64,000 nt of DNA from Gemmatimonadetes bacterium T265 (GTDB lineage: Bacteria > Gemmatimonadota > Gemmatimonadetes > Gemmatimonadales > Gemmatimonadaceae), in NCBI GenBank assembly GCA_019973575.1, contig BPUI01000002.1, forward strand, positions 1,178,001 to 1,242,000, written 5' to 3'. The translations under genes and the position numbers were made by a program. The notes beneath the pieces are model-generated. The model saw only the letters and a list, made by a program, of their open reading frames with translations, was not told the DNA's origin and made no database searches. Shown piece after piece: positions 1-64,000 of this stretch (its first letter is position 1; every line of letters begins with the position of its first letter).

Positions 1-254
1 CCGAGGACGTCGTGAAGAAGGGCGACACCGTCAAGGTGAAGCTCATCGAGCGCGACGAGCGCGGCCGGCTCCGCCTGTCGATGAAGGCGCTCGAGCCGAA
101 GCCCGAGGGCGCGCCCGACGCCGAGTCGAACGGCGACGCGGTGGGCGTCGGCGCGGGCGCGGGTGACTCGCGCGGCGAGCGTCCGGCCCGCTCCGGAGGC
201 GACCGCGGCGGGCGCGACCGCGGCCCGCGTGGGGGAGGCCGCGACCGCGAGTGA
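1..254 (+). CDS. pnp: Polyribonucleotide nucleotidyltransferase, C-terminal end only
   Basis: This is the 3' end of a gene that starts before the window; the reading frame is open from base 3. The first ~30 visible residues (KKGDTVKVKLIERD... LRLSMKAL) are the last strands of an S1 RNA-binding domain in the form found at the end of PNPase, the 3'-5' phosphorolytic exoribonuclease of mRNA decay. The rest is a low-complexity Gly/Arg/Asp-rich tail with RGG-like repeats, likely disordered and possibly RNA-binding. The stop overlaps the start of the next gene by 4 nt (GTGA). An M16 peptidase after pnp is a common bacterial arrangement and supports the call. Another S1-domain protein cannot be excluded because the catalytic domains lie outside. 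Confidence 0.8.
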   Translation, partial: EDVVKKGDTVKVKLIERDERGRLRLSMKALEPKPEGAPDAESNGDAVGVGAGAGDSRGERPARSGGDRGGRDRGPRGGGRDRE

Positions 255-1537
255 CGCTCCTGACGGCACGGGGCGCGCCGGCCGAGGCCGACGCGCCGCC
301 GCGCCGCACGACGCTGCCTAACGGACTGACCGTGCTCTCGGCCCCCGTGCCGAGGGTGCGGTCGGTTGCGTTCGGGGCGTTCGTGCGCGCGGGATCGCTG
401 CACGAGCCCCGCGCCAAGATGGGCGTCGCGCACCTCCTCGAACACATGGTGTTCAAGGGGACGCCGACGCGCACGGCGCGGCAGCTCTCGCTCGACGTCG
501 AGACGTTGGGCGGCTCGCTCGACGCGTACACCACGCGCGAGTACACCTCGTACCAGGCGCGGCTGCTCGCGGAGGACCTCGGCGTCGCGGCCGACGTGAT
601 CGGCGACCTCGTGTTCCGCCCGCTCCTGCGCGACGAGGACCTCGCGTTGGAGCGGAACGTCATCCTCGAGGAGATCGGGACGATGGAGGACACGCCCGAC
701 GACCTCGTCTTCGAGTTGCACAACGCGCTGCTCTGGGGCGACCACCCGCACGGGTACTCGATCCTCGGCACGCGCGAAACGGTTTCGGCGGTCGCGACCG
801 CCGACTTGCGCGCGTTGCACGCGCGGGCGTACCACCCCGCGCAGATCGTCGTCGCCGCGGCGGGCAACGTGGAGCACGAGCAACTCGTCGACGCGCTGCT
901 CGCGACCGGGTGGGGCGACGTCGCGGCCGGCGACGCGACGCCGCTTGCGACGGAGGCGCCGCGCGCTGCGCCGCCGACGTACCGACACGTGGCGAACAAG
1001 GAGCTCGCGCAGACACACGTCGTGTTCGGCGCGCCCGGCGTGTCGCACGCGGACCCGCGCCGCGACGCGCTCGCACTCGTGAGCACCGTGCTCGGCGGCG
1101 GCATGAGCTCGCGGCTGTTTCAGACGGTGCGCGAGGAGCTCGGGCTGGCGTACGCCGTACACACGACGCAGTCGATTCACGCGGACGCGGGCACGCACGG
1201 CGTCTACCTCGCGAGCGCGCCGAAGACGGCCCGCAAGGCGGCCGACGCGGTGCGCCGCGAGTACGCGCGCCTGCACGCGGAGGGGCTGCCGGACGCAGAG
1301 CTCGACGCGGCCAAGCGTCAACTGCGTGGCCAGGTCCTGCTCGGCGCCGACAGCGTGACGAACGCGATGTACCGTGCGGCCGAGACGGTGCTCTTCGACG
1401 AGCCGTACCGCACGCTGGATGAGGTCGTCGCCCGCATCGACGCGGTCACGCCGGACGACGTGCGGGCGCTCTGCGCGGACCTCTACGATCCCGAACGGCA
1501 GACCGTGCTCAGCCTCGGCCCGAAGCCGGTCGGGTGA
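251..1537 (+). CDS. M16 family zinc metallopeptidase (processing-peptidase-like)
   Basis: A 428-residue zinc endopeptidase of the insulinase/mitochondrial processing peptidase superfamily. The inverted zinc motif HxxEH is at residues 61-65 (HLLEH) and the distal Glu ligand at about 141 (LEEIGTMED), the expected 76 residues on. The C-terminal half is the usual non-catalytic M16 repeat with [10 protein letters not shown] near 280. Length matches single-unit bacterial M16B enzymes. There is no signal peptide, so it is probably cytoplasmic. The GTG start at 251 overlaps the pnp stop and no Shine-Dalgarno is visible, so translation is probably coupled. The substrate cannot be told from sequence. 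The heptamer GCCTAAC (316-322) lies in codons for Pro-Asn. Confidence 0.9.
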
Positions 1538-1628
1538 ACGCACGCAGCCCGGCCGGTCGCGCGGCGCACGGCGGATAAGTTCCGCTGCGTCCGGCCTTTA
1601 CCCCACCTCCTCGCGTCTTCGCTGCACC

Positions 1629-2762
1629 ATGCTGATCGGCGTCCCGAAAGAGATCAAGACCAACGAAAACCGCGTCGCCCTCGTCCCGGCGGGGGTCGAG
1701 GCACTCGTCAGCGCGGGTCACGACGTACTGATCGAGACCGGCGCGGGAGAGGGGAGCAGCTTCGCCGACGACGCGTACACGAGCGTCGGCGGCCGCATCG
1801 CGCCGGACGCGGACGCGGTTTGGGGTGAGGCCGAGATGATCATGAAGGTGAAGGAACCCATCGAGCCGGAGTGGCGGCGCATCCAGCGCGGTCAGGTGCT
1901 CTTCACCTACTTCCATTTCGCGGCGGACGAGCGCCTCACGCGCGCGCACCTCGACAGCGGCGCGACGTGCGTCGCGTACGAGACAGTCGAGCTGCCCAAC
2001 CGCGAGCTGCCCCTGCTCACGCCGATGTCGGAGGTGGCCGGCCGCATGGCCGTGCAGGAGGGCGCGAAGTACCTCGAAAAGCTCTACGGCGGGCGCGGCG
2101 TCCTCCTCGGCGGCGTTCCCGGAGTCGCGCCAGCCAAGGTTGTCATCCTCGGTGGGGGAATCGTCGGGATCAACGCCGCGAAGATGGCCGCCGGACTCGG
2201 CGCGAAGGTGATCGTCCTCGACATCAACCTCGACCGGCTGCGGTATCTGTCCGACGTCATGCCGGCGAACGTGCAGCTCATCTACTCGAACCGGCAGAAC
2301 GTGCTCGAGTCGATCGCGACCGCGGACCTCGTCGTCGGTGCCGTGCTGATTCCGGGTGCGAAGGCGCCGAAGCTCGTGCGCCGGCCCGACCTGTCGGCGA
2401 TGCGGCCCGGTGCCGTGATCGTCGACGTCGCAATCGACCAGGGCGGATGCATCGAGACGATGCACCCGACGACGCACGAGAACCCGACCTACGTGGTCGA
2501 CGGCATCATTCACTACGCCGTGGCGAACATGCCGGGTGGCGTGCCGCGCACCTCGACGCTCGCGCTCACGAACGCGACGCTGCCGTACGCGCTCCAACTC
2601 GCAAACAAGGGGTGGCGCCGCGCGCTGCGGGACAACGCGGCACTCCGGAAGGGGCTCAACGTCGCCGACGGTCACGTGACGTACGCCGCGGTCGCCGAGG
2701 CGTTCGGGCTGGAATACACGCCCGCCGACGACGTGCTCGCGCTGGAGCCGGCCGGGGTCTGA
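1629..2762 (+). CDS. ald: Alanine dehydrogenase
   Basis: Catalyses NAD-dependent reversible oxidative deamination of L-alanine to pyruvate and ammonia in the cytoplasm. The 377-residue product starts [18 protein letters not shown], the hallmark N-terminus of alanine dehydrogenase/transhydrogenase-like enzymes. The Rossmann loop [16 protein letters not shown] is near residue 177 and the catalytic segment [10 protein letters not shown] near 75. The frame is open upstream, but the ATG at 1629 gives the conserved N-terminus and family length. About 90 bases separate it from the peptidase gene. TAAGTT at 1576-1581 could be a -10 box with a ~40-nt leader, though no convincing -35 accompanies it. 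No obvious Shine-Dalgarno precedes the ATG. Confidence 0.95.
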
Positions 2763-2790
2763 GGGTGCGTGGCCGAGGCGGCGGCGCCGG

Positions 2791-2819
2791 TTGAACGCCC
2801 GGTTCGCCGGGACTAGGTT
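2791..2819 (+). promoter_or_regulatory. Promoter of the mre operon
   Basis: TTGAAC (2791-2796), exactly 17 bases, then TAGGTT (2814-2819): a good housekeeping-sigma promoter in otherwise GC-only DNA. It predicts transcription from about 2826 and a ~130-nt leader before mreB. I see no gene or obvious structure in that leader. Confidence 0.6.
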
Positions 2820-2956
2820 ACCGGCGCGGCGCGGCAGCACTCGCGCCCGCCTCCGCCCCGACCGCGCCTGCGCGGCGGGCCTTCCCCGCGCCGTCGCCCC
2901 CGCGGCTCCCCGCACCGGGCGCGGCGCGGTCCTCGTTCCGCACTGACGCGCTTCTG

Positions 2957-3994
2957 ATGCGCTGGCCTTTTTCGAAGTCCGGGTCGCTCTTTCCCGCAAA
3001 CGACATCGCCGTCGACCTCGGCACCGCCAACACGCTCGTCTACGTGCGCGGCGAGGGGATCGTGCTCAACGAACCGTCGGTCGTTGCGATCGACCGCGAC
3101 TCGAAGCGGATGCGCGGGGTCGGGCTCGAGGCGAAGCGCATGCTGGGCCGCACACCCGAGGGAATCATCGCGGTACGTCCGCTGAAGGACGGCGTGATCG
3201 CCGACTTCGACGTGACCGAGAAGATGCTCCGCTACTTCCTCACGCTCGTGATCGAGAAGCACGTCTTCAAGGTGAAGCCGCGTGTGATCGTGTGCGTTCC
3301 GTCCGGAATCACGGAGGTCGAGAAGCGCGCGGTCCGCGACTCGGCGATCGGCGCCGGCGCGAAGGAAGTGTTCATGGTCTCCGAGCCGATGGCGGCGGCG
3401 ATCGGCGTCGGGCTGCCCGTCGAGAGCCCGACCGGGAACATGGTGATCGACATCGGCGGCGGGACGACCGAGATCGCGGTGATCGCGCTCTCCGGCATCG
3501 TGAGCGACACGTCGATCCGCACCGGGGGCGACGAGCTGGACGTCGCGGTCGTGCAGTTCATGCGCAAGAACTACAACCTGCTGATCGGCGAGCCGACGGC
3601 GGAGCAGATCAAGATCCATATCGGATCGGCGTACCCGACGGGTGACGAGCGCGAGATGGACGTCAAGGGCCGCGACCTCGTGTCGGGGATCCCGAAGACG
3701 GTTCGCGTCCACTCGGCGGAGATTCGCGAGGCGATCCAGGAGCCGATTCAGCAGATCGTCGACGCGGTCCGCCGAGCGCTTGAGATTACGCCGCCGGAGC
3801 TTGCCTCCGACATCGTCGACCGCGGGATCGTGATGACCGGCGGGGGCGCGTTGATTCGGGGGCTCGACGTGATGCTGAGTCAGGAGACCGGGCTGCCGAT
3901 CCACGTCGACGGCGATCCGCTCACCTGCGTGGTTCGCGGGACCGGGCGAATCCTCGACGACCCGGATAAGTATTGGTCGGTGCTCACCACCTGA
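2957..3994 (+). CDS. mreB: Rod shape-determining actin-like protein MreB
   Basis: Bacterial actin homologue that forms membrane-associated filaments and positions the cell-wall elongation machinery. The 345-residue product has the MreB phosphate-1 motif DIAVDLGTANTLVYV (residues ~16-30) and phosphate-2 motif NMVIDIGGGTTEIAV near 160. The adenosine motif VMTGGGALIRGLD is near 295. The N-terminus MRWPFSKSGSLF has a short basic/aromatic stretch that may serve as a membrane anchor. The ATG at 2957 gives the standard length. It heads the operon mreB-mreC-mreD-PBP2-rodA, with mreC 14 nt downstream. Confidence 0.97.
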   Translation: MRWPFSKSGSLFPANDIAVDLGTANTLVYVRGEGIVLNEPSVVAIDRDSKRMRGVGLEAKRMLGRTPEGIIAVRPLKDGVIADFDVTEKMLRYFLTLVIEKHVFKVKPRVIVCVPSGITEVEKRAVRDSAIGAGAKEVFMVSEPMAAAIGVGLPVESPTGNMVIDIGGGTTEIAVIALSGIVSDTSIRTGGDELDVAVVQFMRKNYNLLIGEPTAEQIKIHIGSAYPTGDEREMDVKGRDLVSGIPKTVRVHSAEIREAIQEPIQQIVDAVRRALEITPPELASDIVDRGIVMTGGGALIRGLDVMLSQETGLPIHVDGDPLTCVVRGTGRILDDPDKYWSVLTT

Positions 3995-4008
3995 TGCGGA
4001 GCTGACCT

Positions 4009-5499
4009 ATGGCGGTGTCGGTTGCCGGACGACTCGACGCGCCGCGCCGCTCGCGATACTCGCGGCGCACCCGCCTGCCCGGGGCGGCGCCGTCGCGCGC
4101 GCGGAGTTCCGCCGCGGTGGACACCGTCGTGCTCGGCGTGTGCGTCGGGCTGGCGTTGCTTGCGTGTCTGCTGCCGACCGTCGTCCGCGACCGGACCTCG
4201 GCGGAGCTGCGCCGCACCGTCGCCGCGCCGCTCGCGATGCTCGAGCAGTGGTCCGAGCTGCACCGTGCCGCGTTCCTGTCGTACGATCAACGGGTCGCCG
4301 CCAACGGCGCGCTCGTGCGCGCGGCGCAAGATGCGGCCGCGCTCCGCGCGGAAAACGCGCGGCTCCGCGACCTGCTCGCGCTCGGCGCGCGCCTGCAGTG
4401 GGGCTTTGTCACGGCGGAGGCGGTGCCAAACCAGCAGGCCGGTGAACTCGGGAGCGCGCAGACGCTGCAAGAGTTCAAGGTCACCGTCGGCAGTCGCGCC
4501 GGCGTTGCGCTGTTCACGCCCGTCGTCGCGCCCGGCGGGTTGGTCGGGATGGTGCAACAGGTCGACCCCGTCCGCAGCCAGGTGATCTCGTACGCGCACC
4601 CCGACTTTCGCGTGAGTGCGCAAGCCGATTCCGCGTACGGGATCGTGCAACCGCACCTCGGGTCCGGCGCCGAGCGCGGTCTCCTCGAGCTGCACGGCGT
4701 CGCATTCCGGAGTCCCCTGAAGCCCGGGCAGGCCGTCATCAGCTCCGGGCTTGGCGGGACGTACCCGGCCGGCATCCCGATCGGCACGGTAGTCCGGGAG
4801 CTCCAGACCCCGGAGCGTTGGGCCCGCACCTACCTGCTGCAGCCCGCGGTAAGCCTCGCCGACGTGGGGCCGGTGCTGTTGTTGCTGCGTGCGCGCGCCG
4901 ACCGCGGCCTCGATTCGGTGTGGACGTCGATCCACGCGGTCGACGTCACGTCGCGTCGGGTCGCCGCTGCCGGGGACTCGACGGCGCGCGAGGAATTGGT
5001 GCGCGAGGCTGCCGCACGGCGTGCGGCGCTCGACTCGGTGCGGGGCGACAGCGCACGCCGCGATTCGACCGCCGGTGCGAGCGGCGAGAACGGCGTCAGT
5101 CGCGACTCGGCGTCGCCGGCGCATGGCGCGCTGCGGTCCGGCGAGTCGCGTGCGAACGCGGCGGCGCCCGCGCCGGCGCGTACGACTGACGCGCGCCCCG
5201 CCGAGCCCCCGGCGAGCGACGTGCGGCCGCCGGCCGCGACGCGACCCGCCACCCGCGCGGCAGCCGAAGGGAACGACGACGCGTCGGCGACGCCGCGCGC
5301 TGGCGCGGCGCGATCGGCGGCGGCGACTTCGTCCAGCGGCGACACGGTCCGGCGGAGGCCGCCGCGGCCGACCGTGCCGCTCGCCGGCGCCAGCCCTGCG
5401 GCGGGTGGTACCGCGACTCGGGCGAACCCGCGCGCTGTCCCACGTTCGGGGACGCGCACGCGGGTGACGGACAGTACGGCGGGCGGGCCGCGCCCGTGA
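4009..5499 (+). CDS. mreC: Rod shape-determining protein MreC with long low-complexity tail
   Basis: Envelope scaffold linking MreB to PBP2/RodA. Residues ~44-65 form one membrane anchor after a basic N-terminus. A coiled coil follows (around AAQDAAALRAENARLRDLLA). The beta-rich MreC core runs to about residue 300, with motifs such as VVAPGGLVGMVQQVD and GQAVISSGLGGTYPAGIPIG. The last ~190 residues are Ala/Arg/Ser/Asp/Pro-rich without recognisable domains, making this 496-residue MreC far longer than the usual 270-350. The ATG at 4009 has a Shine-Dalgarno-like GGAG 7 nt upstream. The stop overlaps mreD by 4 nt (GTGA). Confidence 0.92.
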   Translation: MAVSVAGRLDAPRRSRYSRRTRLPGAAPSRARSSAAVDTVVLGVCVGLALLACLLPTVVRDRTSAELRRTVAAPLAMLEQWSELHRAAFLSYDQRVAANGALVRAAQDAAALRAENARLRDLLALGARLQWGFVTAEAVPNQQAGELGSAQTLQEFKVTVGSRAGVALFTPVVAPGGLVGMVQQVDPVRSQVISYAHPDFRVSAQADSAYGIVQPHLGSGAERGLLELHGVAFRSPLKPGQAVISSGLGGTYPAGIPIGTVVRELQTPERWARTYLLQPAVSLADVGPVLLLLRARADRGLDSVWTSIHAVDVTSRRVAAAGDSTAREELVREAAARRAALDSVRGDSARRDSTAGASGENGVSRDSASPAHGALRSGESRANAAAPAPARTTDARPAEPPASDVRPPAATRPATRAAAEGNDDASATPRAGAARSAAATSSSGDTVRRRPPRPTVPLAGASPAAGGTATRANPRAVPRSGTRTRVTDSTAGGPRP

Positions 5500-5984
5500 G
5501 GGGACTCGTCGCGGCGCGTGTGGCGCTGATCGTTCTCGTGCTGCTCGTGCTGCAGTTCACGGTTCGCCCGTTCCTCGGCTGGCGCGCGCCGATCGACTTC
5601 CTGACGATCGCGGCCCTGCTCGCGGCCGTGCGCGTCCGCCCCGGTGCGGCGGCCGCGATTGGACTCGTCCTCGGCATCCTCGCCGACTCGCTCACGCCGA
5701 GCGCGTTCGGCAGCGGCGCGCTCGCGCTGACGCTCGTCGCCTACGGCGCGTCGACCCTGAAGGCGGTGTTTTTCGCCGACAACGCGGCGTTGAGCGCGCT
5801 ATTCGTGTTCGCCGGCAAGTGGATCTTCGACGTCGTCTATCTTGTATCAGAGCGCCGGGTCCGCGGCGCCGAGCTGCTCGTGCAGCTGCTCCTCTGGTCG
5901 CCGCTCGCCGCGACCGCGACGGCGGCGACCGCGCTGCTGCTGCTGGTCGCGCTGCGTCCGGCGATCGGCCGCGCGACGGTCTGA
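5496..5984 (+). CDS. mreD: Rod shape-determining membrane protein MreD
   Basis: A small integral membrane protein of the elongasome, 162 residues. The sequence is almost entirely hydrophobic with about five predicted helices (for example ALIVLVLLVLQF near the start and LLLWSPLAATATAATALLLLV near the end). MreD is poorly conserved. The assignment rests on size, topology, the motif RPFLGWRAPIDFLTIAALLA and its fixed place between mreC and the PBP2 gene. The GTG start overlaps the mreC stop (GTGA). Confidence 0.88.
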   Translation: MRGLVAARVALIVLVLLVLQFTVRPFLGWRAPIDFLTIAALLAAVRVRPGAAAAIGLVLGILADSLTPSAFGSGALALTLVAYGASTLKAVFFADNAALSALFVFAGKWIFDVVYLVSERRVRGAELLVQLLLWSPLAATATAATALLLLVALRPAIGRATV

Positions 5985-6047
5985 GCGCGTTGCGGCCGCG
6001 CCGCGCCGCGGCGGACGCTTTACCGATGCTTCGGTCGTAACCCCTTC

Positions 6048-7838
6048 GTGAGTTTCCTCACCAGCGACGTCGTCCGGCGCGCCCGCGCGGCGCGCATGGT
6101 CATCTTGCTCGCGTTCTTGTTCCTCGGCGCGGGGTTTTACCGCGCGCAGGTGCTGCGGCACACTGAGTACGTGACGCAGTCCGAGGAGAACCGCCTGCGC
6201 GAGATCCCGCTGCCCGCGGCGCGGGGGATCATCTACGACCGCAACGGGAAGGTGATCGCCGAAAATCTCCCCGGGTACACGGTCTCGATCCTCGCGCCGA
6301 GTGCCGATTCGCTGCGTTCCGCGCTGCGCCGGCTACAAGAAATCGTCAACGACAGCACGCGGGGAATCATCCCGCTCAGCGACGACGACATCGAGATCGC
6401 GGTGAAACGCTTCAACCGCGCGCCGAACCGTCCGGCGGTCGTTCTCGCCGACGCCCTGTTCCAGCCGGTGTCGATCCTTGAGGAACACCGCAGCGAGTTC
6501 CCGGGCCTCATCATCCAGAGCACGCCGAAGCGGTGGTACCCGGACGCGGCGGCGGTCGCGCCGTTCGTCGGCTACACGGGCGAGATCTCGGAGGCCGAGC
6601 TCGCGAACCCGAGCTTCGACGGTTACAAGGCCGGGATGCGGGTCGGGAAGCGGGGGCTCGAGGAGCAGTACGAGTCGACGCTGCGGGGCCGCGAGGGCTA
6701 CCGTTTCGTCGAGGTCGACGCGCGCGGCCGCGTCGTGCGCGAGGCGGGGGCGCGCGAGGACCAGGCGCCGGTGCCCGGCCCCGACCTGCAGACGAACATC
6801 GACCTCGACCTGCAGCGGTTCGTGATGCGCTACTTCGCGGACTCGCTGCAAGGCGCCGTCGTCGCCCTCGACCCGAAGACGGGCGGCGTGCTCGCCCTCT
6901 ACTCGGGGCCGAGCTACGACCCGAACCGGTTCACCGGCGGGATCCCGCGCAGCTACTGGGACTCGCTCAACACGAACCCGAAGCGCCCGCTCTACAACAA
7001 GGCGGTGCAGGGCCGCTACCCGCCGGCGTCGACGTTCAAGCTCGCGACGGCGGTGCTCGGCCTCCAGAGCGGAGTCGTGAAGCTGACGGACCACATGCCG
7101 CAGCCGTGCACGGGTGGGTTCACGTTCGGGCGGTACTGGCGGTGCTGGAACAAGCACGGCCACGGCGACCTCACGCTCGAGCGGGCGATCGAAACGTCCT
7201 GCGACGTCTATTTTTATCAACTCGGACTCAAAATCGGCTTGCGGAACCTCGTCGCGGGCGGCGTGTCGCTGAAGTTCGGCGACCGGAGCGGCATCGACCT
7301 GCCGAGCGAGACGAAGCCCGAGTTCCCGTACGCGCTGGATTATTACAAGCGCAAGTTCCCGCGCGGCTTCGTGCCCGCGTCGGAGGCGCTGAACGTTGCG
7401 ATCGGGCAGGGGTCGGACGCGCAGACGGTCGTGAACATGGCGAAGTTCTACACCGCGCTCGCGAACGACGGCGTGATGGTGCAGCCGTCGGTCGCGCGGC
7501 GCGTGACGCCGCGGCAGCGCGTGTTCCAGCTCGCGAGCGCCGACATGGAAGGGGTGCGGAACGCGCTCGCCGGCGTGCTCGAACGCGGCACCGCGCGCAG
7601 CGCGCAGCTGCAGGGCGTCGCGATCGCCGGGAAGACCGGCACCGCGCAGAACCCGCCCAACCCCGACCACGCGTGGTTCGTCGGCTTCGCGCCGGCGGAC
7701 GACCCGAAGATCGTCGTCGCGGTGTTCCTCGAGTACGGGCTGCACGGCGATCACGCGGCGCGCGTCGCGAGCAAGGTGATCGAGGCGTACCTGAAAAAGC
7801 CGATGATCGCTTCCGACGCCGTGGTGCAGGGCGAATGA
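6048..7838 (+). CDS. mrdA: Penicillin-binding protein 2 (elongasome transpeptidase)
   Basis: Class B penicillin-binding protein that cross-links peptidoglycan during side-wall growth. The 596-residue product has one N-terminal membrane anchor (residues ~17-33), the PBP dimerisation domain beginning LPAARGIIYDRNGKVIAENL, and the transpeptidase domain. The active-site STFK is at about 328-331, the second motif SCD near 385 (the S-x-D form usual in PBP2), and KTGT at 529-532. The GTG at 6048 follows a 63-base gap after mreD. The stop overlaps rodA as ATGA, so synthesis with its glycosyltransferase partner is probably coupled. Confidence 0.95.
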   Translation: MSFLTSDVVRRARAARMVILLAFLFLGAGFYRAQVLRHTEYVTQSEENRLREIPLPAARGIIYDRNGKVIAENLPGYTVSILAPSADSLRSALRRLQEIVNDSTRGIIPLSDDDIEIAVKRFNRAPNRPAVVLADALFQPVSILEEHRSEFPGLIIQSTPKRWYPDAAAVAPFVGYTGEISEAELANPSFDGYKAGMRVGKRGLEEQYESTLRGREGYRFVEVDARGRVVREAGAREDQAPVPGPDLQTNIDLDLQRFVMRYFADSLQGAVVALDPKTGGVLALYSGPSYDPNRFTGGIPRSYWDSLNTNPKRPLYNKAVQGRYPPASTFKLATAVLGLQSGVVKLTDHMPQPCTGGFTFGRYWRCWNKHGHGDLTLERAIETSCDVYFYQLGLKIGLRNLVAGGVSLKFGDRSGIDLPSETKPEFPYALDYYKRKFPRGFVPASEALNVAIGQGSDAQTVVNMAKFYTALANDGVMVQPSVARRVTPRQRVFQLASADMEGVRNALAGVLERGTARSAQLQGVAIAGKTGTAQNPPNPDHAWFVGFAPADDPKIVVAVFLEYGLHGDHAARVASKVIEAYLKKPMIASDAVVQGE

Positions 7839-9109
7839 CCGCCCGTCCGGGCGGGCTGACCGCGCGCCGCGGGATCTCGGACTGGACGTTCGTCAGCCTC
7901 GGCATCCTGCTGTCGCTCTACGGCATCGCGATGGTCTACTCGGCCGGGCAGACCGACGTGCCGATCGCGGTCGTGGCGGGCGCGTGGAAGCGGCAGCTGA
8001 TCTGGTTCGCGCTCTCGCTCCCCGCCGCCTACCTGGTGAGCCGCGCGAGCATGCGCCTCATCGAGTGGCTGTCGTGGCCCGCGTACCTGTTCGGGCTCTT
8101 TCTGCTCGCGGTCACGCTCGTCTTCGGGTCGGGCGCGGGGACGGCCGCGAGCGTGAAGGGATGGCTCACGATCGGCGGGGTGCGGCTCGGGCAGCCGTCG
8201 GAGCTCGCCAAGCCGCTGACGGTGCTGCTGCTCGCGCGGCTGCTGACGCAGCGCCGCGAGGACCCGAAGTGGATCCTCGACCTCTGGCGCCCGCTGCTCG
8301 CGGTGGGTGTGCCGTGGATGCTCATCATGCTGCAGCCGGATCTCGGGTCCGGGCTCGCGTTCATCGGGATCCTCTTCGCGATGCTCTTCTGGGCGGGCGT
8401 GCCGTGGCCGATGATCGTGCTGCTCGCGAGTCCGGGCGTCAGCCTCGTCCTGTCGTTCAACGTCGCGCTGTGGGGGGCGTGGTTCTTCCTGCTCCTCGCG
8501 CTCGTCTTCTACTACAAACCGTACCTGCTGGAAGGCGTCGCGCTGATGGTCCTCAACATCGGGACCGGGCTCGCGTCGCAGCCCTTCTGGGACAAGCTCA
8601 AGCCGTACCAGCAAAAGCGGCTGATGGTCTTCCTCGACCCGCAGAACGACCCGCGGGCGTCCGGCTATCACGTGATCCAGTCCCAGGTCGCGATCGGTTC
8701 GGGCGGGTGGGTCGGCAAGGGGTGGACGCAGGGCACGCAGAAGCGGCTCGCCTTCCTGCCCGCGCAACACACGGACTTCATCTGGGCCGTCGTCGGCGAG
8801 GAACTGGGCTTTCTCGGCGTGACGATCGGCCTGGCACTCTTCCTCGCGCTACTCATGCGCGGCACGCGCATCGCGGCGCGCGCGACCGACCCGTTCGCGT
8901 CGCTCGCCGCGTTCGGCCTCGTCTCGATCTGGTTCGTGCACATCCTCGTGAACGTCGGGATGACGCTCAACCTGATGCCGATCACCGGCATCCCGCTGCC
9001 CTTCTTCAGCTACGGCGGGTCGTCGCTGCTCATCAGTTGGATCATGATCGGGCTGCTCGTGCGCATCGCGAGCGAGGGCCGCGGCCGCACCGACGCCGTG
9101 ACCCTGTAA
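7835..9109 (+). CDS. rodA: Peptidoglycan glycosyltransferase RodA
   Basis: SEDS-family membrane glycosyltransferase that polymerises lipid II with PBP2 during elongation. The 424-residue product has about ten hydrophobic segments. It carries the SEDS signatures QPDLGSGLAFIGI, the conserved loop around RASGYHVIQSQVAIGSGG, and the C-terminal PFFSYGGSSLL. The frame is open far upstream in an overlapping shadow frame; ATG 7835 is chosen because it overlaps the PBP2 stop by 4 nt (ATGA) and gives the family N-terminus. It is the last gene of the mre operon, with no clear terminator hairpin after it. Confidence 0.95.
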   Translation: MTARPGGLTARRGISDWTFVSLGILLSLYGIAMVYSAGQTDVPIAVVAGAWKRQLIWFALSLPAAYLVSRASMRLIEWLSWPAYLFGLFLLAVTLVFGSGAGTAASVKGWLTIGGVRLGQPSELAKPLTVLLLARLLTQRREDPKWILDLWRPLLAVGVPWMLIMLQPDLGSGLAFIGILFAMLFWAGVPWPMIVLLASPGVSLVLSFNVALWGAWFFLLLALVFYYKPYLLEGVALMVLNIGTGLASQPFWDKLKPYQQKRLMVFLDPQNDPRASGYHVIQSQVAIGSGGWVGKGWTQGTQKRLAFLPAQHTDFIWAVVGEELGFLGVTIGLALFLALLMRGTRIAARATDPFASLAAFGLVSIWFVHILVNVGMTLNLMPITGIPLPFFSYGGSSLLISWIMIGLLVRIASEGRGRTDAVTL

Positions 9110-9132
9110 CGCGCCGCCGTCGCGCGGGCGTG

Positions 9133-9138
9133 TAGCTT
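9133..9138 (+). promoter_or_regulatory. -10-like element TAGCTT for accD (leaderless type)
   Basis: TAGCTT ends 6 nt before the accD ATG, preceded by TG (TGTAGCTT), and there is no Shine-Dalgarno. The same hexamer and spacing recur before hisS, dus, meaB and others. Transcription would start at or beside the ATG. Confidence 0.5.
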
Positions 9139-9144
9139 TCTCGT

Positions 9145-10005
9145 ATGGCCTGGTTCCGGAAAGAGAAGAAGCCGCGGCTTCCGCAGCGCGAGCGGCTCGA
9201 GATCCCGCCCGACGCGTGGGAGAAGTGCGAGGCGTGCGGGCACACGGACCTGCGCGAGAAGTTCGTGCGCAACCTGAACGTGTGCCCCAACTGCGACTAC
9301 CACCGCCGCATCCGCGCGGTCGACTACTGCAACATCCTGCTCGACGACGGCTGGTCGGAGACCGAGACGTCCCTGCGCTCGGCCGACCCGCTCGGCTTCC
9401 CGGAGTACCAGGCGCGCCTGGCGAAGGCGCAGGCGAAAGTCGGGGAGTCGGACGCGATCCTCACCGCCACGGGCACGGTCGGGGACATACCGGTGAACCT
9501 GGGCGTGATGGACTTCGCGTTCATGGGCGGGTCGATGGGGTCGGTCGTCGGCGAAAAGATCGCGCGCGCGGGCCAGCGCGCGCTCGAGAAGAAGCAGCCG
9601 TTCATCATCGTTTCGACGTCGGGCGGCGCGCGCATGCAGGAGGGCGTGCTTTCGCTCATGCAGATGGCGAAGGCCGCCGCGGTGTTGTCGCAGCTCTCGG
9701 AGCGGCGTATTCCGTACGTCTCGCTGCTGACGAACCCGACGACCGGGGGCGTGAGCGCGAGCTACGCGATGTTAGGCGACCTGATCCTCGCCGAGCCGGG
9801 CGCGGTGATCGGGTTCGCGGGGCCGCGCGTCATCAAGCAGACGCTCGGACAGGACCTGCCCGAAGGCTTCCAAACCGCGGAGTTCCTGCTCGAGCACGGG
9901 ATGCTCGACGCGGTCGTGCACCGGCGTCAGCTCAAGGGCACGGTCGGGCAGATGTTGCGGCACATGACCGGCAAGCCCGCCGCGGCGGGCTACGCGGCCG
10001 ACTGA
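9145..10005 (+). CDS. accD: Acetyl-CoA carboxylase carboxyltransferase subunit beta
   Basis: Beta half of the carboxyltransferase that moves CO2 from carboxybiotin to acetyl-CoA, giving malonyl-CoA for fatty acid synthesis. The 286-residue product has the AccD zinc ribbon with Cys at 28, 31, 47 and 50, then the crotonase-like fold with VSTSGGARMQEG and TTGGVSASYAMLGDL. The ATG at 9145 has a leaderless-type -10 box 6 nt upstream. The following folC frame overlaps the stop as CTGA. GTTAGGC at 9771-9777 encodes Leu-Gly inside the conserved MLGD segment. Confidence 0.96.
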   Translation: MAWFRKEKKPRLPQRERLEIPPDAWEKCEACGHTDLREKFVRNLNVCPNCDYHRRIRAVDYCNILLDDGWSETETSLRSADPLGFPEYQARLAKAQAKVGESDAILTATGTVGDIPVNLGVMDFAFMGGSMGSVVGEKIARAGQRALEKKQPFIIVSTSGGARMQEGVLSLMQMAKAAAVLSQLSERRIPYVSLLTNPTTGGVSASYAMLGDLILAEPGAVIGFAGPRVIKQTLGQDLPEGFQTAEFLLEHGMLDAVVHRRQLKGTVGQMLRHMTGKPAAAGYAAD

Positions 10006-11333
10006 CCGCGCATCATACGGCCGGCGCGGCGGCGGACGTCGCGACCGCATACCGGGCGGCACTCGACGCGCTGTTCGCGCGCACGGGCGGCGCGAGCGTC
10101 TACGGGTTGGAGCGCGTACGCGCGTTGCTCGCCGAACTCGGCGACCCGCACCGCGCGTATCCCGTCTTTCACGTCGCGGGCACCAATGGGAAGGGGAGCA
10201 CGGTCGCGATTCTGACCGCATTGCTCCGCGCGCGCGGCCTTACGGTGGGCACGTACACGTCGCCGCACCTGGTCGACTTCCGGGAGCGTGTGGTCGTGGA
10301 CGGGCGGGCGATCGCGCCGGAGGCCGTGCTCGCGTTTCTCGGCCGCGTGGACGACGTCTCGCGCGTGCTCGGCGCGACGTTCTTCGAGGTCACCACCGCG
10401 CTCGCGTTCGATCACTTCGCGCGCGCGCGCGTCGGCGTTGCGGTGATCGAGACCGGGCTCGGCGGACGGCTCGACGCGACCAACGTGGTCGATCCCGTGG
10501 TCGCCGGCGTGACCGAGATCGGGCTCGACCACACCGAGCTCCTCGGGTCGACGATCCCCGAGATCGCCCGTGAGAAGGCCGGGATATACAAACCCGGACG
10601 CGCCGCGGTCGTCGGGGCGTGGGACGCGGTCGCGCGCGAGACGCTCGTCGCGCACGCGCGCGCGGTCGGCGCCTCGCCGGTGCGCGTCGTTGCGGACGAG
10701 TTCGAGATCTCGCACGTCGCCGTCGCTCCCGGCGGGACGCGATTTCGCCTCGCCTCTGCGGAGGGCGCGCGGAGCCTGAACGTGGGACTCGCCGGCGCGT
10801 TTCAACCGCGGAACGTCGCGACGGCGCTGGCGATGCTGGACGCGGCCGGGCCGCGGTACGCCGCCGCGGCGCGCGACGTGAACGCGGTGCTCGGGCACGT
10901 GCGGCTCGCCGGGCGGGCGCAGCGGCACGGGCGGTGGCTGTTCGACGTCGCGCACAACCCCGACGGCGCGCGCGCGCTGCGCGGCACGCTCGAGGCGCTG
11001 TCGGCAGCTGACGACGCGCCGCGGCGGCCGATCACGGCGCTCGTCGGCGTGCTCGCGGACAAGGACTGGCGCGGCGTGCTCGACGCGCTCGCGCCGGCGG
11101 TGGACGCGTTCGTGCTCACGACGCCGCCGACGGCGCCGGCGGGTCGCGTGTGGGACCTTTCCGCGGTCGCGGCGCACGCGGCCGCGCGCGGGTACGTCGC
11201 GGCGGTCGAGCCCGACTTCGACGCGGCGCTCGCGTCCGTCGACGCACGCGCGGGTACGGCCGTCGTCACCGGCTCGTTCCACACGGTCGGCGACGCCATG
11301 GCGCGCTTGCAGGTCGATCCGCTCGGCGGGTAG
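10002..11333 (+). CDS. folC: Folylpolyglutamate/dihydrofolate synthase, apparent CTG start
   Basis: Adds glutamate to folates (and possibly to dihydropteroate) using ATP in the cytoplasm. The P-loop GTNGKGS is at residues 60-66 counted from the CTG, followed by TYTSPHLVDFRERV and the Mur-ligase-like ETGLGGRLDATNVV. The C-terminal glutamate-binding domain has LFDVAHNPDGARAL. FolC proteins begin about 45 residues before the P-loop, here YRAALDALFARTGG. No ATG, GTG or TTG lies in frame in the region that could start this. The first is TTG at 10107, which would remove the conserved N-terminus. CTG at 10002 overlaps the accD stop as CTGA, exactly where neighbouring gene pairs have ATGA/GTGA. Function is secure; the start is inferred. 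Confidence 0.88.
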   Translation: MTAHHTAGAAADVATAYRAALDALFARTGGASVYGLERVRALLAELGDPHRAYPVFHVAGTNGKGSTVAILTALLRARGLTVGTYTSPHLVDFRERVVVDGRAIAPEAVLAFLGRVDDVSRVLGATFFEVTTALAFDHFARARVGVAVIETGLGGRLDATNVVDPVVAGVTEIGLDHTELLGSTIPEIAREKAGIYKPGRAAVVGAWDAVARETLVAHARAVGASPVRVVADEFEISHVAVAPGGTRFRLASAEGARSLNVGLAGAFQPRNVATALAMLDAAGPRYAAAARDVNAVLGHVRLAGRAQRHGRWLFDVAHNPDGARALRGTLEALSAADDAPRRPITALVGVLADKDWRGVLDALAPAVDAFVLTTPPTAPAGRVWDLSAVAAHAAARGYVAAVEPDFDAALASVDARAGTAVVTGSFHTVGDAMARLQVDPLGG

Positions 11334-11336
11334 CTT
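11307..11336 (+). promoter_or_regulatory. Promoter of hisS (leaderless type)
   Basis: TTGCAG (11307-11312), 18 bases, TAGCTT (11331-11336), then 6 nt to the hisS ATG. It lies inside the end of folC. No Shine-Dalgarno is present. Confidence 0.55.
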
Positions 11337-11342
11337 TGCCGG

Positions 11343-12656
11343 ATGTCCGCCAAGCCGCTCCCGGGATTTCGCGACTTCTACCCCCAGGAGTTCGCTGAGC
11401 GCGCGTACATCTTCCGCGTCTGGCGTGAGGTCGCGGCGCGGTATGGATTCGTCGAGTACGACGGGCCGCCGCTGGAGCCGCTCGACCTGTACACGCGCAA
11501 GAGCGGCGACGAGATCGTCGGGCAGCTCTACAACTTCGTGGACAAGGGCGGGCGCGACGTCTCGCTCCGTCCGGAGATGACGCCGACGTTCGCGCGCCTC
11601 GTGGGCGCGAAGGCGAACGCGCTGCGCAAGCCGGTGCGCTGGTTCTCGATCCCGCAGCTCTTCCGGTACGAACGCCAGCAGCGCGGCCGCCTGCGCGAGC
11701 ACTTCCAGCTCAACGTCGACCTCGTGGGCGAGGCCGACGTCGCGGCCGACGCGGAGCTGCTCGCGGTGGCGGTCGACATCCTGCGCGCGTTCGGGCTCGG
11801 CGCGGCGGACGTGCGCGCGCGCGTGAGCGACCGGCGGCTCCTGGCGGCGCTGCTCCTCCGTGTCGGCCTAACCGATGACCAGTTGCCGGCCGCGTACGCC
11901 GCCGTCGACAAGGTCGAGCGCGAGCCGCGGGAGGCGTTGGTCGCGCGGCTCGCCGGCCGGGGCGTCGCGGCGGAGGTCGCCGAGCGCGCGCTGGCGCTCG
12001 CGCGGGTGACGACCGTGGACGCGTTGCGCGCGGAGCACGGGGGCGATCCGGCGGTCGCCGAGGCGCTCGACCGGTTCGCGCGGTACGTCGACTACTGCGG
12101 CGCGCTCGGCGTCGGCGAGTGGCTCTCGCTCGACCTGTCGATCGTGCGCGGGCTCGCGTACTACACCGGGATCGTCTTCGAGCTGTTCGACGCGCGGGGC
12201 GAGTTCCGCGCGATCTGCGGCGGCGGCCGGTACGACGCGCTGTTAGGCGCGCTCGGCGGCGCGGACCTGCCGGCGCTCGGCTTCGGGATGGGAGACGTCG
12301 TCCTCGGCGAGCTGTTGCGCGACCGCAAGCTCATGCCCGGCCAGGAGCCTTCACTCGATTACTGGGTCGAGGTCGATCCCGCGGCGGGGGACGGCGAGCG
12401 GCGCGCGATGGCGATCGCGACGCGGCTGCGCGCCCACGGCGCGCGCGTCGAGTACCCGCTGCGCGCGCAGGCGGTCGGCAAGCAAAAGCGGGCCGCGTTC
12501 CACGCCGGCGCGCGCCGGATCGTGCGCGCGCTCCCCGCGGACGGTTCCGGCGACGAATACGAGATCGAGGTCCTGGCCGACGGCGCGCGGACGCGTGTGC
12601 GCGGCGACGGCTGGATGGCCGAGCGGGACGCCGACGGGCACGACACACCCAACTGA
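11343..12656 (+). CDS. hisS: Histidine-tRNA ligase
   Basis: Class II aminoacyl-tRNA synthetase charging tRNA-His. The 437-residue product opens with the HisRS N-terminus (LPGFRDFYPQEF). Motif 2 is around FRYERQQRGRLREHFQLNVD and the HisA-type motif RGLAYYTGIVFE is near 275, followed by GGGRYDALLG. The C-terminal ~90 residues form the anticodon-binding domain. The ATG at 11343 is preceded by TAGCTT 6 nt upstream. The stop overlaps the proS start by one base (TGATG). Two copies of the window's abundant heptamer occur here: GCCTAAC at 11866 and GTTAGGC at 12242. Confidence 0.96.
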   Translation: MSAKPLPGFRDFYPQEFAERAYIFRVWREVAARYGFVEYDGPPLEPLDLYTRKSGDEIVGQLYNFVDKGGRDVSLRPEMTPTFARLVGAKANALRKPVRWFSIPQLFRYERQQRGRLREHFQLNVDLVGEADVAADAELLAVAVDILRAFGLGAADVRARVSDRRLLAALLLRVGLTDDQLPAAYAAVDKVEREPREALVARLAGRGVAAEVAERALALARVTTVDALRAEHGGDPAVAEALDRFARYVDYCGALGVGEWLSLDLSIVRGLAYYTGIVFELFDARGEFRAICGGGRYDALLGALGGADLPALGFGMGDVVLGELLRDRKLMPGQEPSLDYWVEVDPAAGDGERRAMAIATRLRAHGARVEYPLRAQAVGKQKRAAFHAGARRIVRALPADGSGDEYEIEVLADGARTRVRGDGWMAERDADGHDTPN

Positions 12657-14122
12657 TGGCCGACGATAAGAAGCTGACCACCCGCGCCGCCGACTTCAGC
12701 GCGTGGTACAACGAGCTGGTCGTGCGCGCGGAGCTCGCCGACTACGCGCCCGTGCGCGGCTGCATGGTGATCCGCCCCAACGGGTACGGGATCTGGGAGC
12801 GGATGCAGCGCGCGCTCGACGACATGTTCAAGGAGACGGGGCACGTCAACGCGTACTTCCCGCTCTTCATCCCGCAGAGCTTCCTGAGCAAGGAGGCGCA
12901 GCACGTCGAGGGATTCGCGCCCGAGACGGCCGTCGTCACGTACGGCGGCGGCAAGGAGCTCGAGGAGCCGCTCGTCGTGCGGCCGACGTCGGAGACGATC
13001 ATCTACTCGATGTTCTCGAAGTGGGTGCAGAGCTACCGCGACCTGCCGCTGCTCTACAACCAGTGGGCGAACGTGGTGCGCTGGGAAATGCGCACGCGCC
13101 TCTTCCTGCGCACACTCGAGTTCCTCTGGCAGGAGGGGCACACGGCGCACGCGACCGAGGCCGAGGCGGAGACCGAGGCGCGCCAGATGTTAGGCGTGTA
13201 CCGCGACTTCATGGAAGGCTACATCGCGATGCCCGTGGTGACCGGGCAGAAGACGGAGAGTGAGAAGTTCGCCGGGGCACTCCGCACGTACAGCTGCGAG
13301 GCGATGATGCAGGACGGCCGGGCGCTGCAGGCGGGCACGTCGCACAACCTCGGGCAGAACTTCGCGAAGGCGTTCGACCTCACGTTCCAGAGCGAGGGGG
13401 GCACGATCGAGCACGCCTGGAACACGAGTTGGGGCGTGTCGACGCGGATGGTCGGTGGTCTCATCATGACGCACTCCGACGACAACGGGTTGCAAACGCC
13501 GCCGTTGCTCGCCCCCGTCGAGCTCGTGATCGTGCCGATCTACCGAACCGACGAGGACCGCGCGCGCGTCGTCGAGGCCGCGGAGCGAATCCGGCGGACG
13601 CTCGTCGATTGGGAGCGGCGTGAGCCGAACCGGCTGCGCGTGCACGTCGACGCGCGCGACGGGATGAAGCCGGGCGCGAAGTACTACCACTGGGAGATGC
13701 GCGGCATCCCGCTCCGGATGGAGATCGGGCCGCGCGACCTCGACGCGAACCAGGCGGTGCTCGTGCGCCGTGACACGCGCGCGAAGAAGACGGTGTCGCT
13801 GGATGCGGTGGGCGAGGAAGTCGAGGAACTGCTCGAGACGATGCAGGACGACATGCTCGCGGCCGCGCGCGCGCGGATGGACGCTCGATCGTACCGCGGC
13901 GTGACGAGCTACGACCAGTTCAAGGAGATCGTCGAGGCGGGCGGGTTCGTGTACGCGGGGTGGAACGGCGACCCCGCGGTCGAGGCGCGCGTGAAGGAAG
14001 AGACGAAAGCGACCATCCGCGTCATCCCCGACGAGGAGTTCCGGAGCGCCGAGGCGCCGGCGCGCTGTTTGGTGACCGGAGAACCGGCCCGGCACGAGGT
14101 GGTGTGGGCGCGAGCGTACTGA
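12656..14122 (+). CDS. proS: Proline-tRNA ligase, short (archaeal/eukaryote-like) type
   Basis: Class II synthetase charging tRNA-Pro. The 488-residue product has motif 1 around NGYGIWERMQRALDDM and motif 2 near VRWEMRTRLFLRTLEFLWQEGH. The segment LGQNFAKAFDLTFQ is near 235 and an anticodon-binding domain plus C-terminal zinc-binding-like domain follows. It lacks the ~180-residue editing insertion of the long E. coli-type enzyme, so it is the ProS3 form. ATG 12656 follows hisS directly (TGATG) in a hisS-proS-lysA run. The C-terminal codons overlap the proposed lysA start by about 19 nt. Confidence 0.95.
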   Translation: MADDKKLTTRAADFSAWYNELVVRAELADYAPVRGCMVIRPNGYGIWERMQRALDDMFKETGHVNAYFPLFIPQSFLSKEAQHVEGFAPETAVVTYGGGKELEEPLVVRPTSETIIYSMFSKWVQSYRDLPLLYNQWANVVRWEMRTRLFLRTLEFLWQEGHTAHATEAEAETEARQMLGVYRDFMEGYIAMPVVTGQKTESEKFAGALRTYSCEAMMQDGRALQAGTSHNLGQNFAKAFDLTFQSEGGTIEHAWNTSWGVSTRMVGGLIMTHSDDNGLQTPPLLAPVELVIVPIYRTDEDRARVVEAAERIRRTLVDWERREPNRLRVHVDARDGMKPGAKYYHWEMRGIPLRMEIGPRDLDANQAVLVRRDTRAKKTVSLDAVGEEVEELLETMQDDMLAAARARMDARSYRGVTSYDQFKEIVEAGGFVYAGWNGDPAVEARVKEETKATIRVIPDEEFRSAEAPARCLVTGEPARHEVVWARAY

Positions 14123-15393
14123 GCGGCGCGGGTGCCGCAGCGGTGCCGGCGTTCGCGCTCGTCGACGGCGTGTTGCACGCGGGCGGCGTTCCACTCCCGG
14201 CGATCGCCGACGCGGTCGGCACGCCGACGTACGTGTACGACGCCCCGACCGTACGGGCGCAGTACGCGCGGCTCGTGCGCGCGTTCGCCGGCATTCCGCA
14301 CCGGGTGCACTACAGCGTCAAGGCGAACTCGAACCTCGCACTCCTGCGCGAGTTCAAGGCGTTAGGCGCGGGCGTCGACGTCGTTTCCGGGGGCGAGCTG
14401 TTCCGCGCCCGCGCCGCGGGGTTCGGGCCGGGCGACGTGGTCTTCAGCGGCGTCGGGAAGACTGCGCGGGAGCTCGACGAGGCGCTCGACGCGGGGGTGC
14501 TGTTCGTCAACGTGGAGAGCGAGGGCGAGCTGCTGCTGCTCGACGCCGTCGCGGCCGAGCGCGGCGTGGTCGCGCCGGTCGCGCTGCGCGTCAATCCCGA
14601 GGTGAGCGTCGACAGCCCGCACGAGTACATCCGCACGGGCGAGAAGGGGCAGAAGTTCGGGATCCCGTTCGACGAGATCCCGGACGCCGCCCAACTCGCG
14701 CGCTCGCTGCGGCACGTGCGGCTCGTCGGGCTCGACATGCACATCGGGTCGCAACTCGCCACCTTCGATCCCTACGGCGCGGCGCTGCTCCGCGTGCTCG
14801 GCCTGCTCACCCGGCTGCGCGCTGACGGTGCCGACGCGATCGAGTACCTCGACGTCGGCGGCGGGCTCGCCGTGACGTACCGCGACGAGCCCGCGGCGGA
14901 CGTCGCGCGCGTGGCCCGCGGGATCCGCGAGGCGGTGAGCGGGCTCGGCGTTTCGCTCGTGCTCGAGCCCGGGCGGTTCCTCGTCGCCGAAGCCGGCGTG
15001 TTGCTCGCGCGCGTGCTGTACCGGAAGCACAGCGGCGGGAAGGAGTACGTGATCACGGACGCGGGGATGAACGATTTGGTGCGGCCGTCGCACTACGACG
15101 CGTACCACGCCATCACGGCCGTGGCGCCGCGCGGGGGTCGCATCGTGGCCGACGTCGTCGGGCCGGTGTGCGAGAGCGGCGACTTCCTCGCGCTCGACCG
15201 CGACCTCGACGACCTGCGGCCGGGCGACCTCGCGGCCGTGCACACCGCCGGCGCGTACGGGTTTGCGATGGCGTCCAATTACAACTCGCGCCCGCGCGCG
15301 GCCGAGGTGATCGTCGACGAGGGGTGCTGGCGACTCGTGACGGCGCGGGAATCGTACGAGGACCTCGTCCGCCACGAACGGCAGGCCGCATGA
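14104..15393 (+). CDS. lysA: Diaminopimelate decarboxylase
   Basis: PLP enzyme that decarboxylates meso-diaminopimelate to L-lysine. The PLP lysine sits in HYSVKANSN (around residue 65). The glycine loop DVGGGLAVTY, the phosphate-binding EPGRFLVAEAGVLL and the dimer-interface CESGDFLALDRDL follow in order. GTG at 14104 gives 429 residues and overlaps proS by 19 nt; GTG at 14143 (416 residues) is an equally workable alternative because the alignable domain begins at AFALVDGVLHAGG. The stop overlaps the next start as ATGA. Confidence 0.93.
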   Translation: MGASVLSGAGAAAVPAFALVDGVLHAGGVPLPAIADAVGTPTYVYDAPTVRAQYARLVRAFAGIPHRVHYSVKANSNLALLREFKALGAGVDVVSGGELFRARAAGFGPGDVVFSGVGKTARELDEALDAGVLFVNVESEGELLLLDAVAAERGVVAPVALRVNPEVSVDSPHEYIRTGEKGQKFGIPFDEIPDAAQLARSLRHVRLVGLDMHIGSQLATFDPYGAALLRVLGLLTRLRADGADAIEYLDVGGGLAVTYRDEPAADVARVARGIREAVSGLGVSLVLEPGRFLVAEAGVLLARVLYRKHSGGKEYVITDAGMNDLVRPSHYDAYHAITAVAPRGGRIVADVVGPVCESGDFLALDRDLDDLRPGDLAAVHTAGAYGFAMASNYNSRPRAAEVIVDEGCWRLVTARESYEDLVRHERQAA

Positions 15394-15899
15394 AAGTCGG
15401 GCTGATCGGCGACACGCACGACCGCGTGCCGGCGGTGGAGCAGTTCGCGGAACGCTTCGCGGCCGCGGGCGCGTCGTTCGTGCTGCACGCGGGCGACTAC
15501 TGCGCCCCGTTCTCGCTCGCGCCCTTCCGCGCGGGCGCGCTGCCGCTCCTCGGCGTGTTCGGGCGCAACGACGGCGACCGCGACGGGCTGCGCGCCGCGG
15601 CCTCGACGCTCCCGTCGGGCGGCGAGCTGTTCGAGTCGCCGCACTCGCTCGAACTCGGCGGCCGCTCGGTGCTGCTCGTGCACGACCTCGGGGACGCGCT
15701 CGCGCGCTCGGTCGAAGGACACGCGATCGTCGTGCACGGGTGCTCGCACCGCGCGGAAGTGCGCCAGCGCGGCGGGACGCTGCTCGTCAACCCGGGAGAG
15801 GCGTGCGGGTGGCTCACGGGATCGTGCACCGCCGCCGTCCTCGACCTCGACACGCTGAGCGTCGAGCGGGTCACGCTCGACCTTCCGCGCGGCGCCTGA
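15390..15899 (+). CDS. YfcE/MJ0936-type metallophosphoesterase
   Basis: A 169-residue calcineurin-like phosphoesterase of the small bacterial/archaeal class. Metal-binding motifs are D-x-H in [10 protein letters not shown] (residues 4-13), HAGDYC near 35, GRND near 57 (usually GNCD) and VHGCSHRA near 112 (usually GHTH). The last two are variant but keep the key Asn and His. Substrate unknown; relatives hydrolyse phosphodiesters in vitro. The ATG overlaps the lysA stop as ATGA, so it is translated with lysA, but nothing ties it to lysine synthesis. It is probably cytoplasmic. Confidence 0.85.
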
Positions 15900-15942
15900 C
15901 GCGCCCTCGGATCCGCCTCGTCTGCCTAACGAAGCCATCGCC

Positions 15943-17487
15943 GTGTCCAGCCGCATCCTCATCCTCGACTACGGCTCGCAGTACACGCAGCTGATCGCGC
16001 GGCGCGTGCGCGAGGCGCGCGTCTACTCCGAGATCCACCCGCCCACGCGCACGCTCGACTGGGTGCGCGAGTGGGCGCCGGCCGGGATTATCCTCTCGGG
16101 CGGCCCGAACTCGGTCTACGGCGAGAACGTGCCGACGGCCGACCCGGCGCTCCTCGACGTCGCGCCGGTCCTCGGCATCTGCTACGGGATGCAACTCGTC
16201 GCGCACCTCTCGCGCGGCGCGGTAACGCGCGGCGGGCGTCGCGAGTACGGGCGCGCGGAGATGCGCGTCGAGGACGCGGCCGGGTTGTTCGCCGGGTTCG
16301 ACCCGGGCGAAACCGCCACGGTGTGGATGAGCCACGGCGACCACGTGGACGTCGTGCCCGACGGGTACGTGGTGACCGCGAGCAGCGCGTCGAACCCGAT
16401 CGCCGCGATGCGACACGCGACGAAGCCGATCCACTGCGTGCAGTTCCACCCGGAGGTCGCGCACACGCCGCGCGGCAACGAGGTGATCGCGAACTTCCTC
16501 TTCGACGTGTGCGGTGCCGAGGCGACGTGGACGCCGGGGGCGTTCGTGGCGGAGGAGGTCGAGCGCGTGCGGGAGCGCGTCGGCGCGTCGCGCGTGATCT
16601 GCGGGCTGTCGGGCGGCGTCGACTCGGCGGTCGCGGCCGCGTTAGTCCACCGGGCGGTGGGCGATCAGCTCACGTGCATCTTCGTCGACACCGGCCTGCT
16701 ACGCCGTCACGAGCGCGAGCAGGTCGAACAGACGTTCCGCCGCCACCTCGGCATCGACCTGCGCGTGGTCGACGCCTCGGACCGCTTTCTCTCCGCCCTC
16801 GCCGGCGTCGACGACCCGGAGCAGAAGCGGAAGATCATCGGCCACACATTCATCGACGTGTTCGAGGACGCGGCCGCGTCGGTCGGCGCCGACGTGAAGT
16901 TCCTCGTGCAGGGTACGCTCTACCCCGACGTGATCGAGAGCGCGTCGCCGAGCGGCGGGCCGAGCGTGACGATCAAGACGCACCACAACGTCGGGGGCCT
17001 GAAGCCGGACATGCAGTTCCGGCTCATCGAGCCGCTCCGCGAGTTGTTCAAGGACGAGGTGCGGAACGTCGGCCGCGAGCTCGGCCTCCCGGAGGAGATG
17101 GTCGGCCGGCACCCGTTCCCCGGGCCGGGGCTCGCGATCCGGGTGTTAGGCGCGGTCACGCCGGGCCAGCTCGAGGTGCTCCGGTCCGCGGACGCGATCT
17201 ACCTCGAGGAGATCCGCGCGGCCGGCCTCTACGACGAGATCTGGCAGGCGTTCGCGGTCCTGCTGCCGGTGCGCAGCGTGGGCGTCATGGGCGACGAGCG
17301 GACGTACGACTACGTGCTCGCGCTCCGCGCGGTGACGAGCACGGACGGGATGACGGCGGATTGGTACCCAATGCCGCACGACGTGCTCGCCGGCATCTCG
17401 AACCGGATCATCAACGAGGTGGACGGCGTGAACCGCGTCGCCTACGACGTCAGCTCCAAGCCGCCCGCGACTATCGAATGGGAGTGA
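15943..17487 (+). CDS. guaA: GMP synthase (glutamine-hydrolysing)
   Basis: Converts XMP to GMP using ATP and the amide of glutamine. The 514-residue product has an N-terminal class I glutamine amidotransferase (nucleophile Cys80 in GICYGMQL, His/Glu in [10 protein letters not shown] near 168). The ATP pyrophosphatase P-loop SGGVDSAV is near 223 and the dimerisation domain ends CISSKPP-like ([13 protein letters not shown]). The start is GTG 15943. The 43-base leader contains GCCTAAC at 15924-15930 and no Shine-Dalgarno. A perfect hairpin terminator follows at 17509. Confidence 0.96.
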
Positions 17488-17508
17488 GCGCGCCGCGCCG
17501 GGAAGCCA

Positions 17509-17544
17509 CGGCGGGGGCCGGCCCACGCGGGCCGGCCCCCGCCG
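17509..17544. terminator. Perfect 16-bp hairpin between convergent genes
   Basis: CGGCGGGGGCCGGCCC and its exact reverse complement flank a 4-base loop (ACGC). It lies between the convergent ends of guaA and the PTS IIA gene, so it can act on both strands. There is no T-tract toward guaA's direction. Confidence 0.75.
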
Positions 17545-17548
17545 TCCG

Positions 17549-18001
17549 TCAGACGCCCTTTTCCTTCAACAGCTCCATGAACTGCGAGGGCTCCGTCAGC
17601 TCCAGCAGGCGTTGCGGGACGTCGGGCTCCTTGCTGAACTGGGCGATCTTGCCGAGCACCGGGAGGTACTGGTTGGACACCTCGAGCGGCGGGGCGACGA
17701 TCAGGAAGCAGAAGTACACCGGCTTCTCGTCGATCGCCTTGAAGTCGATCCCCTCCTTCTTGCGGCCGAAGGCGACGCGCAGCTTGTTGACGACGAGGGA
17801 GCGGCAGTGCGGAATCGCGATCCCGCGTCCGATCCCGGTCGAGCCGAGGTTCTCGCGGCGCTTCAGCATCTTGAACAGCATGCCCTCCGACTTCTCGTCG
17901 AGCTTGAGCAGGCCGATCAGCTCCTTGAGCACGTCGTCCTTGCTGGTCGACTCGAGGTCGAGCTTGACCGCGTCCTCGGAGAAGAACTCGCGCAGTTCCA
18001 T
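17549..18001 (-). CDS. PTS sugar/nitrogen-type EIIA domain protein
   Basis: A stand-alone 150-residue EIIA domain of the fructose/mannitol/Ntr class. The phosphorylatable His is His65 in GRGIAIPHCRS. Such proteins usually receive phosphate from HPr or NPr and act as regulators (PtsN-like) rather than transporters. No EI, HPr, EIIB or EIIC gene lies in this window. The frame is open further upstream, but ATG 18001 gives the family N-terminus MELREFFSEDAV. A promoter with a 17-bp spacer lies about 63 nt upstream, giving an ordinary leader. Confidence 0.88.
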   Translation of the reverse strand: MELREFFSEDAVKLDLESTSKDDVLKELIGLLKLDEKSEGMLFKMLKRRENLGSTGIGRGIAIPHCRSLVVNKLRVAFGRKKEGIDFKAIDEKPVYFCFLIVAPPLEVSNQYLPVLGKIAQFSKEPDVPQRLLELTEPSQFMELLKEKGV

Positions 18002-18064
18002 GGCACGTACGGAGGGGTGACCGCGCGAGCGAAGCCGTGGTGCTCGGGCGCGGCGAAGCACGCC

Positions 18065-18093
18065 AAGCTAGGAACGCCTGTCGCGAGCGGCAA
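18065..18093 (-). promoter_or_regulatory. Promoter of the PTS IIA gene
   Basis: On the minus strand, TTGCCG (18093-18088), exactly 17 bases, then TAGCTT (18070-18065). It diverges from the dus promoter 40 bases away and predicts a ~55-nt leader. Confidence 0.55.
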
Positions 18094-18110
18094 GCGCGGT
18101 GGGGGCGGGC

Positions 18111-18116
18111 TAACTT
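18111..18116 (+). promoter_or_regulatory. -10-like element TAACTT for dus (leaderless type)
   Basis: TAACTT ends 6 nt before the dus ATG. No Shine-Dalgarno and no clear -35 are visible. Confidence 0.45.
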
Positions 18117-18122
18117 TCTGAC

Positions 18123-19184
18123 ATGCCCGGGTTCCCGTTCCCCGTACGCACCGAGGTGCCGTTGTACCTCGCGCCGATGGCCGGCGTGTCGGAGTCGCCG
18201 TTCCGGCGGCTGTGTCGCGCGCACGGCGCCGACGTGGTCGTCACCGAGTTCCTCTCGGCCGAGGGGATCCGCCGCGAGAACGAGGCGACGATCCGGAAGC
18301 TGCGTTTCGGGCCCGAAGAGCGTCCGATCGGCGTGCAGATCTTCGGCGCGGACCCGGCCGCGATGGCAGAGGCGGCCGCGCTCGTCACGGACGTGTTCCA
18401 GCCCGAGTTCGTCGACATCAATTTCGGGTGTCCGGTGAAGAAGGTCGTGCGGCGGAATGGCGGCTCGGGGTGCCTGAAGGACATGGACCTCGTCGCCGCG
18501 ATCATCCGCGCCGTGTCGCGCGCGACACACCTGCCGGTCACGGTCAAGACACGCAGCGGCTGGAGCGAGGAGACGCGCGACCCGGTGGGGATCGCGCGGC
18601 GCATGCAGGACGCGGGCGCGCGCGCGTTCACGCTGCACGCGCGCACGCGCACGCAGATGTACACGGGGCACGCCCGCTGGGAGGAGATCGCCGCGGTCGT
18701 CGATGCGCTCGACGTGCCGGTAATCGGCAACGGGGACATCAAGACCCCGGACGACGCGCTGCGCATGCTCCGCATGACCGGCGCCGCTGGAATCATGATC
18801 GGCCGGGGTTCGTACGGTCAGCCGTGGATCTTCGATCAGGCCAAGGACCTCATCGCGGGCCGGCCGATGCGCCCGACGCCCGCGGTCGAGGAGCGTTTCG
18901 CGATCGCGCTCGGCCACGCGCGTATGGTGCAGGCGTACGAGGCGGATCCGGTAGGCGCCGCGCTCGAGTTCCGGAAGCATCTGGGCTGGTACGTCAAAGG
19001 GCTGCCGAACTCGGCTGACATCCGGCGGCGGCTGCATACGGTCAACTCGTTCGACGAGGTCGAAGGCATCTTCGCCGACTACCTCGAGCGGCGCTCGCGC
19101 GGCGAGCTCGCCGATGAGGCCGGGCGGTCGGACGAACCCGCGAACGACCCCGACCCGGTCGACCCCTGCTGCGCGACGGCCTGA
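18123..19184 (+). CDS. dus: tRNA-dihydrouridine synthase
   Basis: FMN-dependent TIM-barrel enzyme that reduces uridines in the tRNA D-loop. The 353-residue product has YLAPMAGVSESPFRRLC at the N-terminus, the catalytic Cys103 in NFGCPVKKVVRRNGGSG and HARTRTQMYTGHARWE near 177. The FMN phosphate-binding segment VIGNGDIKTPDDA and GIMIGRGSYGQPWIF follow. It is nearest the DusB type by these motifs. The last ~30 residues are an acidic tail beyond the helical domain. ATG 18123 has a leaderless-type -10. It lies directly upstream of the tmRNA gene. Confidence 0.94.
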   Translation: MPGFPFPVRTEVPLYLAPMAGVSESPFRRLCRAHGADVVVTEFLSAEGIRRENEATIRKLRFGPEERPIGVQIFGADPAAMAEAAALVTDVFQPEFVDINFGCPVKKVVRRNGGSGCLKDMDLVAAIIRAVSRATHLPVTVKTRSGWSEETRDPVGIARRMQDAGARAFTLHARTRTQMYTGHARWEEIAAVVDALDVPVIGNGDIKTPDDALRMLRMTGAAGIMIGRGSYGQPWIFDQAKDLIAGRPMRPTPAVEERFAIALGHARMVQAYEADPVGAALEFRKHLGWYVKGLPNSADIRRRLHTVNSFDEVEGIFADYLERRSRGELADEAGRSDEPANDPDPVDPCCATA

Positions 19185-19221
19185 GCCGCGCGGCGGGTGG
19201 CACGATCGGGCGCGCCGCGTG

Positions 19222-19227
19222 TATACT
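19222..19227 (+). promoter_or_regulatory. -10 box TATACT of the tmRNA gene
   Basis: TATACT is preceded by GTG (extended -10 like) and ends 9 nt before the tmRNA 5' end. It is the most AT-rich hexamer around. No good -35 is seen. Confidence 0.6.
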
Positions 19228-19236
19228 CAGGGGAAC

Positions 19237-19591
19237 GGGGGTGACTGGCTTCGACGGGGTCGGTAACGCCGTGGTTGCGTGCCCAGGTGCTGAGCCCTGG
19301 TGAAACACTCGGCAAAACACTACACGCCAACAACAACCTGGCGCTCGCTGCCTAACCCTTCGGGGTTAGCGTAGCAGTGCTCACGGCGCAGCCCGCCCGG
19401 GGCGGCACGTGAGTATCGCAAATCTGGGCTAGTGCTGTGGTGCGTCGCCGGCCGTAGCGCGAAACAAAGGTGACTCGTCCGGGAGTGGGCGGCCTGCTGG
19501 CCAGCGACCGGAGACCTCAATCAGCAGGATACGCACGTAGACGCTGCGGTAGCTCTTATCTCGGACAGGGGTTCGACTCCCCTCACCTCCA
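19237..19591 (+). ncRNA. ssrA: Transfer-messenger RNA (tmRNA)
   Basis: Rescues stalled ribosomes and tags the nascent chain for proteolysis. The 5' end GGGGGTGACTGGCTTCGACG is the family hallmark. Its first seven bases pair with CACCTCC at 19584-19590 (one G-U pair) to form the acceptor stem, preceded by the T-arm with loop TTCGACT. The tag frame runs from GGC at 19311 to TAA at 19353-19355 and encodes GKTLHANNNLALAA, ending in the typical LALAA degron; the resume codon is inferred. The discriminator A19591 is followed by CTA, so the 3' CCA is not encoded. The heptamer GCCTAAC (19350-19356) covers the last tag codon and stop. Confidence 0.95.
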
Positions 19592-19596
19592 CTACC

Positions 19597-19633
19597 GCAA
19601 AGGGGCGGGGCGCCTGGCGCCCCGCCCCTTTGC
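19597..19633 (+). terminator. Hairpin terminator after tmRNA
   Basis: GCAAAGGGGCGGGGCGCC and its reverse complement meet around a single T, closing 5 nt after the tmRNA end. This gives a very stable hairpin with a short CCCTTT-rich 3' arm. Confidence 0.7.
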
Positions 19634-19653
19634 GCGTCCACGGCGGACCCCGG

Positions 19654-19842
19654 CTATGCGCCCCGCGTGTGCGCGTCGGCGGGTTCGCCTGGGCGGACCG
19701 GATCGGCTTCGGCCGCGTCGATGAGGGCGTCGGCCGCCTCGTTCGCGGCGTTGTCGCCGACGTCGGCGTCAGACGTGTCCTCGACGCGGGTCGGCTCGGG
19801 GGCCTGACGCGGACTCGATTCGGTGAATGGATCGGCGGACAT
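19654..19842 (-). CDS. Small acidic hypothetical protein
   Basis: I do not recognise this 62-residue frame. It starts 27 nt after the purF stop on the same strand (ATG at 19842), begins MSADPFTESSPRQAPEP and is rich in Asp, Glu and Ala with no hydrophobic segment. It is likely disordered if made. Position at the end of the purine run and the lack of any other content in 19634-19868 are the only support. No Shine-Dalgarno is visible, and in such GC-rich DNA a frame of this length can occur by chance. Confidence 0.3.
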   Translation of the reverse strand: MSADPFTESSPRQAPEPTRVEDTSDADVGDNAANEAADALIDAAEADPVRPGEPADAHTRGA

Positions 19843-19868
19843 GCGAAGGCGGTGAGGGGGGCGGGAGG

Positions 19869-21251
<1,383 letters not shown>

Positions 21252-21299
21252 GCCGGGCTACTCGCGGGAGATCGGGGGATGACGCGTCGGGAGGGCGCG

Positions 21300-23606
21300 T
21301 CAGGCGGCCGCAGCCGCGGGTCCGGCCATCGCCGCCGGGATCGTCTCGTGATACCCGCGGGCGAGCGCGTCGATCGACGTCGACCGGCGTGCGCCGCCGA
21401 CGCGGACGTTGAAGCCGTCGCCCGCGGGCGTGACGCGGCCGATGACGGTGGCGGGAACGCCGTGGTCGCGCGCGGACGCCAGGACCGCATCCGGCGCGTC
21501 GGTCGAGACGATCACGCGCCCGTGCGACTCGCCGTAAAGGAGCGCTCGGAGAGGCAGCGCGGCCCAGGGGGAGAGATCGACGTCGACACCGGTCCGCACG
21601 TCGGGGTCGGCGATCGCGCATTCCGCGAGCGCGACCGCGAGCCCGCCGTCGCTCGTGTCGTGCGCGGAGTGGACGTGGCCGGCGCGGATCGCGGCAAGCA
21701 GCGCCGTGATGAGCTGCTGTTCGGCGTCGAGGTCGACGCGCGGCGGCGCGCCGGCGACCACGCCGTGCACGCGCGCGAGGTACTCGCTCCCGCCGAGCTC
21801 GTCGGTATTGTCGCCGAGTAGCACGATTGCGGCGCCGGTCGCGCCGTCCGCAGGTGGGCGGAACGTCGCGCGCGTCACGTGCGCGAGTGAGTCGATCAGA
21901 CCGACCATCCCGACCACGGGCGTCGGGTAGATCGCGCCGGTCGGGTTCTCGTTGTAGAGCGATACGTTGCCCCCGGTCACGGGCGTGCCCAACGCGCGGC
22001 AGGCCTCGCCCATCCCGGCCACCGCCTCGCGGAGCTGGTGGTAGACGTCGGGGCGGGTGGGGTTGCCGAAGTTGAGGTTGTTGGTGATCGCGAGCGGGCG
22101 CGCGCCGGTGCACGCGACGTTGCGCGCCGCCTCCGCAACGGCCGCCTTCGCGCCCTCGCGCGGGTCGAGGTAGCAGTGCCGGCCGTTGCAGTCGGTCTTC
22201 ACCGCGACCGCGCGGTCGGTGCCGCGCAGCCGGACGACGGCGGCGTCGCCGCCCGGGCCGACGACGGTGCTCGTGCGCACCATCGTGTCGTACTGGCGGT
22301 AGACCCAGCGCTTGCTCGCGATCGTCGGGCTCGCGAGGAGCTTGCCTAACGCCCAGAGCGGGTCGGCCTCCTCGGGGCGCGCGGGCGTTGCCGCGACGTC
22401 GACGGCGCGGAGCGCGCGGACGGCGTCCGACTCGCGCGCGTCGGGCGTGTAGGTCGGGCAGTCGGTCACGAGCCGAGTGCCCGGGAACTCGGCGACGACC
22501 CGCTCGCCCTCGGTCACGCGGTACACCGGCTCGGCGATCACCTCGCCGATCACCGCCGCGGTCAGGTCCCACTTTTCGAGTACCGCGCGCACCGCGTCCT
22601 CGCGCCCGCGCCTGGCGACGACGAGCATGCGCTCCTGCGATTCGCTCAGGAGGATCTCGTAGGGGGTCATGTTCGGCTCGCGCACCGGCACCTTGGTGAC
22701 GTCGATCGTCACGCCGACGTCGCCGCGCTCGGCCATCTCGGCGCTCGACGACGTCAGGCCGGCGGCGCCCATGTCCTGGATCGCGACGATGTCGCCCGAC
22801 GCGATCAGCTCGAGCGAGGCCTCCAGCAGGAGCTTCTCGGTGAACGGGTCGCCGACCTGCACGCGCGGCCGCTTCGCCTCGGTCGCGGCGGAGAGGTCCT
22901 CGGAGGCGAACGACGCGCCGTGGATGCCGTCGCGTCCGGTGCGCGCGCCGACGGCGAGGATCGGGTTGCCGACGCCCTGCGCGACGGCGCGGATGAGTTC
23001 GTCCTCGCGCAGCAGCCCGACGCACATCGCGTTGACGAGCGGGTTGCCCTCGTACGCGGGGTCGAACGCGACCTCGCCCGCGACGGTGGGCACGCCGACG
23101 CAGTTCCCGTAGTCGCCGACGCCCTTGACGACGCCCGCGAACAGGTGCCGCACGCGCGGCGAGTCGAGCGCGCCGAACCGCAGCGAGTTGAGCATCGCGA
23201 TCGGGCGCGCGCCCATCGTGAACACGTCGCGGAGGATTCCGCCGACGCCGGTCGCCGCGCCCTGGTAGGGCTCGACGGCCGACGGGTGGTTGTGGGATTC
23301 GATCTTGAACGCGACCGCGAGCCCGTCGCCCACGGCGATGACGCCGGCGTTCTCCCCCGGCCCCTGCAGCACCCAGGGCGCGCGCGTCGGGAGCGTGCGG
23401 AGGAGCGGCCGCGAGTGCTTGTACGAGCAATGCTCGCTCCAGAGCGCGCTCACGACCCCGAGTTCGGTGTAGGTCGGCGTACGCCCGAGCATCGCGAGCA
23501 GCCGCTCGTACTCGAACGGCGTGAGCCCGTGTTCGGCGACGAGCGCGGGGGTGATCTCCGGGTCGCCGGGGCGGGGGAGGACGGTCGCGTCGTGGGCGGT
23601 GGTCAT
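21300..23606 (-). CDS. purL: Phosphoribosylformylglycinamidine synthase subunit PurL (small form)
   Basis: ATP-dependent synthetase subunit converting FGAR to FGAM with ammonia from PurQ. The 768-residue product is the short PurL type that works as a complex with PurS and PurQ, both encoded just upstream. Motifs include [17 protein letters not shown] near residue 53, [20 protein letters not shown] near 100, and the second half with [12 protein letters not shown]. The GDGLAVAFK loop binds nucleotide. ATG 23606 lies 13 nt after the zinc-ribbon gene. Confidence 0.96.
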
Positions 23607-23619
23607 GCGCGGGCCGACG

Positions 23620-23922
23620 TCAGCGCTGCAGGCCGAAGAGCGAATCGATGTACCGCCGCACCTGGCTCTCTTCCACGTGCTCGAGCAGTTCGAGTTCGCC
23701 GCGGTCGAGCCAGGAGCCGCCGCAGTCCGGGCACACGTCGATCGTCACGCCGTGGTGCGTGCGTGCGGCGAGGTGGCCGCCGCAGCGCGGGCAGCGCATG
23801 ACGTGCGACGCGCGCTCGCGCGCCTCGCGTTCGGCGTCGAGCGCGCGGCGGCGCTCGGCGATGAGCGCGGCGTTCTCGCGCGCGAAGTACTCTTCCTCGT
23901 TACGGCGGGTCTGGTCGGACAT
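23620..23922 (-). CDS. Small zinc-ribbon (TFIIB-type) protein in the purine run
   Basis: A 100-residue protein: residues 1-40 form a charged helix ([21 protein letters not shown]), then a zinc ribbon with Cys pairs at 44/47 and 64/67 (RCPRCGG ... [15 protein letters not shown]). This matches the zf-TFIIB domain of unknown function, in which the WLDRGEL segment after the last Cys pair is characteristic. It sits between purQ (44 nt upstream) and purL (13 nt downstream), so it is very probably co-transcribed with the FGAM synthase genes. The start is ATG 23922; the frame is open further upstream in a purQ shadow. Role unknown. Confidence 0.8.
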
Positions 23923-23966
23923 GAACTCGTGTGTGCGGGACGTGGTCGTGCGGCGGCCGGCGTGCG

Positions 23967-24659
23967 TTAGGCCGCGACGGCGCCGAGCAGCGATTCGAAG
24001 AGCCGGAGCCCGTCGTCGCCGCCGACGAGCGGGTCGACGGCGCGCTCGGGGTGCGGCATCATGCCGAGCACGTTGCGGCGCTCGGAGAGGATGCCCGCGA
24101 TGTCGCGCATCGAGCCGTTCGGGTTGCCCTCGTCGCCGGGCGCGCCGCGTTCGTCGACGTAGCGGAAGGCGACGCGGCCGTCGCCTTCGAGGCGCGCCAG
24201 CGTCTCGTCGTCCGCCACGTACCGCCCCTCGCCGTGCGCGATCGGCACGCGCACGAGCGCGCCGGGCGCGTAGCCCGAGGTGAACGGCGACTCGGTGCTC
24301 TCGACGCGGAGCGTGCGCCACTCGCACACGTAGCGGAGCGACGCGTTGCGCAGGAGTGCGCCGGGCAGCAGCCCCGCCTCGCAGGCGATCTGGAACCCGT
24401 TGCAGATCGCGAGCACCGGCGCACCCCGCCTCGCGTGCTCGGCGACCGCGGCCATCACCGGGCTGAACCGGGCGATGGCGCCGCACCGGAGGTAGTCGCC
24501 GTAGCTGAACCCGCCCGGTAACACGACGACGTCGACGCCGCCGAGCGACGACGTCTTGTGCCACACGTACTCCGCACGCTCGCCGAGCTGGTCGACCACC
24601 GCGTGGTACGCGTCGTAGTCGCAGTTGGAGCCGGGGAAGGTGACGATGCCGACGCGCAC
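23967..24659 (-). CDS. purQ: Phosphoribosylformylglycinamidine synthase subunit PurQ
   Basis: Class I glutamine amidotransferase subunit that feeds ammonia to PurL. The 230-residue product starts [17 protein letters not shown]. It has the oxyanion segment [17 protein letters not shown], the nucleophile Cys in [18 protein letters not shown] near 87 and the His/Glu pair in [13 protein letters not shown] near 200. It is 10 nt downstream of purS. The stop TAA is part of a GCCTAAC heptamer (coding strand, 23972-23966), as in purS. Confidence 0.96.
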
Positions 24660-24669
24660 GCGGCCTCCG

Positions 24670-24936
24670 TTAGGCGGTCGCCTGCGCGGCGACCTGTTCG
24701 ACGACGTAGTCCTCGGTCACCGGGTTGGCGAGCAGGCGCTCGCACGCGGCCTCCGCCTGGCGGCGGGCGGCGTCGGCGTCGTCCGCGCGGAGGTCGAGCA
24801 CGAGGTGGCGCCCCACGCGGACGTCGCCGACGTCGCCGAAGCCGAGCGCGTGCAGCGCGTCGGCGACCGCCTTGCCCTGCGGATCGAGGAGGCCGCGGCG
24901 GGGCACCACGCGGATGTCGATGCGGAACGTCTGCAC
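24670..24936 (-). CDS. purS: Phosphoribosylformylglycinamidine synthase subunit PurS
   Basis: Small subunit that bridges PurL and PurQ. The 88-residue product has the PurS signature [20 protein letters not shown] and [18 protein letters not shown]. It is 19 nt after pssA and 10 nt before purQ. The stop codon lies in GCCTAAC (coding strand, 24675-24669). Confidence 0.93.
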
Positions 24937-24955
24937 GAGGTCGGAGGTGGCGTGG

Positions 24956-25906
24956 TCAGGGTTGGTTCGACGGGCTCGGCGCGCGCACGTTGCCGTCGTC
25001 GCGGCGCGGGCGCGCGAACCGCCGGCGCCGACGCGGGACGTCGTCGAGCGGCGGCGAACCGTACGCCTCGAGCGGGTCGACGTAGTCGTCGGCGCGGCGG
25101 CGGGGCGGCACGTCGCTGAGCGGCAGGTCGAAAATGCCGAGCACGAGCGCGCGTGCGAGCCCGTAGACGAGATAGCTGATTCCGAACAGGAAGAGGAAGT
25201 ACCGGGGGAAGCCCACCGTGCCGACCAGGATCGCCAGGATCAGCAGGAGCGCCCCGATCTGGCGCGCCGAGCGAACGCCGGGCTTGGGCCACGCCGGGTA
25301 GGGCACGTTGCTGATCATCATCGCCGCGAGGAGCAGCATGAGCAGAGGCATGATCTCCTGCCACGGCAGGTCGACGATGCGCGTCTGCTGGTACAGCGGC
25401 GTCTGCGTAAACCAGTAGTACGTCGCGAGCGTACCGCCCGCGGCGGGGCTCGGCAGGCCGACGAAGAAGCGCTTCGACGCGCCCGCCTGCGTCACGTTGA
25501 AGCGCGCGAGCCGGATCACCGCGCACGCCGTGAAGATGAACACCGGGAACCGCGCCCAGCCGTCGCGCGGCAGGACGCTGAAGTAGACGATCAGCGCGGG
25601 CGCGAGCCCGAACGATACGGCGTCGACGAGCGAGTCGAGCTCCTCGCCGAACCGCCCTCCGGTGCGCGTGGCGCGGGCGACCGCGCCGTCGAACGCGTCG
25701 CAGACGCCGCCGAGCACGATGAACAGGACCGCGTTGGAAAAGTCGTGGTTCGCCGCGGCGATGATCGAAAAGATGCCGAACAGCAGGTTGCCGAGCGTGA
25801 GGCCGTTCGGAAGCGCGGGCGCGGCGCGGCGGAGCCGGCGGCGGCGCGTGGTCGGCGCGGGCCGATCCTCGCCGTCGAGGTCGATGCTGAGCGCCGCATC
25901 GCGCAT
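24956..25906 (-). CDS. pssA: CDP-diacylglycerol-serine O-phosphatidyltransferase
   Basis: Membrane enzyme making phosphatidylserine from CDP-diacylglycerol and serine. The full CDP-alcohol phosphotransferase motif is present: Asp70, Asp73-Gly74, Ala77-Arg78, Gly87, Asp91 and Asp95. About eight hydrophobic segments follow. The N-terminal ~30 residues are basic (RRRRLRRA), and the C-terminal ~70 residues are a charged, Pro/Arg/Asp-rich cytoplasmic tail beyond the usual domain. It lies 23 nt after psd, so both steps to phosphatidylethanolamine are encoded together inside the purine run. Confidence 0.92.
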   Translation of the reverse strand: MRDAALSIDLDGEDRPAPTTRRRRLRRAAPALPNGLTLGNLLFGIFSIIAAANHDFSNAVLFIVLGGVCDAFDGAVARATRTGGRFGEELDSLVDAVSFGLAPALIVYFSVLPRDGWARFPVFIFTACAVIRLARFNVTQAGASKRFFVGLPSPAAGGTLATYYWFTQTPLYQQTRIVDLPWQEIMPLLMLLLAAMMISNVPYPAWPKPGVRSARQIGALLLILAILVGTVGFPRYFLFLFGISYLVYGLARALVLGIFDLPLSDVPPRRRADDYVDPLEAYGSPPLDDVPRRRRRFARPRRDDGNVRAPSPSNQP

Positions 25907-25929
25907 GAGATCCCCGGCCCGCGCGGCCT

Positions 25930-26595
25930 TCAGGCGGGCAACTCGGCGATGACCGTCGCGCCCGCGGCCGTCTGCGCGCCGAGCGCGACGCAGAGCGTCG
26001 CGTCGGGCGGGACGAAGACGTCGACGCGCGAACCAAAGCGGATCAGACCCATCCGCTCGCCCTGGTGCACGAGCTCGCCGTCGCGGCTGTAGGTGACGAT
26101 CCGGCGCGCGATCAGCCCCGCGATCTGGCGCACGAGCACGCGGCCGTTCGGCGCGTCGATGCCGACCGACATCTGCTCGTTTTCCGCGCTCGACTCGGGC
26201 GTGACCGCGTTGCGGAACTTGCCCTTCGCGTACCGCACGTGCCGCACGACGCCGCTCACCGGGTAGCGGTTCACGTGCACCGAGAAGACGTTCATGAAGA
26301 TCGACACGCGCTTCGCGCGCCCGCCGATGAACGACGGCTCGTCGACGTCCGTGATCAGCACAACCTTGCCGTCCGCCGGCGCGACGATGTAGCGGTCGCC
26401 GCGGTCCCCGGCGCGCTCGGGGTCACGAAAGAAGTACGCGACCCACGCCGCGATCGCGACCGCGAGCAGGGCGACGATCCACGCGACGGGCCCGCCCACG
26501 CCGATCCCGCCGACGCCCGCCGCCCAGAGCACGAGCGCGAGCGCGACGAACGCGCTGATGGCAATGAATGGGCGACCCTCGCGGGCGAATCTCAC
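25930..26595 (-). CDS. psd: Phosphatidylserine decarboxylase, short soluble-domain type
   Basis: Pyruvoyl enzyme converting phosphatidylserine to phosphatidylethanolamine. The 221-residue product has two N-terminal membrane segments (~residues 10-55), then FFRDPER and VAPADGKVV typical of the PSD-A/archaeal-like family, and VSIFMNVFSVHVNRYPVSG. The self-cleavage site is Gly188-Ser189 in IRFGSRVDVF; Ser189 would become the pyruvoyl group of the small alpha chain. The start is GTG 26595, 50 nt after purC. Confidence 0.93.
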   Translation of the reverse strand: MRFAREGRPFIAISAFVALALVLWAAGVGGIGVGGPVAWIVALLAVAIAAWVAYFFRDPERAGDRGDRYIVAPADGKVVLITDVDEPSFIGGRAKRVSIFMNVFSVHVNRYPVSGVVRHVRYAKGKFRNAVTPESSAENEQMSVGIDAPNGRVLVRQIAGLIARRIVTYSRDGELVHQGERMGLIRFGSRVDVFVPPDATLCVALGAQTAAGATVIAELPA

Positions 26596-26645
26596 GGCGG
26601 TGCGGGCGACGACGATGGGACGAGCAGACCACGTCCCGGCGCCGC

Positions 26646-27572
26646 CTAGACGTCGAGCGGCGCTCCGGTAATCCGGCGGAAGGCTTCAAGATAGCGCAAA
26701 CTGGTCGCCTCGACGACCTCGGGCGGCAGCTCGGGGCCGGGCGCGTCGCCGTTCCAACGGCCGGCGCGCCGCTCGGCCGCGAGCCAGTCGCGCAGCGGTT
26801 GTTTGTCGAAGCTCGGCGGCGCGCGACCGGGCACGACCGCATCGGCCGGCCAGAAGCGGGAGCTGTCCGGCGTGAGAACCTCGTCGACGAGCACGATCTG
26901 TTCACCGATGCGTCCGAACTCGAACTTCGTGTCGGCGATGATCAGCCCGCGGGTCGCCGCGTGGTCGCGCCCGAACGCGTAGACGGCGCGACTCGCCCGT
27001 TCGAGCTCGGCGGCGACTGCGGGGCCGAGACGCTCCGCGACGACGGCCGGCGGGATGTTCTCGTCGTGCCCCGACTCGGCCTTCGTCGCCGGGGAAAAGA
27101 GCGGCGGGTCGAAGCGGTCGCTTTCGCGTAGTCCTGCGGCGAGCGGCTCGCCGGCGAGCGTGCCGTGTTCGGCGTACTCCTTCCACGCCGACCCGGCGAG
27201 GTATCCGCGCACGACGCATTCGACGGGGAACACGTCGGCCGCGCGGCAGAGCATCGCACGCCCGCGCAGCTGCTCGACGTATTCCCTTAACGCCGGCAGC
27301 GCGGCGACGATCGCGTCCGCGTCGGCCGTGATCATGTGGTGAGCGACGACGCCCGCCGCCTCGAGCGCGCGCAGCCACCACGCCGTTAGCTGCGTGAGCA
27401 CCGCGCCCTTGTGCGGGATGGCGTTGGGCATCACGACGTCGAACGCGCTCACCCGGTCAGAGGCGACGAGCAGGACGCGCGCGTCGCCCGCGTCGTACAC
27501 CTCGCGCACCTTGCCCCGCCGGAGGAGCGGAAGCGGCAGCCGGCTCTCGCGAAGCGGCGTGACGTCGCTCAT
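26646..27572 (-). CDS. purC: Phosphoribosylaminoimidazole-succinocarboxamide synthase
   Basis: SAICAR synthetase, step 8 of purine synthesis (CAIR plus aspartate plus ATP). The 308-residue product is the longer, eukaryote/yeast-like form. Motifs are [23 protein letters not shown] (ATP-binding N-lobe), [20 protein letters not shown] and the catalytic-region [11 protein letters not shown] with [16 protein letters not shown] 27572 overlaps the purB stop as ATGA. purB acts on its product, so the overlap couples consecutive pathway steps. Confidence 0.96.
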
Positions 27573-29014
27573 ACGCGGACCTCGTCGACTGCCTCGTCGC
27601 GCTCGTGCGTCGCGAGCAGCGGGTCGACGACCTCGGCGAGGAACTCGTCGACCTGCTCGGGCGCGCGCCCGACGTAGCGGTGCGGGTCGACCGCCTCACG
27701 CATCTCGTCGAGCGAGAGGCCGAGTGCGGCGAACTCGGGATCGATCGCGAGTCGCTCGAGCAGGTCGTTCCGCTCGCTCTCGCCGTCCTTGAGCGCGCGC
27801 GACGCCTCGACGCTGTGGCGCCGGATGACCTCGTGCACGGCCTGGCGGTCGCCGCCGGCGCGCACCGCGCGCACGAGAAGCTCCTCCGTCGCCATGAACG
27901 GCAGCTCGTCGAGGACGCGGCGGCGGATCCGCGCGGGGTGGACTTCGAGCCCCGCCGCGACGTTTCCGTACAGGACGAGGATCGCGTCGGTCGCGAGGAA
28001 CGCCTCGGGAATCGCGAGGCGCCGGTTCGCGGAGTCGTCGAGCGTGCGCTCGAAGTACTGCACGCTGTGCGTCGCGTTCGCGTTGGGCTCGAGCGAGAGC
28101 ACGAAGCGCGCGAGCGCGTTGATCCGCTCGCTCCGCATCGGGTTGCGCTTGTAGGCCATCGCCGACGAGCCGATCTGCTCGCGGCCGAACGGCTCCTCGA
28201 TCTCGCCGAACGCCTGGAGCATGCGGAGGTCGGACGCGAACTTCGCCGCGCTCGCGGCGATGCCGCTCACAACGCTCAACACCTGCGCGTCGATCTTGCG
28301 CGAGTACGTCTGACCGGAGACGGGGATCGACGACGCAAAGCCCATCTTTTCGGTGACCATCCGGTCGAGCGCGCGCACCTTCTCGTGGTCGCCGTCGAAG
28401 ATCGCGAGGAAGCTCGCCTGCGTGCCGGTCGTGCCCTTCACGCCGCGGAAGGGGAGCGTGTCGATGCGGCGGTCGAGCTCCGCGAGGTCGAGCACGAGGT
28501 CCTGCATCCACAGCGCCGCGCGCTTGCCGACGGTGACGAGCTGCGCGGGCTGCAGGTGCGTGTAGCCGAGCGCGGGTTCGGCGCGCCAGCGCCGCGCGAA
28601 GGCGGCGAGCGAGGCGAGCACGGCGAGCACCTTGCGGCGGAGCAGCTCGAGCCCGCGCCGCATCAGGAGCAGGTCGCCGTTGTCGGTGACGTAGCAGCTC
28701 GTCGCGCCGAGGTGGATGAACGGCCGCGCGGCGGGGGCGCGGTCGGCGAACGCGTGCACGTGCGCCATGACGTCGTGCCGGAATCGCGCCTCGTACGCCG
28801 CGACCGCGGCGAAGTCGATGTCGTCGAGGTGCGCGCGCATGTCGGCAATCGCGGCGTCGGGGATCGCGACGCCGAGCGCCTGTTCGGACTCGGCGAGCGC
28901 GAGCCAGAGGCGGCGCCAGAGGGCGTGGCGCTCCTGCGACGACCAGAGCGCGAGCATCGCGGGGGACGCGTAGCGAGCGCCTAACGGCGACGCGTACCGC
29001 TCCGTGTCGGTCAC
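27569..29014 (-). CDS. purB: Adenylosuccinate lyase
   Basis: Cleaves SAICAR and adenylosuccinate, releasing fumarate. The 481-residue product belongs to the fumarase/aspartase superfamily and is the longer, animal-like PurB type. Motifs are the His-bearing [23 protein letters not shown]-type active-site segments, and the signature [16 protein letters not shown] near residue 290. The frame is open far upstream on htrA's opposite frames. GTG 29014 is chosen because it overlaps the htrA stop as GTGA and gives the conserved [17 protein letters not shown]-terminus, typical of this subgroup. Leu-Gly in that segment is encoded by TTAGGC. Confidence 0.95.
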
Positions 29015-30453
29015 TGGCGGATGAGGAAGTCGGTGAACGCGTACCGGCCGCCGCGCTCGAAGACGACGCGGATCGGCCCGCGCCCCGCGTACGCGTCGAG
29101 CGCGCGGGCGACCTCGTCGGCGCTCTGCGTGGGGGTGCGGTTGACCTGGACGATGACGTCGCCCGGCTCGATCCCGAGGTCGGCCGTCACGCGCGGCGTG
29201 GCCTGGAAGACGAGCGCGCCCGCGGCCGATTGCACGCGCCGCTCGGCGCGGATCGCCGGGGTGAGCGTAACGAGCTGCAGCTCGCGGAGCACGGTCACCT
29301 TGGGCGCGGAGACCTCGGGCAGGTCGGTAGGCTGGAGCGAGGTCGTGCGGTCGGCCCCGCCGCGGCGCAGCGCGACGGGCGTCGACTCGCCCGGGCGGAG
29401 GTCGAGCAGCGCGGCCTCCCAGTCGAACGGGTTCCGCAGCGTGCGGGCGCCGACGCGGCGGAGCTGGTCGCCCGCTTCGATGTCGGCGCGCGCGGCCGGG
29501 GATCCCGGCGTCACGCCGCGCACGACGACGCCGGCGGTGAGCAGGTCGCGCGGGTTGGACGTCTGCGGCGCGGCGAGCGTGAGCCCCACCCACGCGCGCC
29601 GGACGACGCCGTGCGCGAGCAGATCCTCGGCGACGCGGCGCGCCCGGTTGATCGGGATGGCGAACCCAAGCCCGACCGACCCGCCGCTCGGCGTGTAGAT
29701 CGAACTGTTCACGCCGATCACCTCGCCCGCCGCGCTGACGAGCGGCCCGCCCGAGTTGCCCGGGTTGATCGCCGCGTCGGTCTGCAGCATGTCCACGTAC
29801 ACGCCGCCGCCCTCGGCCACGCCGACGAGGTTGCGGCCGGTCGCCGAGATCACGCCGGCGGTCACGCTCGGCTCGGTGTTGCCTAACACGAAGCCGTACG
29901 GGTTGCCGATCGCGACCGCCCACTCGCCGATCATCAGCCCGTCGGAGTTGCCGAGCGGCGCGACGGGGAGCCCGGTCGCGTCGACCTTGAGCACCGCGAG
30001 GTCGTTCGCCTCGTCCGCGCCGACGACCCGCGCCGTGTACGTCGTGCCGTCGCGGAGCGCGACCGACACGCGCTGCGCTCCGCTGACGACGTGCGCGTTC
30101 GTCACCACGACGCCGTCGGCGCGCACGATAAAGCCCGAGCCGATCCCCGACCGCCGCTGCGTCGCGCCCTGGCGTTGTCCGAAGAAGTAGTCGAACGGGT
30201 CGACCTGGGCCTGCTCGACCGACTCCGTCTGGACGGTGACGACGGCGGGCGCGATGCGCGCGACCGCGGTGACGATCGCCGTGCGACGTCCCGACTCGAC
30301 GGAGGCAGACGCCGAAGGCGGCGGCGCCGCCGGAAGCGTCGCCGCGGTCGCCTGCGCGTTCGAACTCGCCGGCGCGCCCTGGCAGCCGACCGCGGCGAGT
30401 AACGCGAGCGCGCCCGAGCGGCCTAACGTGCCGGGCGTGGCGCGGCGCGTCAT
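29011..30453 (-). CDS. HtrA/Deg-type serine protease, probable lipoprotein
   Basis: Envelope quality-control protease. The 480-residue product has a hydrophobic N-terminus ending ALLAAVGC, a plausible lipobox that would lipidate Cys24. A disordered linker precedes a trypsin-like domain with His121 (TNAHVV), Asp151 (NDLAVLKV) and Ser234 (GNSGGPLV). Two PDZ domains follow (around 290-380 and 395-475). The ATG overlaps the upstream gene's stop and the stop overlaps purB, an unexpected link between an exported protease and purine genes. Two Leu-Gly pairs are encoded by TTAGGC (30421, 29881). Confidence 0.92.
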   Translation of the reverse strand: MTRRATPGTLGRSGALALLAAVGCQGAPASSNAQATAATLPAAPPPSASASVESGRRTAIVTAVARIAPAVVTVQTESVEQAQVDPFDYFFGQRQGATQRRSGIGSGFIVRADGVVVTNAHVVSGAQRVSVALRDGTTYTARVVGADEANDLAVLKVDATGLPVAPLGNSDGLMIGEWAVAIGNPYGFVLGNTEPSVTAGVISATGRNLVGVAEGGGVYVDMLQTDAAINPGNSGGPLVSAAGEVIGVNSSIYTPSGGSVGLGFAIPINRARRVAEDLLAHGVVRRAWVGLTLAAPQTSNPRDLLTAGVVVRGVTPGSPAARADIEAGDQLRRVGARTLRNPFDWEAALLDLRPGESTPVALRRGGADRTTSLQPTDLPEVSAPKVTVLRELQLVTLTPAIRAERRVQSAAGALVFQATPRVTADLGIEPGDVIVQVNRTPTQSADEVARALDAYAGRGPIRVVFERGGRYAFTDFLIRQ

Positions 30454-31124
30454 GCGGGCGCGAGGCGCGGCCGCGGTCGCGCCGACAGTTCCTTCAGGAA
30501 CGCGTCCACGCCGCGGTCAGTCAGAGGGTGTACGAGGAACGCGCGCAGGCTCGCGACGTCGACGATCACGGCGTCGGCGCCGGCGAGGCCGCACGCGGTG
30601 AACGCGGCCGCGGTGCGCGGGAGCGACGCTGCGACGTCGCACTCGACGCCGCCGCGGTCGAAGAGCTGCCGGATCTCGCGCACGACCGCGAGGCTATCCT
30701 GGCCGAGGCCGTCGAGCTGGTCGACCGGGACGATCACCGTCGTCGCGCCGGCCTTGGCCGCGAGCAGCGCCTGGGCGGCGCTGAAGACGAGCGTCGCCGC
30801 GACGCGCACGCCCTCGCTCTGCAGCCGGCGGATCGCGGTCACGGCGTCGTCGACGAGCGGGACCTGGACGACGACGTTGTCCGCGACGCGGGCCAACTCG
30901 CGTCCGTCGCGGTGGATGTCGGCCACGTCCACCGACGCGACGCCCGCGTGCACCGGGACGAGCACGCTCCGCGCGATCTCGCCGAGCAGCTCGCGGTGGG
31001 CCTGCGCGTCGCCCGCGCGCTCCTCGGCGAGGCGCGACGGCGAGGTGACGATCGCGTCGGCGAGTCCGTGGTCGGTGGCCCACCGCACGTCGGACGGCGA
31101 GGCGGAGGCGAGCAGGATCTTCAT
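30450..31124 (-). CDS. Transaldolase-family protein lacking the Schiff-base lysine
   Basis: A 224-residue protein aligning by eye over its whole length with the small transaldolase / fructose-6-phosphate aldolase barrel: VRVAATLVFSAAQALLAAKAGATTVIVPV corresponds to the family's T-[AL]-V-[YF]-x-A-A-Q strand. The strand that normally reads V-V-K-I-P is VVVQVP here, placing Gln87 (codon CAG) where the catalytic Lys should be. The family's N-terminal D-T-A segment is LASAS. Aldol chemistry by the standard mechanism is therefore unlikely; it may be a binding or regulatory homologue. It overlaps truA (ATGA) upstream and htrA (ATGA) downstream. Confidence 0.75.
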   Translation of the reverse strand: MKILLASASPSDVRWATDHGLADAIVTSPSRLAEERAGDAQAHRELLGEIARSVLVPVHAGVASVDVADIHRDGRELARVADNVVVQVPLVDDAVTAIRRLQSEGVRVAATLVFSAAQALLAAKAGATTVIVPVDQLDGLGQDSLAVVREIRQLFDRGGVECDVAASLPRTAAAFTACGLAGADAVIVDVASLRAFLVHPLTDRGVDAFLKELSARPRPRLAPA

Positions 31125-31963
31125 GCGGCGTCGGCGAAGACGGGGGAGGGCGGGGGCGCGACGTTGGGCGCGGCGTCGAGGTAGAGCGCAGCCGGGTATC
31201 GCACCGCGTCCAAATAGAGCGCGTGCGGCGGCGCGGGGGCGGACACGCCCCGGTTGTCGGCCGCTTCGAGCAGCGCGGCGACCGCGTCGGGCTCGCGGCG
31301 TCCGCTCGCAGCATCCAGCATCGTGCCGACGAGAAAGCGCACCATGTGATGAAGGAACCGGTTCGCCTCGACGACGAATGCGAGCCCGCCGTCCCGTGGT
31401 CTCCAGAACGCCGCACTCACGCGGCAGTGGTGGTCGTCGGTCGCCGGCGCCGTCCCCTTGACCGCGAAGCCGCGGAATCCGTGCTCCCCGACGATCGCCG
31501 CGGCGGACACGTCGAGGCACTCGCGGTCGAGGCGGGCGGCGCACGCGAACTCGCGCCCGCGGCGGAACGGGGAGAACGCGTCGTCGTCGGTTCCGACGAG
31601 GTACGTGTACCGACGCGCGACGGCGCTGTAGCGGGCGTGGAACTCGTCACGCATCTCGAACGCCGCGGCGACCCAGACGTCGTCCGGGAGCACGGCGTTG
31701 AGCGCGCGGCGGAGCGAGCCGGCCGTCCACCGCTCCGCGACGCGCACGCCCGCCGCCTGCCCGCGCGCGTGCACGCCCGCGTCCGTGCGCCCCGCGCCGA
31801 GCACGGCGACGTGCTGCCGCGTGAGGCGCTCCAGCGCGGCCTCGAGCACACCCTGGACGGTGCGCGCGTCGCGTTGCCGCTGCCAGCCGGCGAAGCGCGC
31901 GCCGTCGTAGTGCAGCACGAGCTGCAGCGAGCGCCCGGAGGTGTCGGTCGATTCGAGGGCCAT
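31121..31963 (-). CDS. truA: tRNA pseudouridine(38-40) synthase TruA
   Basis: Isomerises uridines 38-40 in the anticodon arm of many tRNAs. The 280-residue product has the catalytic Asp61 in GAGRTDAGVHARGQ, the N-terminal YDGARFAGWQRQ, RRYTYLV near 137 and FLHHMVRFLVGTMLDAA near 205. It is the first gene of the long minus-strand run. The start codon ATG 31963 has TAGCTT 9 nt upstream and no Shine-Dalgarno. Confidence 0.95.
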   Translation of the reverse strand: MALESTDTSGRSLQLVLHYDGARFAGWQRQRDARTVQGVLEAALERLTRQHVAVLGAGRTDAGVHARGQAAGVRVAERWTAGSLRRALNAVLPDDVWVAAAFEMRDEFHARYSAVARRYTYLVGTDDDAFSPFRRGREFACAARLDRECLDVSAAAIVGEHGFRGFAVKGTAPATDDHHCRVSAAFWRPRDGGLAFVVEANRFLHHMVRFLVGTMLDAASGRREPDAVAALLEAADNRGVSAPAPPHALYLDAVRYPAALYLDAAPNVAPPPSPVFADAA

Positions 31964-31972
31964 CGCGGGCGG

Positions 31973-31978
31973 AAGCTA
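31973..31978 (-). promoter_or_regulatory. -10-like element TAGCTT for truA (leaderless type)
   Basis: TAGCTT on the minus strand ends 9 nt before the truA ATG in the short divergent gap to the GAF gene. It is the only promoter candidate I see for the truA-to-purC block. Confidence 0.45.
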
Positions 31979-32025
31979 GCCCCGCCGAGAACGGGCGAGC
32001 AACTTACGCATCCAGCTCCGGACCA

Positions 32026-33432
32026 ATGCCCGCTCCCGCCCGTACGCTCGCCTCGCTCGCCCACGCGCTCGGCGCGGCCGCCGACGCCGACGCCGCGCTC
32101 CTCGCGTTCGGCGAATCCGTGGCGGAGCTGGACCGCGGCGCGCAGCCGGCGCTCTACACATACGACGGGCGGCGTCAGCTGCTCGTATCGCGGCGGACGG
32201 TCGCCGATGGGCGGGTCACCGCGACCGAGAGCGACGTCAGCCTCGAACACCTGCCCGCGGCCGTGCGACAGCAGCTCGCGCTCGGCGGTCGCTTCGTCGA
32301 CCTCGCGGAACGGTCGGCCGAGTTCGCCAGGCTGTTCGGGATGGCGACGCCGCTCGACGGGTCGCTCGCCCTGCGCGGCATTCGCGTGGAGGGGCAGTTG
32401 ATCGCGGTGCTCGCGCTCCGCGAGCCGCGGCGCATCTTCGGCGCGCGCGTCGTCGAACGCGCCGAACCGGCCGCCGCGCTGTTCGACCTCGCACTCGCGC
32501 GATTCGCGGAGCGCGACGCGCGCACCGAGGCCGTCGAGACGCTGGAGACGGTGACGCGCCGCGTACACGGGGAGTACGTGCGCAAGCTGAACGGGCTCGA
32601 GGCGGAGCTCGCCGCCGCGCGCAGCGCGCGGGCGGACGTGAGCCCGCCGCCGTCCGCCCCGTCGACGGAGCGACTCGTCGCGGAGCGGGCGAGTGCGCAG
32701 ACGGCCGAGCAGGTGCGGCGGGCGGAGCGACGCGCCGAGGTGCTCGAGCAGCAGCTCGCGGCCGGCGGCGGTCAGCTCGCGCAGGCGCAGCTCGAATCGC
32801 ACCGGCGAGGCGAGGCGCTGCGGCAGACCGAGCGGACGCTGTACCTGCTCGACCGCGTGCTCGCGCTCGACGCGGTCTCGACCGATCCGCAGGAGCTTGC
32901 CGACGGGCTCCTGGCCCTCGTCGGCGACGACACGCAGGCGCAGCGCTGCTCGCTGATGTTGCGCGCGCCGGAGCCCGGCTGGCTCTACCTCGCCGCGGCG
33001 CGCGGCGTCGCGCCGCACGTCATCGACGGCGTGCGCATCCGGATCGGGGAGGGCGTCGCCGGACGTGTCGCGGACGTACGCGAGCCGCTCCTCGTGCGCG
33101 ACGTCCGCGACGCGAGTGCGCACCCGCTGCTGCACGACCAGTATTTCACGACGGGGAGCTTCATCAGCTTCCCGCTCGTCTATCACGACGACCTCGTCGG
33201 CGTCGTGAACCTCACGAACCGTGCGTCGGCGTCCGCGTACGGCCCCGACGACGTCGAGCGCGTGCGGCTGCTCGCGCTCGTCATCGCGCTCGTCGCGACG
33301 CACGCGCGCCTGCCCGAGCGCCTCGCGGCCGGCGACCCGCGTCTGGCGTGGACCTCGACCGGGGCCGCGGCCGCCGACGAGCTGGCGCCGGCGGCTGCGC
33401 CGGCGGGGAACTCGGCACCCAGCCTCGGGTGA
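32026..33432 (+). CDS. Two-GAF-domain sensor-like protein with central coiled coil
   Basis: A 468-residue soluble protein. Residues ~1-165 resemble a degenerate GAF domain. Residues ~165-285 are heptad-rich and highly charged (TAEQVRRAERRAEVLEQQL), a coiled coil. Residues ~285-435 form a clear GAF domain (CSLMLRAPEPGWLYLAAARG, GEGVAGRVADVREPLLVRDV, SFISFPLVYHDDLVGVVNLTN). The tail is Ala/Pro-rich. There is no kinase, cyclase, phosphatase or DNA-binding domain, so any output must be through partners. Ligand unknown. trpD starts 19 nt downstream, suggesting co-transcription. Confidence 0.82.
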   Translation: MPAPARTLASLAHALGAAADADAALLAFGESVAELDRGAQPALYTYDGRRQLLVSRRTVADGRVTATESDVSLEHLPAAVRQQLALGGRFVDLAERSAEFARLFGMATPLDGSLALRGIRVEGQLIAVLALREPRRIFGARVVERAEPAAALFDLALARFAERDARTEAVETLETVTRRVHGEYVRKLNGLEAELAAARSARADVSPPPSAPSTERLVAERASAQTAEQVRRAERRAEVLEQQLAAGGGQLAQAQLESHRRGEALRQTERTLYLLDRVLALDAVSTDPQELADGLLALVGDDTQAQRCSLMLRAPEPGWLYLAAARGVAPHVIDGVRIRIGEGVAGRVADVREPLLVRDVRDASAHPLLHDQYFTTGSFISFPLVYHDDLVGVVNLTNRASASAYGPDDVERVRLLALVIALVATHARLPERLAAGDPRLAWTSTGAAAADELAPAAAPAGNSAPSLG

Positions 33433-33451
33433 CGGCCTTCCGAAACACGCC

Positions 33452-34507
33452 GTGAGCGGCGCGCCCGATCCGCTCCGCGGCGTGCTCCGCGAGCTGGCCG
33501 CGGGTCGCCCGGTGCAACCGGCGGAGGTCACGCTCGCGTTCGACGTCGTGATGCGCGGCGAGGCGAGCGCGGTACAGATCGCCGCCCTGCTCATGGGCCT
33601 GCGCGTGCAGGGGGAGAGCGCGGCGGTGATCGCCGCGGTCGCACGCGCGCTGCGCGGGGCGATGGTCCGACTGCCGTCCGCCGAGCCGGACGCGCTCGTC
33701 GACACCTGCGGGACGGGCGGCGGGGCGATCAGCACCTTCAACATCTCGACCGCCGCGGCGCTCGTCGCCGCCGGCGCGGGGGCACGGATCGCGAAGCACG
33801 GTAACCGCTCGTTCACCTCGCGGTCGGGGAGCGCCGACGTCCTCGAGGCGTTAGGCGTGCGCGCGGACCCGTCCGTTGCCGCCATGCAGCGCGCGCTCGC
33901 GACGGCGGGGATCGCGTTCATGTACGCGCCGGCGATGCACCCCGCGATGCGGCACGTCGGCGCGGTACGACGCGAACTCGCGGTGCCGACGGTGATGAAC
34001 GTCGTCGGCCCGCTCGCCAACCCGGCGATGGCCGGTCGGCAGGTCGTCGGCGTCGCGGACGCGCACCGCGCGCCGCTGATCGCCGGCGCGCTCGCCGACC
34101 TCGGGGCCGTGCACGCGCTCGTCGTCCACGGGGAGCCGGGGCTCGACGAGATCTCGCCGCTCGGCCCGACCCGCGTGTACGAGATCGTTGCCGACGCGGA
34201 CGGCCCGCGAGCGACCACGACGCGCGAGTGGACGATCAGCCCGCGGGCACTCGGCCTCGTGGCCCACGACGCGGCCGAGCTGGCGGGCGGCGCGCCGGAA
34301 GAGAACGCCCGCGTGGTGCTCGACGTGTTGGGTGGAGGCGGGCGCGAAGGCGCGCGGGCCGCGGTGCTGCTCAACGCGGGCGCGGCCGTGTACGTCGCCG
34401 GGCTGGAACCCACGTACGAAGCCGCGGTCGAGCGCGCACGGGCGGCGCTCGACCGCGGGTTGGGGCTGCGGGCGTTGGAGCTGTTACGGGCGGCGTACGC
34501 GGAGTAG
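33452..34507 (+). CDS. trpD: Anthranilate phosphoribosyltransferase
   Basis: Transfers the phosphoribosyl group from PRPP to anthranilate, tryptophan step 2. The 351-residue product has the PRPP motif DTCGTGGGAISTFNIST, the KHGNR motif and the anthranilate-side MHPAMRHVGAVRRELAVPT region near 165. The GTG start at 33452 follows the GAF gene by 19 nt; the frame is open upstream within that gene. It is separated from trpCFBA by convergent lexA and the repeat at 34521. No trpE/G is in the window. Confidence 0.94.
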   Translation: MSGAPDPLRGVLRELAAGRPVQPAEVTLAFDVVMRGEASAVQIAALLMGLRVQGESAAVIAAVARALRGAMVRLPSAEPDALVDTCGTGGGAISTFNISTAAALVAAGAGARIAKHGNRSFTSRSGSADVLEALGVRADPSVAAMQRALATAGIAFMYAPAMHPAMRHVGAVRRELAVPTVMNVVGPLANPAMAGRQVVGVADAHRAPLIAGALADLGAVHALVVHGEPGLDEISPLGPTRVYEIVADADGPRATTTREWTISPRALGLVAHDAAELAGGAPEENARVVLDVLGGGGREGARAAVLLNAGAAVYVAGLEPTYEAAVERARAALDRGLGLRALELLRAAYAE

Positions 34508-34520
34508 CCGTTCGCCCGGT

Positions 34521-34610
34521 CGTCCCGAGCGCAGCGAGGGACCTACGGTCCTCGATGAGGAGCGAGCCCCGTCACCGAAGAGAGTAGATCCCTCGCTGCG
34601 CTCGGGATGG
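34521..34610. repeat. Intergenic palindromic repeat, copy 1
   Basis: The arm CGTCCCGAGCGCAGCGAGGG (from 34521) and its inverted partner (34588-34608) flank a ~45-base centre containing CCCCGTCACC. A second copy with nearly the same arms lies at 57821-57934. It occupies the gap between convergent trpD and lexA and could form a hairpin that terminates either. Its translations give the familiar PERSEG-like shadow peptides found in many genomes, so it should not be called a gene. Confidence 0.8.
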
Positions 34611-34641
34611 CAGTGTTCCCTCGCGAACCGCCGTGAGACGT

Positions 34642-35259
34642 TCAAAACCGGCGGAGCACTCCGACGACGACGCCCTGGATGCTGATGTCGTTCTCGTGCA
34701 CGTAGATCGGATCCATCGTCTCGTTCGCGGGCTGCAGGCGGATGCGGCCGTCGCGCTCGCGGTAGAACTTCTTCACCGTGGACGAGCCGCCCGCGGTGCC
34801 GTGCGTCATCGCGATCACCATCTCGCCGTTGTCGGCGCTGCGGCGCTCGTTCACAACGACGAAGTCGCCGTCGTGGATGTGTGCATCGACCATCGACTGC
34901 CCGCGGACCTTCAGCACGTAGTGCGAGCCGCTCTTGCGCAGGAAGCTCTCCGGGACGGTCATCGTCTCGCCGGAGGTCATCGACTCGATCGGCACGCCGG
35001 CGGCGACGGCACCGAGCACCGGGAGCTCGACCGCGCGGGCGTAGACATCGGTCTCGAGGATCTCGATCGCGCGGCTCTCGTTGTAGCTGCGCTTGATGTA
35101 CCCCTTCCGCTCCAAGTTGCTGAGGTGTTCGTGCACCGTCGCCAGCGAGTTATAGTTGAACGCCTCGGCGATCTCCTCGAAGCTCGGCGCGAAGCCGTGG
35201 GTTTGCGAGTAGCTGCCGAGGTAGGTGAGGATCTCGCGCTGACGCTTGGTGAGCGGCAT
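34642..35259 (-). CDS. lexA: SOS repressor LexA
   Basis: Represses DNA-damage genes and self-cleaves when RecA is activated. The 205-residue product has an N-terminal winged helix-turn-helix (FEEIAEAFNYNSLATVHEHL, residues ~28-46), the cleavage site Ala87-Gly88 in GAVAAGVP, nucleophile Ser122 in GQSMVDAHIHDGD and the general base Lys163 in STVKKFYRE. The frame is open upstream, but ATG 35259 gives the family N-terminus LTKRQREIL and has GGAG 6-7 nt upstream, one of few real Shine-Dalgarno sites here. Its promoter and two operator-like repeats lie at 35357-35431. Confidence 0.95.
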   Translation of the reverse strand: MPLTKRQREILTYLGSYSQTHGFAPSFEEIAEAFNYNSLATVHEHLSNLERKGYIKRSYNESRAIEILETDVYARAVELPVLGAVAAGVPIESMTSGETMTVPESFLRKSGSHYVLKVRGQSMVDAHIHDGDFVVVNERRSADNGEMVIAMTHGTAGGSSTVKKFYRERDGRIRLQPANETMDPIYVHENDISIQGVVVGVLRRF

Positions 35260-35356
35260 GGGGTCTCCAGGGCCGGGTGGCCCGTCGGGCGTGGCAAGTG
35301 CGGTCTGACCCGGCTCGGGGCGATCCGTCGCCGGCGGGGCTGGACGAGCCCGGGAA

Positions 35357-35369
35357 CGAACAGTCGGCG
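35357..35369. promoter_or_regulatory. Putative LexA operator repeat 1 (CGAACAGTCGGCG)
   Basis: A 13-base direct repeat unit, matching the second unit at 35387 in 12 of 13 positions and starting exactly 30 bases (about three helical turns) from it. It lies in the lexA leader. Confidence 0.5.
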
Positions 35370-35386
35370 TGCGTCCGCGCGCCGCC

Positions 35387-35399
35387 CGAACAGTCGCCG
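35387..35399. promoter_or_regulatory. Putative LexA operator repeat 2 (CGAACAGTCGCCG)
   Basis: It begins 3 bases downstream of the lexA -10 box and covers the expected transcription start, the right place for autorepression. Confidence 0.55.
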
Positions 35400-35402
35400 A
35401 AA

Positions 35403-35431
35403 ACGCTAGCCGAAGATCGGCCGAAGTGCAA
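35403..35431 (-). promoter_or_regulatory. Promoter of lexA
   Basis: On the minus strand, TTGCAC (35431-35426), exactly 17 bases, TAGCGT (35408-35403). It predicts a start near 35396, inside operator repeat 2, and a ~135-nt leader. Confidence 0.65.
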
Positions 35432-35441
35432 GCAACGCCAG

Positions 35442-35447
35442 TAGCTG
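35442..35447 (+). promoter_or_regulatory. -10-like element TAGCTG for trpC (leaderless type)
   Basis: TAGCTG ends 5 nt before the GTG at 35453. It supports that GTG as the trpC start. No clear -35. Confidence 0.35.
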
Positions 35448-35452
35448 ACATC

Positions 35453-36301
35453 GTGCCGAACTCCGTCGCTCTCGCCGCCGACGATCGCTGGACCGCACCC
35501 GGCGGCGTCCTGGCCGAGTTGTGCGCGGCCGCGCGGGAGCGGGTCGCCGCGCTCCGCCCGCGAGCTGCCGAGCTGGAGCGGGCAGCCGCCGGCCGCCCGC
35601 TCCCGCCCAGCTTCGCGGGCGCGCTGCGGCGTGACGTGGTGTCCGTCGTCGCCGAGATCAAGCGATCGTCGCCGTCCAAGGGCGCGATCGCGCCGGGGCT
35701 GGACGCGGGCGATCAGGCGGTCGCGTACGCACGCGGCGGGGCCGCGGCGCTCTCCGTCCTGACGGAGCCGACACGCTTCGACGGCTCGATCGGCGACCTC
35801 GATGTGGCCGGGACCGCCGTCGCCGGCGCGGTGCCACTGCTGCGGAAGGACTTCGTCGTCGACCGACTACAGCTCGTCGAAGCGCGGGCGCACGGCGCGT
35901 CCGCGGTGTTGCTCATCGCACGTGCGCTCGCGCCGGCGACGCTCCGCGAGCTTGCGCGCGACGCCGTCGCGCTCGGGCTCGACGTGCTCGCCGAAGTGCG
36001 CGACGAGCGGGAACTCGACGCGGCGCTCGACGCGGGCGCGCCGGTGATCGGGGTGAACAACCGCAACCTCGAGACGCTCGCGATCGACCTCGCGACCGGC
36101 GAGCGGCTGGTTCCGTTGATCCCGGCGGACCGCGTCGCGGTGTTCGAGAGCGGCGTGCTCGGCCCCCAGGAAGTTGCGCGCGCGGCCGCGGTGGGTGCGG
36201 ACGCGGTCCTCGTCGGATCGAGCGTGTCGGCAGCGGCGGATCCGGCCGCCGCGGTCGCGGCGCTCACGCGCGTCGCTCGGCGCGCGCGGGGGCGCCCGTG
36301 A
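35453..36301 (+). CDS. trpC: Indole-3-glycerol phosphate synthase
   Basis: TIM-barrel enzyme closing the indole ring, tryptophan step 4. The 282-residue product has [15 protein letters not shown] (catalytic Lys), [27 protein letters not shown], the [14 protein letters not shown] motif and [10 protein letters not shown]. The start is uncertain: GTG 35453 is preferred (-10-like box 5 nt upstream), while GTG 35426 in frame adds nine residues but lies in the lexA -35 box. It is first in trpC-trpF-trpB-trpA, divergent from lexA, and overlaps trpF (GTGA). Confidence 0.94.
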
Positions 36302-36978
36302 TGCACGGCGCGTCACCCCCGCCCGCGCCGGCGCTCAAATTCTGCGGCATCACCCGCGCGGACGACGCTCGCCACGCGGCCGGCGTCGGGGCCGCCTACA
36401 TCGGCTGCATTTTCGCCGGCGGCCCCCGGCTCGTGACCGCGGAGCAGGCGAGCGCGCTCGCGACCGCGATGCCCGACGCGGCCGTGCAGACCGTCGGCGT
36501 GATGGGCGACGTGCCCGCGCGCGCGGCGGCGAACCTCGCGCACGCGGCGGGACTCGGCGTCGTGCAGCTGCATGCCGACCCCGACGCAAGGGCGGTCGCC
36601 ACCATGCGTCGGCACTGGGACGGCCCAGTGTGGGCCGTCGTGCGCGTGCGTGGCGACCAGCTTCCGCCGCACACGGAGAGCCTGTTCGACGTCGCGGACG
36701 CCGTCGTGCTCGATGCACACGTGCCCGGCGGCATGCTCGGCGGCAACGGCGTCACGCTTCCGTGGCAGGCGCTCGCCGACGCGCTCGCGCCGTTACGCGG
36801 GCGGGCGCCGCTCGTGCTCGCCGGCGGTCTCCGCCCCGAAAACGTCGGTGCCGCCGTGGCCGCGCTCGCGCCCGACGTCGTCGACGTTTCGTCCGGCGTC
36901 GAGCGCACCCCCGGGGTCAAGGACCACACCCGCATGACCGCGTTCGCCGCGGCCGCGCGCCAACTCGTCGTGTTATGA
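36298..36978 (+). CDS. trpF: Phosphoribosylanthranilate isomerase
   Basis: TIM-barrel enzyme catalysing the Amadori rearrangement of tryptophan step 3. The 226-residue product has the general-base Cys in [22 protein letters not shown], the general-acid Asp in [10 protein letters not shown] and the phosphate-binding [10 protein letters not shown] and [15 protein letters not shown]. The frame starts GTG-ATG at 36298/36301; either could serve. It overlaps the trpC stop and its own stop overlaps trpB (ATGA). Confidence 0.94.
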
Positions 36979-38207
36979 CCGTGTTCGACTCCGCCACCGC
37001 GACCGACCGCTTCGGCGCGTTCGGCGGCCGCTACGTGCCCGAAACGCTCATCCCCGCCCTCGACGAACTCGAGGCCGCGTTCGACGCGGCGATGCGGAGC
37101 CCGGCGTACCGGGCCGAACTCGACGACCTGCTGCGGACCTACGTCGGTCGCCCGACGCCGCTCAGCGCCGCGCCGCGACTCTCGGCGCTCGTCGGCGCGC
37201 CGGTGTGGCTCAAGCGCGAGGACCTGAACCACACGGGCGCGCATAAGGTCAACAACACCGTAGGCCAGGTGCTGCTCGCGCGCCGGATGGGCAAGCGCCG
37301 CATCATCGCCGAAACCGGGGCGGGGCAGCACGGCGTCGCGACCGCGACCGTTTGCGCGCGCTTCGGCCTGCCGTGCGTCGTCTACATGGGCGCGGCCGAC
37401 ATGGAGCGCCAGGCGCTGAACGTGTGGCGGATGCGGCTGTTAGGCGCCGAGGTCGTGCCGGTGCACGCGGGCACGCGCACGCTCAAGGACGCGACGAGCG
37501 AGGCGATCCGCGACTGGGTGACCAACGTCGAGTCGAGCCACTACATCATCGGGTCGGTCGTCGGGCCGGCGCCGTACCCGCGCGTCGTGCGGGAGCTGCA
37601 GGCGGTGATCGGGCGCGAGGCGCGCGCGCAGCTGTTGGAGCGCGCCGGCCGGCTGCCGCACACCGTCGTCGCGTGTGTCGGCGGCGGGTCGAACGCGATG
37701 GGCGTGTTCGCGGGCTTCGTCGACGACGCGGACGTCGAACTGGTCGGCGTCGAGGCCGCGGGGGAGGGGATCGACACCCCGCGCCACGCCGCCTCGCTCG
37801 CGCGCGGCACGCCGGGCGTCCTGCATGGCGCGCTCAGCTACCTGTTGCAGGACCCGCGCGGCCAGGTGATCGACGCGCACTCGATCTCCGCCGGCCTCGA
37901 TTACCCGGGCGTCGGCCCCGAACACGCGTACCTGCGCGATAGCGGGCGCGCGCGCTACGTGCCCGTGACTGACGCGGCCGCGCTGCGCGGGTTCACGCTC
38001 CTGAGCCGGCTCGAAGGGATCATCCCGGCGCTCGAGACGTCGCACGCCATCGCCTGGGTCGCGGACCAGGCCGGGACGTGGCCGAGCGACGCGCCGGTGT
38101 TGATCTGCGTGAGTGGACGCGGCGACAAGGACGTGTCGCAGGTGAGTGCGCTCGGCGCGCTGCCCGACGTCGGCCCGCTGCCGCCGTACCCAGAGTCGGG
38201 CGAATGA
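36975..38207 (+). CDS. trpB: Tryptophan synthase beta chain
   Basis: PLP enzyme condensing indole with serine. The 410-residue product has [14 protein letters not shown], the PLP lysine in [29 protein letters not shown] and [22 protein letters not shown]-like [10 protein letters not shown] is near the end. It is the TrpB1 type. The Lys of [13 protein letters not shown] corresponds to the residue that contacts the alpha loop in Salmonella. ATG 36975 overlaps trpF and the stop overlaps trpA, both ATGA. Confidence 0.96.
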
Positions 38208-39043
38208 CTGTCGCGGTTGCGAACGCGGCGGACGCGGTCGCGATTCGCTCGGCGCCGGGCGCGATAGCCGAGCGCTTCGCCCGACTGCGCGCCGACGGCC
38301 GGGCCGCGCTCGTCTGCTACGCGACCGCCGGGCACCCCGACCCGGACCGCTCGGTCGCGCTCCTGCGCGGGCTCGAAGCAGCGGGCGCGGACGTGATCGA
38401 ACTCGGCGTACCCTTTTCGGAGCCGCTCGCCGACGGTCCGGTCATTCAGCACAGTTCGAGCGTCGCGCTCGGGCACGGTGTGGACCTCGCGGGCGCACTC
38501 GCGATCCTCGAGCGCGCGGCGTTGCGCGTGCCCGTCGTACTGTTCACATACCTCAACCCGCTCCTCGCGGCGGGACCCGACGTGCTCGCGCGCGCGGCCG
38601 CGTCCGGCGTGTCGGGCGTCCTCGTGACCGACCTGCCCGTCGGCGCGGACCCACAACGCGAGGCGTGGATCGGCGACGGGCCACTCGACTTCGTTCGCCT
38701 CGTCGCGCCGACCACGCCCGTCGCGCGCATGGGCCTCATCGCGCGGCACGGACGCGGGTTCGTCTACCTCATCAGCCGGCTCGGCGTCACGGGTGAGCAG
38801 AACGAACTGGCCGCGTCGCTCCCCGACACGATCGCGCGGCTCCGGAGTGTGACGGCGCTGCCGATCTGCGTCGGGTTCGGGATCTCGCGCCCCGAGCAGG
38901 CCGCGGCCGTCGCGCGGCTCGCGGACGGCGTCGTCGTCGGCAGCGCGATCGTGCGCGCGGCCGACACGAGCGTCGACGACGCGCTCGCACTCACGCGGGC
39001 GCTGCGCGCGGCGATCGATGCGGCCGCGCGCCCGGCCGCCTGA
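38204..39043 (+). CDS. trpA: Tryptophan synthase alpha chain
   Basis: TIM-barrel subunit that cleaves indole-3-glycerol phosphate and channels indole to TrpB. The 279-residue product keeps the catalytic Glu66 (VIELGVPFS) and Asp77 (PLADGP), [10 protein letters not shown] and FGISRPEQ phosphate loops. One residue is unusual: the Asp of the P-F-S-D-P loop (Asp56 in Salmonella, at the alpha-beta interface) is Glu73. The first ~20 residues are an extra N-terminal stretch. ATG 38204 overlaps the trpB stop. Confidence 0.94.
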
Positions 39044-39050
39044 GCGCGCG

Positions 39051-39079
39051 TTGACCGCGACTCCGGCCGTTCGTACGTT
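39051..39079 (+). promoter_or_regulatory. Promoter of folB (leaderless type)
   Basis: TTGACC (39051-39056), exactly 17 bases, TACGTT (39074-39079), then 6 nt to the GTG start. It is the best-formed example of the leaderless arrangement in this window. Confidence 0.65.
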
Positions 39080-39085
39080 CCCGCC

Positions 39086-39499
39086 GTGACCGCCCCCCTT
39101 ACCGACGACCGGCACGTCGACGAGCAGACGGTGTCGCTCGTCGGCATGCGCTTTCACACGCGCGTCGGCGTGCTGCCGCACGAGCGGGAGCTCGCGCAGC
39201 CGTTGGAGGTCGACGTCGCCGCCGTGCGCGCGCGCCCGGCGTCGGCGTACGCGGCGGGCGACGTGCTCGACTACCGGCGCGTCTACGCGGTGGTCGCCGA
39301 CGTCGCGTCGCGGCCGGTCGAGTGGCTGGAGGACGCGGCCGGCGAGATCGCCGCGCGGCTGCTCGCCGGGGAGGCGCTGGCGCGCGTGCGCGTCGCCGTC
39401 CGCAAGCCGCACGTCGCGCTCGGCGGCCCGCTCGCGTACGCGGAGGTGTGCGTGGAGCGCGCCGCCGACGCGCCTAACACTCGGGGGGCGGCCCCGTGA
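39086..39499 (+). CDS. folB: Dihydroneopterin aldolase
   Basis: Folate pathway: cleaves dihydroneopterin to hydroxymethyl-dihydropterin and glycolaldehyde. The 137-residue product has VSLVGMRFHTRVGVLPHERE at the start, the VLDYRRVYAVV segment near 63 and VRVAVRKPHVALGGPLAYAEV with the conserved Lys near the end. The GTG start at 39086 sits 6 nt after a promoter -10. It overlaps folK as GTGA. Confidence 0.92.
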   Translation: MTAPLTDDRHVDEQTVSLVGMRFHTRVGVLPHERELAQPLEVDVAAVRARPASAYAAGDVLDYRRVYAVVADVASRPVEWLEDAAGEIAARLLAGEALARVRVAVRKPHVALGGPLAYAEVCVERAADAPNTRGAAP

Positions 39500-39954
39500 C
39501 GGCGGTCGTCTACGTCGCGCTCGGCTCCAACCTCGGCGACCGCGGAGGCTACCTCGCGCGGGCCCGCGCCGCGCTCGCGGCGCTGCCGCGCACGCGCGTC
39601 GCCGGCGCCTCGACGGTGGAAGAAACCGCGCCGCTCGGCGACGTCCCGCAGGGCGCGTATCTGAACCAGATGCTGCGGCTCGAAACGGCGCTCGAACCGG
39701 AGGCGCTGCTCGCCGCCGCGCAGGCGATCGAGCGCGACGCGGGCCGGGTGCGCACGCCCGCCGCGCGGTGGGCGCCCCGCACGCTGGACATCGACGTCGT
39801 TCTCTTCGGCACGCGCGCGCTCGCGACGCCGACGCTCCACGTCCCGCATCCGGAGCTCGCGCACCGCGACTTCTGGCAGCGCGAACTCGCCGAACTCGGC
39901 GTCGACTGGCGGGCCGCGCTCGACGCGGCCGCCGCGTGCGGGGCGGCCGCGTGA
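39496..39954 (+). CDS. folK: 2-amino-4-hydroxy-6-hydroxymethyldihydropteridine diphosphokinase
   Basis: Pyrophosphorylates the pterin product of FolB. The 152-residue product has YVALGSNLGDRGGYL, STVEETAPLGDVPQGAYLNQ and the signature RWAPRTLDIDVVLFG, then HPELAHRDFW. It overlaps folB upstream and panB downstream (both GTGA), so pterin and pantothenate genes share one translationally coupled block. Confidence 0.95.
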   Translation: MTAVVYVALGSNLGDRGGYLARARAALAALPRTRVAGASTVEETAPLGDVPQGAYLNQMLRLETALEPEALLAAAQAIERDAGRVRTPAARWAPRTLDIDVVLFGTRALATPTLHVPHPELAHRDFWQRELAELGVDWRAALDAAAACGAAA

Positions 39955-40781
39955 GCTACGTCGCGCCCGCGGGCGGCACCCCGAAGCGGCTCACGCCGCG
40001 TGCGTTCGCGGCTGCCAAGGGCCGCGCCGAGCCGCTCGTCGTCGTGGCGGCCTACGACGCGCTCTTCGCGCGCCTGTCCGAAGAGGGCGGCGTCGACGCG
40101 GTGCTGGTCGGCGATTCGTTAGGCAACGTCGTCGCGGGCTACGAGTCGACGCTGCCCGTGACGCTCGACGTGATGATCCACCACGGCGCGGCCGTGCGCC
40201 GCGGCGTGTCGCGCGCGCTCGTCGTCGTCGACATGCCGTTCCTCACCTACGAGGTGACGACCGAGCGCGCGCTGCTGAACGCCGGGCGCGTGATGCAGGA
40301 GACGCGCTGCGACGCCGTGAAGCTCGAGGGCGGGTCGGAGGAGACGGCCGCCACCGTGGCCGCGCTCGTGCGCGCGGGGATCCCCGTGATGGGGCACCTC
40401 GGCTTCACGCCGCAGCGCGTCAACGTGCTCGGCGGCTTCCGCGTGCAGGGGCGCGAGGCCGACGACGCGGACCGGATCGTCGCCGAGGCGAAGCGGTTGG
40501 AGGCGGCGGGCGCGTTCTCGATCGTGCTGGAGTTGGTGCCGTCCGCCGTCGCCGAGCGCGTGACCGCGGCCGTCGCCGTGCCGACGATCGGCATCGGCGC
40601 GGGCGCCGCGTGCGACGGGCAGGTGCTCGTGCTCGCCGATCTGCTCGGCCTCACCGACGGGTTCAAGCCGAAGTTCGTGAAGCGGTACGCCGACGTTGCC
40701 GGCGACGTGCGCGGCGCGGTGGCGCGCTTTACGGCGGAGGTACGCGGGCGCGCGTACCCCGACGCCGACCACGCGTTCTAG
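39951..40781 (+). CDS. panB: 3-methyl-2-oxobutanoate hydroxymethyltransferase
   Basis: Makes ketopantoate from ketoisovalerate and methylene-tetrahydrofolate. The 276-residue product has VVAAYDALFARLSEEGGVDAV-type N-terminus, metal-binding VGDSLGNVVAGYESTLPVT, DMPFLTYEV, AVKLEGG and MGHLGFTPQRVN. It uses the folate cofactor whose synthesis starts in folB-folK just upstream. The start is GTG 39951 (GTGA overlap). The stop is TAG. Confidence 0.96.
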   Translation: MSYVAPAGGTPKRLTPRAFAAAKGRAEPLVVVAAYDALFARLSEEGGVDAVLVGDSLGNVVAGYESTLPVTLDVMIHHGAAVRRGVSRALVVVDMPFLTYEVTTERALLNAGRVMQETRCDAVKLEGGSEETAATVAALVRAGIPVMGHLGFTPQRVNVLGGFRVQGREADDADRIVAEAKRLEAAGAFSIVLELVPSAVAERVTAAVAVPTIGIGAGAACDGQVLVLADLLGLTDGFKPKFVKRYADVAGDVRGAVARFTAEVRGRAYPDADHAF

Positions 40782-40794
40782 GCGCGCGGGCGGC

Positions 40795-41691
40795 GTGCGG
40801 ACGGTCACGACGACGCGCGAGCTGCGCGTGACCCTCGACGGTGCGCGCAACGCCCAGCGTGCCGAGGGAGCGCGCCGCGTCGCGTTCGTGCCGACGATGG
40901 GCGCGCTGCACGACGGCCACCTCGCGCTCGTCGACGAGGCGCGCCGCCGCGCGGACGTGGTCGTGATGAGCATCTTCGTCAACCCGCTCCAGTTCGCGCC
41001 GACCGACGACTTCGCCCGGTACCCCCGCGACCCCGACGGCGACGCCGCGAAGGCGGCGGCGCGCGGCGTGGACGTACTCTTTACGCCCGACGCGGCGACG
41101 TTGTATCCGCGCGAGCCGCGCGTGCGCGTCGTCCCGGGGCCGATCGCCGATCGTTGGGAAGGTGCGGTCCGCCCCGGGCACTTCGTCGGCGTGCTGACGG
41201 TCGTCGCGAAGCTGCTGCACCTGGTACAGCCGGACGTCGCCGTGTTCGGGCAAAAGGATGCGCAGCAGGTGGCCGTCGTGCGCGCGATGATCGAGGACCT
41301 GGATGTCGCATCCGAACTCGTCGTCGTGCCGACGGCCCGCGAGGCGGACGGCCTCGCGCGCTCGAGCCGCAACGTGTACCTCGACGCCGAGGCGCGACGG
41401 CGCGCGGGCGCGATCCCCGGCGCGCTCGCGACGATGGAACGCGCGTTCGCGGCGGGCGAACGCGACTCGGCCGCGCTCGCGGCACTCGTCGCGCGCGAGC
41501 TGGCCGACCGCGGCGGGCTCACGGCGGACTACGTCGCGATCACCGACCCGGCGACGCTCGAACCGGTCGCGCACGCCGCGCCCGGCACGCTCGTCATGGT
41601 CGCGGCGCGCGTCGGCCCCGCGCGCCTGCTGGACACGATCGTCCTCGGCGAGCCGCGCTTCGGGACTGGCCTAACGGAACCCGTCGCGTGA
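40795..41691 (+). CDS. panC: Pantothenate synthetase
   Basis: Ligates pantoate and beta-alanine with ATP. The 298-residue product has the nucleotide-binding FVPTMGALHDGHLALVDEAR, SIFVNPLQFAPTDDFARYPR, RPGHFVGVLTVVAKLL, VFGQKDAQQ and PTAREADGLARSSRN. The GTG start at 40795 is 13 nt after panB. The stop overlaps the HD-domain gene (GTGA). The C-terminal GLTEP is encoded across a GCCTAAC heptamer. Confidence 0.95.
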   Translation: MRTVTTTRELRVTLDGARNAQRAEGARRVAFVPTMGALHDGHLALVDEARRRADVVVMSIFVNPLQFAPTDDFARYPRDPDGDAAKAAARGVDVLFTPDAATLYPREPRVRVVPGPIADRWEGAVRPGHFVGVLTVVAKLLHLVQPDVAVFGQKDAQQVAVVRAMIEDLDVASELVVVPTAREADGLARSSRNVYLDAEARRRAGAIPGALATMERAFAAGERDSAALAALVARELADRGGLTADYVAITDPATLEPVAHAAPGTLVMVAARVGPARLLDTIVLGEPRFGTGLTEPVA

Positions 41692-42257
41692 GCGAGCCTG
41701 CGGCCGAGAAGCCCACGTTGCCCGCGTGGGCGCAGGTGACCGAGAAGCGCCGCGCGCACATCGGCCGCGTCACGGCGTTGCTCGACGCGTGGGCCGACCG
41801 CGTCGCGACGACCCCGGGGGAGGCGCGGACGATGCGCGACGCGGGCCTGCTCCACGACGCACTCCGCGACGCGTCCGAGGCGGAGCTGCGCGCGCTCGCG
41901 ACCGAGGACGGCGCCCCCGACGCGGACACCGCGCCCGTGGACCTGCTGCACGGCCCCGCCGCGGCGGCGATGCTCACGCGCGTCGGCGAATCGCGCGCCG
42001 ACCTCGTCGACGCGGTGCGCTGGCACACGCTTGGTTCGCCGACGTGGGGGCGCGTGGGCCGTGCGCTCTACCTCGCCGACTTCCTCGAGCCCGGGCGCAA
42101 GTTCCTCGTCACCGACCGGGCGTACCTCGCCGCGCAGGTGCCGCACGACTTCGACGGGACGTTCCGCCAGGTCGTGCGGCTGCGTCTGCAGTGGTCGCTC
42201 GCCGAGGGGAAGCAGCTCTACGCGCCGACCGTGGAGCTCTGGAACGCGGTCCGCTGA
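41688..42257 (+). CDS. YqeK-type HD hydrolase, probable diadenosine tetraphosphatase
   Basis: A 189-residue HD-domain protein. The metal ligands are His24 (RRAHIGRV) and the His56-Asp57 pair (GLLHDALRD), and the family segment HTLGSPTWGRVGRALYLADFLEPGR is near 110-134. YqeK proteins hydrolyse Ap4A symmetrically to ADP. They usually sit beside nadD and rsfS; here panC precedes and a LytR_C gene follows, and nadD/rsfS are absent from the window. The Lys normally after HDxAK-type motifs is Arg here. Confidence 0.82.
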   Translation: MSEPAAEKPTLPAWAQVTEKRRAHIGRVTALLDAWADRVATTPGEARTMRDAGLLHDALRDASEAELRALATEDGAPDADTAPVDLLHGPAAAAMLTRVGESRADLVDAVRWHTLGSPTWGRVGRALYLADFLEPGRKFLVTDRAYLAAQVPHDFDGTFRQVVRLRLQWSLAEGKQLYAPTVELWNAVR

Positions 42258-42290
42258 GCAACGGCGCGTGAGAAGTTCGGGAGCCGAACG

Positions 42291-42821
42291 ATGGGCGTGA
42301 TGCCGCTGCCCGTCGACACGGGCGAGCCGCCGCCGCCCACGCGGCGTGCGGTCGTCGCGCGCCGCGTCGCGCTGGGCGCGGTCGTGCTCGCGCTGCTCGC
42401 CGGCGGCGCGTGGGCGGGGGGCCGCGCGTACCGGGCCCGGCACACGCCGGCGGCGACGCCGGCCGGCCCGGGCGCGGCGCGCGGGCCCGACACGACCAAC
42501 GATTCGCTCGCGCGGGCGCCGGCCGGCGTACGCGTGAAGGTGCAGGTCGTTAACGCGACCCGCGTGCGGGGACTCGCGCGCCGGGCGACGCAGGCGCTCC
42601 GCGACCGCGGGTACGACGTCGTCGAGGTCGGGACGACGGCGCAGCTCCGCGACACGTCGCTCGTGCTCGACCGCTCGGGCCACCCGGAGTGGGCGCGGCG
42701 CATGGGGCGCGCGTTAGGCGGGGCACACGTCGAGTCGCGCCCCGACAGTTCACTCTACCTCGACCTCACGGTGCTCGTCGGCAGCGCGTGGCGCCCGCCG
42801 GCCGAGCCGTTCTACCCGTAG
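42291..42821 (+). CDS. LytR C-terminal domain (LytR_C) membrane-anchored protein
   Basis: A 176-residue protein: cytoplasmic N-terminus, one membrane helix (~residues 26-44, VALGAVVLALLAGGAWAGG), a Pro/Ala linker and an extracytoplasmic LytR_C domain (VKVQVVNATRVRGLARRATQALRDRGYDVVEVG). The domain occurs after LCP domains or alone; its role is unclear, possibly in the cell wall. Following yqeK is its usual place. Its last 72 bases overlap antisense the end of rlmN. A GGGAG sequence 8 nt before ATG 42291 may be a Shine-Dalgarno. Confidence 0.8.
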   Translation: MGVMPLPVDTGEPPPPTRRAVVARRVALGAVVLALLAGGAWAGGRAYRARHTPAATPAGPGAARGPDTTNDSLARAPAGVRVKVQVVNATRVRGLARRATQALRDRGYDVVEVGTTAQLRDTSLVLDRSGHPEWARRMGRALGGAHVESRPDSSLYLDLTVLVGSAWRPPAEPFYP

Positions 42822-43874
42822 CTGGCCGCACGCGGCGGCGATGTCGGTGCCGCGGCTGCGTCGCACGGCGACCTCGACGCCCGCCGCGCGCACCGCCCGC
42901 GCGAAGCGCTGGATCTGCTCCGGCGGCGTCGGGACGAACGCGCCCGCCCCGCCCGCGTGGAGCGGGATCAGGTTGACGAACGCGCGGCACCCGCGGGCGA
43001 GGGCGCCGAGCGCCCGGGCGTGTTCGGGTCCGTCGTTGACGCCGCCGAGCATGACGTACTCGAACGTCGTCCTCCGGTCGAACGCGCGCGCCGCGTCGAG
43101 GACGTCGGCGAGCGGATACTTGATGTTGACGGGCATGAGCGACCCGCGCAGTTCGTCGTCGGGCGCGTGGATCGAGAGCGCGAGGCGGAACTGCTCGGGC
43201 CGTTGGCCGAGCGCGACGATGCCGGGGAGCACGCCGACGGTGGACACTGTGATGTGCCGCGCGCCGATGCCGAACCCGCGCGGGTCGTTGAGGATCGTCA
43301 GCGTCGGCGAGACCGCGCCCCAGTTCATCAGCGGCTCGCCCATCCCCATGAACACGATGTTGGTCGTGCGTATGAGGCCGTCGTCGAGCATCGCCAGCTC
43401 GCGGACCTGGCCGGCGATCTCGCTCGGGCGCAGGTTGCGCTGAAAACCCATCGCGCCGGTCGCGCAAAATGCGCAGGCGAGCGCGCACCCGGCCTGTGAC
43501 GAGATGCAGAGCGTGAGGCGGTCGCCGTCCGGGATCGCGACCGTCTCGATCATCTGGCCATCGCCGAGCCGGAAGAGGAACTTCTGCGTGCCGTCGGCCG
43601 AGCGCTGGCGCGCGGCGAGTTCGAGGCGCGGCAGCTCGAAGCGTTCGGCGAGCGTGCTCCGCAACGCGGCCGGGAGCTCGGACATGGCGTCGAAGCTCGG
43701 CGCCGCGCGCTGCCAGAGGCGCCGGAGCACCTGGCCGGCGCGGTACGCGGGCTCACCGAGCTCTGCCATTGCGTCGCGTAGCACACGCTCGGCGTCCGCC
43801 GGCTCGAGGTCGAGGAGCGTCGGCGCGGGGTCGCGGCGGGGGCGCGGATCGAGCGTCGGCAGCGTCAGCGTCAC
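42750..43874 (-). CDS. rlmN: Dual-specificity 23S rRNA/tRNA (adenine-C2) methyltransferase RlmN
   Basis: Radical SAM enzyme methylating A2503 of 23S rRNA and A37 of some tRNAs. The 374-residue product has the iron-sulfur ligands Cys130, Cys134 and Cys137 (CALACAFC), NIVFMGMGEPLMNW and HITVSTVGVLPGI. The methyl-carrying Cys349 is in RGTDIAAACGQL. About 25 residues follow that Cys, and the segment overlaps the LytR_C gene antisense. The GTG start at 43874 has TAGATT 8 nt upstream. Confidence 0.95.
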   Translation of the reverse strand: MTLTLPTLDPRPRRDPAPTLLDLEPADAERVLRDAMAELGEPAYRAGQVLRRLWQRAAPSFDAMSELPAALRSTLAERFELPRLELAARQRSADGTQKFLFRLGDGQMIETVAIPDGDRLTLCISSQAGCALACAFCATGAMGFQRNLRPSEIAGQVRELAMLDDGLIRTTNIVFMGMGEPLMNWGAVSPTLTILNDPRGFGIGARHITVSTVGVLPGIVALGQRPEQFRLALSIHAPDDELRGSLMPVNIKYPLADVLDAARAFDRRTTFEYVMLGGVNDGPEHARALGALARGCRAFVNLIPLHAGGAGAFVPTPPEQIQRFARAVRAAGVEVAVRRSRGTDIAAACGQLRVERLGRRAPRAADEHREVEVE

Positions 43875-43882
43875 AGAACGGA

Positions 43883-43888
43883 AATCTA
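43883..43888 (-). promoter_or_regulatory. -10-like element TAGATT for rlmN (leaderless type)
   Basis: TAGATT on the minus strand ends 8 nt before the rlmN GTG, in the divergent gap with aspS. Confidence 0.4.
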
Positions 43889-43976
43889 AGCCAGTCAGGA
43901 ACTTGCGTGCGCCAGGTCACGCCGCAGCGGGCATCGCTTCGTCTACCTCCCCCCCGGGGAATTCGTTAAGATCCTG

Positions 43977-43982
43977 TATGCT
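43977..43982 (+). promoter_or_regulatory. -10-like element TATGCT for aspS (leaderless type)
   Basis: TATGCT ends 8 nt before GTG 43991; TAAGAT at 43967-43972 is an overlapping alternative. This is the most AT-rich patch in the aspS/rlmN gap. Confidence 0.4.
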
Positions 43983-43990
43983 TCCGTGCG

Positions 43991-45865
43991 GTGCGAGCCG
44001 TGCGGCCGGTCCCTTCGTCCGCCTTCGTGTCCGACCCCGCTTCAGGTACGCCCGCTTCGCCCGCGGTTCTCCCCGCGACTTCGATTCGCACCCACGCGTG
44101 CGGCGCACTCCGGGCCGCCGACGCCGGCACGACGGTCACGCTCGGTGGGTGGGTGCACCGCGCCCGCGACCTTGGCGCACTCGTGTTCATCGATCTGCGC
44201 GACCGGAGCGGCATCGCGCAGCTCTCGTTCGACCCAGCGTGGAGCGACGCCGAGACGATCGCCGCGGCGGCTGCGGTCGGCGTCGAAAGCGTCGTGGTAG
44301 TATCGGGTGAGGTCGCGCTCCGCCCGGCCGATCGGCGCAACCCGGAGATGGAAACGGGCGACGTCGAGGTGCGCGTACGATCGCTGCGGGTCGTCGGCCC
44401 GTCGGTGACCCCGGCGATCCCGGTCGCGCGCGGCAAGACGGAAAAGCTGCCCGCCGAGGAGCTGCGTCTGCGGTACCGGCACCTCGACCTGCGGCGCCCG
44501 GAGTTGCAGCGCAACCTCGTCCTGCGCCACCGCCTGCTGCAGGCGACACGGCGGTACCTGAGCGCGCACAGCTTCTTGGAGCTCGAGACGCCGATCCTCA
44601 CCAAACCGACGCCCGAAGGGGCGCGGGACTACCTGGTGCCGAGCCGCGTCCATGCGGGGGAGTTCTACGCGCTGCCGCAGAGCCCGCAGCTCTACAAGCA
44701 GCTGTTCATGGTCGCCGGCTTCGACCGCTACTTCCAGATCGCGCGCTGCTTTCGCGACGAGGACCTCCGGGCCGACCGCCAGCCGGAGTTCACGCAGATC
44801 GACGTCGAGGCGTCGTTCGTCCAGCAGGACGACATCGTCGCACTCACCGAGGGGCTGCTCGTCGAGCTGTTCGCCGAAGCGCGGCTCGCCATCTCGGCCC
44901 CCTTCCGCCGCATGACGTACGCCGACGCGATGGAGCGCTACGGCGTCGACCGCCCCGACCTGCGTTACGGGCTCGAGCTGCGCGACGTGAGCGACGTGTT
45001 CCGCGGGACGGAGTTCAAGGGCGCGGCGGACGTCTTCGCGGCCGGCGGCCGCTTTCGCGCGTTCGTCGCGCCTGGCGGCGCGCGCTTCTCGCGCAAGGAG
45101 CAGGACGAGTTCACCGCGCTCGCCAAGGGCGCGGGCGCGCCATACGCGATCGTCCTGAAGCAGGTCGACGGCCGGCTCGAAGGCTCGGCGGCGAAGTTCC
45201 TCCGCGCGGACGCGGCGGCCCAACTCGGTCTAACGGACGGCGCGGCGGCGGTCGTCGTGCCCGGGCCGGACCACGTGACGAGCCCCGCGCTCGACCGGCT
45301 CCGCCAGGACGTGGCGCGCCGGCTCGGCCTCGTGCGCGACGACGCGCTCGAGCTGCTCTGGGTCGTGGACTTTCCGATGTTCGAGCGCGACCCCGCGACC
45401 GGGGCGCTCGCCGCGATGCACCACCCGTTCACGTCCGCGCAGCCCGAGGATCTCCCGCTGCTCGCGTCGGAGCCGTGGCGCGCGCGTGCGCGCGCGTACG
45501 ACGTCGTGCTCAACGGGACCGAACTCGGCGGCGGGAGCATCCGCATCTCGGACCCCGCGCAGCAGGAGCAGGCGCTCGCGCTGCTCGGGATCGACGCCGA
45601 GACCGCCGAGGCGCGCTTCGGGTTCCTGCTCGAGGCGCTGCGCAGCGGCGCGCCCCCGCACGGCGGCATTGCGTTAGGCTTCGACCGGATCGCGATGCTG
45701 CTGTCGGGCGCGGCCTCGCTGCGGGACGTGATCGCCTTCCCGAAGACGACCGCGGCGCGCGCGCTGTTCGAGGGCGCGCCGACGGCGGTGCCGGACCAGG
45801 AGCTGCGCGACTTGCAGTTGACCGCGGCCGTTCCGGTCGGCGCGTCCGGGGGAGGCGTCGGGTGA
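43991..45865 (+). CDS. aspS: Aspartate-tRNA ligase (bacterial type)
   Basis: Class II synthetase. The 624-residue product has an OB-fold anticodon domain (VTLGGWVHRARDLGALVFIDLRDRSGIAQL) and the catalytic core with LETPILTKPTPEGARDYLVPSR and FQIARCFRDEDLRADRQPEFTQ. The bacterial GAD insertion comes next and the C-terminal motif 3 is GGIALGFDRIAML. GTG 43991 fits the leaderless -10; GTG 44027 (612 residues) is nearer the usual length. It overlaps phoH (GTGA). Leu-Gly in motif 3 is TTAGGC (45673). Confidence 0.95.
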   Translation: MRAVRPVPSSAFVSDPASGTPASPAVLPATSIRTHACGALRAADAGTTVTLGGWVHRARDLGALVFIDLRDRSGIAQLSFDPAWSDAETIAAAAAVGVESVVVVSGEVALRPADRRNPEMETGDVEVRVRSLRVVGPSVTPAIPVARGKTEKLPAEELRLRYRHLDLRRPELQRNLVLRHRLLQATRRYLSAHSFLELETPILTKPTPEGARDYLVPSRVHAGEFYALPQSPQLYKQLFMVAGFDRYFQIARCFRDEDLRADRQPEFTQIDVEASFVQQDDIVALTEGLLVELFAEARLAISAPFRRMTYADAMERYGVDRPDLRYGLELRDVSDVFRGTEFKGAADVFAAGGRFRAFVAPGGARFSRKEQDEFTALAKGAGAPYAIVLKQVDGRLEGSAAKFLRADAAAQLGLTDGAAAVVVPGPDHVTSPALDRLRQDVARRLGLVRDDALELLWVVDFPMFERDPATGALAAMHHPFTSAQPEDLPLLASEPWRARARAYDVVLNGTELGGGSIRISDPAQQEQALALLGIDAETAEARFGFLLEALRSGAPPHGGIALGFDRIAMLLSGAASLRDVIAFPKTTAARALFEGAPTAVPDQELRDLQLTAAVPVGASGGGVG

Positions 45866-46884
45866 GCGACGACGGCCTGTACCGCGCGGCGGACGCCGGC
45901 GTCACGCAACGCCTGAGCACCGAGGGGACCGACCTGCTCACCCTCGCCGGCGTGAACGACCAGAACCTCGTCGAGCTGGCGCGGATCACCGGCGCGCGCG
46001 TCGCGCTCCGCGGCGAGACGCTCACGCTCGGCGGGAGCACGGACGGGGTCGCGCGCGCGACCGCGATCGCGCAGCGCATGCTCGAGATCACCCGTCAGGG
46101 CGTCGTGCTCACGCCGGACGACGTGCTGCGCATCAGCCTCGACCCGGGGCGCGAGGGCGACGGCGCGGTCGCGGGCGGGAACGGGGCGGGGCCGAACGGC
46201 GTCAGCTCGGGCGGGGCCGACGGGCGCCTCGCGCTGCCGGGCGTCCGCCGCGTCATCCAGGCGAAAACGCCCGGGCAGGCCGAGTACATGCGGAAGATCG
46301 CCGAGCACGACGTCGTGGTCGGCATCGGGCCGGCGGGGACCGGGAAGACGTACCTCGCCGTCGCGATGGCGGTCGACGCGCTCGTGCGTAAGCGCGTGCG
46401 GCGCATCGTGCTCGCGCGCCCCGCGGTCGAGGCGGGCGAGTCGTTAGGCTTTCTCCCCGGCGACATGCAGGCGAAGGTCGACCCGTACCTGCGCCCGCTC
46501 TACGACGCGCTCGACGAAATGATGCCGCAGGAGCGCGTGCAGAAGGCGCTCGAGACGCGCACGATCGAGATCGCGCCGCTCGCCTTCATGCGCGGCCGCA
46601 CGCTCGGCGACGCGTTCGTCATCCTCGACGAGGCGCAGAACGCGACCAACCTGCAGATGAAGATGTTCCTGACGCGCCTCGGCGTGAACTCGAAGATCGT
46701 CATCACCGGCGACAAGACGCAGATCGACCTCCCGAAGCGCGAGGACTCGGGACTGATGCAGGTGGAGCGCATCCTGCACGGCATCGAGGGGATCGCGTTC
46801 CACTACTTCGGCGAGGCCGACGTGGTGCGGCACCGGCTGGTCCGCGAGATCATCAAGGCGTACGCCGACGACGCGGGCGACTGA
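45862..46884 (+). CDS. PhoH-like ATPase
   Basis: A 340-residue P-loop protein: N-terminal KH-like region, a Gly/Ala-rich linker (~100-122), then the ATPase with Walker A GPAGTGKT (156-163), the family motif RPAVEAGESLGFLPGD and Walker B VILDEAQNAT near 254. PhoH/YbeZ-type proteins partner with YbeY in rRNA processing and stress; ybeY lies two genes downstream here. It overlaps aspS (GTGA). Confidence 0.93.
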   Translation: MSDDGLYRAADAGVTQRLSTEGTDLLTLAGVNDQNLVELARITGARVALRGETLTLGGSTDGVARATAIAQRMLEITRQGVVLTPDDVLRISLDPGREGDGAVAGGNGAGPNGVSSGGADGRLALPGVRRVIQAKTPGQAEYMRKIAEHDVVVGIGPAGTGKTYLAVAMAVDALVRKRVRRIVLARPAVEAGESLGFLPGDMQAKVDPYLRPLYDALDEMMPQERVQKALETRTIEIAPLAFMRGRTLGDAFVILDEAQNATNLQMKMFLTRLGVNSKIVITGDKTQIDLPKREDSGLMQVERILHGIEGIAFHYFGEADVVRHRLVREIIKAYADDAGD

Positions 46885-46915
46885 CGTCGCGCGCCCGAGA
46901 GGCGAAGGACGGATT

Positions 46916-49231
46916 GTGGGACTCTGGGGGTTGTCGGGCGTCGGGCACGGCGACGCCGCACCGGCCGACGCGGCCGAGCGCCTGCGCGGGCACGCGCTGC
47001 GCGCCGTGCTCGGCGTCGTGCTCGCGGCGCTGATCTACGCGCTCTTTCCGACCGCGCCCGCGGCCCTGACGCCGCTCTATGACGTCGGCACGGTCGCGCC
47101 GGAGGCGGTGATCGCGCCGTTCGCGTTCGCGATCCCGACGCCGGCCGCCGCGCTCGCCGCCGAGCGGGCCGACGCGGCCGCGGCGGTCGCGCCGGTGTTC
47201 GTGCGCCGCCCCGCGGCGGTCGATACGGCGCGCGCGCGGCTCGCGGCGCTCGACACGGCGCTCGACACAGCGCTCGCCGGGCTCGGCGCCGGTCGGGGCG
47301 CGTTGCTGCCGGACGGCGTGCGGCTGACCCCGGCCGAGGTCGCGCTCGCCCGCGACCCGCGGAGGCGGCGCGCGGCGGTCGACAGCGCCCGGCTCGCGCT
47401 GGAGCAGTGGCTGCCGCGGGGCGTCGTCGAAACGAGCGCGCTCCGCGACGTGCGCGGGCCGATTGCGGTCGTCGCCGCAGGGGGGGCCGGCCCGGTCGCG
47501 ACGGCGGACGTCGACACGCTCCTGACGTTCGCGAGCTTCCTCGCCCGCGCGGCGCGCCCGACCGCGACCGACCCGGCCTCGACGCTCCGCACGAAGCTGC
47601 TGAGCGCGAGCTTCGCGCCGACGCTCGCCTACGACCAACGCGAGACCGAGCGCCGCCGCGACGCGGCCGCGCGCGCGGTGCCCGCGACCCGCGGCTCGGT
47701 GCGCGCGGGCGAGCGGATCGTCGGCGCGCGCGAGGTGGTCGGGCGCGACGAGTACGAGCGACTCCGCGCGCTCCGCGCCGCGCAGGAACGGCAGGTCGAC
47801 GGCGCGCCGGGCGCGCGGGTCGGCCGGGTGCTCGGGTCGGTGCTCCACAACCTCGTCCTTATCGTCGTCGTCGGCGTCGCGCTGCGGCTGTTCCGCCCGG
47901 CGCTCTATGCGTCGTTCCGCGCGGTCGCGCTGTTCGCGATCGTCTTCGCCCTCGTCGCGCTCGCCGCGGCCGCGGTCGCACACTGGGGCGACGCGCGCCC
48001 GGAGCTCGTGCCCGTCGCGTTCGCGGCGATGCTCTTCAGCACGCTCTTCGACGCGCGGGTCAGCCTCGTCGCGGCCGCGCTCCTCGCCGTGTTGTTAGGC
48101 GAGCAGGGGCCGTTCCGCGGGACCGACGCGACGTTCGTCTTCCTCGTCGCCGGCGCCGCCGCCGCGCTGAGCGTCCGCACCGCACGGCGGCGGAGTCAGG
48201 CGTACATGCCGGTGCTCGTGGTCGCGGCCAGCTACGCGGTGGCGGCGGCGACGCTCGGGATCGCGCTCGGCTGGGCGTGGACGACCGTCGCGTTCACGGC
48301 GCTCGGCGGCGCGGCCGCCGGGCTCGCGTCGGTCGTCCTCGGGATGGCGCTCCTGCCGCTCGCGGAGGACTTCACCGGCGTCGACACGTACCTGCGGCTG
48401 CTCGAGTGGTCCGACCTGAACCGGCCGCTCCTCCGCCGCCTCGCCGTCGAGGCGCCCGGCACGTTCGCCCACACGATCGCGATGGCGAACCTCGTCGAGG
48501 CCGCCGCGAACGCGATCGGCGCGAACGGACTCCTCGGCCGCGTCGGGACGTACTACCACGACATCGGGAAACTGGAGCGGCCGCAGTACTTCGTCGAAAA
48601 CCAGGGGCGCGGCCGCAACCCGCACGACAAGCTCAAGCCATCGGCGAGCGCGGCGATCATCCGCGGACACGTGCGCGAGGGGCTCGCCCTCGCCGACGAG
48701 TACAAGCTGCCCAACGCGCTGCGCGCGTTCATCACGCAGCACCACGGCACCAACCGCATCGTCTACTTCTACGAGCGCGCGCGCGAGCGCGGCGACGCGA
48801 GCCCGTCGACCTCGGAGTACGCCTACGGCGGCCCGCTGCCCAACACGCCCGAGACGGCGATCTGCATGCTCGCCGACGGCGTCGAGGCCGCGGCCCGCGC
48901 GCTCCCCGAACCCTCGCCCGACCGCATCCGGGAGGTCGTCGAGCGGATCGTGCAGCAGCGACTCGAGCAGGGGCAGCTGCGCGACGCGCCGCTGACGCTC
49001 GGTCAACTCGAGACGGTGAAGGACGCGTTCGCGCGTGTCCTGCTCGGGATGTACCACGGCCGCATCGACTACCCGGCCGCGCCGCCGACGAACGGCGCGG
49101 CGGCGGACGGCGCAGCGGCCGCCGTGACGTCGACGAACGGCACGGCTGCCGCGAACGGCGCCGCGACCAACGGCGCGACCACGACGGGTGCCCCCGGCGC
49201 GGCCCGGGCCGCCACCGGCGAGCGCGCGTGA
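46916..49231 (+). CDS. 7TM-HD membrane phosphodiesterase (PgpH-like)
   Basis: A 771-residue protein of the 7TM-7TMR-HD family. One N-terminal helix (~30-48), an extracellular domain (to ~300), seven membrane helices (~310-500), then a cytosolic HD domain: APGTFAHTIAMANLVEAAANAIG, YYHDIGKLERPQYF, ITQHHGTNRI and MLADGVEAAARA. The Listeria homologue PgpH degrades c-di-AMP, so that substrate is likely, but no cyclase gene is in the window. The last ~45 residues are Asn/Gly/Ala/Thr repeats. The GTG start has AAGGA ~8 nt upstream. It overlaps ybeY (GTGA). Confidence 0.88.
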   Translation: MGLWGLSGVGHGDAAPADAAERLRGHALRAVLGVVLAALIYALFPTAPAALTPLYDVGTVAPEAVIAPFAFAIPTPAAALAAERADAAAAVAPVFVRRPAAVDTARARLAALDTALDTALAGLGAGRGALLPDGVRLTPAEVALARDPRRRRAAVDSARLALEQWLPRGVVETSALRDVRGPIAVVAAGGAGPVATADVDTLLTFASFLARAARPTATDPASTLRTKLLSASFAPTLAYDQRETERRRDAAARAVPATRGSVRAGERIVGAREVVGRDEYERLRALRAAQERQVDGAPGARVGRVLGSVLHNLVLIVVVGVALRLFRPALYASFRAVALFAIVFALVALAAAAVAHWGDARPELVPVAFAAMLFSTLFDARVSLVAAALLAVLLGEQGPFRGTDATFVFLVAGAAAALSVRTARRRSQAYMPVLVVAASYAVAAATLGIALGWAWTTVAFTALGGAAAGLASVVLGMALLPLAEDFTGVDTYLRLLEWSDLNRPLLRRLAVEAPGTFAHTIAMANLVEAAANAIGANGLLGRVGTYYHDIGKLERPQYFVENQGRGRNPHDKLKPSASAAIIRGHVREGLALADEYKLPNALRAFITQHHGTNRIVYFYERARERGDASPSTSEYAYGGPLPNTPETAICMLADGVEAAARALPEPSPDRIREVVERIVQQRLEQGQLRDAPLTLGQLETVKDAFARVLLGMYHGRIDYPAAPPTNGAAADGAAAAVTSTNGTAAANGAATNGATTTGAPGAARAATGERA

Positions 49232-49683
49232 GCGTCGAGGTGCACGTGAACGCGGTCGGCGTGCGTGTTCCGCTCGCCCGGATGCGCGTGAAGGCGCTCG
49301 CCGCCGACGTGGTGCGCGCCGAACGCGTGCGTCACGCGGAGCTGTCGTACACGTTCGTGACACGCCACGCGATCGCGACGCTCAACCGACGTCACCTCGG
49401 CCACCGCGGTCCGACGGACATCATCACGTTCGAGTTCGCGGCGGTTCCGGGCGGACCGGTCGGTGGAGACGTCTACATCGCGCCGGAGGTCGCGCGCGAG
49501 CACGCCGCGCGCTTCGGGCGGCCCGCGCGCGAGGAGCTCGCCCGACTCGTCGTCCACGGCGCGCTGCACGCGATCGGCTACACGCATCCGGAGGACGGCT
49601 CGCGCGAGACGTCGGCCATGTGGCGGCGGCAGGAACGGTACCTCGTGCGTTTCTATGCCCGCCCCGAGCCCGCACCCGCATGA
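49228..49683 (+). CDS. ybeY: Endoribonuclease YbeY
   Basis: Zinc endoribonuclease of 16S rRNA maturation and ribosome quality control. The 151-residue product has the zinc site His110, His114, His120 (HGALHAIGYTH; the usual Asp before the third His is Thr) and the preceding strand PTDIITFEF. The phoH-HD-ybeY-CorC order is conserved widely and supports the call. It overlaps its neighbours on both sides (GTGA, ATGA). Confidence 0.92.
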   Translation: MSVEVHVNAVGVRVPLARMRVKALAADVVRAERVRHAELSYTFVTRHAIATLNRRHLGHRGPTDIITFEFAAVPGGPVGGDVYIAPEVAREHAARFGRPAREELARLVVHGALHAIGYTHPEDGSRETSAMWRRQERYLVRFYARPEPAPA

Positions 49684-50957
49684 CGTTCGTCCTGCTGGCG
49701 TGCGGCGCGCTCGCGCTGGCTGCGGCGTTCGCGTGCGCGCGGGCGCTCGCCGTGCTCCGGCACGTGCACGGCGACGCGTCGCCCGGTAGTCGCCCCGAGC
49801 GCGACGAGCGTCGGTACGGCGCGCTCGGCGTCGCTCGCCTCGCCGCGCACACCGCGAGTGGCGCGGCGATCGCGAGAGGCGGGGTCGACGCGCAACTCGA
49901 TACGGGGGCGTTCGCGCTACTTGTCGCCGCGGGCGCCATCCTGAGCGCGTACATCGAGCTCGCCGGGCGCGAGGCCGGCGACGCCGCGGCGCGCGCGCGC
50001 GTCTCGGCCGACGCGGGCGCGCGGCGCGTCGCCGACGTCGCGCGCACACTCGTCGCGCCGTGGGCGGCGCTCACCGACGCGCTCGACGACGCGTTCGCGC
50101 GCGTCCTCCCCGCGGCCGACGTGGACGCGGCCGCGCGGGACGAGGCCGCCGAGCAGTTCCGCGAGATCGTCACCGCGGAGGCGGACGTCGGCGCGGACGA
50201 GCGCGCGTTTCTCGCCGGCGCGTTCACGATCACCGACACGCCCGTCTCGGACGTCATGGTCCCGCGCGTCGACGTCGTCGGCGTGCCGCGCGACGCGCCC
50301 TGGTCCGAGGTCGTCGCGCGCGTGCGGAGTTCGCGGCACTCGCGCCTCCCCGTCTACCACGAGACGATCGACGACGTCGTCGGCGTGCTGTACGCGAAGG
50401 ACCTCCTGCCCGCCGTCGTCGCCGACGAGCCGCCCGAGCACTGGGACGCGCTCCTCCGCACGGCGAGCTTCATCCCGCCGACGAAGCGCGTCGACGACCA
50501 GCTCCGCGACTTTCGTACGTCGCGCAACCACTTCGCCGTCGTCGTCGACGAGTACGGCGGCACCGCCGGCATCGTCACCATCGAGGACCTGCTCGAGGAG
50601 ATCGTCGGCGAGATCCGCGACGAGCGCGACGACGAAACGCCGCCGGTCGAATCCGAAGGGGCCGACAGGTTCTGGGTCTCGGCGCGGCTCACGCTCGCCG
50701 AACTCTCGGAGGTGCTCGGCCACCCGATCGAACATGACGAGGTCTCGACCGTCGGCGGGCTCGTGTACGAGCTGTTGGGGCGCGTGCCGCGCAACGGCGA
50801 GCGGCTCACGATCGGTCCCTTCCGCGTGGTGGTCGAGCGGGTCGTGCGCCGCCGCATCCAGCGCGTGTACTTCGAGCGGCGTGAGGAGCCCGTCGCGAGC
50901 GCCGACGCGGGGACCGCCGCCGACGCCGCGCGGACGATCGGAGGACCGAACGCGTGA
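49680..50957 (+). CDS. CorC/HlyC-family CBS-domain membrane protein
   Basis: A 425-residue protein. The N-terminal ~100 residues have two or three hydrophobic segments and no good DUF21 match. A CBS pair follows (~190-315: VSDVMVPRVDVVGVP, SRLPVYHETIDDVVGVLYAKDL, HFAVVVDEYGGTAGIVTIEDLLEEIVGEI). The transporter-associated CorC_C domain is at ~335-405 (DRFWVSARLTLAELSEVLG). Relatives are CNNM/CorC-type magnesium or cobalt efflux proteins. It overlaps ybeY and the next gene, a shorter paralogue. Confidence 0.85.
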   Translation: MTFVLLACGALALAAAFACARALAVLRHVHGDASPGSRPERDERRYGALGVARLAAHTASGAAIARGGVDAQLDTGAFALLVAAGAILSAYIELAGREAGDAAARARVSADAGARRVADVARTLVAPWAALTDALDDAFARVLPAADVDAAARDEAAEQFREIVTAEADVGADERAFLAGAFTITDTPVSDVMVPRVDVVGVPRDAPWSEVVARVRSSRHSRLPVYHETIDDVVGVLYAKDLLPAVVADEPPEHWDALLRTASFIPPTKRVDDQLRDFRTSRNHFAVVVDEYGGTAGIVTIEDLLEEIVGEIRDERDDETPPVESEGADRFWVSARLTLAELSEVLGHPIEHDEVSTVGGLVYELLGRVPRNGERLTIGPFRVVVERVVRRRIQRVYFERREEPVASADAGTAADAARTIGGPNA

Positions 50958-51940
50958 CGGGCGTCGTCGTCGCGATCTGCGTCGCCGTCACCGCGCTGTA
51001 TACCGCGGGCGCGTTCTCGCTACGTGCGGTGAGCCGCATCTGGCTGCGCCACCTCGTCGAGCGACGGCCTGCGGGCGTCATATTAGCGGAACGGTACCTC
51101 TCGCGCCCGCAGACGCTGCACGCGGCCGCAGGCGGCGCAACCGCGCTGGCCGCGTTCACGGCGGGCGCGCTCGCGGGTACCGCCGGCGCCGCCCTCGCGT
51201 CGTCGCTCTGGATCGTCGGGGTAATTACGGCGCTCTGCGTGCTCGGCGTCGCGATCCCGCGCGGCCTCGCGCGGCGGTTCCCGACCCGAGTCGTGCCGAT
51301 CGGACTGCCGGCGCTCCGGGCGGCGGACGTCGTGCTCGCGCCGGTGCGCGTCCTCGCCGCGCGGACCGCCGGCGCTCGCCTCGCGCCGGAGCGGGACGCG
51401 AGCGCACCGGAGCCGTCCGCGCACAGCGACCTCGAGGACCTGCTCCGGGAGGGGCAGCTCGAAGGCGTCGGCGAGGCGTCCGAACTGGCGATCATCAGCG
51501 GCGTCGTGCAGTTCGGCGAGAAATGCGTCGGGGACGTGATGACGCCGCGGGCGCAGGTGTTCGCGCTCGATGCCGACGTTCCTGCGCGCGAGCTCGCCCG
51601 CGCCGTCGCGGCGTCCGGCTACAGTCGCGTCCCGGTCTACCGGGGATCACTCGACCAGATCGTTGGCGTCGTGCTCGCGTTCGACGTGCTGCAGACTGGT
51701 GGTGAGGGCGCGCCGACCGTGCACCCCGTGTTCTCCGCCGCGCCACGACTCGCGTGTACGGAGTTGCTCACGCGCATGCTCCGCGCCGGCCTACAGCTCG
51801 CGGTCGTGCGCGACGACGCCGGGGCGACCCTTGGTGTCGTCACGCTCGAAGACTTGCTCGAGGAGCTCGTCGGCGACATCCGCGACGAGCACGACGAGCC
51901 CGGCCCCGCGGAGGCCGGCACGCCGGCTGTGGACGTCTAG
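50954..51940 (+). CDS. CNNM/CBS-domain membrane protein, shorter paralogue
   Basis: A 328-residue protein with three or four N-terminal helices (~1-130) and a CBS pair (~190-310: VGDVMTPRAQVFALD, SRVPVYRGSLDQIVGVVLAFDVL, VVTLEDLLEELVGDIRDEHDEP). It lacks the C-terminal CorC_C domain of its upstream neighbour, with which it overlaps by 4 nt (GTGA). The pair may form a heteromer, as adjacent CNNM-type genes often do; this is inference. Confidence 0.8.
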   Translation: MTGVVVAICVAVTALYTAGAFSLRAVSRIWLRHLVERRPAGVILAERYLSRPQTLHAAAGGATALAAFTAGALAGTAGAALASSLWIVGVITALCVLGVAIPRGLARRFPTRVVPIGLPALRAADVVLAPVRVLAARTAGARLAPERDASAPEPSAHSDLEDLLREGQLEGVGEASELAIISGVVQFGEKCVGDVMTPRAQVFALDADVPARELARAVAASGYSRVPVYRGSLDQIVGVVLAFDVLQTGGEGAPTVHPVFSAAPRLACTELLTRMLRAGLQLAVVRDDAGATLGVVTLEDLLEELVGDIRDEHDEPGPAEAGTPAVDV

Positions 51941-51996
51941 CCGCGGAGGTCTAACCGTGTGACCGGGTCGCGGCGCGGCCGCCGCGGCCTGCCGGT

Positions 51997-52002
51997 TAGC
52001 TT
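51997..52002 (+). promoter_or_regulatory. -10-like element TAGCTT for meaB (leaderless type)
   Basis: TAGCTT ends 7 nt before the meaB ATG at 52010. It supports this ATG over the GTG at 51959 in the same frame. Confidence 0.45.
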
Positions 52003-52009
52003 CCGGCAC

Positions 52010-53185
52010 ATGTCGTCGCCCCCCGCGACCGCCGCGCCGTCCGTGCCGCGTGCGGACCCGATCGCCCCCCGCGCTGACCCGATCGGCCGCGTCCTCGCCG
52101 ACATCGACGCGGGTCGCGCCGCGGCGGTCGCCCGCGCCGTCAGCATCGTCGAGAATCACCGGCCGGGGTTCGACCGGCTGCTCGGCGCGTTGCACCCGCG
52201 GCTCGGCCGCGCGGAGCGGATCGGGATCACGGGGCCGCCCGGCGCGGGCAAGAGCACGCTCACGACGGCGCTCGCGCGCGCGCTGCGGGCGCGCGGCAAG
52301 CGCGTCGGCATCGTCGCGGTCGACCCGACGTCCCCGTTCACCGGCGGCGCGCTGCTCGGCGACCGCGTGCGCATGGAGGCGGTCGCACTCGACCCGGGCG
52401 TGTTCATCCGCTCGCTCGCGACGCGCGGATCGTTAGGCGGGCTGTCGAGCGCGGCGCGCGAGGTGTGCGACGTGCTCGACGGCGCGGGGTTCGACGTCGT
52501 CCTGCTCGAAACAGTCGGCGTGGGCCAGAGCGAACTCGACGTCTCGCGCGCGGCGGACACGACGCTCGTCGTGCTCGTGCCCGAGAGCGGCGACTCGATC
52601 CAGACGCTCAAGGCCGGCGTGATGGAGATCGCCGACGTGTTCTGCGTCAACAAGGCGGACCGCCCCGGCGCCGACCGGCTGCGCAACGACATCGAGCTGA
52701 TGCTCGGCCTGCGCCGCGGCGGGACGGGCGCGACGCCGGCGCACCACGGCGTGGACCTCGCGGGGCTGGCGGACGACCCCGCGCATCGCGACCACGTGCG
52801 CGACCTCCTGAACCCGGCGCGCGGCGCCCGGCGCGCGGCAGCGGGCGAGCAGGAGGGGACGTGGACGCCCCCGGTGCTCCGGAGCGTCGCGTCCAAGGGC
52901 GAGGGCGTCGACGAGGTGCTCGACGCGCTCGACCGTCACCGGCGCTATCTTGAAGCCAGCGGCCAACTTGCGGAGCGTCGGCGGGCGCGGCTCCGCGAGC
53001 GCGTCGTCGAGATCACGGAAGCAACGTTGCGCCGGCGGCTGTGGAACGATGCTGGCACAAATGCGTGGCTCGACTCGCAGCTGCCGGCCGTGCAGGCCGG
53101 CGAGACGACGCCGTTCGCGGTCGCCGACGCGCTGGTCGCCCGCAGCGGCGCATTGATCGGCGGCCCGCCGCGCGGCGGCGCCTGA
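52010..53185 (+). CDS. meaB: B12-mutase GTPase chaperone MeaB/ArgK
   Basis: G3E-family GTPase that protects and reloads adenosylcobalamin in acyl-CoA mutases. The 391-residue product has Walker [10 protein letters not shown] (75-83), the base [18 protein letters not shown], the G3 region [16 protein letters not shown] and NKAD (guanine specificity) near 223. It immediately precedes the mutase gene (17-nt gap), the normal context. Leu-Gly at 52432 is TTAGGC. Confidence 0.94.
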
Positions 53186-53201
53186 CCCGGAGACCTCGAC
53201 C

Positions 53202-54890
53202 ATGGCGACAGCGCAAGAACTCGAGCAGGAGATCCGCGACCGCGACGACGAGATCGCCCGGTTGCGCGCGGAGGTCGCGGCGTGGCGCGCCCGCTATGAC
53301 GAGGGTGCGGTGCGCGACGTCGCGTATACGAACTCCGCCGACGAGGTCGCGCCGCTCTACACCGCGCTCGACACCGGGGAGCGCGTGGACGTCGAGGTGC
53401 CCGGCGTATACCCATTCACGCGCGGCATCCACCCGACCGGCTACCGCGGCAAGCTGTGGACGATGCGGCAGTTCGCGGGCTTCTCGACCGCCCGCGAGAC
53501 CAACGAGCGGTTCAAGTTCCTGCTCTCGCAGGGGCAGACGGGGCTCTCGGTCGCCTTCGACTTCCCGACGTTGATGGGCTACGACTCCGACCACCCGCGC
53601 TCTGAGGGCGAGGTGGGGAAGTGCGGCGTGGCGATCTCCTCGCTCGCCGACATGGAGACGCTCATGGACGGGATCCCGTTAGGCCGGGTCTCCACGTCGA
53701 TGACCATCAACGGCCCGGCAATCATCCTTTTCTGCTTCTACGCCGCCGCGGCCGAGAAGCAGGGGGTGCCGCTCGCGCGGATCCAGGGGACGGTCCAGAA
53801 CGACATCCTCAAGGAGTACATGGCGCAGCACGCGTGGTGCTTCCCGATCGAGCCCGCGCTACGCCTGATCGTCGACATGTTCGAGTGGTGCTCGGCCAAC
53901 ACGCCGAAGTGGAACACGATCTCGATCTCGGGCTACCACATCCGCGAGGCCGGGAGCACGGCGGCGCAGGAGCTCGCGTTCACGCTCGCCGACGGGTTCA
54001 CCTACGTCGAGCGTGGCGTCGCGCGCGGCCTGAACGTCGACGACTTCGCGCCGCGCCTGTCGTTCTTCTGGGACGTGCACAACGATCTGTTCGAGGAGGT
54101 CGCGAAGCTCCGCGCGGCGCGGCGCATCTGGGCGCGCCGCATGCGCGACGTCTACGGCGCAAAGGACCCGCGCTCGTGGATGCTGCGGTTCCACGCGCAG
54201 ACCGCGGGCGTCACGCTCACCGCGCCGCAGCCGATGAACAACGTCGTGCGCGTCGCGTACCAGGGGCTCGCGGCCGTGCTCGGCGGGACGCAGTCGCTGC
54301 ACACGAACTCGATGGACGAGACGCTCGCGCTGCCGACCGAGCAGGCCGTGCAGGTCGCACTCCGCACGCAGCAGATCCTCGCCTACGAGACCGGCGTGCC
54401 CAACGTCATCGACCCGCTCGGCGGGTCGCACTACGTGGAGGCGCTCACGGACGCGCTCGAGGCGGACGCCGAGCGGTTGTCCGCGGAGATCGAGGCGCAG
54501 GGCGGGGTGGTCGCGGGGCTCGAGGCCGGGTGGTTCCAGCGTCGTATCGCGGAGAGCGCGGCGCGGCAGCAGTGGGAGTTCGAGCAGCGGCGCAAGCTGA
54601 TCGTCGGCGTCAACGCGTTCGTGACCGACGAGCCCGAACTCGGGATTCCGCTGCTCAGGATCGGCGAGGACGCCGAGCGCGAGCAGCGCGCGCGCATGGC
54701 CGAAATGCGCGCGACGCGCGACAACGCGCTCGTCGCGCAGCGATTGGAAGCACTGCGCGAGGCGGCGCGCGGGACGACCAACGTCGTGCCGCTGATCCTC
54801 GACTGCGCGCGGGCGTACTGCACGCTCTACGAGATCCGCGCGGCGTTGGAGGACGTGTTCGGGGCGTATCGCGAGCCGGTCTTCTTCTGA
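53202..54890 (+). CDS. Acyl-CoA mutase catalytic subunit, isobutyryl-CoA mutase-like
   Basis: A 562-residue catalytic TIM barrel of the methylmalonyl-CoA mutase family without the B12 domain, which is the separate gene at 55679. An N-terminal helix precedes the [18 protein letters not shown] segment. Two substrate-specificity positions can be read: [10 protein letters not shown] has Phe91 where methylmalonyl-CoA mutase has Tyr, and [12 protein letters not shown] has Gln209 where it has Arg. Phe/Gln is the pair of isobutyryl-CoA mutase (IcmA), which also has this split size. Predicted reaction: isobutyryl-CoA to n-butyryl-CoA. Automatic annotation would probably say methylmalonyl-CoA mutase. 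GGAG lies 9 nt before the ATG. Confidence 0.88.
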
Positions 54891-55666
54891 ACCGGTCGCC
54901 CAAGCCCCCGGGCGCCGCCGACTGGTGGGCGACGTACTTCGACGCGCACTACCTCACCGAGTACGAACCGCTCTTCACCGAGGCGCGGGACCGGCGCGAG
55001 GTCGCGCGCCTGGTCGACCTTCTCCAACTTCCCGCCGGCGCACGCGTCCTCGACTGCCCGTGCGGCCAGGGCCGACACGCGCACCTCCTCGCCGCGGCCG
55101 GCTATGACGTCGACGGGCTGGACTACTCGGCGGAACTTCTCGCACGGGCGAAGGCGCGAGGCACCGGGCGGACGCTGCACTACACGCGCGGCGACATGCG
55201 CCGACTGCCCGTGCGCTGGACGGGCTGTTTTGACGCGGTGCTCAACCTCTTTACGTCCTTCGGCTTCTTCCTCGACCCGCACGACGACGCGCGCGTGGTG
55301 GCCGAGTTCGCGCGCGTGCTCAAGCCCGGCGGCCTGCTCGTGTGGCACGGCGGGAGCCGCGACGGCGTCATGGCGCGCTTCCTGGACCGCGACTGGTGGC
55401 GCTCCGAGACGGGGACGATGATCGGGCACGAGCGCTCGTTCGACGCGCTGTCGGGCGTGCTCACGGTGCGCACGACGTGGCAGGGTCCGGACGGCGGGGG
55501 CGAGCGCGAGCACCGCATCCGGCTGTACACGGCGACGCGCCTCGCCGAGCTGTGCGCGGCGGCCGGACTCATCGTCGAGGCGGCGTACGACGGCTGGCGC
55601 GAGCGGCCGCTCCGGCGGCGGTCGTCGGAGATGCTCCTCGTGGCCCGGCGCGAGCACGCCGGGTAA
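54887..55666 (+). CDS. SAM-dependent methyltransferase, apparent CTG start
   Basis: A class I methyltransferase of about 259 residues: motif [17 protein letters not shown] (54-69), acidic VDGLDYS, GDMRRLP and post-[15 protein letters not shown], then [10 protein letters not shown]. The family N-terminus ([13 protein letters not shown]) is present, but no ATG, GTG or TTG lies in frame near it or before motif I. The only sensible start is CTG 54887, which overlaps the mutase stop as CTGA. It lies between the two mutase subunit genes. Substrate unknown; a small metabolite is likely. Confidence 0.8.
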
Positions 55667-55669
55667 CTT
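55664..55669 (+). promoter_or_regulatory. -10-like element TAACTT before the B12-subunit gene
   Basis: TAACTT ends 9 nt before ATG 55679 and includes the TAA stop of the methyltransferase. The B12 subunit may thus have its own leaderless transcript. Confidence 0.35.
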
Positions 55670-55678
55670 GCGCCGGCT

Positions 55679-56128
55679 ATGACGCGCCCCATCCGAGTAC
55701 TCGTTGCGAAGCCCGGTCTCGACGGCCACGACCGCGGCGCGAAGGTCGTCGCGGCCGCGCTGCGCGACGCGGGCATGGAGGTCATCTACACCGGGCTGCA
55801 CCAGACGCCCGAGATGATCGCCACCGCCGCGGTGCAGGAGGACGTTGACGTCGTCGGGCTGTCGATCCTGAGCGGGGCGCACATGACCCTCTTCCCGCGC
55901 GTGCTCGAGTTGCTCCGCGCTGAGGGGCGCGACGACGTGCTGCTCACCGGCGGCGGGATCATGCCGAAGGAGGACGTCGAGCGGCTCAAGGTGTTAGGCG
56001 TCGGCGAGCTGTTCGGCCCGGGCACCCCGACCGGCGCGCTGGTCGACTACATCAAGCGCTGGTTCGCCGCGCGCGAGGCGGCGGAGCAGGACGTGGGGGA
56101 GCGCGCGGCGACCGAGGCCGGGGCGTGA
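55679..56128 (+). CDS. Adenosylcobalamin-binding subunit of acyl-CoA mutase
   Basis: A 149-residue B12-binding domain: Asp15-x-His17-x-x-Gly20 (LDGHDRG) supplies the lower axial His to cobalt; [12 protein letters not shown] and [12 protein letters not shown] complete the fold. Its size matches IcmB or the archaeal mutase small subunit. It pairs with the catalytic subunit at 53202, although a methyltransferase gene separates them. It overlaps the carboxyltransferase gene (GTGA). Confidence 0.93.
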
Positions 56129-57783
56129 CGGCCGCGGCGAGGCCGCCGGCGGGCGCGTCGCCGCGGCCGGCCGGGCGCCTGCGCCAGCTGACGGACGAGG
56201 TGCGCGCGCTCGAGGCCGGGCTGCGCGATGGCGGCGGACCCGACAAGGTCGCCCGGCAGCACAAGCAGGGGAAGCTCACGGCCCGCGAGCGCGTCGTGCG
56301 CCTCTGCGACGCCGGCGCGCCGTTCGTCGAGGTCGGCCTGCTCGTCGCGTACGACGAGTACGGCGGCGAGGCGCCCGCGGCCGGGGTGGTGACCGGGCTC
56401 GGCGTCGTGCGCGGGCGCGAGGTCGTCGTCGTCGCGAACGACGCGACGGTGAAGGCCGGGTCGTGGTGGCCGGAGACGATCAAGAAGATCCTGCGCGCGC
56501 AGGAGATCGCGATGCGCTGCCGCGTGCCCATCGTCTACCTCGTCGACTCCGCGGGCGTCAACCTGCCGTATCAGGGCGGCGTGTTCCCCGGACAGTACGG
56601 CGCGGCGCGCATCTTCTACTACAACTCGATCATGCGCCGGTACCTGCGCGTGCCGCAGCTCGCGGCCGTGATGGGCCCGTGCATCGCGGGGGGCGCCTAC
56701 CTGCCCGCGCTCTCCGACGTGATCGTGATGACGAAGGGCACGTCGTTCATGGGGCTCGGCGGGGCGAACCTCGTGAAGGGCGCGACCGGGCAGACGACCG
56801 ACAACGAGACGCTAGGCGGCGCGGTCACGCACACCGAGCGCTCGGGGGTGGCGCACTACGCCGTCGACGGCGACGAGGCGTGCCTCGACAAGCTGCGGGA
56901 CCTCGTCGCGCGCCTGCCCGCGCCGCGCCCGGTCGCGAGCGGGGCGGCCGCGCCTGCGCCGGCGCGCGACCCGGCCGCCCCGCCCGAGTCGCTGTACGAC
57001 GTGCTCCCGGCGGACCACCGGATGTCGTACGACATGCACGACGTGCTGCGAGCGGTCGTCGACGCGGGCGAGTTCGACGAGTTCCAGCAGAACCTCGCGC
57101 GCGAGATCATCTGCGCCGACGCGCGGGTGGACGGGATCGCAGTCGGCGTGATCGCGAACCAGCGCGGGCTCATCAAGGGTCGCTCGGGCGAGCGCCCCCG
57201 CTTCGGCGGGATCCTGTATGCCGAAAGCGCGGAGAAGGTGGCGTACTTCATCGACCGCTGCGACCGGCAGGGGATCCCGCTGCTCTTCGTGCAGGACGTG
57301 TCGGGGTTCATGGTCGGACCGGACGCGGAGCACGAGGGCATCATCCGCTCGGGCGCGCGCTTTGTCGAGGCGATGGCGACGGCGCGCGTCCCAAAGATCG
57401 TGCTCACGGTCAACCACGCGTCCGGTGCGGGCTACTACGCGATGGCGGGGCAGGGCTTCGACCCCGACTTCATCTTCTCGTGGCCGACCGGGCGCATGGG
57501 CGTGATGGAAGGGGAGAGCGCGGTGCAGGCGGTCCACGGCCCCGCGATCGAGAAGGCGCGCGCCGCGGGCCAGCCGGTCGGGCCCGACGTCGCCGCGGCC
57601 GTTGACGAGATGCGCGCGGACTACGAGCACCAGCTCGACGCGCGGTACGCCGCGGCGCGCGGGTTCGTCGACGCGATCGTCGCGCCGGAGGACACGCGCG
57701 CGACGCTCGCGCTCGCGCTACGCGCCGCACTACAGAATCCGGGGCCGCACCTCGGCGCGTTCGTGCTCCCGGCGGGCGTGTGA
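56125..57783 (+). CDS. Acyl-CoA carboxylase carboxyltransferase (beta) subunit, methylcrotonyl/geranyl-type
   Basis: A 552-residue biotin-dependent carboxyltransferase. Crotonase-like halves are visible: [19 protein letters not shown] with oxyanion-hole [16 protein letters not shown] in the first, and [20 protein letters not shown] with [20 protein letters not shown] in the second. The segment GVNLPYQ...FGRIFYYN-like is closer to methylcrotonyl- or geranyl-CoA carboxylase beta than to propionyl-CoA carboxylase. No biotin carboxylase subunit is in the window. The Pro/Ala insertion near 275-290 is a linker. AtuA follows, a partner of geranyl-CoA carboxylase in terpene utilisation. It overlaps the B12 subunit gene. 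Confidence 0.85.
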
Positions 57784-57820
57784 GGGAGCGCACGGGGTGG
57801 AACGGGCACGAAATCGCGCA

Positions 57821-57934
57821 TGTCGTCCCGAGCGCAGCGTGGGACCTGCTGTCCGAGGCGACGGGGTATGCCGCACGCGCCGTGACCGACCCCGTCACCA
57901 CGCACGCTAGGGCCCTCGCTGCGCTCGGGACGAC
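57821..57934. repeat. Intergenic palindromic repeat, copy 2
   Basis: Arms from 57823 (CGTCCCGAGCGCAGCG) and 57911-57934 mirror those of the copy at 34521-34610. The ~65-base centre again contains CCCCGTCACC. It fills the gap between two genes of the same strand, so it could attenuate transcription into AtuA. Confidence 0.8.
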
Positions 57935-57952
57935 AACGCTTCATTATCTCGC

Positions 57953-59335
57953 GTGACTACTCCGAACACGTCCGACCGCGTCGTCCGCGTCGCCTCCGGC
58001 CAGGGCTTCTGGGGCGACGCGCTCGACGCGCCGCGCCGGCAGGTCGAGGGCGGCCCGGTCGACTATCTCATGCTCGACTACCTCGCCGAAGTCACCATGT
58101 CCATTCTGCAGAAGCAGAAGGAACGCGACCCGGCGATGGGCTACGCACGCGACTTCCTCGGCGCGATCGAAAGCGTGCTCCCGGCGGTGACCGGGCGCGG
58201 TGTGCGCGTCATCGCCAACGCCGGCGGCGTGAACCCCGAGAGCTGCGCGCGCGCGGTGCTCGACGTCGCCCGTCGTCACGGCGCCGCGGGCGCGCTGCGT
58301 GTGGGCGTGATCACCGGCGACGACCTCCTGCCGCGGCTCGATGCACTCCTCCGCGACGGCCACGAGCTGCGCAACATGGACACCGGCGAGCCGCTCGACG
58401 CCGTGCGCGACCGCGTCCTCTCGGCCAACGCGTACATCGGCTCGACCCCGATCGTCGAGGCGTTAGGCCGCGGCGCGAACGTCGTCGTCACCGGCCGCTC
58501 GACCGACACCGCGCTCACGATGGCGCCCCTCCGGTACGAGTTCGGCTGGGGCGCGGAGGACTGGGACCGCCTCGCGGCCGGCATCGTGGCGGGACACATC
58601 CTCGAGTGCGGCGCGCAGTGCTCGGGCGGCAACTGCCTCTACGACTGGCGCGACATTCCCGACCTCGCCGAGGTCGGCTACCCGATCGCCGAGGCGTCCG
58701 CCGACGGCTCGTTCGTGATCACCAAGCACCCGGCGACTGGCGGGCGCGTGTCCTTCCACTCCGTCGCCGAGCAGCTCGTCTACGAGATGGGCGACCCACG
58801 GTCGTACATCACGCCCGACGTCGTCGCGGACTTTACCTCGATCCGCCTCGACGAGGTCGGCCCGGACCGCGTGCGCGTGTACGGCATCGCCGGCCGCCCC
58901 GCGACCGACAAGTTGAAGGTCTCGATCGCCTACCGGAGCGGCTGGAAGGCGGTCGGCACGCTCGTCTACGCGTGGCCGGACGCGTACGAAAAGGCGCAGG
59001 TCGCCGACCGCGTCCTGCGCGAGCGCCTCGACCGGCTCGGCCTCACGTTCGACGAGGTGCTCACCGAGTACGTCGGCGCGAACGCAACGCACGGCCCGCT
59101 CGCCGGCGCGCCGAGTCCCGAGTTGGCCGAGGTGCAGCTGCGCGTCGGCGTCCGCGGCGGCGACCGCGCGTCCGTCGAGCGCTTCACGCGCGAGATCGCG
59201 CCGCTCGTGCTGAACGGGCCGCCGAGCGTGACCGGGTTTGCGGGCGGACGTCCGAAGGTCGAAGAGGTGGTCGCGTACTGGCCGGCGCTCGTCGACAAGC
59301 GCGTCGTCACGCCGCGCGTGGAGGTGCTCTCGTGA
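57953..59335 (+). CDS. AtuA-family (DUF1446) protein
   Basis: A 460-residue member of the acyclic terpene utilisation AtuA family: [17 protein letters not shown] at the start, [31 protein letters not shown] and [20 protein letters not shown]. The family's chemistry is not established. In Pseudomonas it is needed for citronellol/geraniol growth, but homologues occur with many acyl-CoA carboxylases. The GTG start at 57953 follows repeat copy 2. It overlaps the next gene (GTGA), which encodes the domain fused to AtuA's C-terminus in some species. Confidence 0.88.
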
Positions 59336-59703
59336 GCGCGACCGTTCCCGTCCGGCTGCTCGACATCGCCCACGCACGCTCCGGCGACAAGGGCGATACT
59401 GCCAACGTCGGCCTGATCGCGCTTCGCCCGGAGTGGTACCCGGTGCTCGAGGCGCAGGTCACGCGCGAGCGCGTCGCCGCACACTTCCGCGGCGTGATCA
59501 CGGGCGACGTCGCGCGCTACGAGCTGCCGAACCTGCTCGCGCTCAACTTCCTGCTCCACGGCGCGTTAGGCGGCGGCGGGACGCTCTCGCTCAAGACCGA
59601 CGCGCAGGGCAAGGTGTACTCGACCGCGCTGCTCCGGCTCGTGCTCGACGTCGACGCGGACGTGGCGGGCCGGCTCGCTATCCCGACATTCGCCGAGGTG
59701 TAA
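59332..59703 (+). CDS. AtuA-like C-terminal domain protein
   Basis: A 123-residue protein with the AtuA-C signature: [24 protein letters not shown] at the start and [22 protein letters not shown] in the middle. In several lineages this is the C-terminal domain of AtuA itself; here it is a separate, translationally coupled gene, so the two products probably form a complex. Leu-Gly at 59565 is TTAGGC. The stop is TAA. Confidence 0.85.
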
Positions 59704-59708
59704 GGACC

Positions 59709-59876
59709 GTGGATACCGTCACACGCGCGAAGCTCGGCCTCGCCGTCATGGCAGCCGTGTTCTTCGCGGGCTCGTTGCGGTCGGGGGTCGACTGGCCGCG
59801 GTGGGTCGCGATCGCATTGCTGGCCGCCGCGGTCGTCCTGCGTTTCGTCGCCCCGCGCCGGAGAGACCACACGTGA
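59709..59876 (+). CDS. Small two-helix membrane protein
   Basis: A 55-residue hypothetical starting at GTG 59709, 5 nt after the previous stop, and overlapping the CopD gene as GTGA. It has two hydrophobic segments (LGLAVMAAVFFAGSL and WVAIALLAAAVVLRFV) and a basic C-terminus (RRRDHT). Tight coupling on both sides makes it likely real. Function unknown. Confidence 0.6.
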   Translation: MDTVTRAKLGLAVMAAVFFAGSLRSGVDWPRWVAIALLAAAVVLRFVAPRRRDHT

Positions 59877-60919
59877 TACTTCAGTCTGACGGTGGCGCGC
59901 TCGACCTGGCGGGGATTGGCGCCCAGTTCGTGACATACTTGGGGAATTTCGCGCTGTACGGCGCGCTCGGCGCGCGCGCGGTCGCGCCGCATCTCGCCGC
60001 GAGTCGCGCCGCGGCGGCGACGCGCGTCGCCGAGTGGCCGACGCGCGCGCTCCAACGCGCGGCAACGGTCGGCATCGTTGGGTCGCTCGTTCAGATCGGC
60101 GCACTGCTCCTGGAAGCGGCGCGGCGTGCGGCCGAGCAGCACGCGGCGGCCGGCGGGCCCGGAGGGCCGCCGCACGGCGGCCCGTCGCCGGTCCTTCCGC
60201 TCGCGCTCCTCGGGGCGACTCTCGTCGGGTTCATCCTCGCGCGCCTGCGAGTTCGGTTTGGGTGGTGGCTCGCCGGTGCCGCTGCCCTCGCGCTTGCGCT
60301 CGGCCCGGCGCTCAACGGCCAGTGGACGCGGCTGATCAATCCGCTCCACATCCTCGCGGGCGGGCTATGGCTCGGCACCCTCGCCGTGCTCGTCGGAGCG
60401 TATTTCCCGCTTCTGTTGCGCGGCGACGCGGTCGGGCACGACCCGGATGTCCGGCCCGGCGGATCCCGACTCGACGCGGTCGTCCGCCGGTTCTCGAAGC
60501 TCGCCCTCGGGTCGTCCGCCCTGCTCGGCCTAACGGGTGTCCTCACGGCGTGGCGACACCTCGGCGCGTGGAACGCGCTCTGGACGACGCCCTACGGCTG
60601 GGCGCTCGACGTTAAGCTCCTCGTCGTCGCGAGCATCGCCGCGTTCGGCTTCTACAACTGGCGGTTCGCGACGCCGGCGCTCAGCGCGGGGTCCGGCGAC
60701 GCGCGCCTCGCACGCGCGTCGTTGCGCGAGGTTTCCCTCGGCGTGCTCGTGCTCGCGGTCACGGCGGTGTTGGTCTCGCTCCCGGCCCCGGCCGAAGAAA
60801 AGGGCCACGACCACGGCGCGCCCGGAGCGCACGAGGCACACGACGCGCACGACGCGCACGACGCGCACGACGGTCCGGCGGGTTCGCCCGGGGCGGAGGG
60901 ACACGACACCGCGCGCTAG
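59873..60919 (+). CDS. CopD-domain membrane protein with His-rich tail
   Basis: A 348-residue integral membrane protein with about eight helices and the CopD signature: INPLHILAGGLWLGTLAVLVGAYFP, RFSKLALGSSALLGLTGVLTAW and WALDVKLLVVASIAAFGFYNWR. CopD-type proteins are linked to copper transport. The C-terminal ~35 residues repeat HDA (AHDAHDAHDAHDG) and could bind metal outside or inside the membrane; the repeat is visible as 9-base units near 60840-60870. No other copper gene is present. Confidence 0.8.
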   Translation: MILQSDGGALDLAGIGAQFVTYLGNFALYGALGARAVAPHLAASRAAAATRVAEWPTRALQRAATVGIVGSLVQIGALLLEAARRAAEQHAAAGGPGGPPHGGPSPVLPLALLGATLVGFILARLRVRFGWWLAGAAALALALGPALNGQWTRLINPLHILAGGLWLGTLAVLVGAYFPLLLRGDAVGHDPDVRPGGSRLDAVVRRFSKLALGSSALLGLTGVLTAWRHLGAWNALWTTPYGWALDVKLLVVASIAAFGFYNWRFATPALSAGSGDARLARASLREVSLGVLVLAVTAVLVSLPAPAEEKGHDHGAPGAHEAHDAHDAHDAHDGPAGSPGAEGHDTAR

Positions 60920-61059
60920 CGGCGCGTCGTGGTCGCGGGTCCGCACCGCGGGCGAGGACGGCGAACTCGGTGCGGCCCCTCGGGTAGAGCTTCGAGCCGG
61001 GAGCGCGACGTGCGACCGGCCGTCGCGCGACGTTGGACCCGCGCGGCGTCCTAAGTCGT

Positions 61060-61067
61060 TATAGATT
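61060..61067 (+). promoter_or_regulatory. -10-like element (TATAGATT) before the U32 protease gene
   Basis: TAGATT (61062-61067) ends 8 nt before ATG 61076 within an AT-rich patch. The gap 60920-61059 holds nothing else I recognise. Confidence 0.45.
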
Positions 61068-61075
61068 GCGACGTT

Positions 61076-63610
61076 ATGAGCGTGCATCGAATCCCGGAAC
61101 TCCTCGCGCCTGCTGGCACGCTCGAGGCCGTACGCGCGGCCGTCGCCAACGGTGCGGACGCGGTCTACATCGGCGCGTCGCGCTTCAACGCACGCGACGA
61201 CGGGGCACAGCTCACGCTCGACGAGCTCGAGCAGGCATGTACCATCGCCCATGCGCGCGGCGTGCGGGTCTATCTCACGTTCAACGTCCTCATCAAGCCG
61301 GCCGAGCTCGAGGACGCGCTGACGTACCTCGGCGAGTGCGTCGACCGCGGGATCGACGCCGCCATCGTCCAGGACCTCGGGATCGTGCGCCTCATCCGGC
61401 GCGTCTACCCGCAACTCGAGGTGCACGGCTCGACGCAGATGACCGTGCACGACGCGAGCGGCGCCGCCGTGATGACGCGGCTCGGCGTCGAGCGCGTCGT
61501 GCTCGCGCGCGAGAACACGCTCGACGACGTGCGCGCGATCCGCGCGGCCGTGCCGGAGCTCGGGCTGGAGACGTTCGTCCACGGCGCGCTCTGTATCTCG
61601 TACTCCGGGCAGTGCTTCATGTCCGGGATGATTTCGGAGCGGTCGGCGAACCGCGGCGCGTGCGTCCAGTCCTGCCGGAAGGATTACACGCTCGACGACG
61701 TGCTGACCGGCGCCGAACTCGACCGCGGCTACCTCATCTCGGCCAAGGACCTCGCCGCGCACGATCACCTGCCGGCGCTCGCAGAACTCGGCGTGGGGTG
61801 CCTCAAGATCGAGGGCCGGAAGAAGCGTCCGGAGTACGTCGCTACGGTCACGCAGGGGTACCGCGCCTGGCTCGACCGCCTCGCCGACGGGCGCTGGACC
61901 GCGGCGCCGACGATCGACGAAACGCAACCGCTCGTGCAGATCTTCTCCCGCGGGTTCACGGGGGGCATGTACGGCGGGCGCGCCGGCCGGGGCTACATCA
62001 CGCGCGAACAGCCGGACAACGCGGGCGTCGCGCTCGGCACGGTCGTCGGGCGCGAGCGCGGTGAGCTGATCGTCGACGTGCGCGAGCCGCTCGCCGTCGG
62101 CGACGGCGTCGGGCTCGAGCCGCCGGCCGGCGTTGCCGCGCCGAGCACGGGGTTCACCGTCGGCACCGTCCGAACGTTAGGCGCGCGCGGCTCGCTCACG
62201 CGACAGGCGCTCGGCGCACGCGCGCTCGGCGCGGGTTCCGGCGCGCCGCTCGTCGGCTGGCGCGTCGTGCGGACGTCGCACGCGGCGCTGCTCGAGCGCG
62301 CGCGGGCGAGCTACGCCGCGCTCCCGGCCGACGCCCGCGCGCGCAAGGCGCGACTCGACGTCCGCGTGTTCGGCGGTCCGGGCGCGCCGCTCAAGGCCGT
62401 GTTCGTGAGCGGCGAGGACGAAGTCACCGTCCGCAGCGAGCTCCCCCTCGCCCCGGCGAGCAAGCGCGCGCTCGACGTCGGCGTCCTCCGCGAACAGCTC
62501 GGACGACTCGGCGAGACGCCGTTCGCGCTCGCGTCGCTCGACGCGGCCGGACTCGCCCCCGGGCTGTTCCTCCCGCTCAGCGAATTGAACCGGCTGCGGC
62601 AGGCGGCAACTGACGAACTGACCCTGCGCCGCGACTGGGCCCGTCAGGCCGACCTCGCAGAACGCGAGGCACGGATCGCCGACGCGGTGCGGAGCGTCGC
62701 GACCGGGGCGCACGCGTACGTCGCGCCGACGACCGGGAATGAGCCGGCCGCGCCGTTCGCGCTGCGCGCGTCCGTCTACGACCTCGCCGACGCGCGGAGC
62801 GTCGCCGCGGCAGGCGCGACCGAAGTCGTCCTCGATCCGTTCCTGCGTCACCCCACACCGCCGCTCGCCCGCGTGCGCGCGCTCGCGGACGACCTGCGCG
62901 CGGAGGGCGTCGCCCTCCGCCTGCGCACGCCGACGATCGTGCGGCCCTCGGAACGCCGCGTCGTCGACAAGTGGCTCGCGCTCGGGCTTCCGGCGCTGAC
63001 GGGCCACCTCGGGCTACTCGCGGAACTGGGCGGGGCGGGGCACGACGTCGTCGGCGACTACGCGCTCAACGTCTTCAACGCGCATACCGCGGCCGAGCTG
63101 TTCGGACTCGGTGCGTCGCGCCTCACGCTGTCCGTCGAGCTCACGGTCGACGAGATGGCGCAGCTCGTCGCGCCGTGGCAGGGCGCCGGATTCGACGCGT
63201 TCCTGTACGGCCGCCCGGAGGGGATGACGATCGAGCACTGCGTGCTCTCGGCCGCGTTCGACCGCACGCCGACGACCTGCCGTGACTTGTGCGTGCAGAA
63301 GCACCCGAACGTCGCGATCACCGACCCGCACGGGTACACGTTCGCGGTCGCGACCGACTCGGCCTGCCGCAACCGGCTGCTCCACTCGCGCCCGGTCGAC
63401 GGCTCCGAATACCTGCCGCGGCTCTGGCGCGCAGGAATTCGTGGGTATCAGCTGGTCTTCAATGTCCCGGGCGCGCCGGTCGGCGACGTGGTCGGCGCGA
63501 CGCGGCGCGCACTCGACGCGCTGGCCAGCGCCGCACGACCCGACCTCGCGGCCGTGCGCGCCGCGGTCGGCCCGGCCTTCACCCGCGGCCACTTCGCGCG
63601 TGCCGTCTGA
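61076..63610 (+). CDS. Peptidase U32 family protein (RlhA/YegQ-like, long form)
   Basis: An 844-residue protein. The N-terminal U32 barrel reads ELLAPAGTLEAVRAAVANGADAVYIG, VQDLGIVRLIRR, HGSTQMTVH and the signature FVHGALCISYSGQCFMSGMI, with Cys residues (RGACVQSCRKDY) that fit an iron-sulfur or metal site. A C-terminal DUF3656-like part spans ~390-840 (TTCRDLCVQKHPNV). The long form resembles RlhA, needed for 23S rRNA C2501 hydroxylation, but protease or other tRNA/rRNA hydroxylation roles cannot be separated by sequence. Confidence 0.88.
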   Translation: MSVHRIPELLAPAGTLEAVRAAVANGADAVYIGASRFNARDDGAQLTLDELEQACTIAHARGVRVYLTFNVLIKPAELEDALTYLGECVDRGIDAAIVQDLGIVRLIRRVYPQLEVHGSTQMTVHDASGAAVMTRLGVERVVLARENTLDDVRAIRAAVPELGLETFVHGALCISYSGQCFMSGMISERSANRGACVQSCRKDYTLDDVLTGAELDRGYLISAKDLAAHDHLPALAELGVGCLKIEGRKKRPEYVATVTQGYRAWLDRLADGRWTAAPTIDETQPLVQIFSRGFTGGMYGGRAGRGYITREQPDNAGVALGTVVGRERGELIVDVREPLAVGDGVGLEPPAGVAAPSTGFTVGTVRTLGARGSLTRQALGARALGAGSGAPLVGWRVVRTSHAALLERARASYAALPADARARKARLDVRVFGGPGAPLKAVFVSGEDEVTVRSELPLAPASKRALDVGVLREQLGRLGETPFALASLDAAGLAPGLFLPLSELNRLRQAATDELTLRRDWARQADLAEREARIADAVRSVATGAHAYVAPTTGNEPAAPFALRASVYDLADARSVAAAGATEVVLDPFLRHPTPPLARVRALADDLRAEGVALRLRTPTIVRPSERRVVDKWLALGLPALTGHLGLLAELGGAGHDVVGDYALNVFNAHTAAELFGLGASRLTLSVELTVDEMAQLVAPWQGAGFDAFLYGRPEGMTIEHCVLSAAFDRTPTTCRDLCVQKHPNVAITDPHGYTFAVATDSACRNRLLHSRPVDGSEYLPRLWRAGIRGYQLVFNVPGAPVGDVVGATRRALDALASAARPDLAAVRAAVGPAFTRGHFARAV

Positions 63611-63711
63611 CGCGCGGCGTCGCTCATCGCGCGGCGTGGGCGTGAACCAGCCGCGCAACGGTTCGGCCCGGTCGGCAACGTTCTGCCCTCGTCCGACACG
63701 TCGGCTCGTGC

Positions 63712-63717
63712 TACCGT
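63712..63717 (+). promoter_or_regulatory. -10-like element TACCGT before recQ (leaderless type)
   Basis: TACCGT ends 7 nt before ATG 63725; no Shine-Dalgarno. The gap 63611-63711 holds only a short direct repeat (CGCGCGGCGT). Confidence 0.35.
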
Positions 63718-63724
63718 GCGCGAC

Positions 63725-64000
63725 ATGACTACCGCGTTGACGCCGGCCCGGCCGACCACCGCGCCGACCCTCGACGACGCGCGCGCGCTCCTCCGCGCCC
63801 GCTTTCACTACGAGGCGTTCCGGCCGGGGCAGGAGCGCGCCGTCTCCGCCGTCCTCGACGGCCGCGACGCGGTCGTGATCATGCCGACGGGCGGAGGCAA
63901 GTCGCTTTGCTATCAGGTCCCGGCGCTTCTGCTGCCCAGACTCACCGTCGTCGTGAGCCCGCTCATCTCGCTCATGAAGGACCAGGTCGACGCGCTCACC
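63725..64000 (+). CDS. recQ: ATP-dependent DNA helicase RecQ, N-terminal part
   Basis: The window ends inside this gene; 92 codons are present. They give the RecQ motif 0 ([13 protein letters not shown], Gln36), motif I / Walker [13 protein letters not shown] with GGGKS at 56-60 and motif Ia [16 protein letters not shown]. RecQ is a 3'-5' superfamily 2 helicase in recombination repair. The first ~17 residues are a nonconserved Thr/Pro-rich lead. Confidence 0.93.

Follow-up and report, generated by a model that had tools for sequence, protein, structure and literature searches.

The window, a stretch of 64,000 nucleotides from the genome of Gemmatimonadetes bacterium T265, carries lexA in inverted orientation between trpD and trpC (Table 1). 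In a profile search, the product of this lexA scored 202 bits against TIGR00498, for which the cut-off is 111, and it contains a DNA-binding domain (PF01726, 70 bits) and an S24 peptidase domain (PF00717, 103 bits). The Ala-Gly cleavage site and the Ser/Lys catalytic pair were located by eye against LexA structures (VAAGVP, GQSM and VKKF) and, judged by its sequence, the protein is a full LexA. For comparison, the regions upstream of lexA were taken from the window and from 80 named loci, retained out of the 109 relatives that were found; these named relatives place the host in the Gemmatimonadaceae. trpD is a neighbour of lexA in 74 of the 80 named loci and trpC likewise in 74 of 80, with some of the misses being contig ends. 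A record labelled Candidatus Kuenenia stuttgartiensis (L034) has a lexA locus of the Gemmatimonadaceae type and is probably a mislabelled bin.

Table 1 Features around the lexA promoter, with positions counted from the first base of the window
Feature	Position	Strand	Remarks
trpD	33431..34507	+	convergent with lexA; PF00591 and PF02885 matches; start provisional
lexA, 205-aa repressor	34642..35259	-	TIGR00498, PF00717 and PF01726 matches
First 13-mer, CGAACAGTCGGCG	35357..35369	+	one half-site; not conserved; probably no operator
Candidate LexA operator box 2, TTCGGCGACTGTTCGG	35386..35401	-	just past the -10
Second 13-mer, CGAACAGTCGCCG	35387..35399	+	contained in box 2
lexA -10, TAGCGT	35403..35408	-	TANNNT conserved at this spacing
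Candidate LexA operator box 1, TTCGGCCGATCTTCGG	35410..35425	-	in the -35/-10 spacer; same place in relatives
lexA -35, TTGCAC	35426..35431	-	GTG on the opposite strand is a possible trpC start
trpC	35426..36301	+	divergent from lexA; PF00218, 232 bits; alternative later GTG at 35453

The original prediction had placed a candidate SOS operator on two 13-mers upstream of lexA whose starts lie 30 bp apart. Both are present verbatim, with one mismatch between them, and the promoter TTGCAC-N17-TAGCGT proposed ahead of lexA was also found, on the minus strand.

A direct repeat conserved in the lexA promoter

At least one exact TTCGG-N6-TTCGG was present in all 81 lexA regions and two boxes were present in 67 of them, compared to a mean of 0.2 of 81 regions with a box after shuffling, and no such box was found on the opposite strand of the 81 regions. 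When the fifth base was allowed to be G or C, a second box was present in 80 of the 81 loci, the exception being L020. Direct pairs of TTCGG occurred 148 times at a gap of 6, once at a gap of 7 and never at gaps of 0-5, and the larger gaps between direct pairs reflect the distance from box to box. Inverted and everted pairs were few and scattered, without a preferred gap, in both sets of regions. The element is a direct repeat of head-to-tail half-sites with a period of 11 bp, one helical turn, and no palindrome.

The position of the boxes relative to the promoter is also conserved. Box 1 is directly preceded by a TTG-type -35 in 80 of the 81 lexA loci, and TANNNT is found 17 bp past the -35 in 80 of 81. 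Of the 80 loci with a box 2, 79 have its start 23-37 bp downstream of that of box 1, most commonly 26 bp, and a single locus has it at 16; in the window the two boxes are 24 bp apart.

Boxes at other SOS genes and across the phylum

Upstream of recA, sampled as the 30 best-scoring loci from 61 genomes searched, TTCG[GT]-N6-TTCGG was present in 28 of 30 loci and the remaining two had TTCGC-N6-TTCGG; the recA of this genome carries TTCGTAGTTTGTTCGG. Scored as TTCG-N7-TTCGG, all 30 recA loci were positive, and the same element at both the lexA (81 of 81) and the recA promoters is as expected of an SOS operator. The earlier claim of a candidate SOS operator at lexA, in the form of a phylum-specific LexA box, holds in this shape.

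The imuA-like genes, defined by a weak RecA-family match and having, in 13 of 18 loci, a Y-family polymerase match no more than about 1.5 kb away, had an exact box in 12 of the 18 loci and a box with one mismatch in one further locus. The exact box was missing at 6 of 18, including all three loci of family f3 in the count, which covered three of six f3 candidates. In this genome, a weak RecA-family match at C1:763767 was rejected as imuA, being by eye a KaiC-like frame. The single PF00817 match of this genome was taken as dinB-like and therefore no imuB was seen; no box lies upstream of the dinB-like gene. Two radical-SAM DNA-repair genes of the TIGR03916 type were found in this genome via their boxes. 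In relatives, a box was present at all five radical-SAM loci with upstream sequence, while a sixth begins at a contig end, and these six loci score below the TIGR03916 family cut-off. uvrA was dropped as a core member of the regulon, with a box at the main uvrA in only 4 of 30 loci, and none at the main uvrA of this genome; the uvrA paralogue has a box here, but among 17 relatives it has one only once.

This genome contains 27 exact TTCGG-N6-TTCGG sites, compared to 1 for the reversed pattern. The 27 include two at lexA and those at the uvrA paralogue, the two radical-SAM genes and a Rad52/22-family gene, and many of them fall within or beside genes that have no obvious part in the SOS response. 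The Rad52/22-family gene (PF04098, 76 bits; L208 4430-5193) has the box TTCGGTATATATTCGG about 100 bp upstream of it. Triple arrays of TTCGG half-sites, 11 bp apart, were observed around one DUF5131 gene and one TcmP gene (L207 5756-8687; G000:C2:1371755-1374686), and two similar small divergent frames (L210 4358-4670 and L211 4590-4942) each stand beside an exact box.

In families f2-f9, 40 more regions upstream of lexA were compared: TTCGG boxes were present in 35 (30 with two) and TTCGS boxes in all 40 (34 with two); fewer than two TTCGS boxes were present at lexA in G182, G194, G188, G152, G155 and G031. The five f9 genomes, which belong to another class of the same phylum, carry TTCGC-N6-TTCGC at lexA (L382-L386 with L284-L288). 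The recognition helix of LexA contains TVHEH in 80 of 80 named proteins and in 15 of 15 from f2-f8, and TVHKH in the five f9 proteins; in family f8, both the Glu in the helix and TTCGG are kept. The switch of helix and half-site in f9 may be a single evolutionary change and is therefore a lead only. In one f9 genome (G152), a TTCGC array precedes UmuD-like and UmuC-like genes, the UmuC match being below its cut-off. Genome-wide TTCGS counts in f9 were not enriched over the reversed control among the matches listed (24/46, 43/38, 43/54, 37/32 and 24/27), and of two non-lexA sites followed from these matches, one is that at the umuDC-like pair of G152, while no SOS gene was seen at the other, G153:C253.

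The predicted operator and its rivals

TTCGG-N6-TTCGG is very probably the site of the LexA repressor. Another DNA-damage regulator might bind the repeat in place of LexA, and a candidate is at hand in LexA2, encoded in this genome at L302 945-1580 (G000:C2:257944-258537; TIGR00498, 169 bits; 36% identical to lexA), a second LexA match being common in relatives of this family; in principle, such a protein could also share the boxes with LexA. This reading is improbable given that all 81 loci have the boxes in front of lexA itself, whereas no TTCGG box was found by eye upstream of LexA2 in 20 loci, and genomes with a single LexA match, such as G010, G036 and G060, keep boxes at lexA (L104, L118 and L114). 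The second LexA of another family (L304, G049:C262) has the Bacillus-like helix SSSTVHAHL and, upstream, CGAACACATGTTCG, in which the same half-site letters are inverted.

Less probable again is an operator in which LexA would bind, along a single face of the DNA, to each of two CGAACAGTCG-type sites with a 30-bp spacing. Both copies do lie next to lexA, and the second overlaps the box proposed here. The 13-mer repeat alone is weak evidence, however, and unremarkable in GC-rich DNA: the window contains 45 13-mer pairs that differ at no more than one base at distances of 14-60, where 20 first-order Markov shuffles averaged 24.5, pairs at a distance of exactly 30 numbered 2 compared to 0.5, and the repeat pattern with up to two mismatches gave 15 matches where 17.8 were expected. 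The 10-mer CGAACAGTCG has 12 copies in the genome, compared to 1 for the reversed control, and only the two at lexA adjoin a TTCGG-N6-TTCGG box. By coordinates, none of the 12 lies upstream of recA, of either uvrA or of the dinB-like gene of this genome, and CGAACAGTCG is not conserved ahead of lexA in relatives. It was rejected as a genome-wide motif, with no copy near another SOS gene examined. The search proposed in the original prediction, at recA and uvrA of this genome and at lexA of relatives, came out against its motif, and absence from other SOS genes and from the lexA promoters of relatives was what that prediction had itself named as refuting it; CGAACAGTCG therefore fails as the operator motif. 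Nor does the 30-bp pair survive as an operator, as only one half-site falls in the repeat at 35357, which is missing from the three nearest relatives (L094-L096, LexA 84% identical). The repeat was read in the wrong register, and the earlier motif, its register and the role given to 35357 do not hold.

On the trpC strand, the first in-frame start of trpC is a GTG within the lexA -35 in 40 of 81 loci and falls within box 1 in another 32, which makes 72 loci in all. The scan for trpC starts left 6 of 81 loci unrecognised by the script, including the window, where the GTG at 35426 is in frame; later in-frame starts are possible, such as GTG 35453 in the window. A role of the repeats for trpC or the trp genes, through a trp regulator or a translation signal, with the lexA overlap coincidental, would fit this arrangement but is scarcely credible given the same element ahead of recA, imuA-like and radical-SAM repair genes and its exact fit to the lexA promoter. 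With LexA as the binding protein, a repressor bound to box 1 would be expected to cover the trpC start or to sit beside it, and an effect of LexA on trp expression is plausible by way of the trpC frame opening at the lexA -35. Where trpC starts inside box 1, the CAA conserved in some box 1 spacers may therefore be, on the opposite strand, a trpC start codon. In L052, the trpC N-terminus is apparently frame-shifted at an A-run compared to the near-identical L051 and L053, perhaps through a sequencing error.

The region is, with high probability, an autoregulated lexA promoter in which two adjacent LexA operators, each a direct repeat TTCGG-N6-TTCGG, lie on the coding strand of lexA. Direct observations on the genomes give the sites and where they lie in the promoter, how they are spaced and oriented, how far they are conserved, and that they recur at other SOS genes. 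By analogy with the LexA family, we infer LexA binding, its stoichiometry, repression and induction as follows. LexA, presumably as one dimer per box, would bind each direct repeat. Box 1 occupies the -35/-10 spacer, and the start point is expected to lie under box 2, so that bound LexA would exclude RNA polymerase. Upon DNA damage, activated RecA would lead to self-cleavage of LexA and to the release of lexA and recA, of the radical-SAM repair gene, of the imuA-type cassette in genomes that have one, and of further genes.

The Bacillus-type LexA box is the palindrome GAAC-N4-GTTC, in which the letters GTTC(G) are close to the (G)TTCGG found here; inverted TTCGG pairs, however, are rare here and without fixed spacing. 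In Alphaproteobacteria, the LexA box is GTTC-N7-GTTC according to a study in which 17 distinct LexA motifs are counted and their divergence is discussed (PMC8565304). The two elements have in common a direct repeat with an 11-bp period, with TTC-N8-TTC in both, but the half-site here is TTCGG and not GTTC, and an exact GTTC-N7-GTTC occurs in only 1 of 164 boxes. The original prediction dismissed this type, but the element found here has the same layout, head to tail at 11 bp, with a different half-site. In Balneolaeota, PMC7739468 describes a direct-repeat LexA box, TTACACATATTTTWTACATA, with binding observed by gel shift and a regulon that includes recA, translesion polymerases and a radical-SAM protein, and direct-repeat recognition by LexA is said there to appear independently evolved in several instances. 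Both would be direct-repeat LexA operators of little-studied phyla, with a radical-SAM gene and recA in both regulons, but the half-sites reported there are unrelated and AT-rich, and binding by gel shift there stands against sequence sites here. No report of a LexA motif for Gemmatimonadota was found, including in the accessible text of PMC3919608, in a search that most subscription papers lay outside. Direct-repeat LexA boxes are already known elsewhere, and what sets the predicted operator apart is its TTCGG half-site.

A wider scenario, in which the TVHEH LexA came independently to recognise a direct repeat of TTCGG, the Glu to Lys change in f9 went with the G to C change of the fifth base, and LexA gates tryptophan synthesis in most of the named loci, is speculative and on balance unlikely. 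If true, the operator assignment would provide an SOS box for Gemmatimonadota, from which the DNA-damage regulon could be read in genome sequence, and would add one more direct-repeat LexA operator to those known. The natural pair of TTCGG with TVHEH and TTCGC with TVHKH would offer a simple test of a change in LexA target, and, with the trpC start overlapping the lexA promoter, a connection of tryptophan synthesis to DNA damage could be tested directly.
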